Assembly: GCA_020852515.1 (NCBI GenBank)
Contig: JADZAS010000030.1
Coordinates: 124,001-188,000, forward strand
DNA length: 64,000 bases
From: Phycisphaerales bacterium
GTDB lineage: Bacteria; Planctomycetota; Phycisphaerae; Phycisphaerales; UBA5793
Direction: 5' to 3'
Shown here: positions 1 through 64,000 of the stretch, one piece after another
Position numbering within the stretch: position 1 is the stretch's first letter
Layout: the number at the start of each line of letters is the position of its first letter
Made by a program: the position numbers and the translations under genes
Notes under the pieces: generated by a model
Seen by the model: only the letters and a program-made list of their open reading frames with translations
The model's database searches: none
Told to the model about the DNA's origin: nothing

Positions 1-1188
1 ATCTTCGGCGCGTTTCCCTACGAGCGCTACGTCTTCATCACCCACGTGGGCATGGGTGGCGGCGGGGGCACGGAACATCTCAATTCAACCGTCATGCAGA
101 CCTCGCGCCGCTCGTTCGAAGATGACGGCGCCTACGACCGCTTCCTCGGCCTGGTCGCGCACGAGTTCTTTCACACGTGGAACGTCAAGCAGTTCCGCCC
201 GGCGGGGATCAATCCGTATGACTACGAGCGCGAGAACTACACGAAACTGCTCTGGGTCGCGGAAGGCACGACGAGTTATTACGATGATCTCACGCTCGTG
301 CGGACCGGACACACGAAACCGGCGAAGTATCTCCAGAGCATGGGCGACGCGATCGATGCGCTGCGCCGCCGGCCCGGCCGGCTGGTGCAGAGCGTCGAAG
401 AGAGTTCGTTCGATGCGTGGATCAAGTTCAGCAAGTCGACGCCGGACGACGTGAACTCGAGCATCTCGTTCTACACCAGCGGCGCCATGGCGAGCCTCGC
501 GCTCGACTGGTCCATTCGCAAGCGCAGCGGCGGCGCCGCCGACCTTGACGACGTCATGCGCACGCTGTACGAGCGCTTTCCGCTCAGCGGCGGCGGCTAC
601 ACGCCCGAGGACCTGCTCGCCGTGATCAATGAGATCAGCGGCAGCGACTTCGGTGCGTTCTTCGCGCGGCACATCCGCGGCACGGAAGATTTCGACTTCG
701 AATCGCTCGCCGATGCCTGCGGCCTCGAACTCGTCTTCGAGCCGGCGAAGCGCGAGGATGATGGCTCAACGAGCCGCACGGGTGAGGAAGCGGGTCCAGA
801 GGATCAGGATGAAACCGCCGAAGAAACAAGCACGCCTTCTTCCGGCGAAATTCCGCTCAAGGCTTACCTGGGCTTGAATATCAGCGGCACGCGCGTGTCA
901 TCGCTGCTGGCCGACAGCCCGGCGTATGCATCGGGCCTGCTGGTGGGCGATGAACTCGTGGCCGTGAATGGAAAGCGGATCGGTTCGCAGGGCGATCTTG
1001 ATGATCAGGTGAACGCGCTCGATCCGGGGCAGTCGATTCACATCACCTTCTTCCGCAGGGATCACCTGCGCGAAGTGGACATCGCGCTGACCGGCGTCCC
1101 CGATGGTTCGTGGACGCTGCGCAAGGTGGAGGAGCCGACGGACGAGCAGAAGGCCCAGTACGCCGACTGGCTCGGACAGGAGTGGTGA
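1..1188 (+). CDS. M61 family peptidase with C-terminal PDZ domain (5' partial)
   Basis: The reading frame is already open at base 1 and ends at TGA 1186-1188, so only the last 395 residues are present. HEFFHTWN near residue 54 of the fragment is the HExxH zinc motif of M61 (glycyl aminopeptidase-like) enzymes. The E of WVAEGTTSYY near residue 88 fits the third zinc ligand. An acidic, threonine-rich linker follows, then a PDZ-like module (KAYLGLNISG through the GLLVGDELVAVNG turn). Family knowledge suggests a peptidase with the catalytic domain before the PDZ. The substrate is unknown. Confidence 0.9.
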   Translation: MFGAFPYERYVFITHVGMGGGGGTEHLNSTVMQTSRRSFEDDGAYDRFLGLVAHEFFHTWNVKQFRPAGINPYDYERENYTKLLWVAEGTTSYYDDLTLVRTGHTKPAKYLQSMGDAIDALRRRPGRLVQSVEESSFDAWIKFSKSTPDDVNSSISFYTSGAMASLALDWSIRKRSGGAADLDDVMRTLYERFPLSGGGYTPEDLLAVINEISGSDFGAFFARHIRGTEDFDFESLADACGLELVFEPAKREDDGSTSRTGEEAGPEDQDETAEETSTPSSGEIPLKAYLGLNISGTRVSSLLADSPAYASGLLVGDELVAVNGKRIGSQGDLDDQVNALDPGQSIHITFFRRDHLREVDIALTGVPDGSWTLRKVEEPTDEQKAQYADWLGQEW

Positions 1189-1207
1189 AGCGAAAGGGAC
1201 GGGCTGC

Positions 1208-2773
1208 ATGGCTTCGAGTCAAGGCGATGAGTCCTCGCTGGTTGTTTCACCGGTGCCGCCCGACGTTGGCGGAAGTGTGACGCAGGCGCCGGCACAAGTG
1301 AGCCAGTCGCTCACGATGCCGTCCGAGAGCCAGGTCCTCGATGTGCTCTGGCCCGACGACTCGTCGCACCCGTACGTGTCGATGGAGGTCTCGACCATCG
1401 ACGCCTGGCCGGTGGCGGTGGAGCACTGGCCGGAGATCGGCGCCAGCGCGCTGAGCCTGATCCTGCTGATCGTTCTGGCTGCGATGCTCTGGCGGCGCTG
1501 GCGTCGCCGGCGGCTGGTGGCGCCCGGCGAGCCGTATTGCGCCAAGTGCGGCTATCGACTCACCGGCCGCAGCGACGCGAAACAATGCCCCGAGTGCGGG
1601 CGGGATCTTGCGGGCGGCGGAGTGATGTACGGCCGGAGACTGCGTCGGCGGCCGGTCGTGGTCGCAGCGGCTCTGCTGGTAGGTGTGTGCGGAGTCTACT
1701 ACGCGGCGCGCGGCCACCTGCCGCGCACCGGTCGCGCCGCGAACTGGTTCGACTGGCCTTCCGCCCGGCTGCACGCGTGGGCGACGGCGAACCAGCGCTG
1801 GTCGATGATGCGACACGCACTGCCGATGCTGCGCATCGCGCGGATCGACCCGGAAACGGGAGCAGTCGTGCGCACCGTGCGCTACGAGCCGATTCAGAAG
1901 CGCGATGGCACGAGGTGGAATGGGCGACTCGCCGGGCTGCGCGAGAATCACTTCTACCTGTACTGGCGCAGCGGTGTCGCCGAGATTGATGCCGGGTCAG
2001 GCCGCACTGTGCGGGAGTTGCCTCTGCCCGGGACGGTCGGCGAGCTGTGGGCCGGGATCAGCGATATCGCCCTGCACCCGAGCCGGGATGTTCTGTATGC
2101 CTACGTCGATTATCGCGTGACGCTTGCGTGCGATCTGCAGACGGGGCAGTGGTCGGAGGTCGTTTCGTTTCCGGAGCGGTCGCAGTTGCTGATGCATTCG
2201 CTGTTTGCACTGCCGGATGCTGACACGGTGATCCTGCGCCGCGCGCTCGCCCCGCGGCAGCCCGAATCCGGCTGCGATCTGATCGATCTCAACTCGGGCC
2301 AGACCGTACTCACGCAGCGCACGGCCAAGCATGATCTGTCGCAGGTGGTCGGCGTGACTGGGGATGAACTCCTGCTGACCGAGACCGAGTTCCTGGCCGT
2401 TGCGTACGCAGAAATCTCCGAGCAGACGATCAGGCGCTGGTCACCGGGAATGCGCGAGGCCGAGGATTTGCTCACGATTCCATTGCGCCGCATCGCGTCG
2501 ATCCAGGGCGGCCGCTCGGGCAGGCTGTACTTCGCAGGACAGGGCATCAGTTCCCCCGCCGCGCCGGCAACCATCGCCGTCTACGACCGGGATTGGAAGA
2601 CATATCTCCAGCCGCTGCAGCTGCCGCCGCGCACCGGCGACATGAACCTGTCCATCTCACCCGACGAGCACTGGGCGCTCACGTGGCACAGCGAGCCGAC
2701 CGCCGGGCCGTGCCTGTACATCTTCGACCTGCACGCGATCCACGGCGGCGCTTCGCAGCAGCCGGCGAGGTGA
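1208..2773 (+). CDS. Membrane protein with zinc ribbon and propeller-like C-terminal domain
   Basis: 521 aa from ATG 1208, 19 bp after the M61 gene, so probably co-transcribed with it. A hydrophobic segment near residues 80-95 (LSLILLIVLAAML) is followed by a zinc ribbon, CAKCGYRL then CPECGRDL, and a second membrane segment (VVVAAALLVGVCGVYY). The remaining ~350 residues are beta-rich, with repeated blocks about 'levels', 'lists' and DLNSG/DLQTG turns suggesting a WD40/YVTN-like propeller. An upstream in-frame ATG at 1103 lies inside the M61 gene and was not used. Function unknown. Confidence 0.75.
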   Translation: MASSQGDESSLVVSPVPPDVGGSVTQAPAQVSQSLTMPSESQVLDVLWPDDSSHPYVSMEVSTIDAWPVAVEHWPEIGASALSLILLIVLAAMLWRRWRRRRLVAPGEPYCAKCGYRLTGRSDAKQCPECGRDLAGGGVMYGRRLRRRPVVVAAALLVGVCGVYYAARGHLPRTGRAANWFDWPSARLHAWATANQRWSMMRHALPMLRIARIDPETGAVVRTVRYEPIQKRDGTRWNGRLAGLRENHFYLYWRSGVAEIDAGSGRTVRELPLPGTVGELWAGISDIALHPSRDVLYAYVDYRVTLACDLQTGQWSEVVSFPERSQLLMHSLFALPDADTVILRRALAPRQPESGCDLIDLNSGQTVLTQRTAKHDLSQVVGVTGDELLLTETEFLAVAYAEISEQTIRRWSPGMREAEDLLTIPLRRIASIQGGRSGRLYFAGQGISSPAAPATIAVYDRDWKTYLQPLQLPPRTGDMNLSISPDEHWALTWHSEPTAGPCLYIFDLHAIHGGASQQPAR

Positions 2774-2884
2774 TCTTCGCTACTTCGCACGCTCCTGAAT
2801 CGCCCGCACCAGCCGCGTCTTTTCTGTGCTGTCCGGCAACCGCGCCGGCATCAGCCGCACCCGCGCGGCCTCGTGATCGTGCCC

Positions 2885-5344
2885 TCACTCTACGCGCACC
2901 ACGTTCGAGGGCCGGCAGGAGTCGCGGTCAATGATCTGGAGCGACCGGCCGCACCACTGCGCCGGAGCGACGCTGACGAGTCTGCCATCGCCGACGGCAC
3001 TCGACTGTGCATAGCGGATGAGAGTCAGCCCTTCGCCGGTCAAGTCCAGTGTCGTCCCGGCGCATGCGTGGCCGCTCGGGATGACGAACTGTCCTGGGCC
3101 GTTGGCGCCGAGGATGGCAATGGCGCCGCCGGGTGTGCAGTTGGACCACTCGAACACCGCCTCACCGCCGCCCGGGCATTCGGCTGAGAGTGCGATCGTC
3201 GGGTCGAGAACGATGAGGTGTGCCGCGATGCTCCTTTGATCGGCGCATCCGTCGCGCCGCACGATGCACTGCAATCGCCCGGTGTAGTCGCCGGTGACGT
3301 CGGTCACGCGAAGCGTGTCGGTATGGCTGCCGGAGATCGGCCCGCCATCGCGGAGCGGGCGGCGGTTCCACGTCCACTGGTACGTTGCCGTCTCCGGTTC
3401 GCGCACCGCGACATGGAAGTCCACCGTCTCGTGCAGATCAACGAACTGGTGCTGCGGCTGCTCAGTGAACGCGTGTTTGCCGCTATAGGTCCAGGTGTCG
3501 CCGGTCCAGTGTTCTGTTTGATCCTGACCTGCGAAGAGGAACATCCCGCTTCGTGCTGCATCGTAAACCATCGCTCCGGATCGCCGGCCCGCCACCTCGG
3601 TTGGAGCCAGTGCGCTAACAACCCAGCGAAGGCCGTCCCACTCCCACGTCTGGCGCCCCTCGCCGAGGCGTGGCCCCTCACCGCCGTACATCACAGTCAC
3701 GTGGTTCGAGGAGTCGAATGCCATCGCGTGCCTGGCGCGAGGTGAAGCGCCGTCAGCAGCGACCTGGACCCAGGTTTGCCCGTCATATTCCCATGTATCC
3801 TGAAAGAGTTCGGTACCGCGTTTCCCGCCGAAGAGAACGGTGAGATGGCGATCTGTGTCATAAGCCATCGCGTGGCGCCAGCGAGCGTCCGGTCCCAAGT
3901 CGGAAATGTGCGCCCAATTTGTGCCATCCCACTCCCACGTGTCGCTCATCTCGTCATACCCGGCGTTCCGACCCCCGAAGAGGACCGCTACCCCTCGCCG
4001 TTCATCAAAGATCATGGCGCTGCCCTCCCGCGGGGGCGGTCCAGTATCGGAGACCTGCGTCCACACGTTACCATCCCACTCCCATGTATCACCGAGTACA
4101 CCTGCTTCGCTGTTTCGCCCGCCGAACAGGACCATGACGCCCCGACGCGAGTCGTAGGCGATAGTGGGGCGCCACCGCGTCAAAGGGCCATCGAAAGAGA
4201 CGGCTCGCCACTGCGTGCCGTTCCACTCCCATGTATCGCCCAGAGACGCATGGGCCAAACCTCCGAACAGCACGGAAACGCCGCGACTGCTGTCGTATGC
4301 CATGACGTGATCGGAGCGGATTGAGGGATGCGAATGCGCTTCAGAATGCCATTGACGGCCATCCCAGGACCAGGTGTCGCGCAGGGAGTTGGATCCCAAT
4401 ATGGTCCCACCGAACATGATCGTCTTGTTGTGCAGCGTGTCGAAGGCCATGGCGTGTGACGTTCGGACGATTGGTCCCCGGTTGGCAACCAATTCCCAGG
4501 CAATGCCGTTCCACTCCCAGGTCTCCGCCTCGTCACTGTCCCAGTTCTGTCCGAAGAGAACGGTCCGCTGTCGCTGGGCGTCGTAAGCCATGGCGGCGCC
4601 CGTGCGTGCAGTCGGCCCACCATTCACAGAGACCTCGCGCCACTCAATTCCATCCCACTCCCACGTGTCTGTTTCACCGCCGGTATTGCGGCGGCCGTAC
4701 ATGACGGTCACGCCTCGTGCTTCATCGAAGGCCATTGTGTGGTACCATCGCGGGCTGGGTCCGCCCGTCGCCACCTGCGACCACGAAGCGCCATTCCACT
4801 CCCACGTGTCGTTCTGGAGGGTGTTGCCTCGCGTTCCACCGAACATCACCACGACTCCTCGCCGACTGTCGAAGGCCATCGCATGGGCGTAACGCGATCC
4901 AGGTCCGGATGTACTGACAAGCGACCACAGGCGGCCATCCCATACCCAAGTGTCCGCCGAAAGGTCTCCCCCGTACATGACCGTCACCTGATGCGCGCTG
5001 TCGTACGCCATGGCATGGCGCACGCGCGAACCGGGGCCGGTATCGCTGACTTGTGTCCAGTTCTCGCCGTCATACTCCCACGTGTCAGGAAGTCCGCTGC
5101 GAAACTCGCTGTATCCACCGAACAGAACCGTCACATTGCGTGAGCTGTCATACACCATGCCGTGCCATGAGCGCGCGCTCGGCCCGGGATACTCGATCTG
5201 CTCCCAGCCGCCGCAGTCGCTTTGGGCGAGCGCCTCTGGTGCGGTCCACAGCACGCAGCCCACAGCGGCGCCGCAGCACAGCAAGAGCGTCCCGAGCCAT
5301 CGCCGACAGGGCCGCTGGGTCAAGTCTGGTAGGAAACTGAGCAT
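2885..5344 (-). CDS. Secreted Kelch-repeat protein
   Basis: 819 aa. An N-terminal signal peptide with a long hydrophobic core ends near ALAQS (about residue 41). Twelve Kelch-type repeats follow, each with a DTWEWDG-like strand, a GP..R..HAMAYDS turn and a VLFGG strand, enough for about two six-bladed propellers. The C-terminus has an Ig-like module (QPQHQFVDLHETVDFHV... YQWTWNRRPL... GDYTGRLQCIV) and a Cys-containing beta domain of the kind common at the ends of planctomycete secreted proteins. It is likely extracellular or periplasmic; ligand unknown. Confidence 0.88.
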   Translation of the reverse strand: MLSFLPDLTQRPCRRWLGTLLLCCGAAVGCVLWTAPEALAQSDCGGWEQIEYPGPSARSWHGMVYDSSRNVTVLFGGYSEFRSGLPDTWEYDGENWTQVSDTGPGSRVRHAMAYDSAHQVTVMYGGDLSADTWVWDGRLWSLVSTSGPGSRYAHAMAFDSRRGVVVMFGGTRGNTLQNDTWEWNGASWSQVATGGPSPRWYHTMAFDEARGVTVMYGRRNTGGETDTWEWDGIEWREVSVNGGPTARTGAAMAYDAQRQRTVLFGQNWDSDEAETWEWNGIAWELVANRGPIVRTSHAMAFDTLHNKTIMFGGTILGSNSLRDTWSWDGRQWHSEAHSHPSIRSDHVMAYDSSRGVSVLFGGLAHASLGDTWEWNGTQWRAVSFDGPLTRWRPTIAYDSRRGVMVLFGGRNSEAGVLGDTWEWDGNVWTQVSDTGPPPREGSAMIFDERRGVAVLFGGRNAGYDEMSDTWEWDGTNWAHISDLGPDARWRHAMAYDTDRHLTVLFGGKRGTELFQDTWEYDGQTWVQVAADGASPRARHAMAFDSSNHVTVMYGGEGPRLGEGRQTWEWDGLRWVVSALAPTEVAGRRSGAMVYDAARSGMFLFAGQDQTEHWTGDTWTYSGKHAFTEQPQHQFVDLHETVDFHVAVREPETATYQWTWNRRPLRDGGPISGSHTDTLRVTDVTGDYTGRLQCIVRRDGCADQRSIAAHLIVLDPTIALSAECPGGGEAVFEWSNCTPGGAIAILGANGPGQFVIPSGHACAGTTLDLTGEGLTLIRYAQSSAVGDGRLVSVAPAQWCGRSLQIIDRDSCRPSNVVRVE

Positions 5345-5497
5345 GGCGGTTCTCCGAAGCCCGTGTACTCGCGGGCATTGATCCTCTGTTTATAACAGAT
5401 TGCGGCAGGGGTAGCAATGCCGGAGGGAGATTTGGACAAAAAGCGAGTAAGACTGCCTGACCTCTCTCCCCGCAGCCATTCCGGCAACACCACATCG

Positions 5498-6940
5498 TCA
5501 ATGGGCGGGTCGAAGTCGGATCTCCTGAATGAGCCGCCTCTTGGCCGCGCTCTCCTCCAGCCGCGTCAGCGCCAGGCGCACCCAGGCGCGGCGGGCCGGG
5601 TCGTCGCCGGTCGCGAGGTTGACGAGCGTGTCGAAGTTCTGGGTGATGAAGAGCGTGTCGTCGTAGAACGAGCCCTGCACCTGCACATCGGTCCAGGCCG
5701 ACTCACTTTCGCTGAGCACGAAGCGTTCGTCGCCATCGTCCCATCGGTAGCGGGCCACGCCGGCTCGCTGAAACACGTCGGCCAGGTCCGCCACCGCCGC
5801 GGCGTCCGCCGGATCGCCTTGAGCGAGGGTCCATGAGACATCCGCATTCGTGATCGTCAATGTGATCGCGTGATCGACGTACATGCCGCGCTCATCGCGC
5901 CCGACGCTCGGCGCGGCGGTGGAGAACTCGTAATTGAATGGCCCGTTGCTCCAGTACTCATTCCCGCCCGTCGCCCAGCCATGCACGAATCGCAACCCGG
6001 TATCATCGACGCGGCACCAGCTCGCGAGCCCCCGCCACGTGCCCGTGCCGCCCGTGCTGATCGAACCGAGTTCGCAGATTGTCTCATCCTCGGCCAGGAC
6101 GCGGAGCTCCGGGTCGGCGTACTTGCTGTGAATGTCATACGCCCCGCCGAAGACCCACTCATCGCCTTCCCGCCTCAGGGCAAAGAGGGCGAAGAGCTGC
6201 ATGCTCGAGATGAGATACAAGCGCGCCGCCGCGCCGTCTGCGGCCTTCAGGTCAAGCCACTTGACGCCCAGGCTGTCCTCGTACCCGACCAGAAACGTGT
6301 CGCGCGGTAGTTGCAGCCGCTCCTGCAATGCGCCAACGCGCGTCCCCGTCGCATCATGATCGAGCGCGAGCATTTCCTCTTGCGTCACGACCAGCGCCTG
6401 CCGCGCCGGTGGCGGCTGCGCGAAGACCTCGGCCACCTGCTGCAGATACGCCATCTCCGGCTCATCGCGCCCCGCCAGCAGCCGCCACTGCCAGCGCCAC
6501 ATCGCCGCGCGATTCCAGCGGCTCACGCAGTAGTCCGGCCCTTCCTGCAGCCGCCCTCTCAACTCGTTGTCGAAGACATATCCCGGGTATGGCTCATCAA
6601 AGGAAATGCGGCCCGTGAGCATGATCAGCGCGGTATCAGGCAGATAGTCCACGCTCAGAACCAGCAGCGCTTTCCAGAATGGCCCGACGGCGATAAACAC
6701 ACTCGCAAGCAGCGCCGCACTCGCCGTCTTCCAGCGCCGCCGCGTGCGCCGCCACTGGCTGTCGCGCTTGACGGTGCAGCCGCATTCGGGGCACGTCTTC
6801 CCCGGCGTGCCGAGCATGTCGTACCAGCACCTCGGGCATCGCAGCCGCCCGCGCGCCCGGTCCCAGAAAAGCGCCCATGCAGACAGGCCGACACATGCCA
6901 GCAGCCCGAGCGACCAGAGGATCCAGTGCAGTGTGGTCAC
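5498..6940 (-). CDS. Membrane-anchored zinc-ribbon protein
   Basis: 480 aa. A first membrane helix (residues ~5-25) is followed by a CPRCWYDML...CPECG zinc ribbon, a basic RRTRRR stretch, a second hydrophobic segment (ALLASVFIAVGPFWKALLVL), and a large soluble C-terminal domain that I do not recognise. A frameshifted relative of its N-terminal half lies at 8559-8974. The soluble part contains no catalytic motif I can name. Confidence 0.75.
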   Translation of the reverse strand: MTTLHWILWSLGLLACVGLSAWALFWDRARGRLRCPRCWYDMLGTPGKTCPECGCTVKRDSQWRRTRRRWKTASAALLASVFIAVGPFWKALLVLSVDYLPDTALIMLTGRISFDEPYPGYVFDNELRGRLQEGPDYCVSRWNRAAMWRWQWRLLAGRDEPEMAYLQQVAEVFAQPPPARQALVVTQEEMLALDHDATGTRVGALQERLQLPRDTFLVGYEDSLGVKWLDLKAADGAAARLYLISSMQLFALFALRREGDEWVFGGAYDIHSKYADPELRVLAEDETICELGSISTGGTGTWRGLASWCRVDDTGLRFVHGWATGGNEYWSNGPFNYEFSTAAPSVGRDERGMYVDHAITLTITNADVSWTLAQGDPADAAAVADLADVFQRAGVARYRWDDGDERFVLSESESAWTDVQVQGSFYDDTLFITQNFDTLVNLATGDDPARRAWVRLALTRLEESAAKRRLIQEIRLRPAH

Positions 6941-6963
6941 AGGGAACCATAGTGCCTGCCTGG

Positions 6964-7488
6964 TCAGGCGCTCAGGATCGCGCGGTAGTGTCCGGCGCTC
7001 GCGTCATCAAGACAACACGCGATCACGCGCCGGATCGACTCAACCTCCGCGCCGGTCTCGCGCATGGTCCGCACCGCAATCTCCGCCGCACGCTCTGCCG
7101 GGAAACCGAAGGCTCCCGTGCTGATCGAGGGGAAGGCGATGGTGGCGATGGCATGGTCCGCCGCGAGCAGCAGGCACTGGCGGTAGCACGACGCGAGGAG
7201 CGCCTCTTCATTCTGCCGGCCGCCGCCCCACACCGGCCCGACCGTGTGGATGACGAACCGCGCCGGCAGGTCGTGCCCGCCCGTGATCACGGCCTGCCCC
7301 GTCGGGCAGCGCACGCCCGGGCGCACTTCGGGCAATCGACGACACTCTTCGAGCAGCCCCGGCCCGGCCGCGCGATGGATCGCTCCATCCACGCCGCCTC
7401 CGCCGAGCAGCCGCTGGTTCGCCGCGTTGACGATCGCATCGACTTGCACGGTCGTAATGTCCGCGATGATGCAGTCGATGTCAGCCAT
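6964..7488 (-). CDS. Macro-domain protein, probable O-acetyl-ADP-ribose deacetylase
   Basis: 174 aa from ATG 7486-7488. It opens with the macro-domain start ([21 protein letters not shown]), then has the ADP-ribose-binding glycine loop [16 protein letters not shown] and the second loop ISTGAFGFP. Length and motifs match the YmdB/MacroD group, which removes the acetyl group from O-acetyl-ADP-ribose or hydrolyses mono-ADP-ribosyl marks. Longer in-frame starts exist but would add an arginine-rich tail with no homology. It lies downstream of a lipoprotein gene on the same strand. Confidence 0.9.
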
Positions 7489-7520
7489 GACCACGGTCGG
7501 CGGGGAGCGGCAGGCGCCGG

Positions 7521-7931
7521 TTATTGCTTTGCCGGCGGTGCGGCTGGCTGTTGATCGAGGGTGGTCCCGGTTGACCTCTCGATGGTGAACATGATGTCGC
7601 ACTTCTCCGTTGAGTCATTGGAGAGTTCGATGGCGCCCCCGTCTCGAAGCGTCCGAGCCACCGAACCGCGGATCAGTCGATGCGGTCCATCAGCGGGTAG
7701 ATGTGCAGCCTTGAAGAGGACGTTGACCTCGCCCGGCCCGCTGTTGTTCACGACGACAAAGGGATTCGATCCTTCGACGGTGAGCGAGGCCCGGGCATTG
7801 GGCACAAGCAGGAGTCCCATCGTCGTTTCCCCGCTGCTGCATGCGGTGAGCGGCAGGGCCAGCCAGAGCAGAACGAGCCCGCAGGCGGCGCGCGACCGGA
7901 CGAGACGAGGCGGGCAGGGTCGATGAGTCAT
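7521..7931 (-). CDS. Small lipoprotein
   Basis: 136 aa. The signal peptide has a basic N-region, a hydrophobic core ([11 protein letters not shown]) and the lipobox LTAC (Cys near residue 31). The mature part is a short beta-rich domain ([26 protein letters not shown]). It looks envelope-attached and its function is not recognisable. It ends 32 bp before the macro-domain gene and may share its transcript. Confidence 0.7.
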
Positions 7932-8071
7932 GAGTTGCTCCTCTAATTCTGAAAGAGTGTGGGGTCGCCAGCAGCGGCTGCAAATCGTAATGACCGCGCA
8001 GGATCAGGTCTATTCCCCGCGTTGAGGCCCCGTCGGAAAACTCCCTCTCCCTAGCAAAAGGTCGGAATGAG

Positions 8072-8534
8072 GGTAAGAAGAATCACATGGCGCTCTACCT
8101 CATGTCCATCTACGGCTCGCCCGCGCAAGAGTCGTGGTTCCGCAGCGCCTGGGCCAAGACCGGCAATGAAGCTCGACATGGGCAAGTCGTGCATCCGCTT
8201 CCGCAAGATCGCGGACCTGCCCCTCGACGTGATCGGCGAAGCCATGCGCCGCGTTCCGGTTGTCAATTACATCGCCTATTACGAGCAGAACATCAGGAAC
8301 GCGGGCAAGCAGAAGGCAGCCGCGAACGCAGCCGGGACGACCGCCAAGCCATCCGCGAAGAAGTCATCGTCAAGCGCTGCCAAGGGCGCCGCGAAGAAGC
8401 CGGCGAAGAAGTCCGAAGAGAAATCCGCCAGGTCATCCGCCAAGAAGTCAACCAGGAAGACGGCGGGCGCCAAGCCGGCCAGGAAGTCCATGTCGAAAGC
8501 CCCGGCGAAAGAGACCAGCCGCAGCGGGCGCTGA
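8072..8534 (+). pseudogene. Decayed DUF1801 gene with a histone-H1-like tail
   Basis: The frame containing ATG 8087 reads KKNHMALYLMSIYGSP...WFRSAWAKTG, and the +1 frame continues directly with KLDMGKSCIRFRKIADLPLDVIGEA. Together they give the contiguous second half of a DUF1801 domain. One extra base near 8162-8166 (AATGAAG where AAGAAG is expected) accounts for the break, and the first ~75 residues of the domain are missing. After the domain comes a ~75-residue Lys/Ala/Ser tail with AKKP and AKKS repeats resembling histone H1. A sequencing error at the frameshift cannot be excluded, but the missing 5' half argues for true decay. Confidence 0.75.
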
Positions 8535-8558
8535 GCGCGCTCTTCGTCAGCCCCCGCT

Positions 8559-8974
8559 TCAGGCGCGCAACGAGACGGGATACTCCCGCAGTCGCCACAT
8601 GAGTTCGTGGTCCAAGGTCATCGCATCAAGGGGATCGTCGGGATCGTCAACCCACTCGTTCGCCACGATGAGAATGAGCGCCGTGTTCGGCGGGTAATCC
8701 GCGTAGCGCACCACCAGCGCCTTCCAGAACGGCCCGACGGCGATAAACACGCTCGCCATCAGCGCCGCCGCGTGCGCCGCCAGTCGCGATCCCGTTTGAC
8801 CATGCGGCCGCATTCCGGGCACGTCCGTCCGGCCGCGGCGAGCATGTCATACCAGCACTTCGGACACCGCAGGCGCCCACGATGCCGATTCCAGAAGAGC
8901 GCCCAGCCCAGCGCGACGAGGCACGCCGCAAGACCGATCGACCAGAGTGTCCACTGGATCGGTGTCACGCCCAA
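8559..8974 (-). pseudogene. Frameshifted, truncated copy of the zinc-ribbon membrane protein family
   Basis: From ATG 8974 the frame encodes a membrane helix, CPKCWYDML...CPECG and RRTRRR, closely matching the N-terminus of the 480-aa protein at 5498-6940, and then stops. A second minus frame ending at 8559 carries the next block, ASVFIAVGPFWKAL followed by P(N/D)TALI. The continuation is intact apart from a shift near 8760. The rest of the ~300-residue soluble domain is absent. This fits a decayed partial duplicate. Confidence 0.75.
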
Positions 8975-9045
8975 CCATATCGGCGTGACCGATCACTCGC
9001 GCCGCTATCGGGCGGCATCGCGGCCCGGCGCCACCCTGGCCCGAC

Positions 9046-9795
9046 CTACATGTACAACCCGCCGTTGACGTTGATTTCCTGGCCGGTGATGTACGACGCC
9101 AGCGGCGAGGCGAGGAACGCCACCGCGTGGGCAACTTCCTCCGGCTCGCCGAAGCGGCCGATGGGAATGCCCGAGGTGATCTGCTCGCGGATGTTCTCGG
9201 GAACCTTCGCGGTCATGTCGGTGGTCACGAAGCCGGGCGCGACGCAGTTGACGGTGATGTTCTTGCGCGCCACTTCCTTGGCCAGCGACTTGGTCAGCGC
9301 GATCAGCCCCGACTTGGCCGCGGCGTAGTTCGCCTGACCGAAGTTGCCCGTCTGTCCGATGATCGAGGTAATGTTGATGATGCGGCCCCAGCCGGATTCG
9401 ATCATCTTCTTGAGCATCGCGTGTGTGATCAACGCCGGGCCGGTGAGGTTGACGTCCATCACCTCTTCCCACTGTTCGCGCGTCATCTTGGCAAACGTGC
9501 GGTCGCGGGTGATGCCGGCGTTGTTCACGAGGATCTGCACGATGCCGAAGTCCTCGTTGACGTGGCTGAGCATCTCGCGATTCTCTTCGTCGTTGGCGAC
9601 GTTGGCGCGATAGATCTTGGCCTTGCGTCCCTTGGCGACGATCTGGTCGCACACTTCGCGGGCGGCCTCCTCCGAGGTGGAGAAGTTGATGGCGACATCG
9701 CAGCCCACGTCAGCCATGGCCAGCGCGATGGCGCGGCCGATGCCGCGCGCGGCCCCGGTCACAAGACAGATCTTGCCTTCGAGCGACTGTGTCAT
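9046..9795 (-). CDS. phaB: Acetoacetyl-CoA reductase (PhaB/FabG-like SDR)
   Basis: 249 aa from ATG 9793-9795, with GAGAGG about 6 bp upstream; the earlier in-frame ATG at 9816 lacks a better site. It is a classical short-chain dehydrogenase: TGAARGIG cofactor loop (~residues 13-20), NNAG (~91), and the Ser-Tyr-Lys triad in NITSIIGQ...YAAAKSG. GWGRIINITS and NYAAAKSGLI are typical of PhaB/FabG. In this PHA cluster the likely reaction is NADPH reduction of acetoacetyl-CoA to (R)-3-hydroxybutyryl-CoA. FabG activity is the alternative. Confidence 0.85.
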   Translation of the reverse strand: MTQSLEGKICLVTGAARGIGRAIALAMADVGCDVAINFSTSEEAAREVCDQIVAKGRKAKIYRANVANDEENREMLSHVNEDFGIVQILVNNAGITRDRTFAKMTREQWEEVMDVNLTGPALITHAMLKKMIESGWGRIINITSIIGQTGNFGQANYAAAKSGLIALTKSLAKEVARKNITVNCVAPGFVTTDMTAKVPENIREQITSGIPIGRFGEPEEVAHAVAFLASPLASYITGQEINVNGGLYM

Positions 9796-9925
9796 GACGC
9801 ACCTCTCCCGTTGCATGCCACACCGGCTGGCGGAAAGCCTCGCCGGTTATTGGTCAGTGTACCAACTGCCGCGCGCAATTCCTACGGGGTGAATACCCTG
9901 CAATGGCGGCGGGGATTCGTTCGCC

Positions 9926-10738
9926 TCACGCCGGGGGGTGCCAGCCGGCATCCACCCACAGCGCGCCGCTGGCCGCCGAGTTGCGGATCATGAACAGAAT
10001 CGCATCCGCCACTTCCTCGGGCCGCAGCAGGCGGCGCAATTGCGTGAGCGGCAGGATCTTCTCACGCACCATCTTCGGATCCATCGCCCGGACCATCGGC
10101 GTGTCGGTAAAGCCGGGGTGGATGATCGCACACCGCACGCCGTGGTAGATCGCTTCCTTGGCCAGCGTCGCCTGCGCGCCCGCGAGCCCGGCCTTGGTCG
10201 CTGCGTAGGAGACCTGGCCGCGATTGCCGGCCGAAGAGATCGACCCGATGAAGATGATCGTCCCCTGGACTTTCTCCTCGGGCTCCCAGCGCCCAAGTTT
10301 CCGCCGCGCGCGGTCCTCGGCGACGGTGCCGATCATCTCCATCGCCCAGTAGATCGGCGCCAGCAGGTTGATCTCGATGACCTTGCGGAACAGATGCTCG
10401 TCGTAGAGCACGGCCTTGCCGGTTTCGTCGAGTTTCACCGCCAGCGCATCGCGCACGATTCCCGCCGCGGGCACGCAGATGTGCACGGGGCCGAAGCGCT
10501 GCACCATCTGGGCGTACACGCTCTGGCGAAACGCCGTGCTGCTCACATCGCCCTTGAAGGGCACGAGCACGTCGCGGCCAAGCGTGCGGTTGCCCGCTTC
10601 GCACGCGGCGAACACGTCGTCGGACACATCCACCACGCCGATCGCCCGGACCTCTTCGCGGGCCAGCCCCAGGCACGTAGCGCGCGCGATGCCGCTGGCG
10701 CCGCCCGTGATCACCGCCACTCGATCGCTCAATTGCAT
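9926..10738 (-). CDS. Second SDR oxidoreductase of the PHA cluster
   Basis: 270 aa from ATG 10738. The Rossmann loop reads TGGASGIA, with Ala where SDRs usually have the third glycine, and the NNAG motif is replaced by PAAG. The catalytic Ser, Tyr and Lys are present (IGSISSAG...YAATKAG). It lies between phaB and phaC on the same strand and is probably co-transcribed. It may be a 3-hydroxyacyl-CoA dehydrogenase or reductase, but the altered cofactor loop makes substrate and cofactor preference uncertain. Confidence 0.8.
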   Translation of the reverse strand: MQLSDRVAVITGGASGIARATCLGLAREEVRAIGVVDVSDDVFAACEAGNRTLGRDVLVPFKGDVSSTAFRQSVYAQMVQRFGPVHICVPAAGIVRDALAVKLDETGKAVLYDEHLFRKVIEINLLAPIYWAMEMIGTVAEDRARRKLGRWEPEEKVQGTIIFIGSISSAGNRGQVSYAATKAGLAGAQATLAKEAIYHGVRCAIIHPGFTDTPMVRAMDPKMVREKILPLTQLRRLLRPEEVADAILFMIRNSAASGALWVDAGWHPPA

Positions 10739-10809
10739 CTTCCGCCTCCGTGCATCATGCGAGCAAAATCCGTCCGCTGCGCTCCCCTGCGCAAAGCGCC
10801 GGGTCGCGG

Positions 10810-11871
10810 CTAGAGGGCGTCCGATCGTGCCGCCAGCCAGTCGCACACGCGCGGCCAGAGTTCGCGATGCGCTTTGCTTCCCACCGCCAGGCCAATGTGC
10901 CCGGCGCGGATGCTCATCGCCTCGTAGTCGTCACTGCTGATGTAATCCTTGACCGGCAGGCTCTGACCGCACGGCACGAGATGGTCCGCATCCGCCGTCA
11001 GGTTGAGCACGGGGCAATTGATCTTGCGCAGGTCGATGCGGTGCTCGCCCAGCGGGAAGCGCCCCTGCACGAGCAGGTTCTGCTGCAGGCCGTACTTCAC
11101 GAAATCGCGATACACCTCGCCCGAAATGGGAATGTCGTCGCTGCTCCACGTCTCCATCGCGAAGAACTCTTCGAGAAACGCCTCGTCGGTCATGCGCTCG
11201 TAGAAGCCCAGCCACTTGTTGATGTACGTATCCACCGGCCGCAGCAGGCGGAACGAACTGCCGAGAAACTCCGGCGGGACGTTGCCCAGCGTGTCCACGA
11301 GGTTGTCCACGTCGAAGTACTTCTGGTCCGTCCACACCGCCAGCAGCTGGCTGCGGTCCGACCAGTCGATCGGCGCCGCCATCAGAATGAAGTTGCGGAT
11401 GAGTTCCTGGTGCAGCGAGGTGTACATCGCGCACATGGTCCCGCCCATGCAGTAGCCCATGAGCGAGATTTGATCGACGTCGCACGAAAGGCGCAGGTGC
11501 TGCACGATGCGGTGCAGGTGCACCTCGATGTAGTCGTGCAGCGTGCGGTCGCTGTCGGCGGGCGTGGGTTCGCCCCAGTCCACGAGGTGAACGTCAAAGC
11601 CGCGATTGAGGAACTGCCGGATCACGCTCTTGTGCGGCAGCAGGTCGAGCACGTACGGCCGGTTCACCAGCGCAAAGACGCACAGCAGCGGCGGGGCGTA
11701 CTGCTTGGGCACGTCGCTACGGTACCGCCGCACCTTCACCGGCCCTGACTCGAAGGCCACTTCAAATTCCGTCGCGCCCTTGCGGGCCTTGCGGGCGTAG
11801 TCCATGACCTTGGGCATCATGTTCATGCGCTCGAGCCAGCCCTGCATCGCCGTTTCAGTCGTGCCAGACAT
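10810..11871 (-). CDS. phaC: Class III PHA synthase catalytic subunit PhaC
   Basis: 353 aa, the usual size for class III PhaC. The lipase-like box GYCMGG puts the catalytic Cys at residue 141; Asp296 (TADADHLVP) and His325 (AGHIGLAVG) complete the triad. It polymerises (R)-3-hydroxyacyl-CoA at the granule surface and in this class needs a PhaE partner. Its ATG shares one base with the TAA of phaE (TAATG at 11869-11873), implying translational coupling and a fixed stoichiometry. A longer in-frame start would run back inside phaE and was rejected. Confidence 0.95.
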   Translation of the reverse strand: MSGTTETAMQGWLERMNMMPKVMDYARKARKGATEFEVAFESGPVKVRRYRSDVPKQYAPPLLCVFALVNRPYVLDLLPHKSVIRQFLNRGFDVHLVDWGEPTPADSDRTLHDYIEVHLHRIVQHLRLSCDVDQISLMGYCMGGTMCAMYTSLHQELIRNFILMAAPIDWSDRSQLLAVWTDQKYFDVDNLVDTLGNVPPEFLGSSFRLLRPVDTYINKWLGFYERMTDEAFLEEFFAMETWSSDDIPISGEVYRDFVKYGLQQNLLVQGRFPLGEHRIDLRKINCPVLNLTADADHLVPCGQSLPVKDYISSDDYEAMSIRAGHIGLAVGSKAHRELWPRVCDWLAARSDAL

Positions 11872-12437
11872 TATCGCGCCTTCTTGCTGGTGCGCTTGGT
11901 GGATTTCTTCTTGCTCTTCTTCGACGTCGCAGGCTTTCGTGAACTGGTGCTCGCTCGCGCCGCAGCCTTCCCGCCCCGCCGCCGCCCGCCGGCGCCAGCG
12001 CCTCCGTCGAGTTTCGCTTCGATGCCCCGCAGCCGCTGGTCCATCTCGTCGAGGCGGCGCGTGAGCCATGATTCGGCGTCGCGCACGGCGCCAACGGCGT
12101 CATAGAGACCGAGCGATCCGCCGTACGACTGCTCGGTCGCCTTGCGGATGAACTCATCGACCTGCCGGCGCATGGCCAGGGCGCCTTCGAGCGACGTTTT
12201 CATCTGCTCGAGGAACTGCGGGCTGCGCATGTACTCGTCGGCCCAGCGCGCCATGGCGTCCAGCCACGCCTTGTGCATCTGCTTGAATGCCTCGGCGGGC
12301 ATTTCCGGCATCGACGCCGGCGCCGGCTGGCCGGTCGCGCGGGCGAACTGCCCCATCATCTGCTGCCACGCCGACTGCATCGCTGCGGGGTCGAACGGCG
12401 GCATGTTGAACGGGTTCTGGCTCGACGATTGGGTCAT
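11871..12437 (-). CDS. phaE: Class III PHA synthase subunit PhaE with lysine-rich tail
   Basis: 188 aa, much shorter than the ~350-aa PhaE of Allochromatium. The helical core has the PhaE pattern (AWQQMMGQF, FKQMHKAWLDAMARWADEYM, SPQFLEQMKTSLEGALAMRRQVDEFI) and ends in a short coiled coil (RRLDEMDQRLRGIEAKL). From ~150 to the end, 17 of 38 residues are Lys or Arg (SKKSKKKSTKRTSKKAR). Such tails bind DNA in other proteins; in Ralstonia a K/A/P-rich tail on PhaM ties PHA granules to the nucleoid. The tail's role here is inference. Confidence 0.88.
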   Translation of the reverse strand: MTQSSSQNPFNMPPFDPAAMQSAWQQMMGQFARATGQPAPASMPEMPAEAFKQMHKAWLDAMARWADEYMRSPQFLEQMKTSLEGALAMRRQVDEFIRKATEQSYGGSLGLYDAVGAVRDAESWLTRRLDEMDQRLRGIEAKLDGGAGAGGRRRGGKAAARASTSSRKPATSKKSKKKSTKRTSKKAR

Positions 12438-12591
12438 CGCAGATTCCTCATGGCCGCGCCGGATCTGGCGGCGCGGACGATCTTCTCGGCGCCGATGGCG
12501 AAATCAACCTCCCGGCGACGTGAAACAAGGCCGCCTGCGTCGCTCGTGCGCCGCAGCGGCCTTGCTCTCGTTGCCTTTCGCCGCTGCGCGT

Positions 12592-13101
12592 TCAGACCTT
12601 CGCGGCCGGGCGAGGCTTGTTCTTGCCGTCGGTCGATTCGGTCGTGGCGTTCAGGTTGCCCAGCATGGCCCGGCCGAAGTCGGCCGCGTCGTTGAGCCGC
12701 TCGTTCACGAACGCCATCTCGCGGTTGATCACGTCGGCGGTGGTCCGGGCGGACTCCTGCATGAACCTGTCGGTCGCAGCGCGGGTCTTTTCCGCATCCA
12801 TCGGCCAGGCGAATTCAGGCTGGGCCTTGAAGAACTCGCGGCTGTGCTCGATGCCGTCGCGCATCATGTTGGCGAAGAACTTCTCGCCTTCGAGCGCCTG
12901 TCGGGTGGTGTAGTCCATCCACTTTTCCGCGGCGTCGCGCGTCTGCTCGGGCATGGCGTCCATGGCGACGGGCTTACTCATGGCGGTCACCATGTTCGTG
13001 ACGAACTGCTCGTGGGCCTTGACAGCGCCCAGGGCTGCGTCCGCCCACTGGCGGTTCCAGTTCGCCATCGTCTCGTTGATCTGTTGTGCGTTTGCGTTCA
13101 T
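12592..13101 (-). CDS. Phasin-family granule protein
   Basis: 169 aa from ATG 13099-13101, with GGGAG upstream. It is almost entirely amphipathic helix with many Met, Phe and Ala and no Cys, and shows the phasin-like pattern (ANWNRQWADAALGAVKAHEQFVTNMVTAMSK..., RRAALEGEKFFANMM-type heptads). It ends in a short basic tail. Phasins coat PHA granules and are usually the main target of PhaR. The gene faces phaR across the operator region and is the first gene of the minus-strand PHA run. Confidence 0.78.
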   Translation of the reverse strand: MNANAQQINETMANWNRQWADAALGAVKAHEQFVTNMVTAMSKPVAMDAMPEQTRDAAEKWMDYTTRQALEGEKFFANMMRDGIEHSREFFKAQPEFAWPMDAEKTRAATDRFMQESARTTADVINREMAFVNERLNDAADFGRAMLGNLNATTESTDGKNKPRPAAKV

Positions 13102-13205
13102 GATTGCTGCTCCCGGCCGGTTCGGGCGGCCTCGCTGGTTTTCAGGAAATCGGCCAATCCACCGGTCTATCATACTTCACATCGGCCCGGCGTCCAGCCC
13201 AGATG

Positions 13206-13241
13206 TTGTGCAATTGCACAAAAAGTTGTGCATAGGCACAA
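13206..13241. promoter_or_regulatory. Twin dyads, probable PhaR operators
   Basis: A perfect 16-bp palindrome, TTGTGCAATTGCACAA, lies at 13206-13221. A near copy, TTGTGC-ATAG-GCACAA, lies at 13226-13241. Their centres are 20 bp apart, about two helical turns, so two dimers could bind one DNA face. They lie in the 179-bp gap between the divergent phasin and phaR starts. PhaR proteins are known to bind TGC/GCA dyads upstream of phasin genes and of phaR itself. Assignment to this PhaR is inference from position. Confidence 0.8.
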
Positions 13242-13280
13242 GCCAGGCCCATTCTCAGGCGATGACCCGAGGCGATCTCC

Positions 13281-13877
13281 ATGGCCAGCCGAAAAAAGAA
13301 GCCATCCCCCCGCCGATCCCCTTCTTCGAAGCCCCGCCGCGCCAGGGCGGACGCCTCGAACCCCGCCGCGGCCGCGCCGCCGGCGCCGCCGGGCGTGACG
13401 GTCATTCGCAAGTACGCCAACCGCCGTCTCTACGACACCGCCGCCAGCGCCCACATCACCCAGGAAGATCTCTACCGCATGGTCAGCCGCGGGCAGGTCG
13501 TGCAGATCCTCGACGCTTCCAGCGGCGAAGACATCACCAACCAGACGCTGGCGCAGGCGCTCATCGAACACGACCCGGCCAAACTCCGCCTCATGCCCGC
13601 GTGGCTGCTGCACCAGATGATCCGTCTGCACGAGCACGCCCTCGGGGGCTGGATGAGCAGCCTCTGGCAGCCGCTCCAGGCCCCCACTTCGCCCGCAACC
13701 GCGTGGCCCGGCGCCGCAGCCATGGGGAGTCTGAACCCGTGGATGCCCTGGCCCGCCGCGTCTGCTTCTCCCGCGCCCGCGCCGCCGGCGGATGCCCAGC
13801 GCGAAGCCGCCGTCGATGAACTCCGCCGCGAAGTCTCCCGCCTGCTCCGCCGCCTGGGCGAACTCGAGCAGGAGTAA
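13281..13877 (+). CDS. phaR: PHA synthesis repressor PhaR
   Basis: 198 aa. After a basic, proline-rich N-terminus (~38 residues), the conserved PHB/PHA accumulation regulator DNA-binding domain begins with VIRKYANRRLYDTAASAHIT and continues through ILDASSGEDITNQTLAQ. The C-terminal half is Ala/Pro-rich with a leucine-rich end (REVSRLLRRLGELEQE), a possible coiled coil. The repressor senses PHA by binding granules and releases phasin promoters when polymer appears. It is transcribed away from the phasin, with two candidate operators between them, so autoregulation is likely. Confidence 0.9.
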   Translation: MASRKKKPSPRRSPSSKPRRARADASNPAAAAPPAPPGVTVIRKYANRRLYDTAASAHITQEDLYRMVSRGQVVQILDASSGEDITNQTLAQALIEHDPAKLRLMPAWLLHQMIRLHEHALGGWMSSLWQPLQAPTSPATAWPGAAAMGSLNPWMPWPAASASPAPAPPADAQREAAVDELRREVSRLLRRLGELEQE

Positions 13878-14205
13878 TGGTTCCGATCTTTGTCGACTCG
13901 TACTTTTGCCCTATGTTCGGAAACAATTCGGGGGTGGCTTTTACTTTTTTTCGCGTTTCGCTCGATTGCCGCCAGCGTGACTCTAATTTGATGCTATTCT
14001 TTCCCACGGTGGGAAAGTTCCGGCGGAGTGGCCGGAGACGCAGGCTCGGGTGACCGGGCTCGGCTTGCGCACAACTCGCTCGTCTGCGATCCTCGAAGGA
14101 GAACGGCGGCGCGGGACATACCGGCGGGTTTTTCGCAGCACAGGCGAAACAGAGACAAGCAGCGCTTCACGCGAAGCAAACGATCCTTCAGAAAGGGGTT
14201 GCGGA
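13878..14205 (+). promoter_or_regulatory. Intergenic region with 19-bp palindrome upstream of the first pilin-like gene
   Basis: 328 bp without a convincing gene. CTTTCCCAC-G-GTGGGAAAG at 13999-14017 is a perfect dyad with a single-base centre, better suited to a protein operator than to an RNA hairpin. A weak -10-like TATTCT sits just before it at 13995-14000. The ribosome-binding site GAAAGGGG precedes ATG 14206. The TTGCA(G/C)/TATACT promoter seen before the second and third paralogs is not found here. Confidence 0.45.
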
Positions 14206-15099
14206 ATGTCACGCAAGTCTGTACGGGGTTTTACACTGATCGAACTTCTGGTGGTGATCTCCATCATCGCTCTTCTGATCGGCCTTCTGCTCCCGGCTCT
14301 CAGCCGCGCGCGCGAAGCAGCCCGCACCACGGCCTGTCTGAGCAATCTCGGCCAGATCATCCGCTCCTCGCACATGTACCAGGATGACGGCGAAGACTAC
14401 ATGCCCGTCATGCGACCCTACGGCGGCGGCTACTGGTCGAACTTCAACCACGGTGGCCGCTATCCGATTCAGGGCTCCAGCTTCGGCACGCAGAACTACT
14501 GCTGCCTCCCTTACGACCGTCCGCTCAACAAGTATGCGCATCCCGATCTGCCCACCGGCGGGCACGGCTGCCTGGATCCTGCACAGTGGGCCAACTGGCA
14601 GTCTCGCATGGACCCCGGACTGAGCATCAGTGATTTCCAGAAGGCCGACAAGTTCAACTTCCCGATCTTCGAATGCCCCGCCGACAAGGCCGGCGGCTAC
14701 AACTACCAGGAAACCGGTGGACAGATCGGCTACGGCCGCTCCTGCTATGCCGCCATTGGCAGCTCCTATCTCTTCAACTGCTACTGGCTCCAGATCCTCT
14801 CGGGCCATCCCCGCCGCAGCAGCACCTGGACTTGGGATCGTGGCGTGAAGATGTACCGCCGCGCCCGTCTCGTCTACCCCAGCCAGTTCGTCGGCTACAT
14901 CGATGACCCCACCGACGCGACCTTCTGGCAGAACCGCGCCCCGGACCGCACCCACCACGGCCAGGCTGACACCAACTCGTGGTCCTTCCTCGACGGCCAC
15001 GCCGCCCAGATCCAGACCGAGTACGATGGCAACACGGCCCGCCCGCTCTACAACACCTCGACGTACTTCACGGTCTTCCCCGAGTACATCACCCGCTGA
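14206..15099 (+). CDS. Prepilin-type H-X9-DG protein, copy 1
   Basis: 297 aa from ATG 14206. The N-terminus is a class III signal: GFTLIELL with the prepilin peptidase site before F and Glu at mature +5, then a hydrophobic helix through [20 protein letters not shown]. The C-terminus has the H-X9-DG signature ([17 protein letters not shown]). The middle is a planctomycete domain with conserved [10 protein letters not shown] and [20 protein letters not shown]. It is probably processed by a type II secretion or pilus-like system and displayed at the surface. First of four tandem paralogs. Confidence 0.9.
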
Positions 15100-15127
15100 A
15101 CCTGCCTTACCAATCGAGTTCGCAAGA

Positions 15128-15160
15128 GGGCCCGCACGCATGTGCGGGCCCTTTCTCTTT
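15128..15160 (+). terminator. Intrinsic terminator after copy 1
   Basis: The 10-bp stem GGGCCCGCAC / GTGCGGGCCC at 15128-15151 closes a GCAT loop and is followed by TTTCTCTTT, 28 bp after the stop of the first pilin-like gene. Confidence 0.9.
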
Positions 15161-15227
15161 CCACCCCTGCGACGCCCGCGCCGCTCCCCACTGGCCGATT
15201 GGCTGCGGCGCTTTTCGCAGATTTCCC

Positions 15228-15256
15228 TTGCAGCACTCCTGACCTTCGGTTATACT
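15228..15256 (+). promoter_or_regulatory. Sigma-70-type promoter of copy 2
   Basis: TTGCAG at 15228-15233 and TATACT at 15251-15256 are separated by exactly 17 bp, giving a ~80-base leader before ATG 15344. The same arrangement, with the shared preceding block TTCCCTTGCA, occurs before copy 3. Confidence 0.75.
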
Positions 15257-15343
15257 GGACTGAGCCGCGCGGTCAGACGGCGGACCATGGGGCAGGTCCG
15301 CACATTGCCGCGCCAGCCAAACCAACCGAAAAGGGGTCAGCTC

Positions 15344-16216
15344 ATGTCCAGAGATCCGCGTCGGGGTTTTACACTGATCGAACTTCTGGTGGTGATCTCC
15401 ATCATCGCTCTTCTGATCGGCCTTCTGCTCCCGGCTCTCAGCCGCGCGCGCGAAGCAGCCAAGACCACGGCCTGCCTGAGCCACATGGGGCAGCTCGTTC
15501 GCTCGACTTTCATGTATCAGGATGACGGCGACGACTACATGCCCGTTCGGCATCCCTACTCCGGCGGATGGTCGAACTTCAACCACGGCGGCCGCTATCC
15601 CGTCGCCGGCGCCACGCTCAACTGGGCCTGCGTCTATCCCTTCGATCGCCCCCTCAACAAGTACGCCCATCCCGAACTGCCGCGCGGCGGCCGATCGGTT
15701 CCCGGGAGCGGTGGCCAGGGCACGTTCGACCCCGGACTGGGCCCCAACGACTTCAACAAGGCCGACAAGTTCAACTTCCCCATCTTTGAATGCCCCGCCG
15801 ACAAGAGCGGCGGCTGGAACTTCCAGGAAGGCGGCGGTCTGAATCCGCTTGACGGCCGCTCGTGCTATCAGGCCATCGGTTGCTCCTACCTCTTCAACTG
15901 TTACTGGTTCACGACGCTCTCAGGTCACCCGCGACGCAATTCGACGTGGAACTGGGATCGCGGCACCAAGATGTTCCGACGCGCGCGTCTCGTTTACCCG
16001 AGCCAGATGGTCGGATTCTTCGACGATCCAACGGACGCGACGTTCTGGCGCACCCAGCCGCCGGCCCGCACGCATCACGGCCAGGCCGATACCAACTCCT
16101 GGGCATTCCTCGACGGCCACGCCTCGCAGATCAAGACCCAGTACGACGGCAACACCAATTTCCCGCTCTACAACACCGCCACGTACTTCCTGGTCTTCCC
16201 CGAGTACCTTCAGTAA
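15344..16216 (+). CDS. Prepilin-type H-X9-DG protein, copy 2
   Basis: 290 aa from ATG 15344 (AAAAGGGG upstream). It has the same architecture as copy 1: GFTLIELLV prepilin site, long hydrophobic helix, [33 protein letters not shown] and C-terminal [20 protein letters not shown] over the first ~100 bases is almost identical to copy 1, while the middle domain has diverged. The monocistronic layout (own promoter and terminator) suggests independent control of each paralog. Longer in-frame starts would run into the preceding terminator. Confidence 0.9.
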   Translation: MSRDPRRGFTLIELLVVISIIALLIGLLLPALSRAREAAKTTACLSHMGQLVRSTFMYQDDGDDYMPVRHPYSGGWSNFNHGGRYPVAGATLNWACVYPFDRPLNKYAHPELPRGGRSVPGSGGQGTFDPGLGPNDFNKADKFNFPIFECPADKSGGWNFQEGGGLNPLDGRSCYQAIGCSYLFNCYWFTTLSGHPRRNSTWNWDRGTKMFRRARLVYPSQMVGFFDDPTDATFWRTQPPARTHHGQADTNSWAFLDGHASQIKTQYDGNTNFPLYNTATYFLVFPEYLQ

Positions 16217-16243
16217 GCTGCTGCTGCTCCACGACTTGCTCAG

Positions 16244-16273
16244 ACGGGCCCGCCCGCGCGGGCCCGTTTTTTT
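16244..16273 (+). terminator. Intrinsic terminator after copy 2
   Basis: The 10-bp stem ACGGGCCCGC / GCGGGCCCGT with loop CCGC is followed by seven T residues ending at 16273. Confidence 0.92.
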
Positions 16274-16322
16274 CATGACGTCCGTCCGGGGGCGTGTTCG
16301 CCTCAAATATCAGGGAATTCCC

Positions 16323-16351
16323 TTGCACGATTCGTCCTGTTCTGTTATACT
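16323..16351 (+). promoter_or_regulatory. Sigma-70-type promoter of copy 3
   Basis: TTGCAC at 16323-16328 and TATACT at 16346-16351 are 17 bp apart. The match to the copy 2 promoter, including TTCCCTTGCA and TTATACTGG, shows that promoter and gene were duplicated together. Confidence 0.75.
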
Positions 16352-16453
16352 GGGAGAGCATCGCCGATTGGCGGGGCGCTCGCGGCGGGACTGTTTCGCC
16401 ACCGGCCACGCACTTGGAACTCGTCTCTGGTCCTCGCACAAAGGGGTCACGTC

Positions 16454-17341
16454 ATGTCCAAACAGTCGCGTCGGGGCTTCACGCTCATCGAACTTCTCGT
16501 GGTCATCTCCATCATCGCCCTGCTCATCGGCCTGCTCCTGCCGGCCCTGAGCCGCGCGCGAGAGGCGGCCAAGAACACCGTCTGCCTGGCCAACATGGGC
16601 CAGGTCATGCGCTCGTGCACGATGTACCAGGACGATGGCGACGACGCCATGCCGGTGCGCGCGCCCTACGGCAGCAACGGCGAGAACGGCAACCGATCCA
16701 ACTTCAATCACGGCGGCCGCTATCCCGTCTCCGGCAGCAATATGACGCAGTTCTGCGTCTATCCGTTCGACCGCCCGCTCAACAAGTACGCGCACCCCGA
16801 ACTGCCGCGCGGCGGATCGCCCGGCCGCGAACCCAACCAGGGCACCTTTGATCAAGGGCTCGGCCCCAACGATTTCAACAAGGCCGACAAGTTCAACTTC
16901 CCGATCTTCGAGTGCCCCGGCGACAAGGCGCTGGGCGCCAACTACCAGGAAGGCTGGGGAACGCTCAAGTACGGCCGCTCCTGCTACCAGGGCATCGGCA
17001 CGTCGTACCTCTTCAACATCTACTGGCAGAACTGGGCGCACCGCAATCACAACCAGAGCTGGACGTGGAGCCGCGGCGTGAAGATGTTCAGGCGCGCCCG
17101 CCTCGTGTATCCGAGCCAGTTCGTCGGCTTCTTCGATGATCCGACCGACGTCACCTTCTGGCAGAACCACACGCCCGAGCGCAACCACCACGGCACGCCG
17201 GATGTGAACGCCGTCGCCTTCCTCGACGCCCACGCGGCGATGATCAAGATCGAGTACGAGAACAACGGCCAGAGCACGCTGCCCAAGTACAACACCTCCA
17301 CCTACTTCTTCGTGTTCCCGGAATACCTCCAGCGGAACTGA
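16454..17341 (+). CDS. Prepilin-type H-X9-DG protein, copy 3
   Basis: 295 aa from ATG 16454 with AAAGGGG upstream. It begins with the GFTLIELLV prepilin motif and a hydrophobic helix, followed by the shared [13 protein letters not shown] and [20 protein letters not shown] blocks. Its end motif is [19 protein letters not shown]: Ala replaces Gly of the usual DG, the only one of the four with this change. The mid-domain has glycine/asparagine-rich insertions. Probably a surface pseudopilin-like protein; role unknown. Confidence 0.9.
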
Positions 17342-17366
17342 GCCTGCTCCGGACGCAATCATCCAC

Positions 17367-17399
17367 GGATGCTGCCCCCGGGCAGCGTCCTTTGCTTTT
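17367..17399 (+). terminator. Intrinsic terminator after copy 3
   Basis: The 10-bp stem GGATGCTGCC / GGCAGCGTCC (one G-T pair) with loop CCCG is followed by TTTGCTTTT. Confidence 0.85.
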
Positions 17400-17625
17400 C
17401 TTGCCATTCACCTCGCACGCCTCGGGCCATTCGCGACTTCGGGGCGGATTCCCCGAATTGGCCGCCCGCCGCGGGTCGGCGCGATCCGGCGAACTCCGCC
17501 GGTCGTATAACTCCGGACGCCGTTGCACACAACGGCCCCGACGGCGCGCGGCGCAGCACGCTTTCCCACCACCCGCCCCGCACAACGACCGCCCGCCGCC
17601 CTCCATCCACGAAAGGAGTGGCCCC

Positions 17626-18528
17626 ATGAACCATCGCCGCGCACGTGCATTCACGCTCATCGAGTTGCTGGTCGTCATTTCCATCATCGCGCTGCTCATC
17701 GGCCTGCTGCTGCCGGCGCTGAGCCGCGCCCGCGAAGCGGCCCGGACCACGGCGTGCCTGAGCAACCTGAGCCAGGTGGTGCTGGCCTCGGGCATGTACC
17801 AGGACGATGGGGATGACTACATGCCTGTCGCCCGGCCGTACCTGGGCAATTACTACTCCAACTACAACCACGGCGGGCGCTACCCCGTGCAGGGCTCGCC
17901 CGTGGGCGCCACGGGAGCGCTGCCATACGCGGTGTTTCCCTTCGATCGTCCGCTGAACGCCTACGCGCACCCGGACCTGCCGCGCGGCGGCTCGGCGTGC
18001 CTCGATCCCACGCAGTGGGGCCAGTACAACAGCCGCATGGATGCCGGTCTGAGCGAAAGCGACTTCCGCAACCCGGACAAATTCAACTTCCCGATCTTTG
18101 AATGCCCGGCCGACGCGGCAGGCGGATACAACTACCAGGAGAACAACGGCAACATCACCTACGGCCGGTCGTCCTATCAGTCGATCGGCTCGTCGTATCT
18201 CTTCAACGTTTACTGGTTCTACCTGCTCAGCAGCCACCAGCGCGCCAACGGCACGTGGACCTGGGAGCGCGGCGTGAAGATGTTCCGCCGGGCGCGGCTC
18301 GTCTATCCGAGCCAGTTCGCCGCGTACATCGACGATCCCACCGATGCCACGTTCTGGCAGGGGCGAGCGCCCGAGCGCACGCACCACGGCGCCGTGGATA
18401 CGAACGCATGGGCGTTCCTTGACGGCCACGCCGCGCAGGTGAAGACCGAGTACGACGGCAACACGAGCCGGCCTCTCTACAACACTGCCTCCTACTTCAC
18501 CGTCTTCCCCGAGTACCTGCAGCGCTAA
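17626..18528 (+). CDS. Prepilin-type H-X9-DG protein, copy 4
   Basis: 300 aa from ATG 17626 with GAAAGGAG upstream. It has the AFTLIELLV prepilin motif (Ala instead of Gly before the cleaved Phe), a hydrophobic helix, [33 protein letters not shown] and [19 protein letters not shown]. Third-position usage is more GC-rich than in copies 1 and 2. A TATAAC box lies at about 17505-17510, but no good -35 is at the right distance. Last of the tandem set, and most similar to copy 1 in its middle region. Confidence 0.9.
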
Positions 18529-18586
18529 CACCGGAGGGAATCCGCCGGGAATGGCGCCTCGCGTCTCCTTCGTCCTGCCGTAACCT

Positions 18587-18626
18587 CAGGGAGCCCGTCC
18601 CCCACTCAGCGGGCTCCCTGTTCTTT
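18587..18626 (+). terminator. Intrinsic terminator after copy 4
   Basis: The 11-bp stem CAGGGAGCCCG / CGGGCTCCCTG has a 12-base loop and is followed by TTCTTT. Confidence 0.82.
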
Positions 18627-18720
18627 GCGCTCAAGTGATGCGCGCCTGGATGTGCCGCAGAGACCAGAGCGCGAAGGCAGTTCAAGTCGTTCGCGCCGGG
18701 CCTTGCGTAGCATTGCCCGC

Positions 18721-19404
18721 ATGACGACGTGGTGGGTGACGGACATCCTCGGCGACGACCCGAGCGGCTACATCCGGCTCCTCAGTTGGATCTTCTGGGT
18801 CATCTTCTCCATCTGCCTGCACGAACTGGCGCACGGCTGGGCGGCGATCGAGCAGGGCGACGACACGCCGCGCACCACCGGCCACATGACTCTCAACCCG
18901 CTCGTGCACATGGGCCGCATGTCGCTGCTCATGTTCGCCCTCATCGGCATCGCGTGGGGCGCCATGCCGGTGAACCCGAGCCGCTTTCGCGACGGCCTCC
19001 TCGGCGACGCCAAAGTGTCTGCGGCGGGCCCGGCGATGAACCTCCTGCTCGCCGTCATTGCCCTCACCATTCTCGGCGCGCTTGAGGCGATGGCGGCGGG
19101 CCCCGGGGCGAGCGAGGGCGTCAAGGCGTTCGCCGAGCAGCTCACGCCGTTTCTCTTGATCGGCGGGATTCTCAATATCGCTCTGATGGCGCTGAACCTG
19201 CTGCCCATCCCGCCGCTGGACGGCTCGACGATCCTGCGCTCGCTCGTGCCGGCCACCGAGCGCATCTATTCACACCAGAACGTCGACCGCTTTGCGCTGC
19301 TGGCGCTGCTGGCGGTCTTCTTCTTCGGCGGGCGGTACCTCTTCTCCTTCGCCGCCAGCGCTGCATACTGGTGGACCGGACTCATCGGGAACCTTCTGAC
19401 ATGA
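18721..19404 (+). CDS. Site-2 protease-like M50 metallopeptidase
   Basis: 227 aa from ATG 18721. There are about six hydrophobic segments. HELAH in the first (near residue 36) is the HExxH zinc motif, and NLLPIPPLDGS (~residue 160) is the conserved asparagine/LDG motif that supplies the third zinc ligand. This short architecture without a PDZ is typical of minimal M50 membrane proteases, which cleave substrates within the membrane. No anti-sigma factor neighbour suggests a target. The stop codon abuts the 21-bp repeat described next. Confidence 0.88.
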   Translation: MTTWWVTDILGDDPSGYIRLLSWIFWVIFSICLHELAHGWAAIEQGDDTPRTTGHMTLNPLVHMGRMSLLMFALIGIAWGAMPVNPSRFRDGLLGDAKVSAAGPAMNLLLAVIALTILGALEAMAAGPGASEGVKAFAEQLTPFLLIGGILNIALMALNLLPIPPLDGSTILRSLVPATERIYSHQNVDRFALLALLAVFFFGGRYLFSFAASAAYWWTGLIGNLLT

Positions 19405-19426
19405 AAAAAGGTACCTGGCACCTTTT
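19404..19426. repeat. 21-bp dyad element, copy 1 (3' of the M50 gene)
   Basis: AAAGGTACC-T-GGCACCTTT is an imperfect dyad with flanking A and T runs, starting on the last base of the M50 stop codon. Related copies follow the genes ending at 48632 and 51875. Its shape could serve as a bidirectional terminator or an mRNA 3' end. Confidence 0.75.
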
Positions 19427-19511
19427 GTTAGGATGGGGAAAAAAAGGGGCGGACCCGCGCTACCGCAGCGCGAGTCCGCATGGGTTGTTTCGCCGCGGGT
19501 GAGCGCGGCGC

Positions 19512-19928
19512 TCACGACTTCACGGGAATCTTCCGCCGCTGGGCCTGGCGCGACTTGGGCAGTGTCACCTTGAGCACACCGTCGCTGTAGTCGGCGTCGA
19601 TGTGATCGGCGTCGATGTCGGCCTCGATCTGGAACCGGCGGTGGAAGTTGCCCACGCCGAACTCCGTCACGACGCGCTTCCACGATTCGCTCTGCCGCTG
19701 GGGCACCTGCGCCTCGATCGAGAGGATGCCCTGCTCGAAGGCGACTTCGATCGACTCGCCCGCCGCGCCGGGAAGATCGGCGTGCACTTCGATCGCTGCG
19801 TCGGTGTCGATGATGTCCACGTTGGGGCGATACGACCACTCGGCCGCGCCGCTGCGCGCCGTGTCAGGCCGGCGGACGGCGACATTGCCCGTCGATGCGC
19901 CCTGAGGGAGTTGGTTGCTGGTATTCAT
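19512..19928 (-). CDS. Hsp20 small heat-shock protein
   Basis: 138 aa. An alpha-crystallin domain runs from about residue 33 to the end: RPNVDIIDTDAAIEVHADLPG at its start and a YSDGVLKVTLPK strand near its end, the usual small-Hsp hallmark, then a basic IPV-like terminus (KIPVKS). It is an ATP-independent holdase that binds unfolding proteins in oligomers. It lies 60 bp downstream of a second Hsp20 gene on the same strand, so the two probably form one heat-inducible unit. Confidence 0.93.
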   Translation of the reverse strand: MNTSNQLPQGASTGNVAVRRPDTARSGAAEWSYRPNVDIIDTDAAIEVHADLPGAAGESIEVAFEQGILSIEAQVPQRQSESWKRVVTEFGVGNFHRRFQIEADIDADHIDADYSDGVLKVTLPKSRQAQRRKIPVKS

Positions 19929-19988
19929 GACTGAGACTCCTTTGGGTTGCGAATCTCGATGTGGTTGAAATGACTGAGAAGTGATCGC

Positions 19989-20453
19989 TCACGCCTTCTC
20001 GCCGCCGCCGCGGATCTGAATCTTGCGCGGCTGTGCGGAGCGGGCCTTAGGCATGGTGATCAGAAGCACGCCGTTGTTCAGCGTTGCCTGCACGCTGTCC
20101 ACGTCGATGTCCAGCGGCAGCTCGATGGTGCGCTCGAACTCGCCCACGAGGCGCTCGCGCCGCAACGACGTCGCGCCCTCGGGCAGGTTGATCTGCCGCT
20201 TGCCGCGGATGGTCAGTTCGCTGCCGGTCATCGACACATCGAGGTCCTCGAACTTCAGGCCCGGCAGCTCAGCCTCGGCGTAGACGTTGGCTTCATCTTC
20301 GTAGACGTTGAGCGCGGGATAGTTGATGCGCGCGCGGGGCGCGTTGCCGCCGAGCCAGAAGGGCGAGCGGGCACCGACCATCGAATCGAAGAGCCGGTCC
20401 ATCTCGGCCAAGGCGCCGACGGGCGAAGCAGAGAAGAAAGAACGGGTCAACAT
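19989..20453 (-). CDS. Hsp20 small heat-shock protein
   Basis: 154 aa with AGGAGG upstream. An amphipathic N-terminus (RSFFSASPVGALAEMDRLFDSM) precedes an alpha-crystallin domain: PALNVYEDEANVYAEAELPG, ...GEFERTIELPLDID..., LNNGVLLITMPK, and terminal KIQI. It is the class A-like partner of the downstream Hsp20 and the first gene of the pair. No CIRCE element is seen in the ~230 bp upstream; a perfect GGCGGATCCGCC palindrome lies there, of unknown meaning. Confidence 0.93.
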   Translation of the reverse strand: MLTRSFFSASPVGALAEMDRLFDSMVGARSPFWLGGNAPRARINYPALNVYEDEANVYAEAELPGLKFEDLDVSMTGSELTIRGKRQINLPEGATSLRRERLVGEFERTIELPLDIDVDSVQATLNNGVLLITMPKARSAQPRKIQIRGGGEKA

Positions 20454-20689
20454 AATTACACCTCCTGAGAAGCATCAGTGGCTGCACAGTTGCACGGCGG
20501 CGGATCCGCCGTCCCGGAAGATGAATTGCAATCGGCATACCGCGGCGAAGTGTCGTTTGGTGCCTGTTTTTTGGGGGATTCTCGCCCCCGCGGCTGTCAG
20601 CGCGGCACCACCGGCGCGAAGCGTTGCCACTTTGACAGGTCGCGATAAATCCGCCGGCGCGCCGGGCCAGATGCGTGCAGGAGAACCGC

Positions 20690-21922
20690 CTACGAACGCT
20701 CGTTCGGGTCGCCGGCTCTATCGGTCTTGGGCGGCGGCTCATCGATAAAAACGATCTTCATCTGGATCGGCGCGGTGAGTTCATCGAGCTTGAGTTGCGT
20801 CAGCCCCTCGCCGGCCGCCGTCCACCGGGCAATCCACGACTTGAGGTACATCTGGTCCAGCGGCGCGTAGCCGCTCGGGCGGATGATGCGCGCTTCGCCG
20901 ACGCGACCGTGGCGGTCGAAGCGCATCGACACGATCGGATTGCGCACCACGCGCCCGTCCCAGCGGCCGCGGTTGAGTTGCTGCGCGAACATCACATCGT
21001 GCGAATCCCAGGTGATGTGCCGGTAGAGCGAGTACGGACGCAGTTCCAGACCCTCGGCAGCGAGCGGCTTGCCGCTGTCCCACTTCGATTCGGGCACCTG
21101 CTTCGTGCTCGTCGCGGCAGAGTCCTTGCTGCTCTGCGTCGAGTCGAGCGGCGTCGGCTCACCCTGCGGCGACGAGACGGGCGTCGGCGACACGCCCGGC
21201 AGCGGTGATGGCGCCGTCGTGGGAGTCAGCGTCGGGTCCGCCTCGATCACAGTTTCGCTCGGCGCCTGAGGCCGCTCGAGCGGTCGCTCGGCCGGCTGTT
21301 GGCTCGGCGCAGGCGACTCGCCCTGCTCGTCCGGTTCATCGATCGGCTCCGCCTGCGGCTGCGGCTCAACCTCGCGTGGCGGAGGAATGAAGCGCTCGGC
21401 CGGCGCCGGCGGGAGCGGGAAAGAATCGAACGGCGCGGCTTCGGCGGGCCTGGGCGCCTCCTGCGCCGCCGGCGACGATGAAGCAATCTCCTCTGGCGCT
21501 GCCGACTTCGCTCCAGCCTGATCAGGCGCGGCGGGCGGCTCCACTTCAGCAGGCTGAGGCGCCGGCGCCTGTTGTGGCGGCGCCTGCTCAGTGCTCATCG
21601 CTTCCGGCGTGCCTCGCGCGATGGCGCTGCTGAATGCGGCCTGCTCGGTTTGGGCGAGGCGCGCCAGGTGCTCCTCGTACTCGTCGTAGCCGATCCACGT
21701 CACCACGGCCGGGGCGCCGTCTTCGATGCCGAGTTTGATCTCATCTTCCTCGGGCGGTGGGCTGGTTTCGGGCCGCTGCGGCGACTCGTCAGCGCGCGCC
21801 TGGGTAACCGGCAGGCCGCCCCAGCTGCGGATGCCGTGCACCAGCCCGAAAGCGCTCAGATGCAGCGCCAGCGAGGCGATCAGCGCGGCCGCAATCGGAA
21901 ATGGACCCACCCGAATCGTCAT
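20690..21922 (-). CDS. TonB-like energy-transducer protein
   Basis: 410 aa from ATG 21920-21922. A single N-terminal membrane helix (FPIAAALIASLALHLSAFGLVHG) is followed by a ~220-residue Pro/Glu/Ala-rich linker. A C-terminal domain has the TonB_C pattern: NPIVSMRFDRHGRVGEARIIRPSGYAPLDQMYLKSWIARW. TonB-like proteins couple inner-membrane proton motive force to envelope partners, but no ExbB/ExbD or receptor gene lies nearby, so its job here is unknown. A longer in-frame start would overlap the divergent gene at 22011. Confidence 0.75.
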   Translation of the reverse strand: MTIRVGPFPIAAALIASLALHLSAFGLVHGIRSWGGLPVTQARADESPQRPETSPPPEEDEIKLGIEDGAPAVVTWIGYDEYEEHLARLAQTEQAAFSSAIARGTPEAMSTEQAPPQQAPAPQPAEVEPPAAPDQAGAKSAAPEEIASSSPAAQEAPRPAEAAPFDSFPLPPAPAERFIPPPREVEPQPQAEPIDEPDEQGESPAPSQQPAERPLERPQAPSETVIEADPTLTPTTAPSPLPGVSPTPVSSPQGEPTPLDSTQSSKDSAATSTKQVPESKWDSGKPLAAEGLELRPYSLYRHITWDSHDVMFAQQLNRGRWDGRVVRNPIVSMRFDRHGRVGEARIIRPSGYAPLDQMYLKSWIARWTAAGEGLTQLKLDELTAPIQMKIVFIDEPPPKTDRAGDPNERS

Positions 21923-22010
21923 GTGAAATGGTAGTGTGGCCGTGCCACGGCGACATGGCTGAATCCGCATCGCCCCGGCCCGGGTTGCCGCATGAGAGTA
22001 GCATCCAGCG

Positions 22011-22526
22011 ATGTCGCCAACTCCGTTCGACACCGAAATGGACGGCCCCCACTGCCACAAGTGCGGCTACCTGCTGCGCGGCGTGCGCTCCTCCATGTGC
22101 AGCGAGTGCGGCGAGCCGCGCACCCGTCGCCTCTCCTATTTTGATCGCATGCAGTTCGACGCCATCCGCGCGGCGCTCGATCTCGCGGATGTGCCGCATA
22201 CCTACGCGGACCCCAGCCTCGGAGCCATCGCCATGCACAACATGGTCCATGGTTTCAACTTTCAGCCGATACTCACCATCCGCTGGACGGAACAGCTCCG
22301 CCTCGAGCAGGCCATCGAGAGCGTCGGCCTGACGCCCCCCGTCGCCCTCATTGACGAGATACATCCTTACTGCCCGTGCTGTGGCTTCCTGCTCGTGCGC
22401 CCGGAAGTCGGCGAGACGCGCTGCACCGTGTGTAACACACTGTGCGCCTGGTACGACCCTGATGACGAGGATGAAGACGAAGACGAATATGACGCGATGG
22501 AGCGCGCCGCCGATGGACCCCGTTGA
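22011..22526 (+). CDS. Double zinc-ribbon protein
   Basis: 171 aa. The N-terminal ribbon is CHKCGYLL...CSECGEP (residues ~15-38) and the C-terminal ribbon CPCCGFLL...CTVCNTL (~122-146). Between them lies a ~75-residue alpha/beta domain (FDAIRAALDLADVPHTYADPSLGAIAMHNMVHG). The last ~20 residues are strongly acidic (DDEDEDEDEY). No membrane segment is seen, unlike the other zinc-ribbon proteins in this window. The end overlaps the csaA start by 14 bp, implying one operon. Function not recognised. Confidence 0.75.
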   Translation: MSPTPFDTEMDGPHCHKCGYLLRGVRSSMCSECGEPRTRRLSYFDRMQFDAIRAALDLADVPHTYADPSLGAIAMHNMVHGFNFQPILTIRWTEQLRLEQAIESVGLTPPVALIDEIHPYCPCCGFLLVRPEVGETRCTVCNTLCAWYDPDDEDEDEDEYDAMERAADGPR

Positions 22527-22845
22527 AGCCTTTGAAGCGCTCGATCTCCGCGTCGGGCGCATCACGCGCTGCGAGCCCAACCCCAAGGCGCGAAAACCTG
22601 CCTACTGCCTCTGGCTCGACCTGGGCCCGCAACTCGGCCAGCGCACGAGCAGCGCACAGCTCACCGACCTCTACCAGCCGCAGGATCTCGTCGGCCGCCT
22701 CGTCATCGCCGCGGTCAACCTGGGCGCGCGGCGCATCGCCGGGTTCGAATCACAGGTGCTCGTGCTCGGCCTGCCCGATGAGCAGGGCCGCGTCGTGCTG
22801 CTCGCGCCGGAGCGCGAAGTCCCGCTGGGCGGCCGGGTGTACTGA
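22513..22845 (+). CDS. csaA: CsaA-like tRNA-binding-domain protein
   Basis: 110 aa from ATG 22513, the normal size for CsaA. It is a single OB-fold of the tRNA-binding/EMAP II type: FEALDLRVGRITRCEPNPKARKPAY, DLGPQLGQRTSSAQLTDLY, and the C-terminal VLLAPEREVPLGGRVY. CsaA was described as a secretion-related chaperone and its fold binds tRNA-like RNA, so the cellular role is uncertain. Longer starts would lie inside the upstream zinc-ribbon gene in another frame. Confidence 0.87.
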   Translation: MDPVEAFEALDLRVGRITRCEPNPKARKPAYCLWLDLGPQLGQRTSSAQLTDLYQPQDLVGRLVIAAVNLGARRIAGFESQVLVLGLPDEQGRVVLLAPEREVPLGGRVY

Positions 22846-22852
22846 CCGAAAT

Positions 22853-23410
22853 TCAGCGCGGCACGAGGTAGCCGCGCGCGTTCTCCCAGCGCCGGTCATG
22901 GCGAGCGCCCGTCGCCGCGTCGACGTCGTAGAGGATGAAGAACACTTCCCAGTAGCGCCGGCCGCTGCGCTGCACCGTGTACGCCTCGCCCGCGATCACG
23001 TACTGCGCCCGCGCCGGCTCGACGGCGCCGTCATCGACGAACCGCAGTCCGCTCGCCTCGCCCGCCGCAGCCAGATCGGCGCGCAATTCGTCTCCCAGCG
23101 CGATCACGCCTTCATTGGGCGCGCTCGATCGATTGACCAGGTCGGGCATGATGATGGTGGTGCGCCCCTGCGCATCTCGAGCCGGCTCGCCGATGGCCGT
23201 GAGCATGCCGACGATGATCCGCCCGGCCAGATCGGACGCCTCCTGCCCGCCGATGGCGATCGAAGGCTCGCGCTGCACGCGGTTGTCTTCGCGCAGCCCC
23301 GCCGGTTTCGCCGCCTCGCGCTGGGTCTGCTCACTTGCACAGCCGATAACAAAAACGGCTAAAGACGCCGCCGCCGCCGCGCGCTTCCATGCGTTGTACC
23401 GCCCTGCCAT
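22853..23410 (-). CDS. Lipoprotein of unknown function
   Basis: 185 aa. A signal peptide with lipobox VIGC (Cys near residue 24) precedes a ~150-residue alpha/beta domain (DLAGRIIVGMLTAIGE, IIMPDLVNRSSAPNEGV, ARAQYVIAGEAYTVQRSGRRYWEVFFILYDVDAATG). The last block resembles the outer-membrane lipoprotein group containing LpoB-like peptidoglycan synthase activators, but this is only a fold-level impression. It converges on csaA with 7 bp between the stops. Confidence 0.7.
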   Translation of the reverse strand: MAGRYNAWKRAAAAASLAVFVIGCASEQTQREAAKPAGLREDNRVQREPSIAIGGQEASDLAGRIIVGMLTAIGEPARDAQGRTTIIMPDLVNRSSAPNEGVIALGDELRADLAAAGEASGLRFVDDGAVEPARAQYVIAGEAYTVQRSGRRYWEVFFILYDVDAATGARHDRRWENARGYLVPR

Positions 23411-23597
23411 GCGCCCACCTTCTCTTGTAGCGGCCCCCTCGCCGCGCCCGCCGGCCCTGCATTCATCCGTCCGCCCGGGTTACACGCCCCCGCGACCGCC
23501 GCGCTTGCGACGATCAATCCTACCGCCTTGCCGCGCTGCCGGCAGCGCCGCGATCGTCGCGCCGCCGCAGCGCATGGTCCACCGAAGGAGCAGACTC

Positions 23598-23789
23598 ATG
23601 ATGACCAAAGATCAACTCACCAGCGCCATCATCGCCATCAACCAGTCCGCCGCCGTCGAGTTTCTCATGTCGTTCGACATTCGCGACCTCCGCCGCTACC
23701 TCGACCACCTCGAACTGACGCGCGAGCCGCGCGGCCGCACATCCGTGTGGAAGCGGCCTGGCGACACGCCCGCGATCGCCGTCGGCTGA
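23598..23789 (+). CDS. Small conserved-looking protein
   Basis: 63 aa from ATG 23598, with a good GAAGGAG 8 bp upstream that decides the start over a much longer open frame. The sequence begins MMTKDQLTSAIIAINQSAAVEFLMSF and is helical at first, then basic near RRYLDHLELTREPRGRTS. No domain recognised. It lies between a divergent lipoprotein and frr, with no clear co-transcription. Confidence 0.6.
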   Translation: MMTKDQLTSAIIAINQSAAVEFLMSFDIRDLRRYLDHLELTREPRGRTSVWKRPGDTPAIAVG

Positions 23790-23971
23790 TTTCGCCGCGC
23801 CCCCACGCTGAAATCTCAGCTCGCAGATTCCGCACCACCGGCTCCGTGCCGCAGCGCTCCTTCATGCGGCCCGCGCCGCCGCCGCCAGGCCGCCGCGATG
23901 CCCCGCGCCTTCCTCCGGCGTATCCTTGTCATTCCCATGGCACCCGATGACGATCGGCGGAGGAAACGCTG

Positions 23972-24538
23972 ATGGATGTGGACATGATCGTGCTCGAATG
24001 CGAAGAGCACATGACCAAGGCCGTCGACTACCTCAAGCAGGAACTCCGCGGCATGCGCACCGGCCGCGCCACCACCGCCATGATCGAACACGTCAAGGTC
24101 GAGGCCTACGGCTCGGCCACCGACCTCAAAAACCTCGCCGGCCTCTCCGTCCCAGAGCCCACGCAGATCCTCGTCAAGCCCTTCGACCCATCCACCATAC
24201 AGGACATCATCAAGGGCATCGAGCGCGCCGACCTCGGCCTCAACCCGCGCCCCGAGGGGAAGCAGATCCGCGTGCCCGTGCCGTCGCTCTCCGGCGATCG
24301 CCGCAAGCAACTCGCCGGCCAGTGCAAGACGATGGGCGAGGCGGCCAAGGTCGCCATCCGCAACGCCCGCCGCGACGCCAACAAGCACATCGACCAGGCC
24401 GAAAAAGACAAGGCCAACGGCGTCTCCGAAGACATGGCCAAAGGCCTCAAGAACGACATCCAGGAAATGACCAAGAAGTACGAAACCGAAGTCGACACCC
24501 TCGTCGACCACAAGACCAAAGAGATCACCGAGGTGTGA
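23972..24538 (+). CDS. frr: Ribosome recycling factor
   Basis: 188 aa, close to the usual 185. It has the RRF signature (KQELRGMRTGRATTAMIEHVKVEAYGS, LAGLSVPEPTQILVKPFDP) and the C-terminal RNAR/EDMAK helix. With EF-G it splits terminated 70S ribosomes. The usual partners rpsB, tsf and pyrH are not adjacent: upstream are small unrelated genes, downstream begins the repeat-rich accessory region. The first palindromes of that region start 9 bp after its stop. Confidence 0.96.
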   Translation: MDVDMIVLECEEHMTKAVDYLKQELRGMRTGRATTAMIEHVKVEAYGSATDLKNLAGLSVPEPTQILVKPFDPSTIQDIIKGIERADLGLNPRPEGKQIRVPVPSLSGDRRKQLAGQCKTMGEAAKVAIRNARRDANKHIDQAEKDKANGVSEDMAKGLKNDIQEMTKKYETEVDTLVDHKTKEITEV

Positions 24539-24546
24539 CGCCCAAC

Positions 24547-24570
24547 GCCCAGGCATCGCCACGCCTGCGC
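24547..24570. repeat. Degenerate GCCCnGG-type REP
   Basis: GCCC-A-GGCAT-CGCC-ACGCC-T-GCGC is a weaker copy of the palindrome family around the RAYT gene (see 25793, 26089, 26497), just after frr. Confidence 0.5.
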
Positions 24571-24627
24571 CCGTCGCGCCTGTCACCCGTCCCCTTTCGC
24601 CTTGCGACTCTCTCGGCCCCCCGCCGC

Positions 24628-24653
24628 GTCATTCCAGCGCAGGCGGGAATCCA
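24628..24653 (+). repeat. GTCATTCC-type REP
   Basis: GTCATTCCAGCG followed by CAGGCGGGAATCCA is one unit of the dispersed palindrome seen also at 26627, 32139, 32217, 43275 and 62480. Confidence 0.7.
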
Positions 24654-24679
24654 GTCCGTCTCCTTTCTCCTCTCTCCTC

Positions 24680-25702
24680 TCAACTCTCTCGCCCCTTCGC
24701 CGCCCGCCCCATCGCACCTGGCCGAATATATCGCTCGCCCACGCCCAGCCCCGTCACGTGCTTCGTGCTCGCGCGCCAGCGCTCCATCATCTTCTTCGCC
24801 TTGCCGTAATGCAGTCCGAGACACTTCCCGCACACCAGCCGGCGCGGCGGCAGCAGCGGCCCATACCGCGCCGCCACCACCTGCTCATCCTCCGTCGCCG
24901 CCGCGCTCAGCCGACCCGCTCGACGCAACTGATCCACCATCTTCAGCCACTCCAGCGCGATCATCGAATCATCCAACTCCTGCGGCGTGCACAGCGGCAG
25001 AAACAACTTGTAACACTTGCCCGTGCAAGGCTCGCCCCACGCCTCGCGCCCGATCGCCCACCACCACTTCTGCCGCTCCGTCGGCGTCACGCGCCGCGCA
25101 TCAGGCCGCCATACCGGCACCGAGCGATACCCCAGCGCCTTCCCAGGGCACATCAGGAAATACCGCCTGATCCGCCGATCCCACTTCTCCCGCAGGTTCG
25201 GCAGCACATACGCCTCATCGCTCACCTTCGCCACGAACCAATGCTCCACCGTCAGTTCCTGCTCCCAGTCCGCCGCCAGGCCCAGCATCTTCTCCTGGCA
25301 CGCACCGCGATTCGGGTTCGCCAGAAGAATCTTGCTCCGCTCCGGGCCCATGTCCGGCCCCGCCAGATCCTTGAGCGAACGCTTCCACCGCTTGTCACGA
25401 TCCCACCCGCGCACCGGCTGCATCGCGTGGCTCTTCCACCGATAGTCGCCCTGGATCTCGCGCGGCTTGCGCTTCTGGTGCAGCATCCACAGCCAGCGCG
25501 CGTGCATCACCACCCGCCCACGCGCTTCGCAGTCGCTCGAGAGCGAACGCACCGGCTCGAGCGCCTCCATCTGCGCCCGCACCTCGCCCACGCGCACCTC
25601 GGCACACGCCGAACGATCAATCCGTCCCGACCAGCTCACCCACGAAGGGCGCTGATGCAACGTCCGCAAGTTCGGCACCGCCGGCAGTCGCTTCTGACTC
25701 AT
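24680..25702 (-). CDS. Hypothetical protein with split zinc-finger-like Cys pairs
   Basis: 340 aa from ATG 25702, chosen for GTGGGG just upstream; an in-frame ATG at 25774 would add 24 mostly hydrophobic residues. The C-terminal third contains CTGKCYKLFLPLCTP and, ~70 residues later, LVCGKCLGLHYGKAK, echoing small treble-clef proteins of the 'CGRR-KLYLP...CRRCHGLTY' type found near mobile elements. The rest is Trp/Arg-rich (ERQKWWWAIGREAW). It is adjacent to the RAYT gene on the same strand and shows no recognisable catalytic motif. Confidence 0.6.
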   Translation of the reverse strand: MSQKRLPAVPNLRTLHQRPSWVSWSGRIDRSACAEVRVGEVRAQMEALEPVRSLSSDCEARGRVVMHARWLWMLHQKRKPREIQGDYRWKSHAMQPVRGWDRDKRWKRSLKDLAGPDMGPERSKILLANPNRGACQEKMLGLAADWEQELTVEHWFVAKVSDEAYVLPNLREKWDRRIRRYFLMCPGKALGYRSVPVWRPDARRVTPTERQKWWWAIGREAWGEPCTGKCYKLFLPLCTPQELDDSMIALEWLKMVDQLRRAGRLSAAATEDEQVVAARYGPLLPPRRLVCGKCLGLHYGKAKKMMERWRASTKHVTGLGVGERYIRPGAMGRAAKGRES

Positions 25703-25792
25703 GCCCCACAACATGCCGCGCAACGCCACGCATGCAAGCGCAAACCCGCCACCATACCCCAGACAGGCGCACATGCGCGCGCCATCTGCCCA

Positions 25793-25820
25793 ACGCCCCG
25801 GGTTAGCTAACCCTGGGCGT
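25793..25820. repeat. GCCCnGG-type REP downstream of the RAYT gene
   Basis: A 28-bp dyad: ACGCCC / GGGCGT outer arms, one mismatch, and a perfect inner palindrome GGGTTAGCTAACCC. It begins 24 bp beyond the RAYT stop codon. Confidence 0.85.
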
Positions 25821-25843
25821 GACGCGCAAGAACCAATCGCAAC

Positions 25844-26443
25844 CTACTCCGCCACGCGCCGTTGCAGCTTCGACCAGATCGCCGCACCCTCGTCCGCGTG
25901 CCTGCGAATGTACGCCACGACTTCCAACTGGTGCGCCCGCGATCTCACCGGCTCCATCTTCGAGCGCGTGGCCCACGCGCCGCCGACGATGCCGCAATCG
26001 CGCAGGGCAAACGCCGCGTGCTTCTTCGCCATGCCCATTACGTGTCGAGGCACAGGATCGCGCCCATCCTGCAATGAGTTCGCTCTGCAAAGCCCAGGGA
26101 TAGCCATCCCCGGGCTTTGCCAATTCGCAAACCTCACCAGCACATGAAAGTGCGTGGCGCCGACGCACAGCTCCACGACCTGCGCATCCAGCGCGATCAG
26201 CTTCTCGCCCATCGCCGCGCAGGCCGCCTCGCGCTGCGCTGGCGACAACACCACCGGCGGCCGCTTGAGCAGCGCGCGCGATAACCGCCGCTGCGAAGCG
26301 AACGCCTCGGCCGCGGGCGGCCGCCTGTAATCTCCATCAACATGCTCGCGATGATGCCGCGCCCGCCAGCCGCGCTCATCGCCGCGCAGCCACGAGCCGT
26401 ACGTATGTCCCATGCAGTGGTACCAGTTGTTCCACGGAAGCAT
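25844..26443 (-). CDS. REP-associated tyrosine transposase (RAYT)-like protein
   Basis: 199 aa from ATG 26443. The HUH pair HFH (residues 98-100, VGATHFHVLVRF) and a candidate catalytic Tyr178 in VVAYIRRHADEGAA match Y1 transposases of the IS200/RAYT type. The N-terminal TYGSWLRGDERGW...HREHVDGDY block is typical of the planctomycete branch. Such enzymes nick and join single-stranded REP hairpins. An in-frame REP within the gene adds an SPGMAIPGL peptide (residues ~109-118), so activity is doubtful. A longer open frame upstream is itself repeat-derived and was rejected. Confidence 0.75.
   Translation of the reverse strand: MLPWNNWYHCMGHTYGSWLRGDERGWRARHHREHVDGDYRRPPAAEAFASQRRLSRALLKRPPVVLSPAQREAACAAMGEKLIALDAQVVELCVGATHFHVLVRFANWQSPGMAIPGLCRANSLQDGRDPVPRHVMGMAKKHAAFALRDCGIVGGAWATRSKMEPVRSRAHQLEVVAYIRRHADEGAAIWSKLQRRVAE
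26089..26118. repeat. GCCCnGG-type REP inside the RAYT coding sequence
   Basis: AAAGCCC and GGGCTTT arms, one A/C mismatch, GGGAT and ATCCC arms, loop AGCC. It is read in frame by the RAYT gene. Confidence 0.85.
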
Positions 26444-26496
26444 GACCTGGCACTCTACGTGTTCGTATTCAGTTAGGCAAGAGGTCGCCAAAGAAA

Positions 26497-26520
26497 GCCC
26501 GGGCATAGCCATGCCTGGGC
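26497..26520. repeat. GCCCnGG-type REP upstream of the RAYT gene
   Basis: GCCC / GGGC outer arms, one G/T mismatch position, GGCAT / ATGCC inner arms and loop AGCC. It lies ~54 bp before the RAYT start codon. Confidence 0.85.
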
Positions 26521-26575
26521 GATTCCTCTCCTCAATGCCGAGTGCCTGTCGCCAACTCCTCGCTATCTTTTCTCC

Positions 26576-26869
26576 GTGGCCAAGTACGACGCCCTGCGCG
26601 ATGAACTCCGACGACGCGGCCAACCTGTCACTCCCGCGAAGGCGGGAGTCCAGTCTCATTCACCTCACCGCATCACCATGACCTTCGCCGAGATCGACCA
26701 ACTCATCCCCGGCGGCCTACCCAACTCGGCTTACACCTATCAAGCATGGTGGGCCGACGAACGCGATCCCAAGACTCACGTTCACAAGCTCGCCTGGCTC
26801 GAAGCCGGCTATCGCGTCGAGCGCTACGACCTCGCCGCGCGAACGGTCACGTTTAGAAAGTGCCGCTGA
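26576..26869 (+). CDS. Small DUF7662-like protein with an in-frame REP insertion
   Basis: 97 aa from GTG 26576. YDALRDEL, then MTFAEIDQLIPGGLPNSAYTYQAWWADERD, then KLAWLEAGYRVERYDLAARTVTF match a family of ~75-residue proteins (DUF7662-like) found beside restriction or phage-related genes. Between the YDALRDEL helix and MTFAEI lies VTPAKAGVQSHSPHRI, encoded by a GTCA(C/T)TCCCGC-type REP; relatives I know lack such a segment. The frame is preserved. The function of the family is unknown. Confidence 0.6.
   Translation: MAKYDALRDELRRRGQPVTPAKAGVQSHSPHRITMTFAEIDQLIPGGLPNSAYTYQAWWADERDPKTHVHKLAWLEAGYRVERYDLAARTVTFRKCR
26627..26653 (+). repeat. GTCATTCC-type REP inside a coding sequence
   Basis: GTCACTCCCGCGAAGGCGGG followed by AGTCCAG. 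It is translated as VTPAKAGVQ within the DUF7662-like gene. Confidence 0.85.
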
Positions 26870-26898
26870 GAACTTCGCACAACGCCGGGGCATAGCCC

Positions 26899-26926
26899 GC
26901 GAGTCCTCGGACCCATGCGATTCGCT
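26899..26926 (+). repeat. Direct repeat flanking the 151-aa gene, left copy
   Basis: GCGAGTCCTCGGACCCATGC is identical over 20 bp to 27439-27458, and similarity extends to about 26926 (TCGCT). Confidence 0.8.
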
Positions 26927-26934
26927 TCGCTTCG

Positions 26935-27390
26935 TCAGCGCGACCCCGGCCCACCCGTATCTTCCGCGCGTCCGAGCAGCCGCAGGAATTCGTTGACGGC
27001 GCTCGCGCCATTCGCGTCGTACCGCTGCCTGGTCGTAGCCACATGATCGGCGTCCACGAGTCGACGAATCTCCCCAAGGCGATGGAACACGACTCGACAA
27101 GCATCGGCAGGCGTCAGTCGTTCGCCGCTCGCAGCGCCGTCAAGCAACTCCAGCGCAAAGTCGGGTGAGAAGAAGAAACGCGGCCGCACTTGCGGACCGA
27201 ACGCGAGCTCCGGCGGCGGATGCTGTCGCTCCACCGTCAGCCTGATGCGCAACACGCCGTCGGTCCACTTGCTCCTGCGCCGGTGCAGGGACTTGGCCTC
27301 GCCCAAAAAGCGAAACTGATTCGCCACCAGAAACGGCTCCAGTATCCGCACCATTCCCAGATACATAGCTCCAAGTTCGCGGTCGCGCAT
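26935..27390 (-). CDS. Hypothetical protein bracketed by direct repeats
   Basis: 151 aa. The first half is strand-rich and orderly (MYLGMVRILEPFLVANQFRFLGEA, VLRIRLTVERQHPPPELAFG), while the second has basic helices (VVFHRLGEIRRLVDADHV) and ends in a low-complexity tail. I recognise no domain. A 20-bp direct repeat lies on each side, 540 bp apart, so the gene may have been inserted or duplicated as a unit. The start is the first in-frame ATG; ribosome-binding evidence is weak. Confidence 0.45.
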   Translation of the reverse strand: MRDRELGAMYLGMVRILEPFLVANQFRFLGEAKSLHRRRSKWTDGVLRIRLTVERQHPPPELAFGPQVRPRFFFSPDFALELLDGAASGERLTPADACRVVFHRLGEIRRLVDADHVATTRQRYDANGASAVNEFLRLLGRAEDTGGPGSR

Positions 27391-27438
27391 AAAACGCTCG
27401 AATCAAATCCTGGCCGGAACCAGTGCGTATCCCACCCT

Positions 27439-27466
27439 GCGAGTCCTCGGACCCATGCTACTCGCT
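27439..27466 (+). repeat. Direct repeat flanking the 151-aa gene, right copy
   Basis: Same orientation as 26899-26926: 20 identical bases, then (T/G)A(C/T)TCGCT-like similarity. Confidence 0.8.
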
Positions 27467-27535
27467 CGTGACGGCGGACGGAACGGCATTCGCCAAACGC
27501 TGGAAATATTTTTTTAAGATATCCGGTCCAGCCCC

Positions 27536-27565
27536 TTGACAAGGGGGGCCTTCGTAGCGGATCAT
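27536..27565 (+). promoter_or_regulatory. Possible promoter of the lipoprotein cluster
   Basis: A consensus TTGACA at 27536-27541 and a 4/6 -10 match, GATCAT, at 27560-27565 (spacer 18) lie ~40 bp before ATG 27607, in a locally AT-rich stretch. Confidence 0.35.
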
Positions 27566-27606
27566 GCCAAGTCCCGCTAACGCACTCCAAACCCAAGGAG
27601 ACGAAG

Positions 27607-28245
27607 ATGACCCGGCTGCCCTTCTATCTACTCCTCTGCCTGCTTCTCATGCTTACTGGTTGCGCTACGAAGCGGTATGGGCGCATGCAGCCTGTGTCAG
27701 CGACCGAGCGACAGCAGCTGTCCTGCCGCGAGATTGACATCGAGATTGCCAAGACCCGCGAGTTCCTCGACCAGATCAACGCCGAAGGATTCGATGGTCG
27801 TGATGTCCTCGGCATTCTTGGCGACTTCGGCATCGGGAATGCGATGGAGCGTGGCGACGCTGTCAAGAGTGGCAAGAAGCGCCTGGACGAGCTGGAGGCT
27901 CTTCGAGTCGAAAAGGGCTGTCCGGGTAGTGGCTCACAACCGACTGCAATTCAGATCAACTCCAGTTACTCCGGCCCCTCTGCGCAAGCACAGGGCAGTT
28001 CCGAATTCGAACGGGCGTTGCGCGGCAAGGATGCCGGCCAACTTGCAGAACTCGCAGCCTACTACGAAGACCTGCTCAGTGTCGAGCCCAACGGCATCGC
28101 GGCTCGAAGGAACCTCGCCATGATCCGCTATCAGCAGGGCGAGTACGAAGAAGCATGGAAGCACGTAAAGCATCTGCACCTGCTCGGCACCAACGTCCCG
28201 GGAGATTTCGAAGCCCGCCTCGCCGCCGCGATGCCCAAATCTTAA
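27607..28245 (+). CDS. Lipoprotein with TPR-like C-terminus
   Basis: 212 aa with AAGGAG 7 bp upstream. Signal peptide and lipobox LTGC (Cys ~19). A Cys-containing helical region (SATERQQLSCREIDIEIAKTREFLDQI) is followed by GFDGRDVLGILGDFGIGNAMERGDA, strikingly like lipoproteins of gamma-proteobacteria. A variable Ser/Gln linker precedes a TPR-like hairpin (LAELAAYYEDLLSVEPNGIAARRNLAMIRYQQGEYEEAW). Resemblance to proteobacterial proteins and accessory surroundings suggest horizontal acquisition. Function unknown. Confidence 0.75.
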   Translation: MTRLPFYLLLCLLLMLTGCATKRYGRMQPVSATERQQLSCREIDIEIAKTREFLDQINAEGFDGRDVLGILGDFGIGNAMERGDAVKSGKKRLDELEALRVEKGCPGSGSQPTAIQINSSYSGPSAQAQGSSEFERALRGKDAGQLAELAAYYEDLLSVEPNGIAARRNLAMIRYQQGEYEEAWKHVKHLHLLGTNVPGDFEARLAAAMPKS

Positions 28246-28262
28246 AGAGGAAGTACCGCACC

Positions 28263-28562
28263 ATGAAACATTTCATCATCGCGGGCGCAATGCTGCTAGT
28301 GCTCTCCGCCTGCACCAAACCCATCGAAGTAGATTGGAATCCACAGGACGAACCGCCAATCGATGCGCCAGATGAACCAGACGCGCGCGCGGCGACCTGG
28401 CCGGAGGCATGGTATGTTCGCTGCGACGCCCACGCAGGCAGACGATGTGGTGGTCCGTATCGCACACAGCAAATGGCTGAGGATGTAGCTCGCGCCCACA
28501 ATTGCGGCTACCACTGGTGCGTCGGTCTTGCTCGTGTAACGCCGATTAACTGCTGGCACTGA
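28263..28562 (+). CDS. Small cysteine-containing lipoprotein
   Basis: 99 aa from ATG 28263 with AGAGGAAG upstream, 17 bp after the preceding lipoprotein, so probably co-transcribed. Signal peptide with lipobox LSAC (Cys ~17), an acidic proline-rich spacer (PQDEPPIDAPDEPDARA), then a compact domain with four further Cys (VRCDAHAGRRCGGPY, HNCGYHWCVG, NCWH), likely disulfide-linked in the periplasm. No named family recognised. Confidence 0.68.
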   Translation: MKHFIIAGAMLLVLSACTKPIEVDWNPQDEPPIDAPDEPDARAATWPEAWYVRCDAHAGRRCGGPYRTQQMAEDVARAHNCGYHWCVGLARVTPINCWH

Positions 28563-28665
28563 CTGCGGCCCCGCGTAACCGACCAATCTAAAGTCCGCAA
28601 TGGTCACGGAAGCAAGCCGCAACTTGTCGTTCGCGCGCCCGATCGGGCTCTGAAAGGAGATGCCA

Positions 28666-29223
28666 ATGCAGCGACTCCTGATCTGTGCCGCGCTCCTGCT
28701 CCTACCCGGGTGCGGCGTCAATGAATGGCAGAGATCCTACCTGCGCGTGAGTGAGCAATCGACGGCGGCGCTCCCCGTCGAAGCTACGATCGAAATGATT
28801 GACTGCTCCGACTACGCGGATTCCCTCTTCCTCGAAAGACTCAAAGCAACGCAGGCCAGGGCCCAGCCGCTCGGCTACAGCGTCTTCGACTTCGACAAAG
28901 GAGGCAGTGGCCTCGTGGGCGCGATCACGCAGCCCGATTACGTTCGCAAACTCGACGAGTTTGCCCGCACGATCGGCGCCGATCTGGTCATCTATCGCAT
29001 CAACTACGTCGGCACCGACCGCGTTGAGCGCGTCGAGACCTACGACGCCCCGCGAAACGACACAACCTACCACACCGGCATGATCACGCGCGACGATGGA
29101 GCGACGGCCGACTACCGAGGCACTTCAACCAGCGTCGGATGGGAAACCCGGCTCGTCACCCGAACCATCGCAATCGACCGTTACGTCGCGGCGGCCGCTT
29201 TCTATCGGTGCCAGCCGGAGTAA
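28666..29223 (+). CDS. Lipoprotein with Asp/Tyr-rich alpha/beta domain
   Basis: 185 aa from ATG 28666. GAAAGGAG spaced 5-7 bp supports this start rather than the ATG at 28660, which overlaps it. Lipobox LPGC (Cys ~16 of the mature numbering). The domain contains IDCSDYADSLFLERLKATQARAQPLGYSVFDFDKGG and ADLVIYRINYVGTDRVERVETYDAPRND. Third lipoprotein in a row and possibly in the same transcript. It faces the PutAbiC gene tail to tail. Function unknown. Confidence 0.68.
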   Translation: MQRLLICAALLLLPGCGVNEWQRSYLRVSEQSTAALPVEATIEMIDCSDYADSLFLERLKATQARAQPLGYSVFDFDKGGSGLVGAITQPDYVRKLDEFARTIGADLVIYRINYVGTDRVERVETYDAPRNDTTYHTGMITRDDGATADYRGTSTSVGWETRLVTRTIAIDRYVAAAAFYRCQPE

Positions 29224-29329
29224 CGCCAGAGCACCCCAACTGTCTGTCGGGTGCCGCTCACAATCGAGCAACAATCGTACCAGTCCCGTTTTCTTGCCCC
29301 CAGCGCTCCCAGCCTCGCGGCGGCGTTAA

Positions 29330-30190
29330 TCACTGCAGGTCAATGGCATCGCTACCTACTGCGCTCTCGTATAGGCGCGCATGTACTGGCCACACCAAAA
29401 GACCACTTGGAAGATTCTGGAATAATTCGAAGCGATCTGCCAGCGGCCGAAACTTCTCCCGCCCATACTGGGATATGCCGTTGTAGAACAGGAGTAGCAA
29501 TTCCTTCTCCGATAATTGAGCGCGAATCAGCCGCGCGTACTCGATCGCGCGATCTCCGGCGTGATCGTTAATAAATCGCAGCATGTGGTATAGATGACGG
29601 CAGTAGTGCCCGACTTCCTGCCCGTGATTCTTGTAGAACACACGATATGCCTGATCGATCGATTGCTCATAACCCTCGCGCAGATCAGAACTGGCGAAGT
29701 TCGGCGCGGGGCCGATCCTAGCAGTCAAAGTCTTTTTCATCTCGTCAACTATTAGCTTAAGGGCGGCGCGACCCTGAAACACGCCATGCCGCAACAGTGA
29801 CGTACCCTCCACAATGTCTTGATGCGTGCGCAGCAGTTGAAAGAACCTATTCTCGAAAAGTTGGATTTTCATAGCCTCTGCCTGTCGAGCCAATTCCAAC
29901 TGCTGCCTTTTGAGCACATTGCGGGTCATTCGCAGTTCCCGACGCTGCAGGTCTAACTCCTGGCTTTGGAGACGTATCGCGTAGAATAACGCGACAAAAG
30001 CCAGTGCTGAAAACAGGGCGTTTGATGCGCCGAATGCGTCACCCAAGGAAGCAGCCTCTTCAGCAGACGGTGCCACGCAAAGGACGAATACGAGGTTTGC
30101 TAGCCACCCGATGATCGCTATTCCCAGAAGGACGACCAGCAACCGCTGGAGCTTCCATCTGGACTTCGCGTGTCTGGACTGTCGAGACAT
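29330..30190 (-). CDS. PutAbiC-type membrane protein (putative phage abortive infection protein)
   Basis: 286 aa with GAGG upstream. Two membrane helices (residues ~16-40 and ~55-72) are followed by a ~40-residue coiled coil (LQSQELDLQRRELRMTRNVLKRQQLELARQ). A cytosolic domain matches the putative abortive-infection family pattern: FENRFFQLLRTHQDIVEG, VGHYCRHLYHMLRFIND, LIRAQLSEKELLLLFYNGIS, GREKFRPLADRFELFQNLP. Family members sit in phage-defence contexts, but the mechanism is unknown to me. The gene begins 58 bp after a Ser/Thr kinase stop on the same strand. Confidence 0.78.
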   Translation of the reverse strand: MSRQSRHAKSRWKLQRLLVVLLGIAIIGWLANLVFVLCVAPSAEEAASLGDAFGASNALFSALAFVALFYAIRLQSQELDLQRRELRMTRNVLKRQQLELARQAEAMKIQLFENRFFQLLRTHQDIVEGTSLLRHGVFQGRAALKLIVDEMKKTLTARIGPAPNFASSDLREGYEQSIDQAYRVFYKNHGQEVGHYCRHLYHMLRFINDHAGDRAIEYARLIRAQLSEKELLLLFYNGISQYGREKFRPLADRFELFQNLPSGLLVWPVHARLYESAVGSDAIDLQ

Positions 30191-30248
30191 CGACGCTTCC
30201 TCAACTGCGATCTGGACAAAGACCTGTCCGATTTGGGTTCATGATCCG

Positions 30249-31406
30249 CTAACCCTGCAAGCGGCTTCGGCGAAAGGCGTCGATCCGAGACCGATTGGCT
30301 TCCAGCAATGCCGGATAGGCCGTTTCGATCCTCCCCTCTCGGGCGGCTTGATACATTCTGTACAAGAGGTCCTCAAGCAAAAACTCAATCGATTGCAACT
30401 CATGGTCGGTCAGTCCGGCAAAGTCCATTTGATAGGGTGTGAACCAATCCAATCCGTCGGGACTGCCACACGTCTCCTCCGTCACTATCGTGAAACTGTG
30501 ACCATGTCCGCTATCTGCGCACTCATCCAGCAGATCCTTGAGCGCATCGATTGATTGCACTCGATCATCCGGTGCAAATTGCAGCATTTGAACCAATAGG
30601 CGCTCCCAAGCCGCCTGCCGCATGCCAAGTTCAGCCGCTCCAAGGCCCTGCTCTAGGTCAAGCGACCCGGTCAGCAAGTAGAAAACAGTGGCCCCGAGTG
30701 AGTAGAAGTCACTTCGCTCGTCAACCGACTCTCCCATCATCTGCTCTGGACTCATGAACCCTTGAGTTCCGCAGATCCCCGACGATGTGGTCACAAAGTC
30801 ATCCATCCTGCTGAGTCGACTTGACACACGACCATGCCGATTGGATTCAGATTGCTGGAGCACTCGAAGGATGCCAAAATCGGCGATCTTGGCAATGACA
30901 ATCTCGCGCCCAGCGTTCAGGGATGAACTCAGCAGGATGTTCGCCGGCTTGATATCGCGATGCACGACACCATTTCGGTGTGCGCAGGCTAGACCATCCA
31001 AAACATTTGCCAATATGGCACCCACTAGTCGGTGTGGAAGCCGCCCTTCGAACCACGTCAAGAGATCATCCGCGGACACGGCCCGCGAGCCGTCTGGGAG
31101 TAAACAACCAGTCGCGAGCTCCATTCGAAACCAAGGATGGCCGTGTGTGTCTCCGAAGTCATCCACTTTGATCAGGTTTCGATGGGCGAGCCGGGCAAGT
31201 ACGCATGCTTCGCGCCTGAACATATCCCGAGCCTTCACGGAGCTAAGCAGGCCTTTCGGGAGAATCTTGACCGCATACTCGGTACCCAAAATCAGATGCC
31301 GAACATGAAGCACCTCACCCATCCCACCTGAGCCAAGATGGCCAACCACTTCGTAGCCCGCGAACTTGGTCCCAGGAGGAAACGAAGGGTCGCGTGGTCG
31401 TGCCAT
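30249..31406 (-). CDS. Soluble Ser/Thr protein kinase with extra C-terminal domain
   Basis: 385 aa from ATG 31404-31406. A complete Hanks-type kinase: GSGGMGEV loop (residues ~25-32), Lys47 in AVKILPK, Glu66, HRDIKPAN (149-156), DFG (176-178) and SPEQ in the activation segment. A ~45-residue insert (SESNRHGRVSSRLSRMDDF) lies in the activation loop. After the kinase fold come ~85 residues of unfamiliar acidic sequence (SFTIVTEETCGSPDGLDWFTPYQMDF...). No membrane segment, unlike most PknB-type proteins. Its position before a PutAbiC gene suggests a signalling role in defence, as inference. Confidence 0.88.
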   Translation of the reverse strand: MARPRDPSFPPGTKFAGYEVVGHLGSGGMGEVLHVRHLILGTEYAVKILPKGLLSSVKARDMFRREACVLARLAHRNLIKVDDFGDTHGHPWFRMELATGCLLPDGSRAVSADDLLTWFEGRLPHRLVGAILANVLDGLACAHRNGVVHRDIKPANILLSSSLNAGREIVIAKIADFGILRVLQQSESNRHGRVSSRLSRMDDFVTTSSGICGTQGFMSPEQMMGESVDERSDFYSLGATVFYLLTGSLDLEQGLGAAELGMRQAAWERLLVQMLQFAPDDRVQSIDALKDLLDECADSGHGHSFTIVTEETCGSPDGLDWFTPYQMDFAGLTDHELQSIEFLLEDLLYRMYQAAREGRIETAYPALLEANRSRIDAFRRSRLQG

Positions 31407-31483
31407 CGATAGTATCCCCGGAATCACGACGAAATGCCAACCTAGACTGGTGGGGAAAGCAGGGCGACACGGCGCCGAGGCGG

Positions 31484-31645
31484 CTATGTGCGACGGCGAT
31501 TGTCTTGCCGATACATCTCCTGCGTCTTCACCCAGAGCCTGAATTCCTGCTCCAGCCGTTGAATCGACTGGCGTATCTCCTTCAGTTCGTCGAGGATGCG
31601 AGATTCGTTGTTTGATGTATCCACCTTCGAGGCTTGCTTCGACAT
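31484..31645 (-). CDS. 53-aa coiled-coil protein preceding the kinase
   Basis: ATG 31643-31645 to TAG 31484-31486, with GGAG 9 bp upstream. The 53 residues start MSKQASKVDTSNNES and then form one amphipathic coil (ILDELKEIRQSIQRLEQEFRLWVKTQEMY). It lies 77 bp before the kinase start on the same strand. A longer open frame overlapping it in the kinase frame has no good start. Its size, coil and position suggest a small adaptor or regulator of the kinase/PutAbiC unit, but no homology is known to me. Confidence 0.55.
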   Translation of the reverse strand: MSKQASKVDTSNNESRILDELKEIRQSIQRLEQEFRLWVKTQEMYRQDNRRRT

Positions 31646-31750
31646 CGTCGATCACTCCATTGAGCGTTCAAGGTTCGCAAGTCCGGTCTCGCCGCGACGG
31701 GTCTTCGCAGTGGAGGGCCCCGCGGAGGACTTGGGCGTTGCAGGGTAACT

Positions 31751-31963
31751 TTACTCCTCCTCAACAGTCAAAACCGTCACCCGGCTGTCGGCGTCGGTGG
31801 TTGGGTTTTCGCACTGGATGACCCAGCCCGGGACCGTGGCCTTGAACGTCTTTGATCGCCTGAAGCCGGCGGCGGCGCTGCGCACCGCCGACTCGATCTT
31901 GCCCTGGTCGAGCGTCTTGCGGTAGATCACATCCGATGCGGCCGTCTTGAAGTTGAGATCCAT
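31751..31963 (-). CDS. Small hypothetical protein
   Basis: 70 aa from ATG 31961-31963; AAGGA is 9 bp upstream. MDLNFKTAASDVIYRKTLDQGKIESAVRS, then a strand-rich half (KTFKATVPGWVIQCENPTTDADSRVTVLTVEEE). No domain recognised. It lies between the groEL terminator and the kinase unit, 105 bp upstream of the 53-aa gene on the same strand, so it could be the first gene of that unit or independent. Confidence 0.5.
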   Translation of the reverse strand: MDLNFKTAASDVIYRKTLDQGKIESAVRSAAAGFRRSKTFKATVPGWVIQCENPTTDADSRVTVLTVEEE

Positions 31964-32013
31964 GGGAGGGGTCCTTGGGAAAGACAGAGGCACTTGGCAC
32001 GAGGGAAGGCATT

Positions 32014-32049
32014 AAGCAAAACGGCCGAGGGGGACATTCCCCTCGGCCG
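32014..32049 (-). terminator. Intrinsic terminator of the groEL transcript
   Basis: Minus-strand hairpin: CGGCCGAGGGG / CCCCTCGGCCG arms (32022-32049) with a 6-base loop, followed on that strand by TTTTGCTTAAT (32011-32021). It lies ~270 bp past groEL, beyond two REPs. Confidence 0.75.
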
Positions 32050-32316
32050 CTGAAACGGTCTGCAGATGTATAGTCGAACTCGTGAATGTGGGTTGCAGTA
32101 CCAGACCCTCACCCTGCCTCCCCCACCGGGAGAAGCAACTGGATTCCCGCCTGCGCGGGAATGACGAATGGCGCCCCCACCCCGGCCCTCCCCCCCAGAG
32201 CCGGAGGAGGGAGGAGTGGATTCCCGCCTGCGCGGGAATGACAAGTGGCGCCCCCACCCCGGCCCTTCGACCCTGCTCAGGGCAAGGAATGACGGTCAAT
32301 CGCGAGCCTGTCTCGA
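32050..32316. repeat. groEL 3' region with two tandem REPs
   Basis: Two GTCATTCC-type REPs in the same orientation (32139-32165 and 32217-32242) are part of a ~50-bp direct repeat that continues into TGGCGCCCCCACCCCGGCCC. They are 78 bp apart, between groEL and its terminator, so they are probably transcribed. No gene seen. Confidence 0.75.
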
Positions 32317-33954
<1,638 letters not shown>

Positions 33955-34010
33955 GTGATTCGTTCCTTCCGGTAAGTGTTAAGTCTTCGGTGTTGCTTCG
34001 ATTGATGGTT

Positions 34011-34256
34011 TCAGTTGCGCCGGGCTTCGAGAGAGCCGAGCACGTCTGCCCGCAGCGCGGCTTCGACGTCGGCCGGGGCGCCTCCCTGTGGCGGGCGGAC
34101 CACGGCGATTCGTTCGGCGATGATGGACCCGCCCCAGTCGATGCCGGTCACCACGACCGTCTCGACCTGCCCGCAGCGCAGGCGCTGTACGTGCAGCCGG
34201 CCGAAGGGCAGATGAGGCTCGGTGGTGTCGGACAGGAGTTCAACGGGTGTGGCCAT
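34011..34256 (-). CDS. Small protein between groES and groEL
   Basis: 81 aa from ATG 34254-34256. A strand-rich sequence (MATPVELLSDTTEPHLPFGRLHVQRLRCGQVETVVVTGIDWGG...ERIAVVRPPQG) with a helical end (ADVEAALRADVLGSLEARR). No homology recognised. It ends 56 bp before groEL and starts 38 bp after the 68-aa gene, all on one strand, so it is probably part of the chaperonin operon. The translation start is supported only weakly (GGAG ~14 bp upstream). Confidence 0.5.
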   Translation of the reverse strand: MATPVELLSDTTEPHLPFGRLHVQRLRCGQVETVVVTGIDWGGSIIAERIAVVRPPQGGAPADVEAALRADVLGSLEARRN

Positions 34257-34294
34257 GGTGTTCTCGATTCTCCGGCGTTTGGCCGGCGGTTGCA

Positions 34295-34501
34295 TCAGCC
34301 GATCTCGACCCACGCGATGCGCTGAGCGTCGATGACGTATTCCTTCTTGCCATCCGTGAGCTTGATGAGGTTGTCCGACTCGACGGGCACGAGGAACGCG
34401 TTGGTCACACAGAGCATTTCCGCGCACGATTCGAACATGAATCGAGTCGTGCGATCTCCCTTGAGGCCGGTGAGTGCGGTGCGGAGTTGCTCGGGCGTCA
34501 T
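34295..34501 (-). CDS. Small protein downstream of groES
   Basis: 68 aa with AAAGG upstream of ATG 34501. MTPEQLRTALTGLKGDRTTRFMFESCAEMLCVTNAFLVPVES then KKEYVIDAQRIAWVEIG. The ordered alternation of helix and strand makes a real protein likely, although I recognise no family. It begins 34 bp after the groES stop, in the same direction, before an 81-aa gene and groEL. It may be a cofactor or simply a hitchhiking gene. Confidence 0.55.
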   Translation of the reverse strand: MTPEQLRTALTGLKGDRTTRFMFESCAEMLCVTNAFLVPVESDNLIKLTDGKKEYVIDAQRIAWVEIG

Positions 34502-34535
34502 CTGTTGCCTTTCAGTCGCGGCGCGCGGCGTCGGG

Positions 34536-34826
34536 TCAGTCGATGAGCGCGAGGATGGACTCTTCGTTCATGAGAAGGAGTTCCTCGCCGTCGATCTTGA
34601 CTTCGGTGCCGGCGTATGAGTTGAACAGAACGCGATCGCCCTTCTTGACGCTGAAGGGGGTGTAGTCGCCGGTGTCCTTGTTGAGGCGACCCTGGCCGAC
34701 GGCTTTGACGACACCGGTGCGCGGCGTGTCCTTGGCGGACTCGGGGAGGTAGAGGCCGGAATCGGTCTTGGTCGTCGCTTCATCGCGCTTGATGAGGATC
34801 TTGTCACCGAGTGGGCGGACTTTCAT
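34536..34826 (-). CDS. groS: Co-chaperonin GroES
   Basis: 96 aa from MKVRPLGDKILIKR (ATG 34824-34826) with GGAG upstream; the upstream in-frame ATG at 34874 would add 16 atypical residues. The mobile loop region (TKTDSGLYLPESAKDTPRTG) and the GDRVLFNSYAGTEVKIDGEELLLMNEESILALI core are intact. It forms the heptameric lid on GroEL. An inverted GTTGAA-N12-TTCAAC lies ~40-60 bp upstream (34863-34886), of unknown significance. Confidence 0.97.
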   Translation of the reverse strand: MKVRPLGDKILIKRDEATTKTDSGLYLPESAKDTPRTGVVKAVGQGRLNKDTGDYTPFSVKKGDRVLFNSYAGTEVKIDGEELLLMNEESILALID

Positions 34827-34916
34827 GTTCTGTTCTCCGGTTGCAGTGGGTTGGGGGTTGAGGTTGAATGACATTGAGAGTTCAACGAGGTCGGGCCGGA
34901 GCCCCGGCGCGACGTG

Positions 34917-35486
34917 TCAGCTTGACGATCCGGGACTGGGTCCGCCGAGCGTCGGCCAGGCGTCGCGGTAGTGGCGACGGAGGATGCGGCGCATCAGTTC
35001 GAGCAGGTGTTCGAGCTGGACGGGCACGTCGAGGACGGTAAAGGCGCCTTCGCGCAGGGCTTCGTGCAGCGTGCGCTCGTTGCCGTGCGCTTTGTCGATG
35101 GGTCGGCGAATGACGATGGTCGGCGGCGGTGCGTCGAGGCGGCGGATGATCTGCAGCAGCCGGGTGCCGCCGGTTTCGCTGCCGGTGCTCGGTGCGGCCT
35201 GGCTGGGGTCGTCGATGGGCAGGCCGAGATCGACCACGGCGATGTGCATGCGTTGGCGCTGGATGACCTCCGACGCCTCGCGGCCGGACTGAACGCGGAA
35301 CGACGCGATCCCCATGGGCTCGAGGAGCTGCGGCAGCTGCTCGGCCCAGCTCTGCGGCCGCCAGCCTGCGTAACTGAGCAGGAGGTTGAGCCGGTTGCCG
35401 GGCCGGGCGGCGGCACCTGGGCCGTCAGGCTCGCCGGACAGGCGGGCGGGTCGCGGGTGGTTCAGGTTGTCGGGCATGGACACCAT
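34917..35486 (-). CDS. Receiver-domain (CheY-like) protein
   Basis: 189 aa from ATG 35484-35486, with GGAG ~11 bp upstream. After a ~30-residue disordered start, the sequence follows a receiver fold: LNLLLSYAG, MHIAVVDLGLP with the candidate phospho-acceptor Asp, TIVIRRPID and EGAFTVLDVPVQLEHLLELMRRILRRHY. A 25-residue insertion follows the Asp strand, and the usual Lys of the last strand is replaced by a VLDVP turn. No output domain. It lies 90 bp upstream of groES on the same strand; a link to chaperonin control is conjecture. Confidence 0.68.
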   Translation of the reverse strand: MVSMPDNLNHPRPARLSGEPDGPGAAARPGNRLNLLLSYAGWRPQSWAEQLPQLLEPMGIASFRVQSGREASEVIQRQRMHIAVVDLGLPIDDPSQAAPSTGSETGGTRLLQIIRRLDAPPPTIVIRRPIDKAHGNERTLHEALREGAFTVLDVPVQLEHLLELMRRILRRHYRDAWPTLGGPSPGSSS

Positions 35487-35675
35487 GCGCGGACGATCTC
35501 CGTAGTTGAGACCGGACAGGTGCAAGGCGGGTGCCGGGGGTGGCGGCGGCGGCGCCGGGGTGGAAACGGCGTTTTTCAGAGCGTCAGGCCGGTTTGCGGC
35601 TGGATCTGGCGGGCGACGATGCTGCCAACGAGCCGGCGCGGCGGCCAGCCGGGTGCCAAGGTGGCAGGGGGCGGA

Positions 35676-35769
35676 GGGTGATGGGGTGAACGGGTGATGG
35701 GGTGATGGGGTGATGGGGTGATGGGGTGAACGGGTGATGGGGTGAACGGGTGAGGGGGTGAGGGGGTGA
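35676..35769. repeat. 9-bp tandem repeat (minisatellite)
   Basis: About ten units of GGGTGATGG, GGGTGAACG or GGGTGAGGG head to tail, between the receiver gene and the next membrane protein. If read on the minus strand it would give a Pro/His/Ser repeat peptide, but no convincing start precedes it. Confidence 0.9.
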
Positions 35770-35782
35770 TCGGCGGACTCGC

Positions 35783-36187
35783 TTACTCATCGGCAGGCGG
35801 ATCCTGTTCGTCCGGATCATGGTCGCCGATCTGGCGGCCCGTCAGCATTTCCCACGCGGCGAACAGGGCGAAGATCATCCCCCAGATGCTCAGGCCGAAG
35901 TAGCCGAGATCGTTCATGTACTTGATGCCGAGTTCCTCGAGATCCCAGCCGGCCGCGAGATACGGGCGGTAGACGTCCCAGTGGAACAGCACGGAGATCG
36001 TGCCCCACATGATCCAGGTGAACACGACGGCCCACGCCACGATGCGATGCGTCCAGCGCGGCGCCCACTTACCGGTGATCGCCGGGATGAACGACACCGC
36101 AATGAGGATGAGGAGAACGCGCCCCGAGAACGCCACAACTTCAGGTGTCGGCGTGCCGGACAAGAAGTCATCCCAGAATGTGGTCAT
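35783..36187 (-). CDS. Three-helix membrane protein
   Basis: 134 aa from ATG 36185-36187. Hydrophobic helices at about residues 20-36 (VLLILIAVSFIPAI), 50-70 (IVAWAVVFTWIMWGTISVLF) and 98-115 (FGLSIWGMIFALFAAWEML). The C-terminus is acidic and proline-containing (GDHDPDEQDPPADE). No family recognised. The longer in-frame ATG at 36298 would place a charged segment first and overlap the next gene. Confidence 0.65.
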   Translation of the reverse strand: MTTFWDDFLSGTPTPEVVAFSGRVLLILIAVSFIPAITGKWAPRWTHRIVAWAVVFTWIMWGTISVLFHWDVYRPYLAAGWDLEELGIKYMNDLGYFGLSIWGMIFALFAAWEMLTGRQIGDHDPDEQDPPADE

Positions 36188-36260
36188 GATTCGATCTCGA
36201 TCGCCGTCGGATTCCCGGTCGTCGGCGCGGAGCGTTTCGTCAACCATGTCCAGCAGCAGC

Positions 36261-37463
36261 CTACCACTCCCACTCATTATCCGTCTGCGTCCCGCCAAAC
36301 CCGAAATGGGAGAAGCGGATCACAAAGCCGTCGCCCTTCCTGCTGTAGCCCATCTTTTCACCCGTGAGCGCATCGCGCGGCGTGCTCACCTCCGACGGGT
36401 CTGGATACGCACCAGTCTTTTCCTTTCGCTCACGCAGTTCGAGCGCCAGTTGCGCTGCTGCTGCGTAATTCTCGGCGCCGGCAGCCCACCGGCACATCCG
36501 GTCGAATTGATCGGCATTCGTGAAGCGTTCGTCGACGACAGCGCTCCCCGGCCTCGGCGGCGCATCCGCAAGCGAGCTCGTCTGGTAATATGGCTGCATT
36601 GACTGATCGACGAATGACCGAGTCATCCTCAGATACCAGACGAGTTCATCGGCGACCGCCGCAGACATGGGCTGCTGCTCGATCGGGTTCGTTGCCCCAC
36701 CGGCTTTGGTGCGGTACATGCCAATGCCAATCGCTCCTTCGCCGAGCAGCGCTCTTCTGATCTCACTGCGATAGTTGCGATTCGCCAGTGTTTGCCGCAA
36801 CCCGTCTATCTGATCAAAACCCTTCTCGTAGAACAGCTGGTGAATCGCCTCCAGCGCCAATTGATCCAGCGAGAAGCGAACGGCCATGACCAGCGCGATC
36901 GGGTCTGTCGCGACCTGATCGCTGAGACGGAAGATATCCTGGATGGACGCCGCCGCTCCCTGATAGTCGTCGGCATCGGCGCGCACGATGGCCTCGACCA
37001 CGAACAATCGAGCCACGCTCCGGCTGTACGCAAGGTGAGGCAACTCCATATCCATGCCCTGCTCGTAGTGCGCATTCCAGTTGCAGTACGGCAGAGCGAG
37101 CGCCTCGCGAATCGTTGAGAGTTCACGTTCATAAGACTCAAGCGCGTACTTGAGCGTGCCTGGATCGGTACCCCACGGGTCTTTGATCATGGCTTCATCG
37201 GCGGCCGACATGGTCTTCATCACCTCGATGAGCGGCCGGTGCAGATCGGCAGCGTTTCGACCTCCCGAGGCCTTCGGGGCGAGTTCACGGGCGTCGGTCA
37301 CGCCGCCAACGGATTTCCATACTGCAATCTCGGAGACAACCGCAGCCGGGGCGCTGGTCGTCGAGGCTGCAGGAGCGCCGTCGGAACTCTCGCTCTTGCC
37401 GCAGGACGTTTGGAACGCGCACGCCACGATGCATGCCAACGTCACGGCGTTTCTCACAGTCAT
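36261..37463 (-). CDS. Large hypothetical lipoprotein
   Basis: 400 aa from ATG 37461-37463. The signal peptide ends in the lipobox-like QTSC (Cys ~21). Most of the mature protein is helical (EVMKTMSAADEAMI, YSRSVARLFVVEAIVRADADDYQGAAASIQDIF), resembling tetratricopeptide-like scaffolds. The last ~45 residues form a strand-rich motif with YSRKGDGFVIRFSHFGF and a Trp-containing end, a pattern I have seen at the C-termini of planctomycete proteins. Function unknown. Confidence 0.72.
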   Translation of the reverse strand: MTVRNAVTLACIVACAFQTSCGKSESSDGAPAASTTSAPAAVVSEIAVWKSVGGVTDARELAPKASGGRNAADLHRPLIEVMKTMSAADEAMIKDPWGTDPGTLKYALESYERELSTIREALALPYCNWNAHYEQGMDMELPHLAYSRSVARLFVVEAIVRADADDYQGAAASIQDIFRLSDQVATDPIALVMAVRFSLDQLALEAIHQLFYEKGFDQIDGLRQTLANRNYRSEIRRALLGEGAIGIGMYRTKAGGATNPIEQQPMSAAVADELVWYLRMTRSFVDQSMQPYYQTSSLADAPPRPGSAVVDERFTNADQFDRMCRWAAGAENYAAAAQLALELRERKEKTGAYPDPSEVSTPRDALTGEKMGYSRKGDGFVIRFSHFGFGGTQTDNEWEW

Positions 37464-37675
37464 CCACGAATTCGATGCACACTGCAACATGACGAAGCAC
37501 CCTCGGCTTTGCTGACAACTCGACCACATCCGCGGGCTACCGCTGAGCTTGTCCAATGCGCCTGCCGATGAAGTGGCGTAGCCATGTTAGGGGGGGGCAA
37601 GGTGTCAATCGACCTCGCGGCGAGAACCCCGCGTCTCGAACAAGTGCGATTCACTTCGACGATCCCGGATTCATC

Positions 37676-39334
37676 CTACTTCACCGCTTTGCTCTCTGCC
37701 AAGGCCTCGCTGATGCGCACGTCGAGATGCTTGTCGAAGGTCTTGCGGAACGCCTTGGCTCGGTCGTGCACGCCCCAGACCTCCATGCGACAGTCGGCGG
37801 CGGCTTCGATGATCAGCGTCACGCGGCTCTTGCCGTTCTTGCCTTCAGACTTCCGCGCATCACTCTCTTGCTTGCCGTTTGCCTTGTCCTGGCCAGCCGC
37901 ACCTTTCGCCTGGCCCGCTTCGAATCGCGCCGCGGTCACGGCGCCCATGTGGCTGCGGTCGAGGCACTCGGCCAGGCGCAGCAGTGTGCAGCATACTTCC
38001 ACCATGCGCTGATCTTCATCGGGCAGTGCGGCGAACTCGGCGAGCGACTTGCCCGGATACGACTTCTGGTGGTAGCGAGCGATGAGCGCAATGAGGCTGA
38101 TTTCGCGATCGTCAAAGCCCAGCAGCTCGCCGTGACGGATGAGATAGTGCGAGTGCACCTGGTGGTTGGCGTAGGAGACGAACGTGCCCACGTCGTGCAG
38201 CAGCGCGGCGTATTCGAGCAGTTCGCGCTCGGCCGGGCCGAGTTGGTGCAGGCCCAGGTCGCGAGCCGACTCGAAGAGCATGAGCGAGAGACGCGCGACC
38301 TGCAGCGCATGCGGCTCGTCAAACGAGCACGTGCGCCCCAGGCGCAGCACGCTGCGCTCGCGAAACGAGGTCGAAGTGAGTGGCACCGCGCGGGCGCTGC
38401 GCGCGAGATAATCGATGAGCAGGCCCTCGCGCAGGCCGCGCTCGCTGGCGCGGATGGATGGCACTTTGAGTTGCGTGAGCAGGGGTTCGAGGATTGCTGC
38501 GCCGGCGATGATGATGTCGGCGCGGTCAGGATTGATGCCCGGCGCCTTGCGCCGGGCCGCCAGCGGCATGTCGCACAGCTCTTCAATCATGCGGCTGAGA
38601 TCAGCGGTCGCGATGGCGTCATCGCGCTGCGCCGGTCGGCCCAGCGTCTGGCGCGCCGTGAGATCCACCATGTTCTGGATCGTGCCGCTTGAGCCGATGG
38701 CGAGGTCGATCTTGTGTTTGCCCAGCGCCTGCACGGCGCGAAGCGTCTTGTGGCGCACGTGCTCGGTGAGGCGCCGGTACGTCGCCTTGCTCACCGGCCC
38801 GTCGAAGCCGGGCTCGAAGAACATCGACGTGAGGCGGATGGCGCCGAGTTTGAGTGAGTCGATGAAGAAGTGCTCACTCTGGTTGCCGAGGACGACTTCG
38901 GTGCTGCCGCCGCCGATGTCGATGAACAGGGCCTTCTGATTGTCGATGCGCGTGCCGCTGGCGACGCCGAGGTAGATGAGTCGGGCTTCCTCCTTGCCTG
39001 AGATGACGTGGAGGTTGATCTTCGCTTCGCGGCGCATGCGCTCGAGGAACGCGCCGCGGTTGCTCGCCTCGCGCGTGGCGGAGGTGGCCACGGCGATGAT
39101 CTCGCTCGCGTCGCGGGCCCGGGCCATCTCGGCGAAGCGCCCGCACACAGCCACGGCGCGATCCATCGCGTCCTTCTGGAGTCGCCGGCTGGCAAACTCG
39201 CCTTCGCCCAGGCGGATGACCTCCTTCTGCTGCGAAAGCGTGGTGGTCGAGCCGTCGGCGGCGACGCTGACGAGCAGCAGGCGCGCCGAGTTGGTGCCGA
39301 GGTCAATGAATGCGACGATTCGGTCGTTGGGCAT
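37676..39334 (-). CDS. ppx: Exopolyphosphatase / guanosine pentaphosphatase (Ppx/GppA)
   Basis: 552 aa from ATG 39332-39334. An ASKHA ATPase-like fold: IDLGTNSARLLLV, DIGGGSTEVVLG, and IIAGAAILEPLL. A C-terminal HD domain follows (ALLHDVGTFV...ARYHQKSY). Near residues 480-500 is a Lys/Gly/Ala-rich low-complexity insert (KGAAGQDKANGKQESDARKSEGKNG) unusual for this family. It hydrolyses terminal phosphates of polyphosphate or pppGpp. It is divergent from ppk1 across 212 bp, so synthesis and breakdown genes may share control. Confidence 0.94.
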   Translation of the reverse strand: MPNDRIVAFIDLGTNSARLLLVSVAADGSTTTLSQQKEVIRLGEGEFASRRLQKDAMDRAVAVCGRFAEMARARDASEIIAVATSATREASNRGAFLERMRREAKINLHVISGKEEARLIYLGVASGTRIDNQKALFIDIGGGSTEVVLGNQSEHFFIDSLKLGAIRLTSMFFEPGFDGPVSKATYRRLTEHVRHKTLRAVQALGKHKIDLAIGSSGTIQNMVDLTARQTLGRPAQRDDAIATADLSRMIEELCDMPLAARRKAPGINPDRADIIIAGAAILEPLLTQLKVPSIRASERGLREGLLIDYLARSARAVPLTSTSFRERSVLRLGRTCSFDEPHALQVARLSLMLFESARDLGLHQLGPAERELLEYAALLHDVGTFVSYANHQVHSHYLIRHGELLGFDDREISLIALIARYHQKSYPGKSLAEFAALPDEDQRMVEVCCTLLRLAECLDRSHMGAVTAARFEAGQAKGAAGQDKANGKQESDARKSEGKNGKSRVTLIIEAAADCRMEVWGVHDRAKAFRKTFDKHLDVRISEALAESKAVK

Positions 39335-39546
39335 GGCGGCTCGTGGATTTCGGTGGGGCCTGCCCGGGCGGACGCTGCCGCAGACAGGCGGGCGAATGTG
39401 CCGGCAAGCGTAGACGGAACGCAGCGGCCAAAGTCGCGGGAGGTGAAGGCGGACCATCCATTAGCCGAATTCTAACATACCGAGCGCTTGCACGCGCGTG
39501 CCCGCGGCGATACCTTCACCCACTGCGCGGCGGGCGCGGAGGGTCG

Positions 39547-41712
39547 ATGAACGCCAATTCTCCGGATTCGGTGCATCTTGCCAGTGAGGCCGGCCAAAGC
39601 GCTGCGCCTCCCGCCGAGCCGCGTGCGCTCCAGCCGGGCGATCTGCTCAACCGCGAACTCTCATGGCTCGAGTTCAATCGTCGCGTGCTGCACGAGGCGA
39701 TGGATGACCGCACGCCGCTGCTTGAGCGCGTGCGCTTCCTGGCGATCTTCACGAGCAACCTCGACGAGTTTTTCATGAAGCGCGTCGGCGGGCTCAAGCG
39801 CCAGGTCGCCGCGGGCGCCGTGCCGCGCACGCCCGACGGCCTGACGCCGGCGCAGCAACTCAGCGCCATCCGGCAGACCGTGATCCCCATGCTGGAGCAG
39901 CAGGCGCAGACCGATCGCGAGATCATCCGGCCCGCGCTGGCCGAGCGCGGCATCGGCATCGTCAAGTGGCATGATCTCACCGGGCCGGAACTGCGCTTCG
40001 CTTCGCAGTACTTCCGCGAGAACGTGTTCCCCGTGCTCACGCCGCTGGCGGTCGATCCGGGTCATCCGTTCCCGTTCATCTCAAACCTCTCCACGTCGCT
40101 GGGCATCACGTTGCGGCACCCCGAGAGCACCGAGCACCTCTTTGCGCGCGTGAAGATTCCCGAAGTTCTGCCGTCGCTCATTCGCGTCAACCCGCAGGAC
40201 AACGGCAGCGGCGTGTATCGCTTCGTCACGCTGCACGAACTCATCGCGCGCAACCTCGACGATCTCTTCCCGGAGATGGTCATTCTTGACATCATGCCCT
40301 TCCGCGTGACGCGCAACGCCGACATCGAGCGCGATGAAGAAGACGTCGAAGACCTGCTCGAATCCATCGCGCAGGAGATGCGCCAGCGGCGCTTCGAGAA
40401 GATCGTGCGCCTCGAGCACGGACCGGATCCGAATCCGGAGATTCTCGACTTCCTCATCGCCGAACTCGAACTTTCGCGCAGCGACGTGTACGAGCTGCCC
40501 GGCGAACTCGATTACAGCGACCTCGCGCCGATCGCGGACCTGCCCATTGCCGACCTGCGCTTCCGCGCGTGGACCCCGGTGACGCCGCCCGCCTTCGCCG
40601 ACGAATCGACGGATATCTTCAGCGTCATCCGCAACGGCGATCAACTCGTGCACCACCCGTACGACAGTTTCAGCGCCAGCGTCGAGCGCTTCGTAGCGGC
40701 GGCGGCGACGGATCGCAACGTGCTGGCCATCAAGATGACGCTCTATCGCACGGGCGATGACAGCCCGTTCGTGCGGCGGCTCATCCAGGCGGCCGAACTG
40801 GGTAAGCAGGTCGTGTGCCTCGTCGAGCTCAAGGCGCGCTTCGACGAAGAGCGGAACATCCAGTGGGCCCGCACGCTCGAAAAGGTCGGCGTCCACGTGG
40901 TGTACGGCGTGCTCGGGCTCAAGACGCACACGAAGACGGTGCTGGTGGTTCGTCGCGAAGGAAGCGGACTGCGCTCGTACGCGCACATCGGGACGGGCAA
41001 CTATCACGTGGGCACTTCGCGGCTCTACACCGACCTCGGGCTGTTCACGTGCAACCCGGCCATCACCGAGGAACTCATCGACCTGTTTCACTTCCTCACC
41101 GGCCGGTCGCGCAAGCGCGACTACCACAAGCTGCTCGTGGCGCCGGTGAACATGCGCGAGCGCTTCATCGCAATGATCGATCGCGAGATTCTCAATTGCC
41201 GCGCCGGCCGGCCGTGCGGCATCGTGGCGAAGATGAACAGCCTCGAAGACCTGGGCATCTGCGCGGCGCTCTACCGCGCTTCGGGCGAGGGCGTGCCGAT
41301 CGATCTGATCGTGAGAGGCTTCTGCTGTTTGCGGCCAGGCGTGCCGGGGCTGAGCGAGAACATCCGCGTGATGTCGATTGTCGGACGGCTCCTCGAGCAT
41401 GCACGCCTGTTTCACTTCCGGGCCGGCTGCGAGAATCCGGCGCACGGCGAGTTCTACTTCGGCAGCGCCGACTGGATGTACCGCAACCTGTCCAACCGCG
41501 TCGAGGCGATCGTCCCGGTCGAGGAGCCAGCCCTGCGCGAGAAGTGCTGGGAGATCCTGCGCATCCAGCTCGCCGACCAGAGGCAGACGTGGGATATGGC
41601 CAGCGACGGCACATATCTGCAGCGCACGCCGCGCGACGCCGCGGCCGAACTGGGCTGCCACGAGCAGTTCATGCGCCTGGCCAGGCAGCGCGCCGGGGAC
41701 GGCGAACAGTAA
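39547..41712 (+). CDS. ppk1: Polyphosphate kinase 1
   Basis: 721 aa from ATG 39547 with GGAGG upstream; in-frame upstream ATGs lie in ppx or the promoter region. N-terminal block LNRELSWLEFNRRVLHEA, FTSNLDEFFMKRVGGLK. Catalytic region with VVCLVELKARFDEERNIQWARTLEKVGVHVVYGV, and the histidine-containing YAHIGTGNYHVGTSRLYTDLG (autophosphorylated His in the HIGTGNYH block). It makes polyphosphate from ATP. Linked polyphosphate and PHA loci suggest a lineage that stores reserves. Confidence 0.97.
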   Translation: MNANSPDSVHLASEAGQSAAPPAEPRALQPGDLLNRELSWLEFNRRVLHEAMDDRTPLLERVRFLAIFTSNLDEFFMKRVGGLKRQVAAGAVPRTPDGLTPAQQLSAIRQTVIPMLEQQAQTDREIIRPALAERGIGIVKWHDLTGPELRFASQYFRENVFPVLTPLAVDPGHPFPFISNLSTSLGITLRHPESTEHLFARVKIPEVLPSLIRVNPQDNGSGVYRFVTLHELIARNLDDLFPEMVILDIMPFRVTRNADIERDEEDVEDLLESIAQEMRQRRFEKIVRLEHGPDPNPEILDFLIAELELSRSDVYELPGELDYSDLAPIADLPIADLRFRAWTPVTPPAFADESTDIFSVIRNGDQLVHHPYDSFSASVERFVAAAATDRNVLAIKMTLYRTGDDSPFVRRLIQAAELGKQVVCLVELKARFDEERNIQWARTLEKVGVHVVYGVLGLKTHTKTVLVVRREGSGLRSYAHIGTGNYHVGTSRLYTDLGLFTCNPAITEELIDLFHFLTGRSRKRDYHKLLVAPVNMRERFIAMIDREILNCRAGRPCGIVAKMNSLEDLGICAALYRASGEGVPIDLIVRGFCCLRPGVPGLSENIRVMSIVGRLLEHARLFHFRAGCENPAHGEFYFGSADWMYRNLSNRVEAIVPVEEPALREKCWEILRIQLADQRQTWDMASDGTYLQRTPRDAAAELGCHEQFMRLARQRAGDGEQ

Positions 41713-41872
41713 CGCGGCGGCCGGCCGGTACGCGTGTTCGACTTCCGGTCGGTACGCACGAATCCACTTTCTTTGTGCAATTCAGCGCGTTCGTAAGCCG
41801 GCGGCCGCCCGCCGTGCGTTATGATGTTCAGAGTCTCGCTGGCCCGAACTTGCGATTGAGATGGGAGGCCTC

Positions 41873-43192
41873 ATGAAATCGTCACTGGCTTTGGTTGCGA
41901 TGTTCGGATGCGCTGCGGCGCTGGCCGGTCCGCCTGAATTCGAACCTCCGTTCCGCGTCAGCGCGGGCGATGAGTGGATCGACGTGGACATCGGCCACGC
42001 GGCGCCGTGGGTCGCGGATTGGAACGGCGACGGGAAGAACGACCTGCTCGTCGGCCAGTTCGGCGACGGCAAGATGCGCATCTACCGCAACGTCGGCAGC
42101 AACGCCGAGCCGAAGTTCGACAGCGACTTCGCGTGGTTTCAGACGCGCAAGGGGCTCGGCTCGATCCCGTCGGGCTGATGCGTCGGCTTCGGTCCGCAGT
42201 TGGCGGACCTCAACGGCGACGGGATGCGCGATGTGATCTCCGGCTCGTGGCCAGGCGAAATCTTCTTCTTCGCCGGCGCCCGCGACGGTGCGTACGAAGA
42301 GCCGATCAAACTCGAAAGCAGCAGCGGCGGCGACGTGAACGTGGGCCAGGCGTCGGCCGCGGCGGTGACGGACTGGGACCGCGACGGGGATCTCGATCTC
42401 CTCCTCGGCACCATTGAAGGCGACGTCTTCTTCGTGCCCAACGTCCACGAAGGCAAGGGCGTGCCGAAGTTCGGCGACGCGCAGCAACTGGCGGCCGGCG
42501 GCGAGAACATCCGCGTGAAGGGCGATGCCGGGCCGACCGTGGCCGACTGGGATGGCGACGGCGCGGATGATCTCATCTGCGGCGACGGCCAGGGCGGCGT
42601 GTGGTTCTATCGCGCCACGGCACGCGGCGAAAGGCAGATGCCCACGCTCGCCGCCGCCATCGCGCTCGTGCAGCCGATGTCGGATGAAGAGATGATGGCC
42701 GCGTACACCAACCCGACTGACGACATCGAAGGCAAACTCATCAAGCGCCCCGGCGCGCGCACCAAGGTCTGCATCGCGGACTGGAATGGCGACAGCCGTC
42801 TCGACGTGCTCGTAGGCGACTTTCAGACGACGACCGCCGAGCAGCCGAACCTGTCGGATGAAGACATCGCGGAGCGCGATCGAATCCGGGAGCGGCAGCA
42901 GACCGTGATGACGCGCTACCAGCAACTCTGGGCGGTGCTCGACGCCAAACTCCGCGAGCGCGTCGGCGTCGGACCCGAAGAGGAAATGACGACCGAGCAG
43001 CAGGAGAAGTGGGGCCAACTCTGGGATGAAGTTTCCGCCGAGGTCGAGGGCTTCAACGAGGTTTCGACCGAACTGCAGGAACTCTGGCCGCAGTTGGCGC
43101 GTTTCGAACCCGAACGGCGGAACCACGGCTGGGTCTGGGTCTACTTGCGCAAGGCCGCGGACGCGAGCGCGTCTGCCGAGCCGGGGCCGTAG
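41873..43192 (+). CDS. FG-GAP/VCBS repeat protein with one in-frame TGA (possible selenoprotein)
   Basis: 439 codons from ATG 41873, with GGGAGG upstream and a signal peptide (SSLALVAMFGCAAALA). FG-GAP calcium-loop repeats of the DWNGDG / DLNGDG / DWDRDGDLDLLLG / DWDGDGADDLI type make a partial propeller, and the C-terminal ~150 residues are helical and acidic. Codon 102 is TGA (42176-42178) in ...IPSG-U-C-VGFGPQLADLNGDG; the frame is uninterrupted on both sides and reads repeat sequence throughout. Either Sec is inserted or this is a point mutation or error. No catalytic domain is visible. Confidence 0.8.
42191..42209 (+). promoter_or_regulatory. Hairpin in SECIS position downstream of the in-frame TGA
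   Basis: A perfect 7-bp stem, GGTCCGC / GCGGACC, closes a five-base loop AGTTG. The loop starts 19 bases after the TGA and has G at its second position. Known bacterial SECIS hairpins lie a similar distance from UGA with G early in the apical loop. Function is not shown by sequence alone. Confidence 0.35.
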
Positions 43193-43570
43193 AGCGGACC
43201 GAGGGGCGACTGGACAGTGGGCGAGGGCGCAGGCCGAGACGAGCCGCGACTGTGAAGGTCGATTGGGCAACCCCGTCATTCCCGCGCAGAGCCTGCTCCT
43301 GCGAAGGGCGGGGCGGAACTCCACGGGCGTGCAGTCGCGCACGTACTCGTCTTCGAAAAATGAACGTCCCAGCCCGCTCGACTGGATGCCTGCCTTCGCA
43401 GGCATGACGACACGTGCCGCGACAGCACGTGCCAGAGTTCGTCACTTCCGCGTTCTCGCAGCTAGGATGCGTTCGGCGCGACAACTTCGCACCGCATCAA
43501 CAAAAACAGCGCACACCGCCGGTGCGGTGTGCGCTGTGAAAGGCGATGACCTCGCAGGTCATCTCGCGGC
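43193..43570. repeat. Intergenic region with an inverted REP pair and a terminator
   Basis: From 43275 a GTCATTCCCGCG... REP (with a ~13-bp insertion in its stem region) and, at 43384-43408, GGATGCCTGCCTTCGCAGGC followed by ATGAC in the opposite orientation form a REPIN-like pair separated by ~60-110 bp, with CGTGCAGT just inside. A similar pair is at 62480-62587. No gene seen in this stretch. Confidence 0.65.
43502..43537 (-). terminator. Intrinsic terminator of the degP-like gene
   Basis: A 14-bp stem ACAGCGCACACCGC / GCGGTGTGCGCTGT with loop CGGT (43506-43537). On the minus strand it is followed by TTTTTG (43501-43505). It lies 34 bp beyond the protease stop. Confidence 0.9.
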
Positions 43571-45091
43571 TTATTCGCTCTTGAGGACCATGTACAGCGG
43601 CTGACCGCCGCGCTCGATCTTGAGCAGCACGCCCTCGCCGAGGTTCTTCGCCTGGTTGGCGAGGTCGCGGGCGCTTCGCACCGCCGAGTGATTTGCCTCG
43701 ACGATGACGTCTTCCGGCTGCAGGCCGGCGCGTTCGGCGGGCGAACCGGGCTGCACCTGCGTCACGAGCAGGCCACCGGCCGCCGAAACGCCCAGTTGCC
43801 GGCGCAGATCATCCGTCAGCGGCTGCACCGCCAAGCCCAGCGACGCTTCCGCCGACGGCGCCTGCGACGGCGCCTGCGAGGCGATCACCTGCTCCTGCCC
43901 CGGGCGCTGCCCCAGCGTCAGCGGGACGACCTGCTCGGAGCCATTGCGCGAGACGGTCACTTTCACCTGCTCGCCCGGCTCGCGCTGGCCGATGAAGTTG
44001 ATCAGGGCGCGCGGCGAATCGATCGTGCGGTTGTCCACCTCGACGATGATGTCGCCCGACTTGAGGCCGCTCTTCTGAGCAGGCGTGCCATCCATCACGT
44101 TCGTCACGACCACGCCGGTCGAGCCGGTGTAGTTGAACGCGTGGGCGAGATCAGGCGTGAGCGGCTGTACACCGACGCCGATCCAGCCGCGATCGACGCG
44201 TCCGCTGTCGATGAGTGAATCGGCCACGTGCTGGGCGAGGTTGGACGGGATGGCAAAGCCGATGCCGTCGCTTCCGCCGGTGCGCGAGTGAATGGCGGAG
44301 TTGATGCCGACCATCTCGCCGTGCAGATTGACGAGCGGGCCACCGGAGTTGCCGGGGTTGATCGCCGCGTCCGTCTGGATGAAGTCTTCGTAGGTGTTCA
44401 GGCCGATGTTGCCGCGACCCTTGGCGCTCACGACGCCGGCGGTTACGGTGTGGTCGAGGCCGAAGGGGTTACCGACCGCGACGACCCAGTCGCCCTGCTG
44501 GAGCGCATCGGAGTCGCCGAACTTCGCGGCGGGCAGGCCGGTCGCATCGATCTTGATCACGGCGAGGTCGCTGTCGGGGTCGGCGCCCACGACGGTGGCG
44601 GTGTAGTCGCGCCGGTCGCTGAGGCGAACCTTCAGTTCGTCAGCGCCCTGCACGACGTGGTTGTTGGTGAGGATGTAGCCGTCCGACTTGATGATGACGC
44701 CCGAACCCTGGCCGCGGCGCTCGGGCATCGGGCCGCCCTGACCGCCGAAGGGCACGATCTGCCCCGGCGTGTCGCCGAAGAAGCGGCGGAACTCAGGGGG
44801 AATCTGCTGACGCAGCTGCGGCGGAATCTGCTGGCCCGGCGACTGCTGGTTAAATGAGACGTTGTCGGGCCGATCGACCGTGGTGATGTTCACGACCGAC
44901 GGCGAGATGGTCCGGGCCGCATCACGGAACGCCGCGGAGATCGCCTCCGCCGACGAGATGGCCTTGGGAGGCGCGGGGTCATCGAATCCCATGAGCACGG
45001 GTGCAGTCAGAAATGTACAGGCGCCGCCGGCGACGATGAGCGAGGCCAGTCGGCGCGGCAGAAATCCGCGGGATGACTTGTGTGATCGCAT
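43571..45091 (-). CDS. degP: DegP/HtrA-family periplasmic serine protease
   Basis: 506 aa from ATG 45089-45091, preferred over ATG 45097 because AAAGGA then sits ~7 bp upstream. An N-terminal hydrophobic segment (RRLASLIVAGGACTFLTAPVLMG) is a signal or anchor. The trypsin-like domain has the triad in ILTNNHVV (His), DSDLAVIKI (Asp) and GNSGGPL (Ser). Two PDZ domains follow, near residues 290-380 and 420-500. It degrades or refolds misfolded envelope proteins. A Gln/Pro-rich stretch separates the signal and protease domains. Confidence 0.93.
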   Translation of the reverse strand: MRSHKSSRGFLPRRLASLIVAGGACTFLTAPVLMGFDDPAPPKAISSAEAISAAFRDAARTISPSVVNITTVDRPDNVSFNQQSPGQQIPPQLRQQIPPEFRRFFGDTPGQIVPFGGQGGPMPERRGQGSGVIIKSDGYILTNNHVVQGADELKVRLSDRRDYTATVVGADPDSDLAVIKIDATGLPAAKFGDSDALQQGDWVVAVGNPFGLDHTVTAGVVSAKGRGNIGLNTYEDFIQTDAAINPGNSGGPLVNLHGEMVGINSAIHSRTGGSDGIGFAIPSNLAQHVADSLIDSGRVDRGWIGVGVQPLTPDLAHAFNYTGSTGVVVTNVMDGTPAQKSGLKSGDIIVEVDNRTIDSPRALINFIGQREPGEQVKVTVSRNGSEQVVPLTLGQRPGQEQVIASQAPSQAPSAEASLGLAVQPLTDDLRRQLGVSAAGGLLVTQVQPGSPAERAGLQPEDVIVEANHSAVRSARDLANQAKNLGEGVLLKIERGGQPLYMVLKSE

Positions 45092-45308
45092 GAGCATGTC
45101 CTTTCGTTATTGCGAGCCCCCGTTGCCACAAACCCTTCTGATTTTGCGGGGCCCGCTCGGGGCTAGTACGAGCGGAGTGAGCGCGAGGTTCAGTCGCTCG
45201 TGAAATCGTGCGCGTTGCCCGATCCGCGCGAACCGGTTGCCGGCGCACGCACAACAGGGCCGCCGGAACCGAGCCGCAAAGTCCGGAAACGAGCTGCGCC
45301 GCCCGGAG

Positions 45309-45414
45309 CCGAGCCCCGACCGTGAGGGAGGGTCTTGGCCGTGTGCGCTCAACGATGAATCGAGCGCAGCCGCGTTTCGAACGTCCTGGCCCCGTGCTGA
45401 CGCGTGGGGCTCGG
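45309..45414. repeat. 106-bp element with conserved ends, copy A
   Basis: Ends are 9-bp inverted repeats, CCGAGCCCC and GGGGCTCGG. The first ~26 bp and last ~24 bp match copy B (50973-51079) in the opposite orientation, but the central ~55 bp is unrelated while total length is nearly the same (106 versus 107 bp). It lies in the 376-bp gap between degP and the ankyrin gene, where I see no gene. Confidence 0.78.
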
Positions 45415-45467
45415 ATCACGCAGCAGCGTGCTCATGCGTGGATGGCCGATGCCTCAGCGAGATCGAA

Positions 45468-46292
45468 CTAGTTCACACGCCGCGCGATCAACGTGTGGTC
45501 TCCGTCGATGATCGTCATGTCCAATGCCAGATCCTCGATCACCGAAAAGGTGATGCTCACATCTGGCGCACCGACGGGATGAAAGACGTGGCCACCTTCA
45601 TTGAGCAGAAAGCGAGCGGAGCGATCATCGCGCGAAAGCATCAGCCCCTGGCGCTTGTCGCTCCAGGCGATGCTCAGTCGCACGTGGGGCATGCCGATCG
45701 GCTCGTACTGAGCCACGTACGGTTTGGCGGCCGCTTCATCGACCGGCAGGTTGGCCGGCGATTCATCGGCGCCTCCCAGCGCCGTGAGATACTCGACCAC
45801 ATCATGCGCCTCATCCTCGCCGGCCACCGCGTGCTTGAGCAGCGTGATGCCGTGCGGCCCGGGCGTGCGTTGAATTCCCGGATGAGCGGTGCAGATCGCG
45901 CGCACCACATCCACCTGGCCGAGCATCGCAAACGTAAACAGGTTGGCCCGCGCGCCGTGCGCCAGCAGGACCTCGGCAATGTCGCGTCGACCCACGTGCG
46001 AAGCGGCGCCCAGCGCCGACTCCCAGTCGCCGAACCCCCAGTCCCAACTCGCGCGCGCCAACGCCGGACGCTGCTTGACCAGCGAAGTCACTTCATCGAG
46101 CTTCGTGTGCGCAGCGCCGACGATCATCTGGACGATCTGCGGATCCTGCGACGGATAGGACTCGCCAAAGGAAGGCCCGCCTTCGAGGCGGCCAAGCAGG
46201 TGCGCGGCCGCCCGCTGTTCAGGCGCCAGCAAGGCCGAAAGCGCTACCGCGGGTGTGGCGGACATAAACATTCGACGGGAAAGTCGTTTCAT
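45468..46292 (-). CDS. Exported ankyrin-repeat-like protein
   Basis: 274 aa from ATG 46290-46292. KRLSRRMFMSATPAVALSALLAP has a twin-arginine-like (RR) start followed by a hydrophobic stretch, so Tat export is likely. The middle contains two to three ankyrin-like units (ALGAASHVGRRDIAEVLLAHGARAN, MLGQVDVVRAICTAHPGIQ, GITLLKHAVAGEDEAHDVVEYLTALGGA). A beta-rich C-terminus (LMLSRDDRSARFLLNEGGHVFHPVG) is not recognised. A protein-interaction role in the periplasm is likely. Confidence 0.78.
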   Translation of the reverse strand: MKRLSRRMFMSATPAVALSALLAPEQRAAAHLLGRLEGGPSFGESYPSQDPQIVQMIVGAAHTKLDEVTSLVKQRPALARASWDWGFGDWESALGAASHVGRRDIAEVLLAHGARANLFTFAMLGQVDVVRAICTAHPGIQRTPGPHGITLLKHAVAGEDEAHDVVEYLTALGGADESPANLPVDEAAAKPYVAQYEPIGMPHVRLSIAWSDKRQGLMLSRDDRSARFLLNEGGHVFHPVGAPDVSITFSVIEDLALDMTIIDGDHTLIARRVN

Positions 46293-46555
46293 GGCGGATC
46301 CTCGCGGCACGTGCCGTCGTTCTTTCGGATTCGGTACCGCCGCCGCCGTCTCTCGTTGCGACGATGGGGCCGAACAACCGGCAGCGGGTGATAACCAATC
46401 CAGGCGCCGTGATCCAGAGGTCGGCTTTGGGACCGGCGGGCCACGCGGTTGCGGGCGGCGCGCTCAATGTGATTCGTCCATCATTCGCGCACTCGCGTGG
46501 CCTGCGCTCGCAAAGCCTCGCTTGACCACGGCACCCGGCCGTTGGATCATGAGGA

Positions 46556-47029
46556 CTACCGCGACTTGTTCACCGTCTTGGCATGCAGATTCAGCATGTA
46601 CTCATCTGACTTCCCATCGCCGGACAAGTGATAGATGATCTTGTCGGCCTTTCCATCCTCGTCAAAGTAGACGGTGATCCACTCCGTCAACACCGGACCC
46701 GCAGATTGGATGAAGAAGTCGTGACCGTAGGTAAATGAGTAGAACTTGCTTGCGCTGGCTCTTCCCGGTACGGAGGCGCTGCCCATGGCTGCAAGCTTCT
46801 GATCCACGATCAACTCCGTATCGCCCGCCGACACGCCAAATGAGAGGAAGTCGAAGCTGTGGCGTCCGCTGTACTGATAATCGCGACTGTGGCGGTACAA
46901 CCACCATGCATGCGCGTTCGAAGCCTGCTTCCAACACATCATCATCAGGCATAAGCACGCGAACACACCCACACCAATCGAGCACAGCCTGCGCTGCCTG
47001 ATCTTCTCTGCACGTTCGTCGGTCATCAT
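46556..47029 (-). CDS. Hypothetical membrane-anchored protein downstream of rex
   Basis: 157 aa from ATG 47029 with GGAGG upstream. A single N-terminal membrane helix near residues 18-34 (IGVGVFACLCLMMMCW) has a basic N-side. The rest looks extracytoplasmic, with aromatic strands (SFDFLSFGVSAGDTELIV, KFYSFTYGHDFFIQSAG, ITVYFDEDGKADKIIYHL). It is 14 bp downstream of rex on the same strand and may be a Rex-regulated or simply co-transcribed gene. No family recognised. Confidence 0.62.
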   Translation of the reverse strand: MMTDERAEKIRQRRLCSIGVGVFACLCLMMMCWKQASNAHAWWLYRHSRDYQYSGRHSFDFLSFGVSAGDTELIVDQKLAAMGSASVPGRASASKFYSFTYGHDFFIQSAGPVLTEWITVYFDEDGKADKIIYHLSGDGKSDEYMLNLHAKTVNKSR

Positions 47030-47042
47030 CGACCTCCGACGA

Positions 47043-47702
47043 CTACTCGCGCTGCGCCAGCATCACCTGGAACGCGAGTTGTTCGAGCTGAACCGCCAGG
47101 TCCACGCTGCTGATCGACACGTGCGGCGGGACCTGCAGGCGCTTGGGGGCGAAGTTGAGAATCCCCGTCACCCCCGCCTTGACCAGTTGATCGCACACGC
47201 TCTGCGCCGCCGCGGCCGGTACGGCGACGATGCCGAAGCGTACCGAACGGCTCTGCACCACGCGCGCCAGGTCGGCCATCGGCGCCACCTTCACGCCGTG
47301 CACGCTCTGGCCCACGACCGAGTCGCTCACGTCGAACGCAGCCACGATGTGAAAGCCCTTGCGCCGAAAGCCGCCGTGATCGAGAAGGGCGCGGCCGATG
47401 TTGCCCACGCCCACGAGGCACACGTTGGACACCTGGTCGCTGCCCAGCAGCCGGCGCAGTTCCGCGGCCAGTTGCGAGACGTTGTAGCCGATGCCCGGCT
47501 GGCCGAACTGCCCGAAGTAGCCCAGGTCCTTGCGCACCTGCGCATCGGTCAGGCTCAGCGCTTCGCCGAGCTGCTTGGATGACACCGTCGTGCGGCCGGC
47601 TTCGAGCAGATCTTCAACCTCGCGCAGATACAGGCTGAGACGCTTGATGGCCGGGAGCGGGATGTTGGCGGTCGGCCTGGGGGAGTCGAGGTGGTTGGGC
47701 AT
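47043..47702 (-). CDS. rex: Redox-sensing repressor Rex
   Basis: 219 aa. N-terminal winged helix (IPLPAIKRLSLYLREVEDLL, TVSSKQLGEALSLTDAQVRKDLGYFG), then the Rossmann NADH-binding loop VCLVGVGNIGRALL and the swapped C-terminal helix (LAVQLEQLAFQVMLAQ). Rex senses the NADH/NAD ratio and represses fermentation or respiration genes. No Rex operator (TTGTGA-N-TCACAA type) was found in its own upstream region by eye. It faces the 48024 gene across 321 bp. Confidence 0.95.
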   Translation of the reverse strand: MPNHLDSPRPTANIPLPAIKRLSLYLREVEDLLEAGRTTVSSKQLGEALSLTDAQVRKDLGYFGQFGQPGIGYNVSQLAAELRRLLGSDQVSNVCLVGVGNIGRALLDHGGFRRKGFHIVAAFDVSDSVVGQSVHGVKVAPMADLARVVQSRSVRFGIVAVPAAAAQSVCDQLVKAGVTGILNFAPKRLQVPPHVSISSVDLAVQLEQLAFQVMLAQRE

Positions 47703-48023
47703 GAGGCACCGAGGCGGGCGAGGCGGATGAAAGGCCGGGCAGGTCGTCGGCGAGGCGGGTTGCTGTAGGTCTGATAACGCGAACCGCTCCGCCGGCCGGC
47801 TCTGCTTTGCGAGGGCGGTGTACCATATTCCATCGGCACGCGCTGAGCGACCAGTGAGAACGAAACGCCCGTAACGTCGCTACTGCACCACACTTGCGTG
47901 TGGCGTGCCGGCAACAGGCCGCAAAGCCAACGTCCGCTTTGCCGCCTCTGGCTTCGGATTCCACGCGCGGCACGGGCCTTGCTTTCCGTCCGGCGGTCTC
48001 AACATCTGAAGAAAGGCACGACC
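47703..48023. other. Divergent intergenic region between rex and the 202-aa gene
   Basis: 321 bp with no gene. I see no convincing promoter, dyad or repeat. The only landmark is GAAAGG before ATG 48024. Confidence 0.5.
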
Positions 48024-48632
48024 ATGAGCATCCTGCTTCTCGGCGCGGCGTTTGCGCTCAACGCCGCTCAACCCAACTACATCCTCAACGAACCGCAGTG
48101 GCGCGGCTCGACGCGCGGCGTGCTGCTCGAGTGCCCGCCGCCCTACCACGGCCACGCGCAACTCGTCACCCGCGAGTTCTCCGCAGCGCCCGACTTTGAG
48201 ATCTCCGGCGTGCGCATTCTGTCGCGCGACTCCATGCTCGACAACTGCTCGCAGCCCGGGCCGGACTGGTACGGCGTGCCCGGCGCCTTCGCCCGCATCC
48301 ACGCGTGGGTCGGCGAAGTGCCCATCGTCTTCGATCCGTTCGACCGACTGCCCGAGTACGCGCCCGGCCAGCTTCGCCGCGCCCAGAACCTCTGGCTCGA
48401 TGAGCAGGGTCTCGTGAACCAGGCCCGCCTCGTCCGCCGCGCCATTCCCGCGCCCGTCGTGGAGGAAGTGGAGCAGGGCGCACTGCCCGAGCCGATCATG
48501 ATCATCCCCAAGCCGGAGAAGAAGAGCACGCGCGACCTGCCGCTGGAGGTGCATCGCCTCTCGCCGACGCGCATCATGATCACCGACGGCTCCGTGCTGC
48601 CGACGATCGAGACTGCGGCCGCGACGAAATGA
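48024..48632 (+). CDS. Secreted hypothetical protein
   Basis: 202 aa from ATG 48024 with GAAAGG upstream. A short hydrophobic N-terminus (SILLLGAAFALNAAQ) may be a signal peptide. The middle holds a strand-rich segment (GVLLECPPPYHGHAQLVTREFSAAPDFEISGVRILSR, PGAFARIHAWVGEVPIVFDPF) and the end is Pro/Glu-rich. No family recognised. The stop is 14 bp before a 21-bp dyad repeat. Confidence 0.62.
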   Translation: MSILLLGAAFALNAAQPNYILNEPQWRGSTRGVLLECPPPYHGHAQLVTREFSAAPDFEISGVRILSRDSMLDNCSQPGPDWYGVPGAFARIHAWVGEVPIVFDPFDRLPEYAPGQLRRAQNLWLDEQGLVNQARLVRRAIPAPVVEEVEQGALPEPIMIIPKPEKKSTRDLPLEVHRLSPTRIMITDGSVLPTIETAAATK

Positions 48633-48645
48633 CACATCGCTGAAA

Positions 48646-48666
48646 AAAAGGTGCCAGGCACCTTTT
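48646..48666. repeat. 21-bp dyad element, copy 2
   Basis: AAAGGTGCC-A-GGCACCTTT is a perfect dyad with A and T on either side, just after the 202-aa gene. Confidence 0.85.
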
Positions 48667-48842
48667 CCGCCGCAGGCGCTGTATTCAACTGAACGTCACT
48701 CCTGGCTCGCGACGCTGACTCACACCAGTCGGCGTCGCAGCCGTTTTCTGCGGCGGCACGGGACTGGGGCGGATGCCACACCGCGATGCACTTCAGAGGC
48801 CGGGATGCCGTGCGCGAGCGCCGAAGCAGTTCCGCCCCGCGG

Positions 48843-50531
48843 CTATCGATTCAACTCTCGATCGAGCGCCCTGCGAAATCGCGCGTGCCGGGCCATCGCC
48901 TGCACGTAGCCCCGCTCCGATCCGTCGCACTTGCCCAGCGCGATGGTGCGCAGGGCCGCCCGCTCGGCGGCGCTCCAGCGCGCTACGGCGGGACCGAGCA
49001 GGGACAGGATCGGCGCCATCCGCCGCAGGCTCTCGCGGCGATGTCTGTCGACGAGATGTCGCTTCGTGATGCCCAGCCGGCCGGCCACTCGCGCCGCCAT
49101 CTCTTCGGCCACCGCCACGCGGTCGCGCGGGCCGCGCTCGGCGATCGCTTTGCCGACAGCCGTCGCCAAGCGTCCGAGATTGGACTCGGCGAACAGTTCG
49201 TCAGCCGCACGGCCAGGCAGCGAGAGCACGAGATCGCTCCGCGCCAGCCGCTGGAGGTTGCGCGGCGTGGTTCGATGCGAGGGGTTTGCCTTCAGTCGCC
49301 TCCATTCGCGCGCGGCGAGTGTGCGGATGGCGCGTGATGCGGGCCGGAATCCGAGGCGGTAGTAGAACCAGAATGCGCCGCTTTCGATGGCCTCATCGTT
49401 GTCATCGCCGAACTGGTATGGGCTGGCGATGAAGTGACTGATGTCAAAGAGAGAGTGGAACGCGCGGAGCGTGAGCGCAAAGAGCATCGCCGCCTCGCTG
49501 CCGCGAAACTCCTCGAAGATGTTGATGCCCGTGTTGCCTTGCGCGAACAGCGGGCTCACGCCGCCGTAGCCGACCGGCACGCCGCCTGCGAACAGCATGT
49601 ACCCGTAGTTGCCTTCGAGCGGGAGGCGCTGCTCGGGCACGACGCCCAGCACGGCCAGCAGCACGCTCTCTCCAAGATCGATCAGGTAGATTTCATCGAG
49701 GTTGGCAAAGCGCATCGCGTGCACTTCCCGGCCGCGCGCCGCCAGGGCCGCGACGGTGACCGCCCTGACCTGCGCCGCCTGCGCCCGCGGCAGCGGCGGC
49801 GGAATGTGCAGCGGGTCGGCGATCAGCGGCCCGGCATCACCGGGTCTGCGAAACGGGCCCCGCCCCGCGGGCTTCTCCCGGCCCGGCAGTCGCAGCAGCG
49901 TTGTCGAGCCGGTCGAGCGATGGAGGTTCCAGACCACCGGAACTTCGGCGTCTTCAAAGAGGGCGATGGCCGCGTCGCGGTCGCGTCCGCGCGCTTCGAC
50001 TTCGCGCACGAGCCAGTCCACGGCCGTGCCGCCGCGCCGGCCGCGGGCGTGGTCGATCCATTCCTGCGTGCTCACGTTCCCGTCATCGAGCGTCTGCTGC
50101 TCAGCATTGAGCGCGATGCGATAAAGCAGGCCGTCAAGACGTTCGGGCTCGTCGTATCCGCTCCAGTCGATCTCACACTCGCCCGGCCAGCGCTGGGCGA
50201 TCGTGCGCAGCGACTCGTAGCCGAACGTGTACTGCGTGCGGGCGCCGATGATGCCGGTGTCGATGAGCATGGCGCGCTGGCGCGGCGTCAGCGCGGATGT
50301 ACGTTGCTCGAAGCGCTTCAGCGCAGCGCGCGCGGCCCTGACGGTTGCAGCCGCCCTGCCGAATGCACTGAGGAACAGCAGCAGGCTGTGGTAGCGCCGG
50401 AGCACTGCGCTCGTGGGCGCGGCTCGCCGTTCGAGCTGGCTGATGGCGCTGGCGATCTGATGTGAGTGCGCTGCGGAGCCATCGTTCCCGCGGATGAGTC
50501 GCGCCAGCGCGTTCAGTTGTGATGCGGTCAT
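48843..50531 (-). CDS. Large hypothetical protein with a GNAT-like region
   Basis: 562 aa from ATG 50529-50531. The N-terminal ~200 residues are helical (SQLERRAAPTSAVLRRYHSLLLFLSAFGRAAATVRAARAAL). In the middle is an acyltransferase-like fold pattern: LEGNYGYMLFAGGVPVGYGGVSPLFAQGNTGINIFEEFRG, then YRLGFRPASR. The C-terminal ~150 residues are Arg-rich and helical (RRESLRRMAPILSLLG). It is similar in architecture to planctomycete hypothetical proteins, but I cannot assign a reaction. It follows queD by 35 bp on the same strand. Confidence 0.7.
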   Translation of the reverse strand: MTASQLNALARLIRGNDGSAAHSHQIASAISQLERRAAPTSAVLRRYHSLLLFLSAFGRAAATVRAARAALKRFEQRTSALTPRQRAMLIDTGIIGARTQYTFGYESLRTIAQRWPGECEIDWSGYDEPERLDGLLYRIALNAEQQTLDDGNVSTQEWIDHARGRRGGTAVDWLVREVEARGRDRDAAIALFEDAEVPVVWNLHRSTGSTTLLRLPGREKPAGRGPFRRPGDAGPLIADPLHIPPPLPRAQAAQVRAVTVAALAARGREVHAMRFANLDEIYLIDLGESVLLAVLGVVPEQRLPLEGNYGYMLFAGGVPVGYGGVSPLFAQGNTGINIFEEFRGSEAAMLFALTLRAFHSLFDISHFIASPYQFGDDNDEAIESGAFWFYYRLGFRPASRAIRTLAAREWRRLKANPSHRTTPRNLQRLARSDLVLSLPGRAADELFAESNLGRLATAVGKAIAERGPRDRVAVAEEMAARVAGRLGITKRHLVDRHRRESLRRMAPILSLLGPAVARWSAAERAALRTIALGKCDGSERGYVQAMARHARFRRALDRELNR

Positions 50532-50566
50532 GATCGTGCTGGTTGATCCGCGTGCCGGCACTGACA

Positions 50567-50929
50567 CTATTCTCCGCGATACTCACACCGGCTCGTGCAC
50601 GTCTCGCGCACGACGATCTCAGCCAGCATCGGCAGGTTCGGCTTGAGGCGATCCCACAGCCAGACGGCGATCATCTCGCTCGTCGGATTCTCGAGGCCGT
50701 CGACTTCGTTGAGGCAGTAGTGGTCGAGCTGTTTGCGCAGGGGCTCGATGATCTGGCTCAGATCGCCGTAGTCGATGAGGTGGTACTGACCGGCGGGGAT
50801 CTCGCCTTCGACGACGACATCAACGCTGAACGAATGCCCGTGCATGCGCCTGCACTTGTGCCCCTGCGGAAAGGACGGCAGGAAGTGCGCCGCTTCAAAG
50901 GTGAACGTCTTGACCAGACGCATGTGCAT
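50567..50929 (-). CDS. queD: 6-carboxy-tetrahydropterin synthase (QueD-like)
   Basis: 120 aa from ATG 50929 (an alternative is 50923). Zinc ligands in FEAAHFLP and CRRMHGHSF (His and HGH, with the nearby Cys as a probable catalytic residue). The DYGDL and LDHYCLNEVDGLENPTSEMIAVWLW segments are typical of PTPS/QueD. It makes the precursor of 7-deazaguanine for queuosine. The other que genes are not in this window. Confidence 0.93.
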   Translation of the reverse strand: MHMRLVKTFTFEAAHFLPSFPQGHKCRRMHGHSFSVDVVVEGEIPAGQYHLIDYGDLSQIIEPLRKQLDHYCLNEVDGLENPTSEMIAVWLWDRLKPNLPMLAEIVVRETCTSRCEYRGE

Positions 50930-50972
50930 CGCGGCAATGATAAGGCAAGCCGCGCCCGCCGACGACCGGAAG

Positions 50973-51079
50973 CCGAGCCCCACGCGTCAGCACGGGGTTG
51001 AGCGTGCGCTGCGCGGTTGGCGAGATGCAGCGCGAAGAACGCAGGCCGTCGAAGACCCTCCCTTACGGTCGGGGCTCGG
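50973..51079. repeat. 107-bp element with conserved ends, copy B
   Basis: The inverted counterpart of 45309-45414, with ends CCGAGCCCC and GGGGCTCGG and the inner blocks CACGCGTCAGCACGGGG and GACCCTCCCTTACGGTC. Its centre does not match copy A. Confidence 0.78.
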
Positions 51080-51104
51080 ATCTTGGAGATACTGAGAGAG
51101 TCAA

Positions 51105-51578
51105 TCACGCCACGTCGACGCGCGGGGCGTGTCGGCGGGCCGGTGGCTGGCGGTCACAGTTCGGATACGCAGCGCGCAGCGCATCTTCGAGCGCGTGGAT
51201 GCTGTCGGTCAACCAGACTACGGCAGGCGCATCGACGTGTTCATCGACGAACTGCAGCGAGTGCGCCAGGCGGCTGGCGCAGGTGATGAGCACCAGATCC
51301 CCATCGTGCCAGCGCAGCGGCAGCAGACGAAGGTTCCACGCGTTGTGCGGGCTGAGATTGCTCAACGCTTCACGATTGCGCGGCTCGCCCGGCAGTGCGA
51401 TGCGAGGACAGAAGCGCGCGTACTGCAGAGCCCATGCGTTCCAGATCGCCTCGGTGGGCACGTGGAACATCTTCGAAGCGATCCGGCCGAACGGCTGGTA
51501 GCGGCGGCGCTGCTCGATGAGAATGTTCTCGAGTTGATCAGCCGTCAACTCATCGCACTCGACCAGCAGTTCGCCCAT
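51105..51578 (-). CDS. Stand-alone GspE/PilB N-terminal-like domain
   Basis: 157 aa from ATG 51576-51578. MGELLVECDELTADQLENILIEQRRRYQPFGRIASKMFHVPTEAIWNAWALQYARFC... matches the MshEN-type N-terminal domain of type II secretion and pilus ATPases, without the ATPase. Free-standing copies are common in planctomycetes and may bind c-di-GMP or assemble with secretion machinery. The window also has four prepilin-like genes that would need such a system. An upstream in-frame ATG at 51722 adds a basic low-complexity extension. Confidence 0.75.
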   Translation of the reverse strand: MGELLVECDELTADQLENILIEQRRRYQPFGRIASKMFHVPTEAIWNAWALQYARFCPRIALPGEPRNREALSNLSPHNAWNLRLLPLRWHDGDLVLITCASRLAHSLQFVDEHVDAPAVVWLTDSIHALEDALRAAYPNCDRQPPARRHAPRVDVA

Positions 51579-51821
51579 TCTTTTGAACACAAGGGTCTCC
51601 GGGGTTTGGAAGGCAGCGAGGCATGGAGGATCGCGGGGGTCATGAGCCTCAGGGTCGAATGACGACGCGGAGGCTCGGCGCGGCGGAGCGCGCGGGACTC
51701 TGCGTCGCCAAGTTCCATCCAACTATCAGATCGAACATCCGCACGCGGGAGATGATCGGCCGCCGCCACACCCGGCCCGGCCGGGGCCACCTGTGCGGCC
51801 CGCTGAAGGATCGGCGTCGAA

Positions 51822-51867
51822 AAAAGGTGCCAGGTACCTTTTCCGGAAAAGGTACCTGGCACCTTTC
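51822..51867. repeat. 21-bp dyad element, inverted pair
   Basis: AAAGGTGCCAGGTACCTTT at about 51823-51841 and AAAGGTACCTGGCACCTTT at 51848-51866 are reverse complements of each other around a CCGG centre, making a nearly perfect ~46-bp palindrome directly after the alr stop codon. This is copy 3 of the dyad family. Confidence 0.9.
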
Positions 51868-51874
51868 TTTTTGT

Positions 51875-53146
51875 CTATGCGCCGGCAGCCGGGCGGGCCG
51901 ACTGCGCGGGCTGGCTGGGCGCTTCGACCTGAGGCTGCGGCAGCACCTGGTTCCGGTAAATGCGGCTGATGCGCGGCGAGAGGCCGCACAGCAGCATGTA
52001 CGGCTGCAGGTTCGCCTGCGCCGCCAGCGTCGGCAGATGATTGCCCGCGGCCGGGTCGCTGCCGATCAGCTCCACGCTCGCCCCCACTCCCACCGCTACG
52101 GCGAGGTCCGTCAGGTCGACCGTCAGCTGATCCATACTCACCCGCCCGATCACCGGCGCCTCACACCACTGTGAACCCGCCTGCACCCGGACCACCGCCT
52201 TGTTCGACAGCGTGACCGGATAACCATCCGCGTATCCCACGGGCACGAGGCCCACGCGCGTGCGCCGGCGTGCCCGCCACGTGCGGCCATAGCCGACGGT
52301 CGTGCCCGGCTCGATCCACTTGGTGTGCACGAGCCGGCTGGTCCAGGTCACGATGGGCAGCAGCGCTTCGCCGGCCGCAAGGTGCACTTCTTCGCGCAGC
52401 GCCTCACAGCCAAAGCCCGTCCACGCGAGGCCGATGCGCACCATGTCGAGGTGATACTTCGGATCGCGCAGCACCGCGTGCGTGCTGGCCGCGTGCAGCC
52501 GGCAGGATTCGGGAATGAGCGCATCCATCTCCGCGGCGAGGGCGTTGAAGGCGTCCAGTTGTGCGGCCGTGGCGCGCTCGTCGCCCTCGGCGCTGGCGAA
52601 GTGCGTGAAAAAACCGTGCAGTTCGACGGCTCGGGTGGAGGCGACGCGTTCGAGCATCTCACGCACGTCAGCGACGTTGGCCCCGCCGCGGCTCATGCCC
52701 GTATCGACTTCGACGTGGATCGGCAGGCGGCAGCCGATGCTGTCGGCCAGGGCGATGAGGTGGTTGAGATGGGCGAGATCGTGCACGACAAAGTGCAGCC
52801 GCCCCGAGACCACGGCGCGATACACCGGCCCGGGCCGGGGCACGTCGTGGATGGGCATGAGCACGAGCAGCGGCTTGCCGACGTTGGCCTTGCAGAGCTG
52901 CTCGGCCTGCTCAAGGGTGTAGACGGCCAGCAGATCGATGGGCAGGTGGTCCATCCAGCGGGCAATGCGCGTCGCCCCAAGGCCGTAGGCGTCGGCCTTG
53001 ATAACGCAGCACAGTTCGACGTTGCGGCCGATGACGCGGCGAAGCACGCCGACGTTGTGCGCCAGGCGCTGCAGATCGACCTGGATTTCGCTGGCGATGG
53101 ACAAGGGGGCTTTCGTGGCGGCAGGCGGTGGCGGAAGTCCGCTCAC
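51875..53146 (-). CDS. alr: Alanine racemase
   Basis: 423 aa. No ATG fits: GTG 53144-53146 (reading VSGLPPPP) or TTG 53104 are candidates, so the start is uncertain by 14 residues. PLP-binding Lys in CCVIKADAYGLG; catalytic Tyr in TVGYGRTW; C-terminal VLIGRVSMDQLTVDLTDL matches alanine racemase. It makes D-alanine for peptidoglycan, consistent with a walled planctomycete. A Pro/Gln/Ala-rich tail (~20 residues) lies past the usual end. A much longer in-frame extension opposite the helicase and psuG genes is a shadow. Confidence 0.92.
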   Translation of the reverse strand: MSGLPPPPAATKAPLSIASEIQVDLQRLAHNVGVLRRVIGRNVELCCVIKADAYGLGATRIARWMDHLPIDLLAVYTLEQAEQLCKANVGKPLLVLMPIHDVPRPGPVYRAVVSGRLHFVVHDLAHLNHLIALADSIGCRLPIHVEVDTGMSRGGANVADVREMLERVASTRAVELHGFFTHFASAEGDERATAAQLDAFNALAAEMDALIPESCRLHAASTHAVLRDPKYHLDMVRIGLAWTGFGCEALREEVHLAAGEALLPIVTWTSRLVHTKWIEPGTTVGYGRTWRARRRTRVGLVPVGYADGYPVTLSNKAVVRVQAGSQWCEAPVIGRVSMDQLTVDLTDLAVAVGVGASVELIGSDPAAGNHLPTLAAQANLQPYMLLCGLSPRISRIYRNQVLPQPQVEAPSQPAQSARPAAGA

Positions 53147-53284
53147 TTGTATCGTACATCGCCGCGTTCTATCATCAAGCATTCTCAGGGCCGCCGCCTG
53201 GCGCGGTCCTGCCGCCTCGACGAGGCCTCCGCCGTCCCCCCGAGCGTGGTGTTCGAGAGGCCCGTCGAGAGTAAGACTGCACAG

Positions 53285-54634
53285 ATGACCGACCAGACCC
53301 AGACCGTCCAAACCCCATTCTCGGACCTCGGATTGCGCGGCAGCGTCAGCCGCGGCGTGGCCGAAGCCGGCTTTGAACAGCCCACCGAGATCCAGGCGCA
53401 GATCATCCCGCCGATCCTCGCCGGGCGCGACGTGCTCGGCCAGGCGCGCACCGGCACCGGCAAGACCGCCGCCTTCGGCCTGCCCCTGCTGCATCTGGGC
53501 GATCCCGACGTCCCCAGCCAGGCGCTCATCCTCGTGCCCACGCGCGAACTGGCCATGCAGGTGGACACCGAGCTGAAAAAGCTCGGCCGCTACACGCCCA
53601 TCCGCTCGCAGCCGATCTACGGCGGGCAACGCCTGCGCAGCCAGATCGCCGAGTTCGAGAAGCGCCGGCCCAATCTCATCGTCGGCACGCCCGGCCGCGT
53701 CATGGACCTCCACCAGCGCGGCGTGCTCTCTTATGACAACATCAAGCGCGTCGTGCTCGACGAAGTCGATCGCATGCTCGACATCGGCTTCCGCGAGGAC
53801 ATCCGCAAGATCCTCGGCGGCGTAAAGCGCCCGGCCCAGTTTGTCTTCGTCAGCGCCACCATCACCGAAGAGATCGAGACGCTGGCGCGCAAGTACATGA
53901 CCGACCCGGTCAAGATCGTCACCGCCGAGGGCGCGTTGACGGTTCGCCAGGTGGAGCAGAAGTACCTCGCCGTCCAGCCCTGGGACAAGCGGGCCCTGCT
54001 GCTGCACCTGCTCAAGCACGAAGAGCCCGATCTGACGCTTGTCTTCTGCCGCACAAAGGACACGGTTGACCGCCTCGCGCAGTTCCTGGCCCGGCACCAG
54101 ATCGAAGTGCACTCGCTGCACGGCGACATGCCCCAGAGCAAGCGCAATTCGATCGTGCGCAAGCTGCGCAGCGGCCATTTGAGCGTCGTCGTCGCATCGG
54201 ACCTCGCCGCGCGCGGTCTCGATGTCACCGGCATCTCGCACGTGATCAACTTCGACCTGCCCGAGGATCCGGAGGTCTACATCCACCGCATCGGCCGCAC
54301 CGCCCGCGCGGGCAAGAGCGGCATCGCGTGGAGCTTTGTGGCGCCCGACCAGGGCAAGCTGCTCACGGCCATCGAGATGCTCGCCAACATCGAGATCGCC
54401 AAACTCGACTACCCGGATTTCGTGCCCGGGCCGATTCCCGAAGACAAGCGCGCCCAGATCGCCAAGCCCATCCCCGAAGCGGAAGCGCCGCTCGGCCGGG
54501 CCGCAGGCCCTGACGCCGTGTGGGAAGACGAGCGCTCGACGATCGACGAAGAGAAGTTTCCCGGCGGCGTGGTCCCGTCTGGCCCGCCCAAGCGCCGCCT
54601 CGGCGGTCGCATGAAGACCCGCCGCGGAAGATAG
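53285..54634 (+). CDS. DEAD-box family RNA helicase with DEVD motif
   Basis: 449 aa from ATG 53285. Q motif (FEQPTEIQAQ), Walker A ARTGTGKT, motif Ia PTRELA, TPGR, motif II DEVD instead of DEAD, SAT, and C-terminal VASDLAARGLDVTG and HRIGRTARAG. The C-terminal ~70 residues are a disordered, basic tail (KRRLGGRMKTRRGR). It likely unwinds RNA in ribosome assembly or decay. Val for Ala in motif II is tolerated by similar proteins; other motifs are intact. It faces alr across ~140 bp. Confidence 0.96.
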   Translation: MTDQTQTVQTPFSDLGLRGSVSRGVAEAGFEQPTEIQAQIIPPILAGRDVLGQARTGTGKTAAFGLPLLHLGDPDVPSQALILVPTRELAMQVDTELKKLGRYTPIRSQPIYGGQRLRSQIAEFEKRRPNLIVGTPGRVMDLHQRGVLSYDNIKRVVLDEVDRMLDIGFREDIRKILGGVKRPAQFVFVSATITEEIETLARKYMTDPVKIVTAEGALTVRQVEQKYLAVQPWDKRALLLHLLKHEEPDLTLVFCRTKDTVDRLAQFLARHQIEVHSLHGDMPQSKRNSIVRKLRSGHLSVVVASDLAARGLDVTGISHVINFDLPEDPEVYIHRIGRTARAGKSGIAWSFVAPDQGKLLTAIEMLANIEIAKLDYPDFVPGPIPEDKRAQIAKPIPEAEAPLGRAAGPDAVWEDERSTIDEEKFPGGVVPSGPPKRRLGGRMKTRRGR

Positions 54635-54694
54635 CGCCGGCCCAGCCGTTGCGATCGACGGCTCAGCATCGCGCCTCGCGCGATACCATCTCTC

Positions 54695-55606
54695 ATGCAC
54701 ACCTTCGGCCGCGACGATGTCCGCCACGCCTTGCGCGCCGCCCAGCCGATCGTCGCGCTCGAAACGGCCGTGCTCACTCACGGCCTGCCGCACCCGATCA
54801 ACATCGAGACCATGCGCGCGATACAGGCGACGGTGCGCGAAAATGGCGCGACGCCCGCGGCGATCGGCATCATCGACGGTCATCTCATCGTCGGACTGAG
54901 CGATGAACAACTCGAACACCTTGCCGCATCGGATGATGTCGGCAAGGCGTCGGCGCGCGACCTGGCGCCCATCATGGCGCGCGGCGGCTCGGCGGGCCTC
55001 ACCGTCGCCGGAACACTGGCCGTCTGCCGCAACCTCGGCGTGCGCATCTTCGCCACCGGGGGCATCGGCGGCGTCCATCGCGGCTGGCAGAGCAGCGCCG
55101 ACATCTCCGCCGATCTGGCCGAACTGGCGCAGTGCCCCTGCTGCGTCGTGTGCAGCGGCGCCAAGGCGATTCTCGACATTCCCGCCACCCTCGAACACCT
55201 CGAAACGCTCGGCGTGCCCGTGCTCGGCTACCAGACCGATCGCTTTCCGCAGTTCTACTCGCGTGGGTCGGATGAGTACCGGTCGGCGCATCGCGTAGAT
55301 GATGTGCAGCAGGCCGCACGGGTCTGCGAGATGCACTGGCGCCGCCTGCGGCGCACGTCGGCGGTGCTGCTGGCCAATCCCGTGCCTGAAGCGGCGGCAA
55401 TCGACCAGGAGGAGATGGATCGCGCGATACACAGCGCCATTGATCGCGCCGCGGCACAAGACATCCGCGGCCAGGCGCTCACGCCGTTTCTGCTCGATGC
55501 CGTGGCCGATCTCACCGCCGGCCGTTCGATGCGCGCCAACCTCGCCCTGCTCGAATCCAACGCCGCACTCGCAGCCCGACTGGCGGTGGCGATGGCGGGC
55601 GGCTGA
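54695..55606 (+). CDS. psuG: Pseudouridine-5'-phosphate glycosidase
   Basis: 303 aa. VALETAVLTHGLPHPINIETM at the start, ATGGIGGVHRG in the middle and an SADISADLAELA block match PsuG. It splits pseudouridine 5'-phosphate into uracil and ribose 5-phosphate in RNA-base salvage. A PsuK kinase is not in the window. It lies 60 bp downstream of the helicase and could be co-transcribed. Confidence 0.93.
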   Translation: MHTFGRDDVRHALRAAQPIVALETAVLTHGLPHPINIETMRAIQATVRENGATPAAIGIIDGHLIVGLSDEQLEHLAASDDVGKASARDLAPIMARGGSAGLTVAGTLAVCRNLGVRIFATGGIGGVHRGWQSSADISADLAELAQCPCCVVCSGAKAILDIPATLEHLETLGVPVLGYQTDRFPQFYSRGSDEYRSAHRVDDVQQAARVCEMHWRRLRRTSAVLLANPVPEAAAIDQEEMDRAIHSAIDRAAAQDIRGQALTPFLLDAVADLTAGRSMRANLALLESNAALAARLAVAMAGG

Positions 55607-55611
55607 GCAGG

Positions 55612-57156
55612 TCAATCAGATATGATCAACATCTTCGCCACGTTGGTCGTACTCTCTCGCTGCACGGCCTGGAACCACACGCTGGTCATCTGCTCCACGC
55701 GCGGCATCACAAGCGTCGTCGTCCAGTCTCCCGCCGAATCGGTCAACCCGCGCTCGGATGCAAGCCGCGGCAGACAGAGATCAGCCGTCACATTCAAGTG
55801 TGGAATATATGTCGAACCCACGCCCCGCAAAGAGTACAGCAGCCATATCGACCGATCGGGGAGAGCACCGAAGACGTCAAACGTGCCCGCTTCCCCAGCG
55901 ATGAGCGGATCCGGGGAAATTCGCAGGAGATTCGAACTTTCGAAGACGTACGCCGCCCCGGAGGTGCCTCCCAGGTCGTCGCAGGCCCGGGCCCCGATGA
56001 CGATGCGCCCCCCCTGGATGGCAACGGCGTTGCCGAATTGCTCAAACTCCTCGCCATCCGAGGCCGAGAGTTTGGCGACCAGTTCAAACGTGCTCAAGTC
56101 ATAGACGTACGCCGATCCGGACCGGAAGCCCATGTCGTCGTCATACGATGCGCCGACCACCAGTCGCTGGCCGTCAATCGCAAGCGCCCATCCAAAGCTC
56201 TGCCCTTCGATCCCATCAGCAGGCGCGATTTTGTGAAGCAGCCGGCCCGCGTTGATGTCATAGATGTAGACCGACCCCGAGAGCGGGCCGTTCACGTCAT
56301 CGTGATACGCGCTCACCGCCAGGCGATCACCCGACACCGCCAGACACTCGCCAAAGGACATCCCTTCGACAGGATCGGGAGGCTGCAGTTTGTACAGATA
56401 CTCGCCGGTTGGCGAATCGAATACGTACACCGATCCGGTGCGAAGCGATTCGGTTTCGTCGAAGTAGGCTGACACCACGATCCGATCGCGACCGATCGCC
56501 ACCGCGCTCCCAAAGGCCTGCCCATCGTGGGCGTCGGGAGCGAGGATTCTTAAGAGTTGCTCACCTGTGGCAATGTCAAAGACGTACGCGGCGCCAGTCC
56601 ACTTCTTGAACTCAACCCCCGACGGGCAGCCGACCACGGCGATCCGACCCTGTAAAGCGATCTCACAGAAGTTCGGAAAGGGATCATCTGAGTTGGTGCA
56701 TTCAAGCCTGCGCAGCGCCTTGCCTGTGGGCAGATCGAACACGACAACCGAGCCGCGATCGGCGTACGAGTTGCCATAAGGATCGGCCGCTACGACTCGA
56801 TCATGATCCACCGCAAGCGTCCAGCCAAACCTCCCCTCCACTCGCGGAGGATGCCCGGAGACCTTTTGCAGTTGCCTCCCCGACTCCTGATCGAACACAT
56901 AGAACGCACCCGAGAAGAGGCCGCTCTCGTGATCCTGCGGGGCTGAGATGACGGTCGAATCGCCTGACATACCCACACACCACCCGAAATACGCATTCGG
57001 ATGACCATCTTCGGCAAGGAGTTTGCGCGTCTGCACCCATCGTTCCTGCGCCCGGGCGACTCCTGACGCCATAAGCACTGTCGCGGCCGTGATCGTGAGG
57101 CACGCTGCGACTGGCGGGTGGCGCCGCAGATGAACGACCGAGAGTCTGCACTTCAC
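55612..57156 (-). CDS. Secreted FG-GAP-like propeller protein
   Basis: 514 aa from GTG 57156, with GGAGG ~8 bp upstream, giving a signal peptide (LRRHPPVAACLTITAATVLMASGVARA); a longer frame starts at 57276. Seven repeats of the form FGWALAIDGQRLVVGA...RSGSAYVYDLSTFE give one integrin-alpha-like beta-propeller. A beta-rich module with Cys (GTFDVFGALPDRSIWLLYSLRGVG) ends the protein. Probably extracellular; partner unknown. It converges on psuG with a 5-bp gap. Confidence 0.82.
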   Translation of the reverse strand: MKCRLSVVHLRRHPPVAACLTITAATVLMASGVARAQERWVQTRKLLAEDGHPNAYFGWCVGMSGDSTVISAPQDHESGLFSGAFYVFDQESGRQLQKVSGHPPRVEGRFGWTLAVDHDRVVAADPYGNSYADRGSVVVFDLPTGKALRRLECTNSDDPFPNFCEIALQGRIAVVGCPSGVEFKKWTGAAYVFDIATGEQLLRILAPDAHDGQAFGSAVAIGRDRIVVSAYFDETESLRTGSVYVFDSPTGEYLYKLQPPDPVEGMSFGECLAVSGDRLAVSAYHDDVNGPLSGSVYIYDINAGRLLHKIAPADGIEGQSFGWALAIDGQRLVVGASYDDDMGFRSGSAYVYDLSTFELVAKLSASDGEEFEQFGNAVAIQGGRIVIGARACDDLGGTSGAAYVFESSNLLRISPDPLIAGEAGTFDVFGALPDRSIWLLYSLRGVGSTYIPHLNVTADLCLPRLASERGLTDSAGDWTTTLVMPRVEQMTSVWFQAVQRESTTNVAKMLIISD

Positions 57157-57226
57157 GACTGGCGCCTCCGACGAGTGATTCGCTGTTCGATCAACGGCGA
57201 TTTTCGGACTGCTGGATGATCTATCG

Positions 57227-57574
57227 TCAAGAAATCGCGACAGGCACCACTCGACCGACCGCCTCGCGATAACCAAGGTACAGAATCGCGCTCACCACCG
57301 CCGTGATCAGCGCTGCCAGCGCCGTCGCGGCGGGCTGAATCGTCGTCGCTTCATCCACCACGCGGGCCATGCCTCCGCTCCTGGATTGCTCCTCTTCGCG
57401 GTGATACGTGAGCCAGCCGGTGATGCCGTAGGACTCGATCTGCAGCCGGTGGGAAGTGAGCGAGAGTTGACTGAAGTCATCGATGGACCGCGGCCGGACC
57501 CACGTCAGGTACATCGCGCCGCCCCAGAGCAGCAGGAGCACCAGGCCGAGCAATCGCGCGCGAGTCGGCGTCAT
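57227..57574 (-). CDS. Small two-helix membrane protein, no zinc ribbon
   Basis: 115 aa from ATG 57572-57574. Membrane helices at ~8-25 and ~88-105 and a loop with RLQIESYGITGWLTYHREEE, the same plan as the two upstream genes, but the C-terminal CxxC ribbon is missing. It lies 11 bp after the second of the pair. Third gene of a small operon (58460 to 57227). Confidence 0.7.
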   Translation of the reverse strand: MTPTRARLLGLVLLLLWGGAMYLTWVRPRSIDDFSQLSLTSHRLQIESYGITGWLTYHREEEQSRSGGMARVVDEATTIQPAATALAALITAVVSAILYLGYREAVGRVVPVAIS

Positions 57575-57585
57575 GGGCGGCGGTC

Positions 57586-58026
57586 TTAGCAAGCGGCAAA
57601 CTCCATCCCGCACTCCGGACATCGGACGCCATCGAGCGCCCGCAGATCGTACCCGCAGCCGTCGCACGTGCCCGCAGCGCACGTGAAGCCGCCGACGAGC
57701 GCCCGCCATACGACGTAGAGGATCAGACTCGAGACAGCCGTCATGATCAGCGCAGCGGTAATGCCGCGAGGGCTGATCTCAAAGCCTTCGTCCTCCAGGT
57801 GCATTGGCCCACCCAACATCGACTGAGTTTCGTGGCGGTGATAGGCGAGCCAGTCGCCGACGCCGTAGGTGACCCTTTGTGACCAGTGCGAAGTCATCGA
57901 ATAGTCCAAGCCCATGCGAACGCTGACACGCCAGCCCCACATCACATACATCCCCGCCAGCCAGACCAGCAGGAACGCGGCCCCGAAGAGCCGTTTTCGC
58001 ACCGGTCTTGTGGGGGGCCAGGTCAT
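57586..58026 (-). CDS. Small membrane protein with C-terminal zinc ribbon, copy 2
   Basis: 146 aa from ATG 58024-58026, overlapping the preceding gene's stop by 4 bp (ATGA). The first ~26 residues (MTWPPTRPVRKRLFGAAFLL...) are nearly identical to copy 1. A periplasmic-type loop (VTYGVGDWLAYHRHE), a second helix and CDGCGYDLRALDGVRCPECG follow. No further motif; function unknown. Confidence 0.78.
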   Translation of the reverse strand: MTWPPTRPVRKRLFGAAFLLVWLAGMYVMWGWRVSVRMGLDYSMTSHWSQRVTYGVGDWLAYHRHETQSMLGGPMHLEDEGFEISPRGITAALIMTAVSSLILYVVWRALVGGFTCAAGTCDGCGYDLRALDGVRCPECGMEFAAC

Positions 58027-58460
58027 GATGCCGCAGTCTCCGTGCCACACTCCGGGCAGCGTGATGACGTCAATCCGCGCAGGTCGTAGTCGCAATGATC
58101 GCAGGTGCGCTCCGACGGGACTGCCCTGCCAATCAGCACACGCCAACTGACAAAAAAGCCTACGGCGAGCACACCCGAAGCAGCTAGCGCCTTCATCAGG
58201 CCATACGACTGAACTTCGAAGGAACTCTCCCCATAGACAGTGTTCCCCGGTGCTGTCTCCTCGTACTGGATTGACCGCACCAACCAGCCACTCCAGCCGT
58301 AAGTTGTGACGTCCGATCCAGACACAAGGCCGAAGCTCGTTCCGTCGAAAACGAATTCGCTCGCTCTTCCCCAAACGATGTACATCCCCGCCAGCCACAC
58401 CAGCAGGAACGCGGCCCCGAAGAGCCGTTTTCGCACCGGTCTTGTGGGGGGCCAGGTCAT
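58023..58460 (-). CDS. Small membrane protein with C-terminal zinc ribbon, copy 1
   Basis: 145 aa from ATG 58458-58460. The two MTWPP... starts share ~80 bp of near-identical DNA (57946-58026 and 58385-58460), a recent tandem duplication. Two membrane helices surround a ~60-residue loop (YGWSGWLVRSIQYEETAPG), and CDHCDYDLRGLTSSRCPECG ends the protein. It is divergent from alaS across 124 bp. Confidence 0.78.
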   Translation of the reverse strand: MTWPPTRPVRKRLFGAAFLLVWLAGMYIVWGRASEFVFDGTSFGLVSGSDVTTYGWSGWLVRSIQYEETAPGNTVYGESSFEVQSYGLMKALAASGVLAVGFFVSWRVLIGRAVPSERTCDHCDYDLRGLTSSRCPECGTETAAS

Positions 58461-58584
58461 GTGTGCTCCGGATTCGATCCGCCAGGGTGTTACGATTCGC
58501 TCGACCGCGCGGTTCCGGCCGCCTTCGGCCTCGCCGCGCTTTCCCGATGGTACGAACGCGCCCGCCCGTCGGGCCGGAGAAGAC

Positions 58585-61422
58585 ATGTCACGCCAGGCTT
58601 CAGACATTCGCAGGCAGTTCATCGAGTTCTTCGAGCAGCGCCACGGCCACACCGAGGTGCATTCCTCGCCGGTCGTCCCGCTTGATGACCCGACGCTCCT
58701 CTTTACCAACGCCGGCATGAACCAGTTCAAGGATGTTTTCCTCGGCACGGGCAGCCGCTCGTTTACCCGTGCCGTGGACACACAGAAGTGCATCCGCGCC
58801 GGCGGGAAGCACAACGACCTCGATGACGTCGGCCGCGACTCGTACCACCACACCTTTTTTGAAATGCTCGGCAACTGGTCGTTTGGCGACTACTTCAAGA
58901 AGGAAGCGATCGCGTGGGCGTGGCAACTGCTCACCGAGGTCTGGGGCCTCGACAAGAACCGTCTCTACGCGACGGTGTTCGCCGGCGACGAGGCCGACGG
59001 CCTGCCCGCCGACACCGAGGCCGAGCGACTCTGGAAAGAAGTCACCGACATCGACCCGAGCCACATCAGCCGCTGGGGCCGCAAGGACAACTTCTGGGAG
59101 ATGGGCGACACCGGCCCGTGCGGCCCGTGCACCGAGATCCACTACGACCTGACGCCCGACTGCACGGGCGGCGATCTCGTCAACAAGGGCCGCGAAGAGA
59201 CCATCGAGATCTGGAATCTCGTCTTCATCCAGTTCAACCGCGCTGAAGATGGCAAACTCAGCCCCCTGCCGGCCAAACACGTGGACACCGGCATGGGTTT
59301 CGAGCGCATCTGCCGCGTGCTGCAGAACCGTTCGAGCAACTACGACATCGACCTGTGGATTCCCATCTTTCAGGCCATCGAGCAGCGCAGCGGCGCACGG
59401 GCGTACCGCGGCCGGCTCGATGATCCGACCGACGTCGCGTATCGCGTGATCGCCGATCACATCCGCTGTCTCACTTTTGCGATCACCGACGGCGCGGTGC
59501 CGGGCAACGAAGGGCGCGGCTACGTGCTGCGGCGCATTCTCCGCCGGGCGGCGCGCTTTGCGCGACAGCGCCTGGGCGTGCAGGGGCCGCTGCTGCATCA
59601 CCTCGTGCCCGCCGTGGTCGAGGCGATGGGCGATGCGTTTCCCGAACTGCGCAAGAACCCGCGCCACGTCGCCGGCATCATCCTCGAAGAGGAAGAGTCA
59701 TTCGGCCGCACGCTCGATCGCGGGCTCGAACTGTTTTCCGATGCGCTCTACCGCGCACAGTCGCAGAATCTCAAGATCATCGCCGCCGACGACGCCTTCA
59801 AACTGCACGACACCTACGGCTTTCCCATCGACCTTACCGAGCAGATGGCGCTTGAGCGCGGCATGTCGGTCGATCTCGAAGGCTACAGCCGACTGATGGA
59901 GCAGGCCCGCGAGACGGCCCGCGCCGGCGCCGGCAAGGGCAAGAGCGGCACGCAGATCGCCCTCACCGGCGACGCCATCGCGCGCCTCAAGCACATGGGC
60001 GTGGATCCGACGGACGACGTCGACAAATTTCACGGCCGCTCGATCAGCGCGCGCATCAAGGCCATCTGGAACGGCACCGACTTCGACAACCACACCCACG
60101 CCGCCGGCTCACCCGAATACCTCGCCGTCATCACCAACCGCACGAACTTCTACGCCGAGATGGGCGGCCAGGTCGGCGACACCGGGCGCATCTTCAACAA
60201 CAACGGCTCCGAGTTCGACGTCGTCGATACCCAGGCGTTCGGCGGCTACGTGCTGCACATCGGCCGGGCCACGCGCGGCAAGCTCACGCTCAACGACACG
60301 GTCGAACTCGACGTCACCAACTCGCACCGCAGCAAGGTCCGCGCCAATCACACCGGCACCCACCTGCTCAACCTCGCCCTGCGCGAGACGCTGAAGATCG
60401 ACGCCGACCAGAAAGGCTCGCTCGTCGCGCCCGATCGCCTGCGCTTCGACTTCTCAGCGAACCACGCCGTAACGACTGAGCAGATCGAAGAAGTGAGCAA
60501 GCGCGTCAAGGCCCGCATCGACCGCGATCTCGAAGTCTTCGCCATGCCTTCGCCTCTCGAAGAGGCGAAGAAGATCAACGGCCTGCGCGCCGTGTTCGGC
60601 GAGCGCTATCCGGACCCCGTGCGCGTCGTGAGCATCGGCGTGCCCGTCGATCAACTGCTCGACACGCCCGAGTCGCCGCAGTGGCGCGAGTACTCGATCG
60701 AGTTCTGCGGCGGCACGCACGTCGGCCGCACGAAAGAGATCGGCGATTTCGTCATCCTCAGTGAAGAAGCCGTAGCCAAGGGCGTGCGGCGCATCACCGC
60801 GCTCACCGGCGCTGCGGCGATTCAGGCGCGCGGCATCGCGGGCCAGATCGAATCGCAACTGCGCGAACTCGAGACCATGCCTCCTGATCGGCTGCCGCTC
60901 AACGTCAGCCAGGTCGCCGAGCGGATCAACGACTCCACGATTCCGCTGCCCGATCGCGTGTGGCTGCGCGGCCAACTGGAGGAGTGGCTTGAGAAGGTCA
61001 AGGAGCTGCGCAAGCAGGCGGCCAAGGCCGACCAGCAGGCGATCGTTGATCAGGCAAAGAGCATCGCGCACGCTGCGGGCGATGAGCCGGTCGTGGTCGC
61101 CGAGATCGCCGGCGCCACCGCCGAGACGCTGCGCACGGCGGCGGACGTGCTGCGCTCGCATCATGGCGATCGCGCCATCCTGCTCGCGTCTCCCAATGCC
61201 GAGGAGAGCAAGGTCGCCATCATCGCCATCGTGCCTGAAGCGATGATCAAGCGCGGCCTCAAGGCCGGCGACTGGGTGCGCGAGGTGGCGATGGTCTGCG
61301 GCGGCAAGGGCGGCGGGCGGCCCGACATGGCCCAGGCCGGCGGCCGCGAGCCCGGCAAGATTCACGACGCCCTCGAGCGCGCCCGCGGCTTTGCCGACGG
61401 CGTGCTCAGCGCGAGCAGGTGA
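58585..61422 (+). CDS. alaS: Alanyl-tRNA synthetase
   Basis: 945 aa from ATG 58585 with GGAGA upstream; the upstream ATG at 58306 would run back through the divergent gene. Class II core: RRQFIEFFEQRHGHTEVHSSPVVP, DDVGRDSYHHTFFEMLGNWSFGDYFKKEAI. Editing domain with HTGTHLLN and FCGGTHV. The C-terminal DHHA1-like region ends in GGKGGGRPDMAQAGG. Length is slightly above the usual ~880, from extra residues in the insertion before the editing domain. Charges tRNA-Ala. Confidence 0.97.
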   Translation: MSRQASDIRRQFIEFFEQRHGHTEVHSSPVVPLDDPTLLFTNAGMNQFKDVFLGTGSRSFTRAVDTQKCIRAGGKHNDLDDVGRDSYHHTFFEMLGNWSFGDYFKKEAIAWAWQLLTEVWGLDKNRLYATVFAGDEADGLPADTEAERLWKEVTDIDPSHISRWGRKDNFWEMGDTGPCGPCTEIHYDLTPDCTGGDLVNKGREETIEIWNLVFIQFNRAEDGKLSPLPAKHVDTGMGFERICRVLQNRSSNYDIDLWIPIFQAIEQRSGARAYRGRLDDPTDVAYRVIADHIRCLTFAITDGAVPGNEGRGYVLRRILRRAARFARQRLGVQGPLLHHLVPAVVEAMGDAFPELRKNPRHVAGIILEEEESFGRTLDRGLELFSDALYRAQSQNLKIIAADDAFKLHDTYGFPIDLTEQMALERGMSVDLEGYSRLMEQARETARAGAGKGKSGTQIALTGDAIARLKHMGVDPTDDVDKFHGRSISARIKAIWNGTDFDNHTHAAGSPEYLAVITNRTNFYAEMGGQVGDTGRIFNNNGSEFDVVDTQAFGGYVLHIGRATRGKLTLNDTVELDVTNSHRSKVRANHTGTHLLNLALRETLKIDADQKGSLVAPDRLRFDFSANHAVTTEQIEEVSKRVKARIDRDLEVFAMPSPLEEAKKINGLRAVFGERYPDPVRVVSIGVPVDQLLDTPESPQWREYSIEFCGGTHVGRTKEIGDFVILSEEAVAKGVRRITALTGAAAIQARGIAGQIESQLRELETMPPDRLPLNVSQVAERINDSTIPLPDRVWLRGQLEEWLEKVKELRKQAAKADQQAIVDQAKSIAHAAGDEPVVVAEIAGATAETLRTAADVLRSHHGDRAILLASPNAEESKVAIIAIVPEAMIKRGLKAGDWVREVAMVCGGKGGGRPDMAQAGGREPGKIHDALERARGFADGVLSASR

Positions 61423-61476
61423 CCGGATGGGCGCGCGGCCAGAGCAGGCCGGAAGCGCGAGCGAGGAGTTGGCTAC

Positions 61477-62451
61477 ATGGACTCGAATCGAGATCATTCC
61501 CGCCGCCGCTTTCTTGCGGGCTCGGCTGCGCTGTTTGCCGGCTCAATTCTGCCCGCCTGCGCCGCCACTCAAACCAGCGAGAATCGCGACATGACACCCG
61601 ATCAGCCTCTCTTCGCGATCTCGCTCGCCCAGTGGTCGCTGCACCGGATGCTGCAATCCGGCAATCTCGACAACCTCGACTTCCCGGCCTACAGCAGGCA
61701 GACGTTCGGCATCGATGCCGTCGAGTACGTGAACCAGTTCTTCAAGGACAAGGCTCGCGACGCCGCGTACCTCGCGCAGCTCGATCGCCGCGCCAAGGAC
61801 GCCGGCGTGACGAATCTGCTCATCATGATCGACGGCGAGGGCGACATCGGTCACGCCGACGAGAAGGAGCGGGCCCGCTCGATCGACAATCACAAGCCCT
61901 GGGCCGACGCAGCCAGGGCGCTGGGCTGCCACAGCATCCGCGTCAACGCCGCCTCGTCGGGCACGTGGGAGGAGCAGCAGCAGCGCGCCGCCGACGGCCT
62001 CTCGCGCCTCGTCGCCTATGCAGCGCCGCTCGGGCTCAACGTCATCGTCGAGAACCACGGCGGCCTGTCATCCAACGGCCAGTGGCTGGCGGGCGTGATG
62101 AAGATGGTCAACCATCCGCGCTGCGGTACGCTGCCGGATTTTGGCAACTTCTGTTTCGACTGGTCGAAGCAGGGTGATCCGAGCGCGTGGTACGACCGCT
62201 ACAAGGGCGTGGCGGAGATGATGCCCTTCGCCAAGGCCGTCAGCGCCAAGAGCCACGACTTTGATGATGCGGGCAACGAGACGAAGACGGATTACCGCCG
62301 CATGTTGCGCATCGTCCTTGACTCGGGCTATCGCGGGCGCATCGGCGTGGAGTACGAAGGCGACCGCCTGAGCGAGATCGAAGGCACGCACGCGACGAAA
62401 CGCCTGCTCGAAAAGGTGCGCGAAGAACTCGCGGATGAATTCACGGCGTGA
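61477..62451 (+). CDS. Exported sugar-phosphate isomerase/epimerase-like TIM-barrel protein
   Basis: 324 aa. [22 protein letters not shown] is a twin-arginine signal and its Cys may make it a lipoprotein. The barrel has metal-site-like residues: [55 protein letters not shown] and IGVEYEGD. This matches the xylose-isomerase-like AP-endonuclease 2 fold, very common in planctomycetes. It may act on sugars or inositols in the periplasm; substrate unknown. 54 bp after alaS. Confidence 0.85.
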
Positions 62452-62479
62452 TGTGTGGCGTCGGCGCGCACCCAAGCCC

Positions 62480-62587
62480 GTCATACCCGCGAAGGCGGGT
62501 ATCCACGAACGTGCAGTGAAGATCGATTCATCAAGGGGGCAGCCAAGTCCATGTTCGACCGACTGGATGCCTGCCGGCGCAGGCATG
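62480..62587. repeat. Inverted REP pair (REPIN-like), second copy
   Basis: GTCATACCCGCGAAGGCGGG and TATCCACG...CGTGCAGT at the left, and TGGATGCCTGCCGGCGCAGG / CATG in the opposite orientation at the right. It lies in the 3' region after the TIM-barrel gene, as the pair at 43275 does after the FG-GAP gene. Confidence 0.75.
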
Positions 62588-62603
62588 CGGCGGAGCGAAT
62601 CAC

Positions 62604-63197
62604 TCAATCGCCTACGGGGGCCCGCTCGCCCCAGCGCTGGCCGATGGTGTGTTCGACGCCGAGCAGATCGAGCAGCCGCGCCACCACGAAGTCGGCGATG
62701 TCCTGCGTTTGCTGCGGCAGGAAGTACCAGCCCGGATTCGCCGGCGCGATGATGCCGCCCGCGAGACTCAGGCGGTGCATGTTCTCGATGTCGATGTGCG
62801 TGAGCGGCATCTCGCGATGGCAGACGATCAGTTTGCGCCGCTCCTTGAGCGTCACGGCCGCGGCGCGGTAAAGCAGCGTGTCGCCAAGGCCGTTGGCGAT
62901 CGACGCCAGCGCGTTGCTTGATGCGGGCACGACGATCATCCCGTCGTGGCGGAACGAACCGGAGGCGATCGCCGCCCCGACGTCGTTGTTGTTGTGCAGC
63001 GTGATGCCGTGGTCACTGCGCCCGGCAAGCGCTTCGAGGTTCACCTGCTCCATGCCCAGTTCATCGCGCAGCAGCCGCCGGCCGTAGGTCGAAACCACGA
63101 GATGGACCTCGACCCCGGCGGCGACCAGCGCGCGGATGACCCCCTGCGCGTAGATGGCGCCGCTGGCCCCGCTGATTCCAACCACGATTCGCTTCAT
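62604..63197 (-). CDS. ubiX: Flavin prenyltransferase UbiX
   Basis: 197 aa. GISGASGAIYAQGVIRAL FMN-binding start, IVVPASSNALASIANG, CHREMPLTHIDIENM and PANPGWYFLPQQTQD are the family hallmarks. UbiX makes prenylated FMN, the cofactor of UbiD decarboxylases, used in ubiquinone/menaquinone-related and aromatic acid metabolism. No ubiD gene is in the window; the partial gene at the right edge could be related. The stop lies just past the REP pair. Confidence 0.96.
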   Translation of the reverse strand: MKRIVVGISGASGAIYAQGVIRALVAAGVEVHLVVSTYGRRLLRDELGMEQVNLEALAGRSDHGITLHNNNDVGAAIASGSFRHDGMIVVPASSNALASIANGLGDTLLYRAAAVTLKERRKLIVCHREMPLTHIDIENMHRLSLAGGIIAPANPGWYFLPQQTQDIADFVVARLLDLLGVEHTIGQRWGERAPVGD

Positions 63198-63280
63198 TCA
63201 GTCGCGCTCCGCACCGGTTGAATAGTATACGAAACCGGCCGCCGCCTCGGCCGCTCACTCTCAACCAACGGGGTCCTCCA

Positions 63281-63934
63281 ATGAACCTTCGCCTTGCCGC
63301 CGCCGTCTGCACCGCCGCGCTCGCCGGCTGCGCATCCTACGTGAATATCCCGCCGGATTCGAACAAGGACATCGCCATCAACGCGATCAACGCGCCGCCG
63401 ACGCCCCGGCTCATCGGCGATGCGCTTGGCTACGTCCTGACCATCAATCCGCCGCCGAGCAAGCCCTACGCCGTGCGCCTGCCCGTCGAGGCCGATCCAT
63501 CGACGTGGGGCAAGGTGCTCGCCGGCCGCGAGGGCGCTGCCGCTTACGCGCCCGACCAGGCCGATGTGCCCGTCTACGACGTGCGCTCGATCCGCATCCG
63601 CGGCCGCGATGCGTGGGTGGACATCGTCGTGCCGGAGACGGTGGACAATCGGCGTCTCATCGAGTTGCGCCTCGATGGCGGTTTTGCCGGCTGGACGGTG
63701 ACTTCCGTGCGCCACTGGCCGGCGAGCGTGATTGAGCAGCGCGAGTCGAGTGGCCAGTACGCACCCGGGGCGAGCGACGAGTCGGTGTTGCGGCCGCTGG
63801 CGCCGGCTTCGCCGTCTGATGCGCCGCCGAGCGAGCAGAGCGATGGAACGAGCGAGCCGCAGCCCGCGCCGCAAAGCGATGCCGACCAGCGCACGCTGCA
63901 GCCGCTTCGGCCGGTAAAGCCAGACGGACGGTGA
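63281..63934 (+). CDS. Lipoprotein with disordered acidic tail
   Basis: 217 aa from ATG 63281. Lipobox LAGC (Cys ~17). A ~120-residue beta-rich domain (IGDALGYVLTINPPPSKPYAVRLPVE, VYDVRSIRIRGRDAWVDIVVPE) is followed by a ~60-residue Pro/Ser/Gln tail. It is opposite ubiX with an ~80 bp gap. Function unknown. Confidence 0.78.
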   Translation: MNLRLAAAVCTAALAGCASYVNIPPDSNKDIAINAINAPPTPRLIGDALGYVLTINPPPSKPYAVRLPVEADPSTWGKVLAGREGAAAYAPDQADVPVYDVRSIRIRGRDAWVDIVVPETVDNRRLIELRLDGGFAGWTVTSVRHWPASVIEQRESSGQYAPGASDESVLRPLAPASPSDAPPSEQSDGTSEPQPAPQSDADQRTLQPLRPVKPDGR

Positions 63935-63937
63935 TCC

Positions 63938-64000
63938 GTGGCCGACCAGCCATCCATCCGGGGCCTGATAAACCGGCTCAAACTGCCGCAGGCGATGGCC
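63938..64000 (+). CDS. Start of a further gene, cut by the window edge
   Basis: GTG 63938 opens a frame of 21 codons to the last base (VADQPSIRGL...KLPQAMA), beginning four bases after the lipoprotein stop. The frame is open to the edge but too short to identify. Position near ubiX would fit a prenyltransferase such as UbiA, which is only a guess. Confidence 0.35.
   Translation, partial: MADQPSIRGLINRLKLPQAMA

Follow-up and report, generated by a model that had tools for sequence, protein, structure and literature searches.

Most known selenoproteins have thioredoxin-like or metalloenzyme folds. The 119 prokaryotic families or subfamilies of selenoproteins in a review of May 2026 include no FG-GAP, VCBS or propeller entry (PMC13188914), and earlier surveys make no mention of FG-GAP or VCBS proteins (PMC2398784; PMC5029168; PMC9312934; PMC12013277). 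The open-access literature searched for FG-GAP/VCBS together with selenoproteins held nothing relevant; an unlisted report cannot be excluded. FG-GAP/VCBS proteins such as the integrin alpha propellers, the PVL lectin and CRTAC1 share calcium-type DxDGD repeats and a predicted β-propeller with the family described here. None of them is listed as a selenoprotein, whereas this family carries an invariant selenocysteine (Sec) or Cys, followed by Cys, ahead of its second repeat.

The window, meaning the whole stretch of 64,000 nucleotides of Phycisphaerales DNA that was analysed, contains one gene of this family. Its single FG-GAP frame is open from an ATG at 41873 to a TAG at 43190-43192 except for a TGA at codon 102 (42176-42178), immediately followed by a TGC codon for Cys. 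The features of the gene are as follows.

41863..41868, plus strand: likely ribosome-binding site GGGAGG for the ATG at 41873 (direct sequence reading)
41873..43192, plus strand: coding sequence of the inferred FG-GAP selenoprotein, 439 amino acids if the TGA is read, with Sec as residue 102 and a TAG stop
41873..41929, plus strand: probable signal peptide, hydrophobic N-terminus MKSSLALVAMFGCAAALAG (sequence, by eye)
41948..42835, plus strand: five FG-GAP-type (DxDGD) repeats, predicted β-propeller (Pfam FG-GAP_3; AlphaFold2 model)
42176..42178, plus strand: in-frame TGA, inferred Sec codon, residue 102 (TGA or a Cys codon in 158 aligned homologues)
42179..42181, plus strand: TGC, second member of the Sec-Cys pair (141 of 142 TGA members have Cys here)
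42191..42209, plus strand: SECIS-like hairpin with a 7-bp stem and the loop AGTTG at 42198-42202 (folding, family conservation, SECIS rules)
42857..43099, plus strand: predicted helical insertion from the last repeat to the closing strand (model secondary structure, residues 329-409)
43115..43144, plus strand: conserved closing strand GWVWVYLRK (homologue alignment, model)

The original prediction, made from the sequence alone, had claimed an in-frame TGA at codon 102 with the frame intact on both sides and an adjoining Cys codon, and this held exactly. Its description of a perfect 7-bp stem with an AGTTG loop at 42191-42209, 19 bases from the TGA and with G at position 2, held as well, and its remark that FG-GAP proteins were not known to it as selenoproteins agrees with the 119-family list (PMC13188914).

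The window protein scores 80.9 bits with the Pfam model FG-GAP_3 (PF13517), whose cut-off is 26.9, and matches no NCBIfam model. In its AlphaFold2 model (mean pLDDT 90.8, pTM 0.85) a helical insertion separates the strand repeats from the closing strand; the number of repeats or blades, five, is inferred from the count of DxDGD motifs. By sequence order, the Sec-Cys pair falls just before the second repeat. Aligned homologues have a similar hydrophobic, signal-peptide-like start, as judged by eye without a predictor. A long antisense ORF (41882-43405) was dismissed, by inference only, as a by-product of the G+C-rich coding sequence.

Full-length homologues of the gene read through the TGA. In 397 searched genomes of the same class, many families proved to have homologues that share the position of this TGA. 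With a profile built from 22 members, homologues turned up in 102 of the 392 genomes that sampled the whole phylum, nearly all of these matches having exactly one TGA, and in 17 of 251 genomes within the order. Two more relatives (L057 and L058) occur in Planctomycetota records. The family is thus common in the phylum, often with several copies per genome. Among 158 aligned homologues the codon at the position is TGA in 142, TGC in ten and TGT in six; nine other extracted sequences, remote or misaligned proteins, stand outside this count, and the match in genome G462, a different FG-GAP protein, was left out of the TGA forms. Of the 142 TGA forms, 141 have Cys directly after the Sec position; the sole exception (L197, G545:C58) has Arg there and an intact hairpin. 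In a tree of 157 members, three changes separate Sec and Cys forms, located in family f5 of the window's order, in family f50 and in genome G573. Distant clades (L136, L137, L138, L050 and L056) keep the UC pair in different surroundings (SGUCQGARPR, AGUCIGSYPQ), and the family is therefore broader than its core. As a separate observation, the family gene in genome G167 (L114, about 8292-9812) lies beside a Sec-containing selD, in divergent orientation.

These counts bear on the reading that the TGA is a real stop, making the gene a pseudogene, or an assembly error for TGC or TGG. In its favour, TGC and TGA differ by a single base, and the original prediction had kept a mutation or error of this kind as a possibility. 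Against it, the TGA recurs in 131 distinct sequences from many families, with frames intact and motifs conserved on both sides. Since independent genomes in many families have the same TGA, a single-base error cannot be the general explanation, and the real-stop reading as a whole is left with next to no standing.

The preferred reading, decoding as Sec, gains further support from the RNA. Published rules for bacterial SECIS elements call for a hairpin directly downstream of the UGA, 16-37 nt away, with a stem of 4-16 bp, a loop of 3-9 nt, G in one of the first two loop positions and an energy of -7.5 kcal/mol or lower (PMC13188914). The hairpin at 42191-42209 meets all of them: its stem has 7 bp, its 5-nt loop AGUUG starts 19 nt past the TGA with G at loop position 2, and it folds at -12.7 kcal/mol (z = -4.2; none of 200 shuffles as good). 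The whole 60-nt stretch after the TGA folds little better than its shuffles (z = -1.2), and no Rfam family matches at the hairpin. Taken in one gene only, the element would be suggestive and no more, but chance comes nowhere near explaining its presence in 131 distinct homologous genes. These 131, the distinct sequences among the TGA members, were used for all hairpin counts, and 124 of them satisfy the stem and loop-G rules. A core of four pairs (positions +18 to +21 from the TGA with +27 to +30) is intact in 127 of the 131 TGA genes versus none of 16 Cys genes (p = 5e-18). The p-values from hairpin and codon counts are nominal because the sequences are related. Exceptions are four TGA genes whose core stem has a single mismatch and three with no G in the first two loop positions.

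Codon usage within the stem follows the pairing. The stem codon for Val is GTG in 101 of 101 cases, versus 81 of 229 elsewhere in the same stretches, and that for Pro is CCA in 81 of 119, versus 7 of 146 elsewhere; pairing dictates codon choice at both positions. In all 28 cases in which Ala (GCG) takes the place of Val, Pro on the opposite side is encoded by CCG and not by CCA. A covariation test on 67 sequences placed four of five measures above all 500 shuffles, with four of six stem pairs varying on both sides, and shifting the partner by one to three columns cut the share of cells that pair from 94% to at most 47%. The stem is also kept through compensated changes of the protein (CCATC/GATGG in L148; CCGCT/AGCGG in L196 and L200; CTGCA/TGCAG in L198). 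The hairpin is thus likely to be under selection as an RNA structure, covarying even against the protein sequence.

The source genome (G000, 96.7% complete) carries one Sec cluster, on contig 16, with selD (348 bits), selB (363 bits), selA (531 bits) and a tRNA-Sec (68 bits) with the anticodon TCA (UCA). Its selD has an in-frame TGA of its own, within NCAGUAGKLS, followed by a hairpin GCAC-AGGTT-GTGC that is identical in the selD of a second species; family members from the same genus have the hairpin CCGC-AGGTT-GCGG, with the same loop. Across 80 genomes in which selA was sought, it scored over the cut-off in 47 of 48 genomes with TGA forms versus one of 15 with core Cys forms (nominal p = 6e-12), the one being G573. 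In the remaining genome with a TGA form (G345:C1), neither selA nor selB is over the cut-off. Its single-contig assembly is rated at 87% completeness and may lack a region, and the case may reflect an assembly gap or a gene left over after loss of the machinery.

A second alternative is that the UGA is read through without Sec, for instance as tryptophan or by leaky termination. The highly conserved context after the TGA could serve such readthrough too. Against this, the position is Cys, never Trp, in core homologues; the downstream hairpin obeys the rules for bacterial SECIS elements and has been lost from Cys forms; TGA forms track selA; and many genes of the same family terminate with TGA, which is therefore a normal stop codon there. 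This alternative, too, is almost entirely ruled out. Decoding of the TGA at 42176-42178 as Sec is instead supported by the shared in-frame TGA, complete machinery, a selected SECIS-like structure and replacement by Cys in lineages without the machinery, and we consider it very likely in the absence of peptide or selenium-labelling data. The candidate selenoprotein of the original prediction is thereby supported far beyond one genome. Two checks that it had proposed, for sel genes in the genome and for homologues with Cys or a recurrent TGA and hairpin, both favour Sec: selA, selB, selC (tRNA-Sec) and selD are all present, and the position is Cys in 16 homologues and TGA in 142, with the hairpin conserved.

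What the Sec-Cys pair does is less firmly supported. A DsbD_N domain over the Pfam cut-off is fused to the C-terminal side of five TGA forms (L028, L091, L092, L149 and L188) and five Cys forms (L044, L102, L104, L105 and L106), and two redox cysteines are visible in the sequences of these fused domains (YQCCDENSCLPP in L028). The f50 genomes encode a DsbD_N-like protein separately, in the next gene, with the motif YQACDEFRCLSP visible in L130; the match of the next gene in L244 is below the cut-off (22.8 vs 25). One relative, L091 (G581:C7, 508-2667, minus strand), is a triple fusion of Sec FG-GAP propeller, DsbD_N and peroxiredoxin, with a second in-frame TGA at the peroxidatic position of its AhpC-TSA domain. 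In a genome of the window's genus, a pyridine-nucleotide disulphide oxidoreductase with FeS domains is encoded near L112 on the same strand. Together these associations favour a redox role outside the cytoplasm. No conserved operon partner was found, and gene neighbourhoods are not conserved across the family genomes examined; the window gene has ppk, ppx and an HtrA-type protease for neighbours, and genes elsewhere are unrelated. The window gene itself lacks both a DsbD-like domain (a Pfam search of its sequence gave no DsbD_N match) and a redox neighbour, and function is therefore the weak part of the analysis. Just upstream, at 37676-41712, a ppx/gppA-type phosphatase gene (minus strand) lies beside a polyphosphate kinase gene (plus strand), and related genes also occur near the family gene in genomes of the same genus.

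Two other roles would leave the selenoprotein reading intact. The Sec-Cys pair might bind a metal or metalloid (mercury, copper or arsenic) without redox cycling: some metal-related selenoproteins, the MerB-like SaoL with its CU motif among them, have Cys and Sec side by side (PMC13188914), and the next gene in one genome (L236) encodes an E1-E2 ATPase with an HMA domain. Repeated fusion to DsbD_N and one fusion to a peroxiredoxin speak against this role, as does the lack of consistent metal-related neighbours in the neighbourhoods examined, and we regard it as unlikely. Alternatively, the propeller could be a binding scaffold with a Sec-Cys bond that is structural or serves attachment. FG-GAP propellers are mostly binding scaffolds, and integrin alpha and the PVL lectin are among the sequence or fold matches. 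Selenium would be needless for a purely structural bond, however, and Sec is kept in nearly all sampled members from selA-bearing genomes, making this role very unlikely.

We return to a redox role of the Sec-Cys pair outside the cytoplasm, which we favour by a modest margin, the activity itself being inferred. In the mechanism that we propose, SelB with Sec-tRNA-Sec would insert Sec at residue 102 after binding the hairpin that lies 19 nt past the UGA. The product would be an exported, calcium-type FG-GAP β-propeller in which Sec and Cys stand side by side (GUC or WUC), a pair that may cycle between a selenenylsulfide and the reduced state outside the cytoplasm. It may be reduced by, or pass electrons to, a DsbD-α-like domain, which in some relatives is part of the same polypeptide or encoded by the next gene. 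Peroxide or thiol substrates would be the most likely targets; any specific substrate is inference only. A bolder reading is of a widespread, uncatalogued family in which the FG-GAP propeller acts as a selenium-dependent redox enzyme with a DsbD-α-like carrier outside the cytoplasm, Sec being mostly kept and replaced by Cys about three times, twice where the machinery is absent; we hold this reading in full to be only slightly more likely than not.

An FG-GAP family that very likely contains Sec, with members in more than a hundred genomes of one phylum, is thus absent from the current catalogue. Standard gene calling is expected to truncate its genes at the UGA, and the proteins are therefore probably misannotated. 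The clean split between Sec and Cys forms, tied to machinery and hairpin, offers a natural set of cases in which to test how SECIS elements are recognised outside model bacteria. Among solved structures, Foldseek found only distant propellers and no close homologue (best query TM-score about 0.37). The DsbD N-terminal (α) domain (PF11412) occurs as a C-terminal fusion in relatives and is absent from the window protein, and the fused relatives differ from DsbD itself in lacking its membrane and γ domains. Likewise, a Sec-peroxiredoxin domain (PF00578) is present in L091 and not in the window protein. With bacterial selenoproteins that have adjacent Sec and Cys (the CU-motif SaoL, HgcA and SaoC), the family shares a UGA-encoded Sec and a neighbouring Cys. 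Those proteins have another fold, none is an FG-GAP protein, and their order is CU (PMC13188914), whereas that of the window family is UC; if the present reading is true, the FG-GAP propeller with its Sec-Cys pair is a new scaffold for selenium chemistry.
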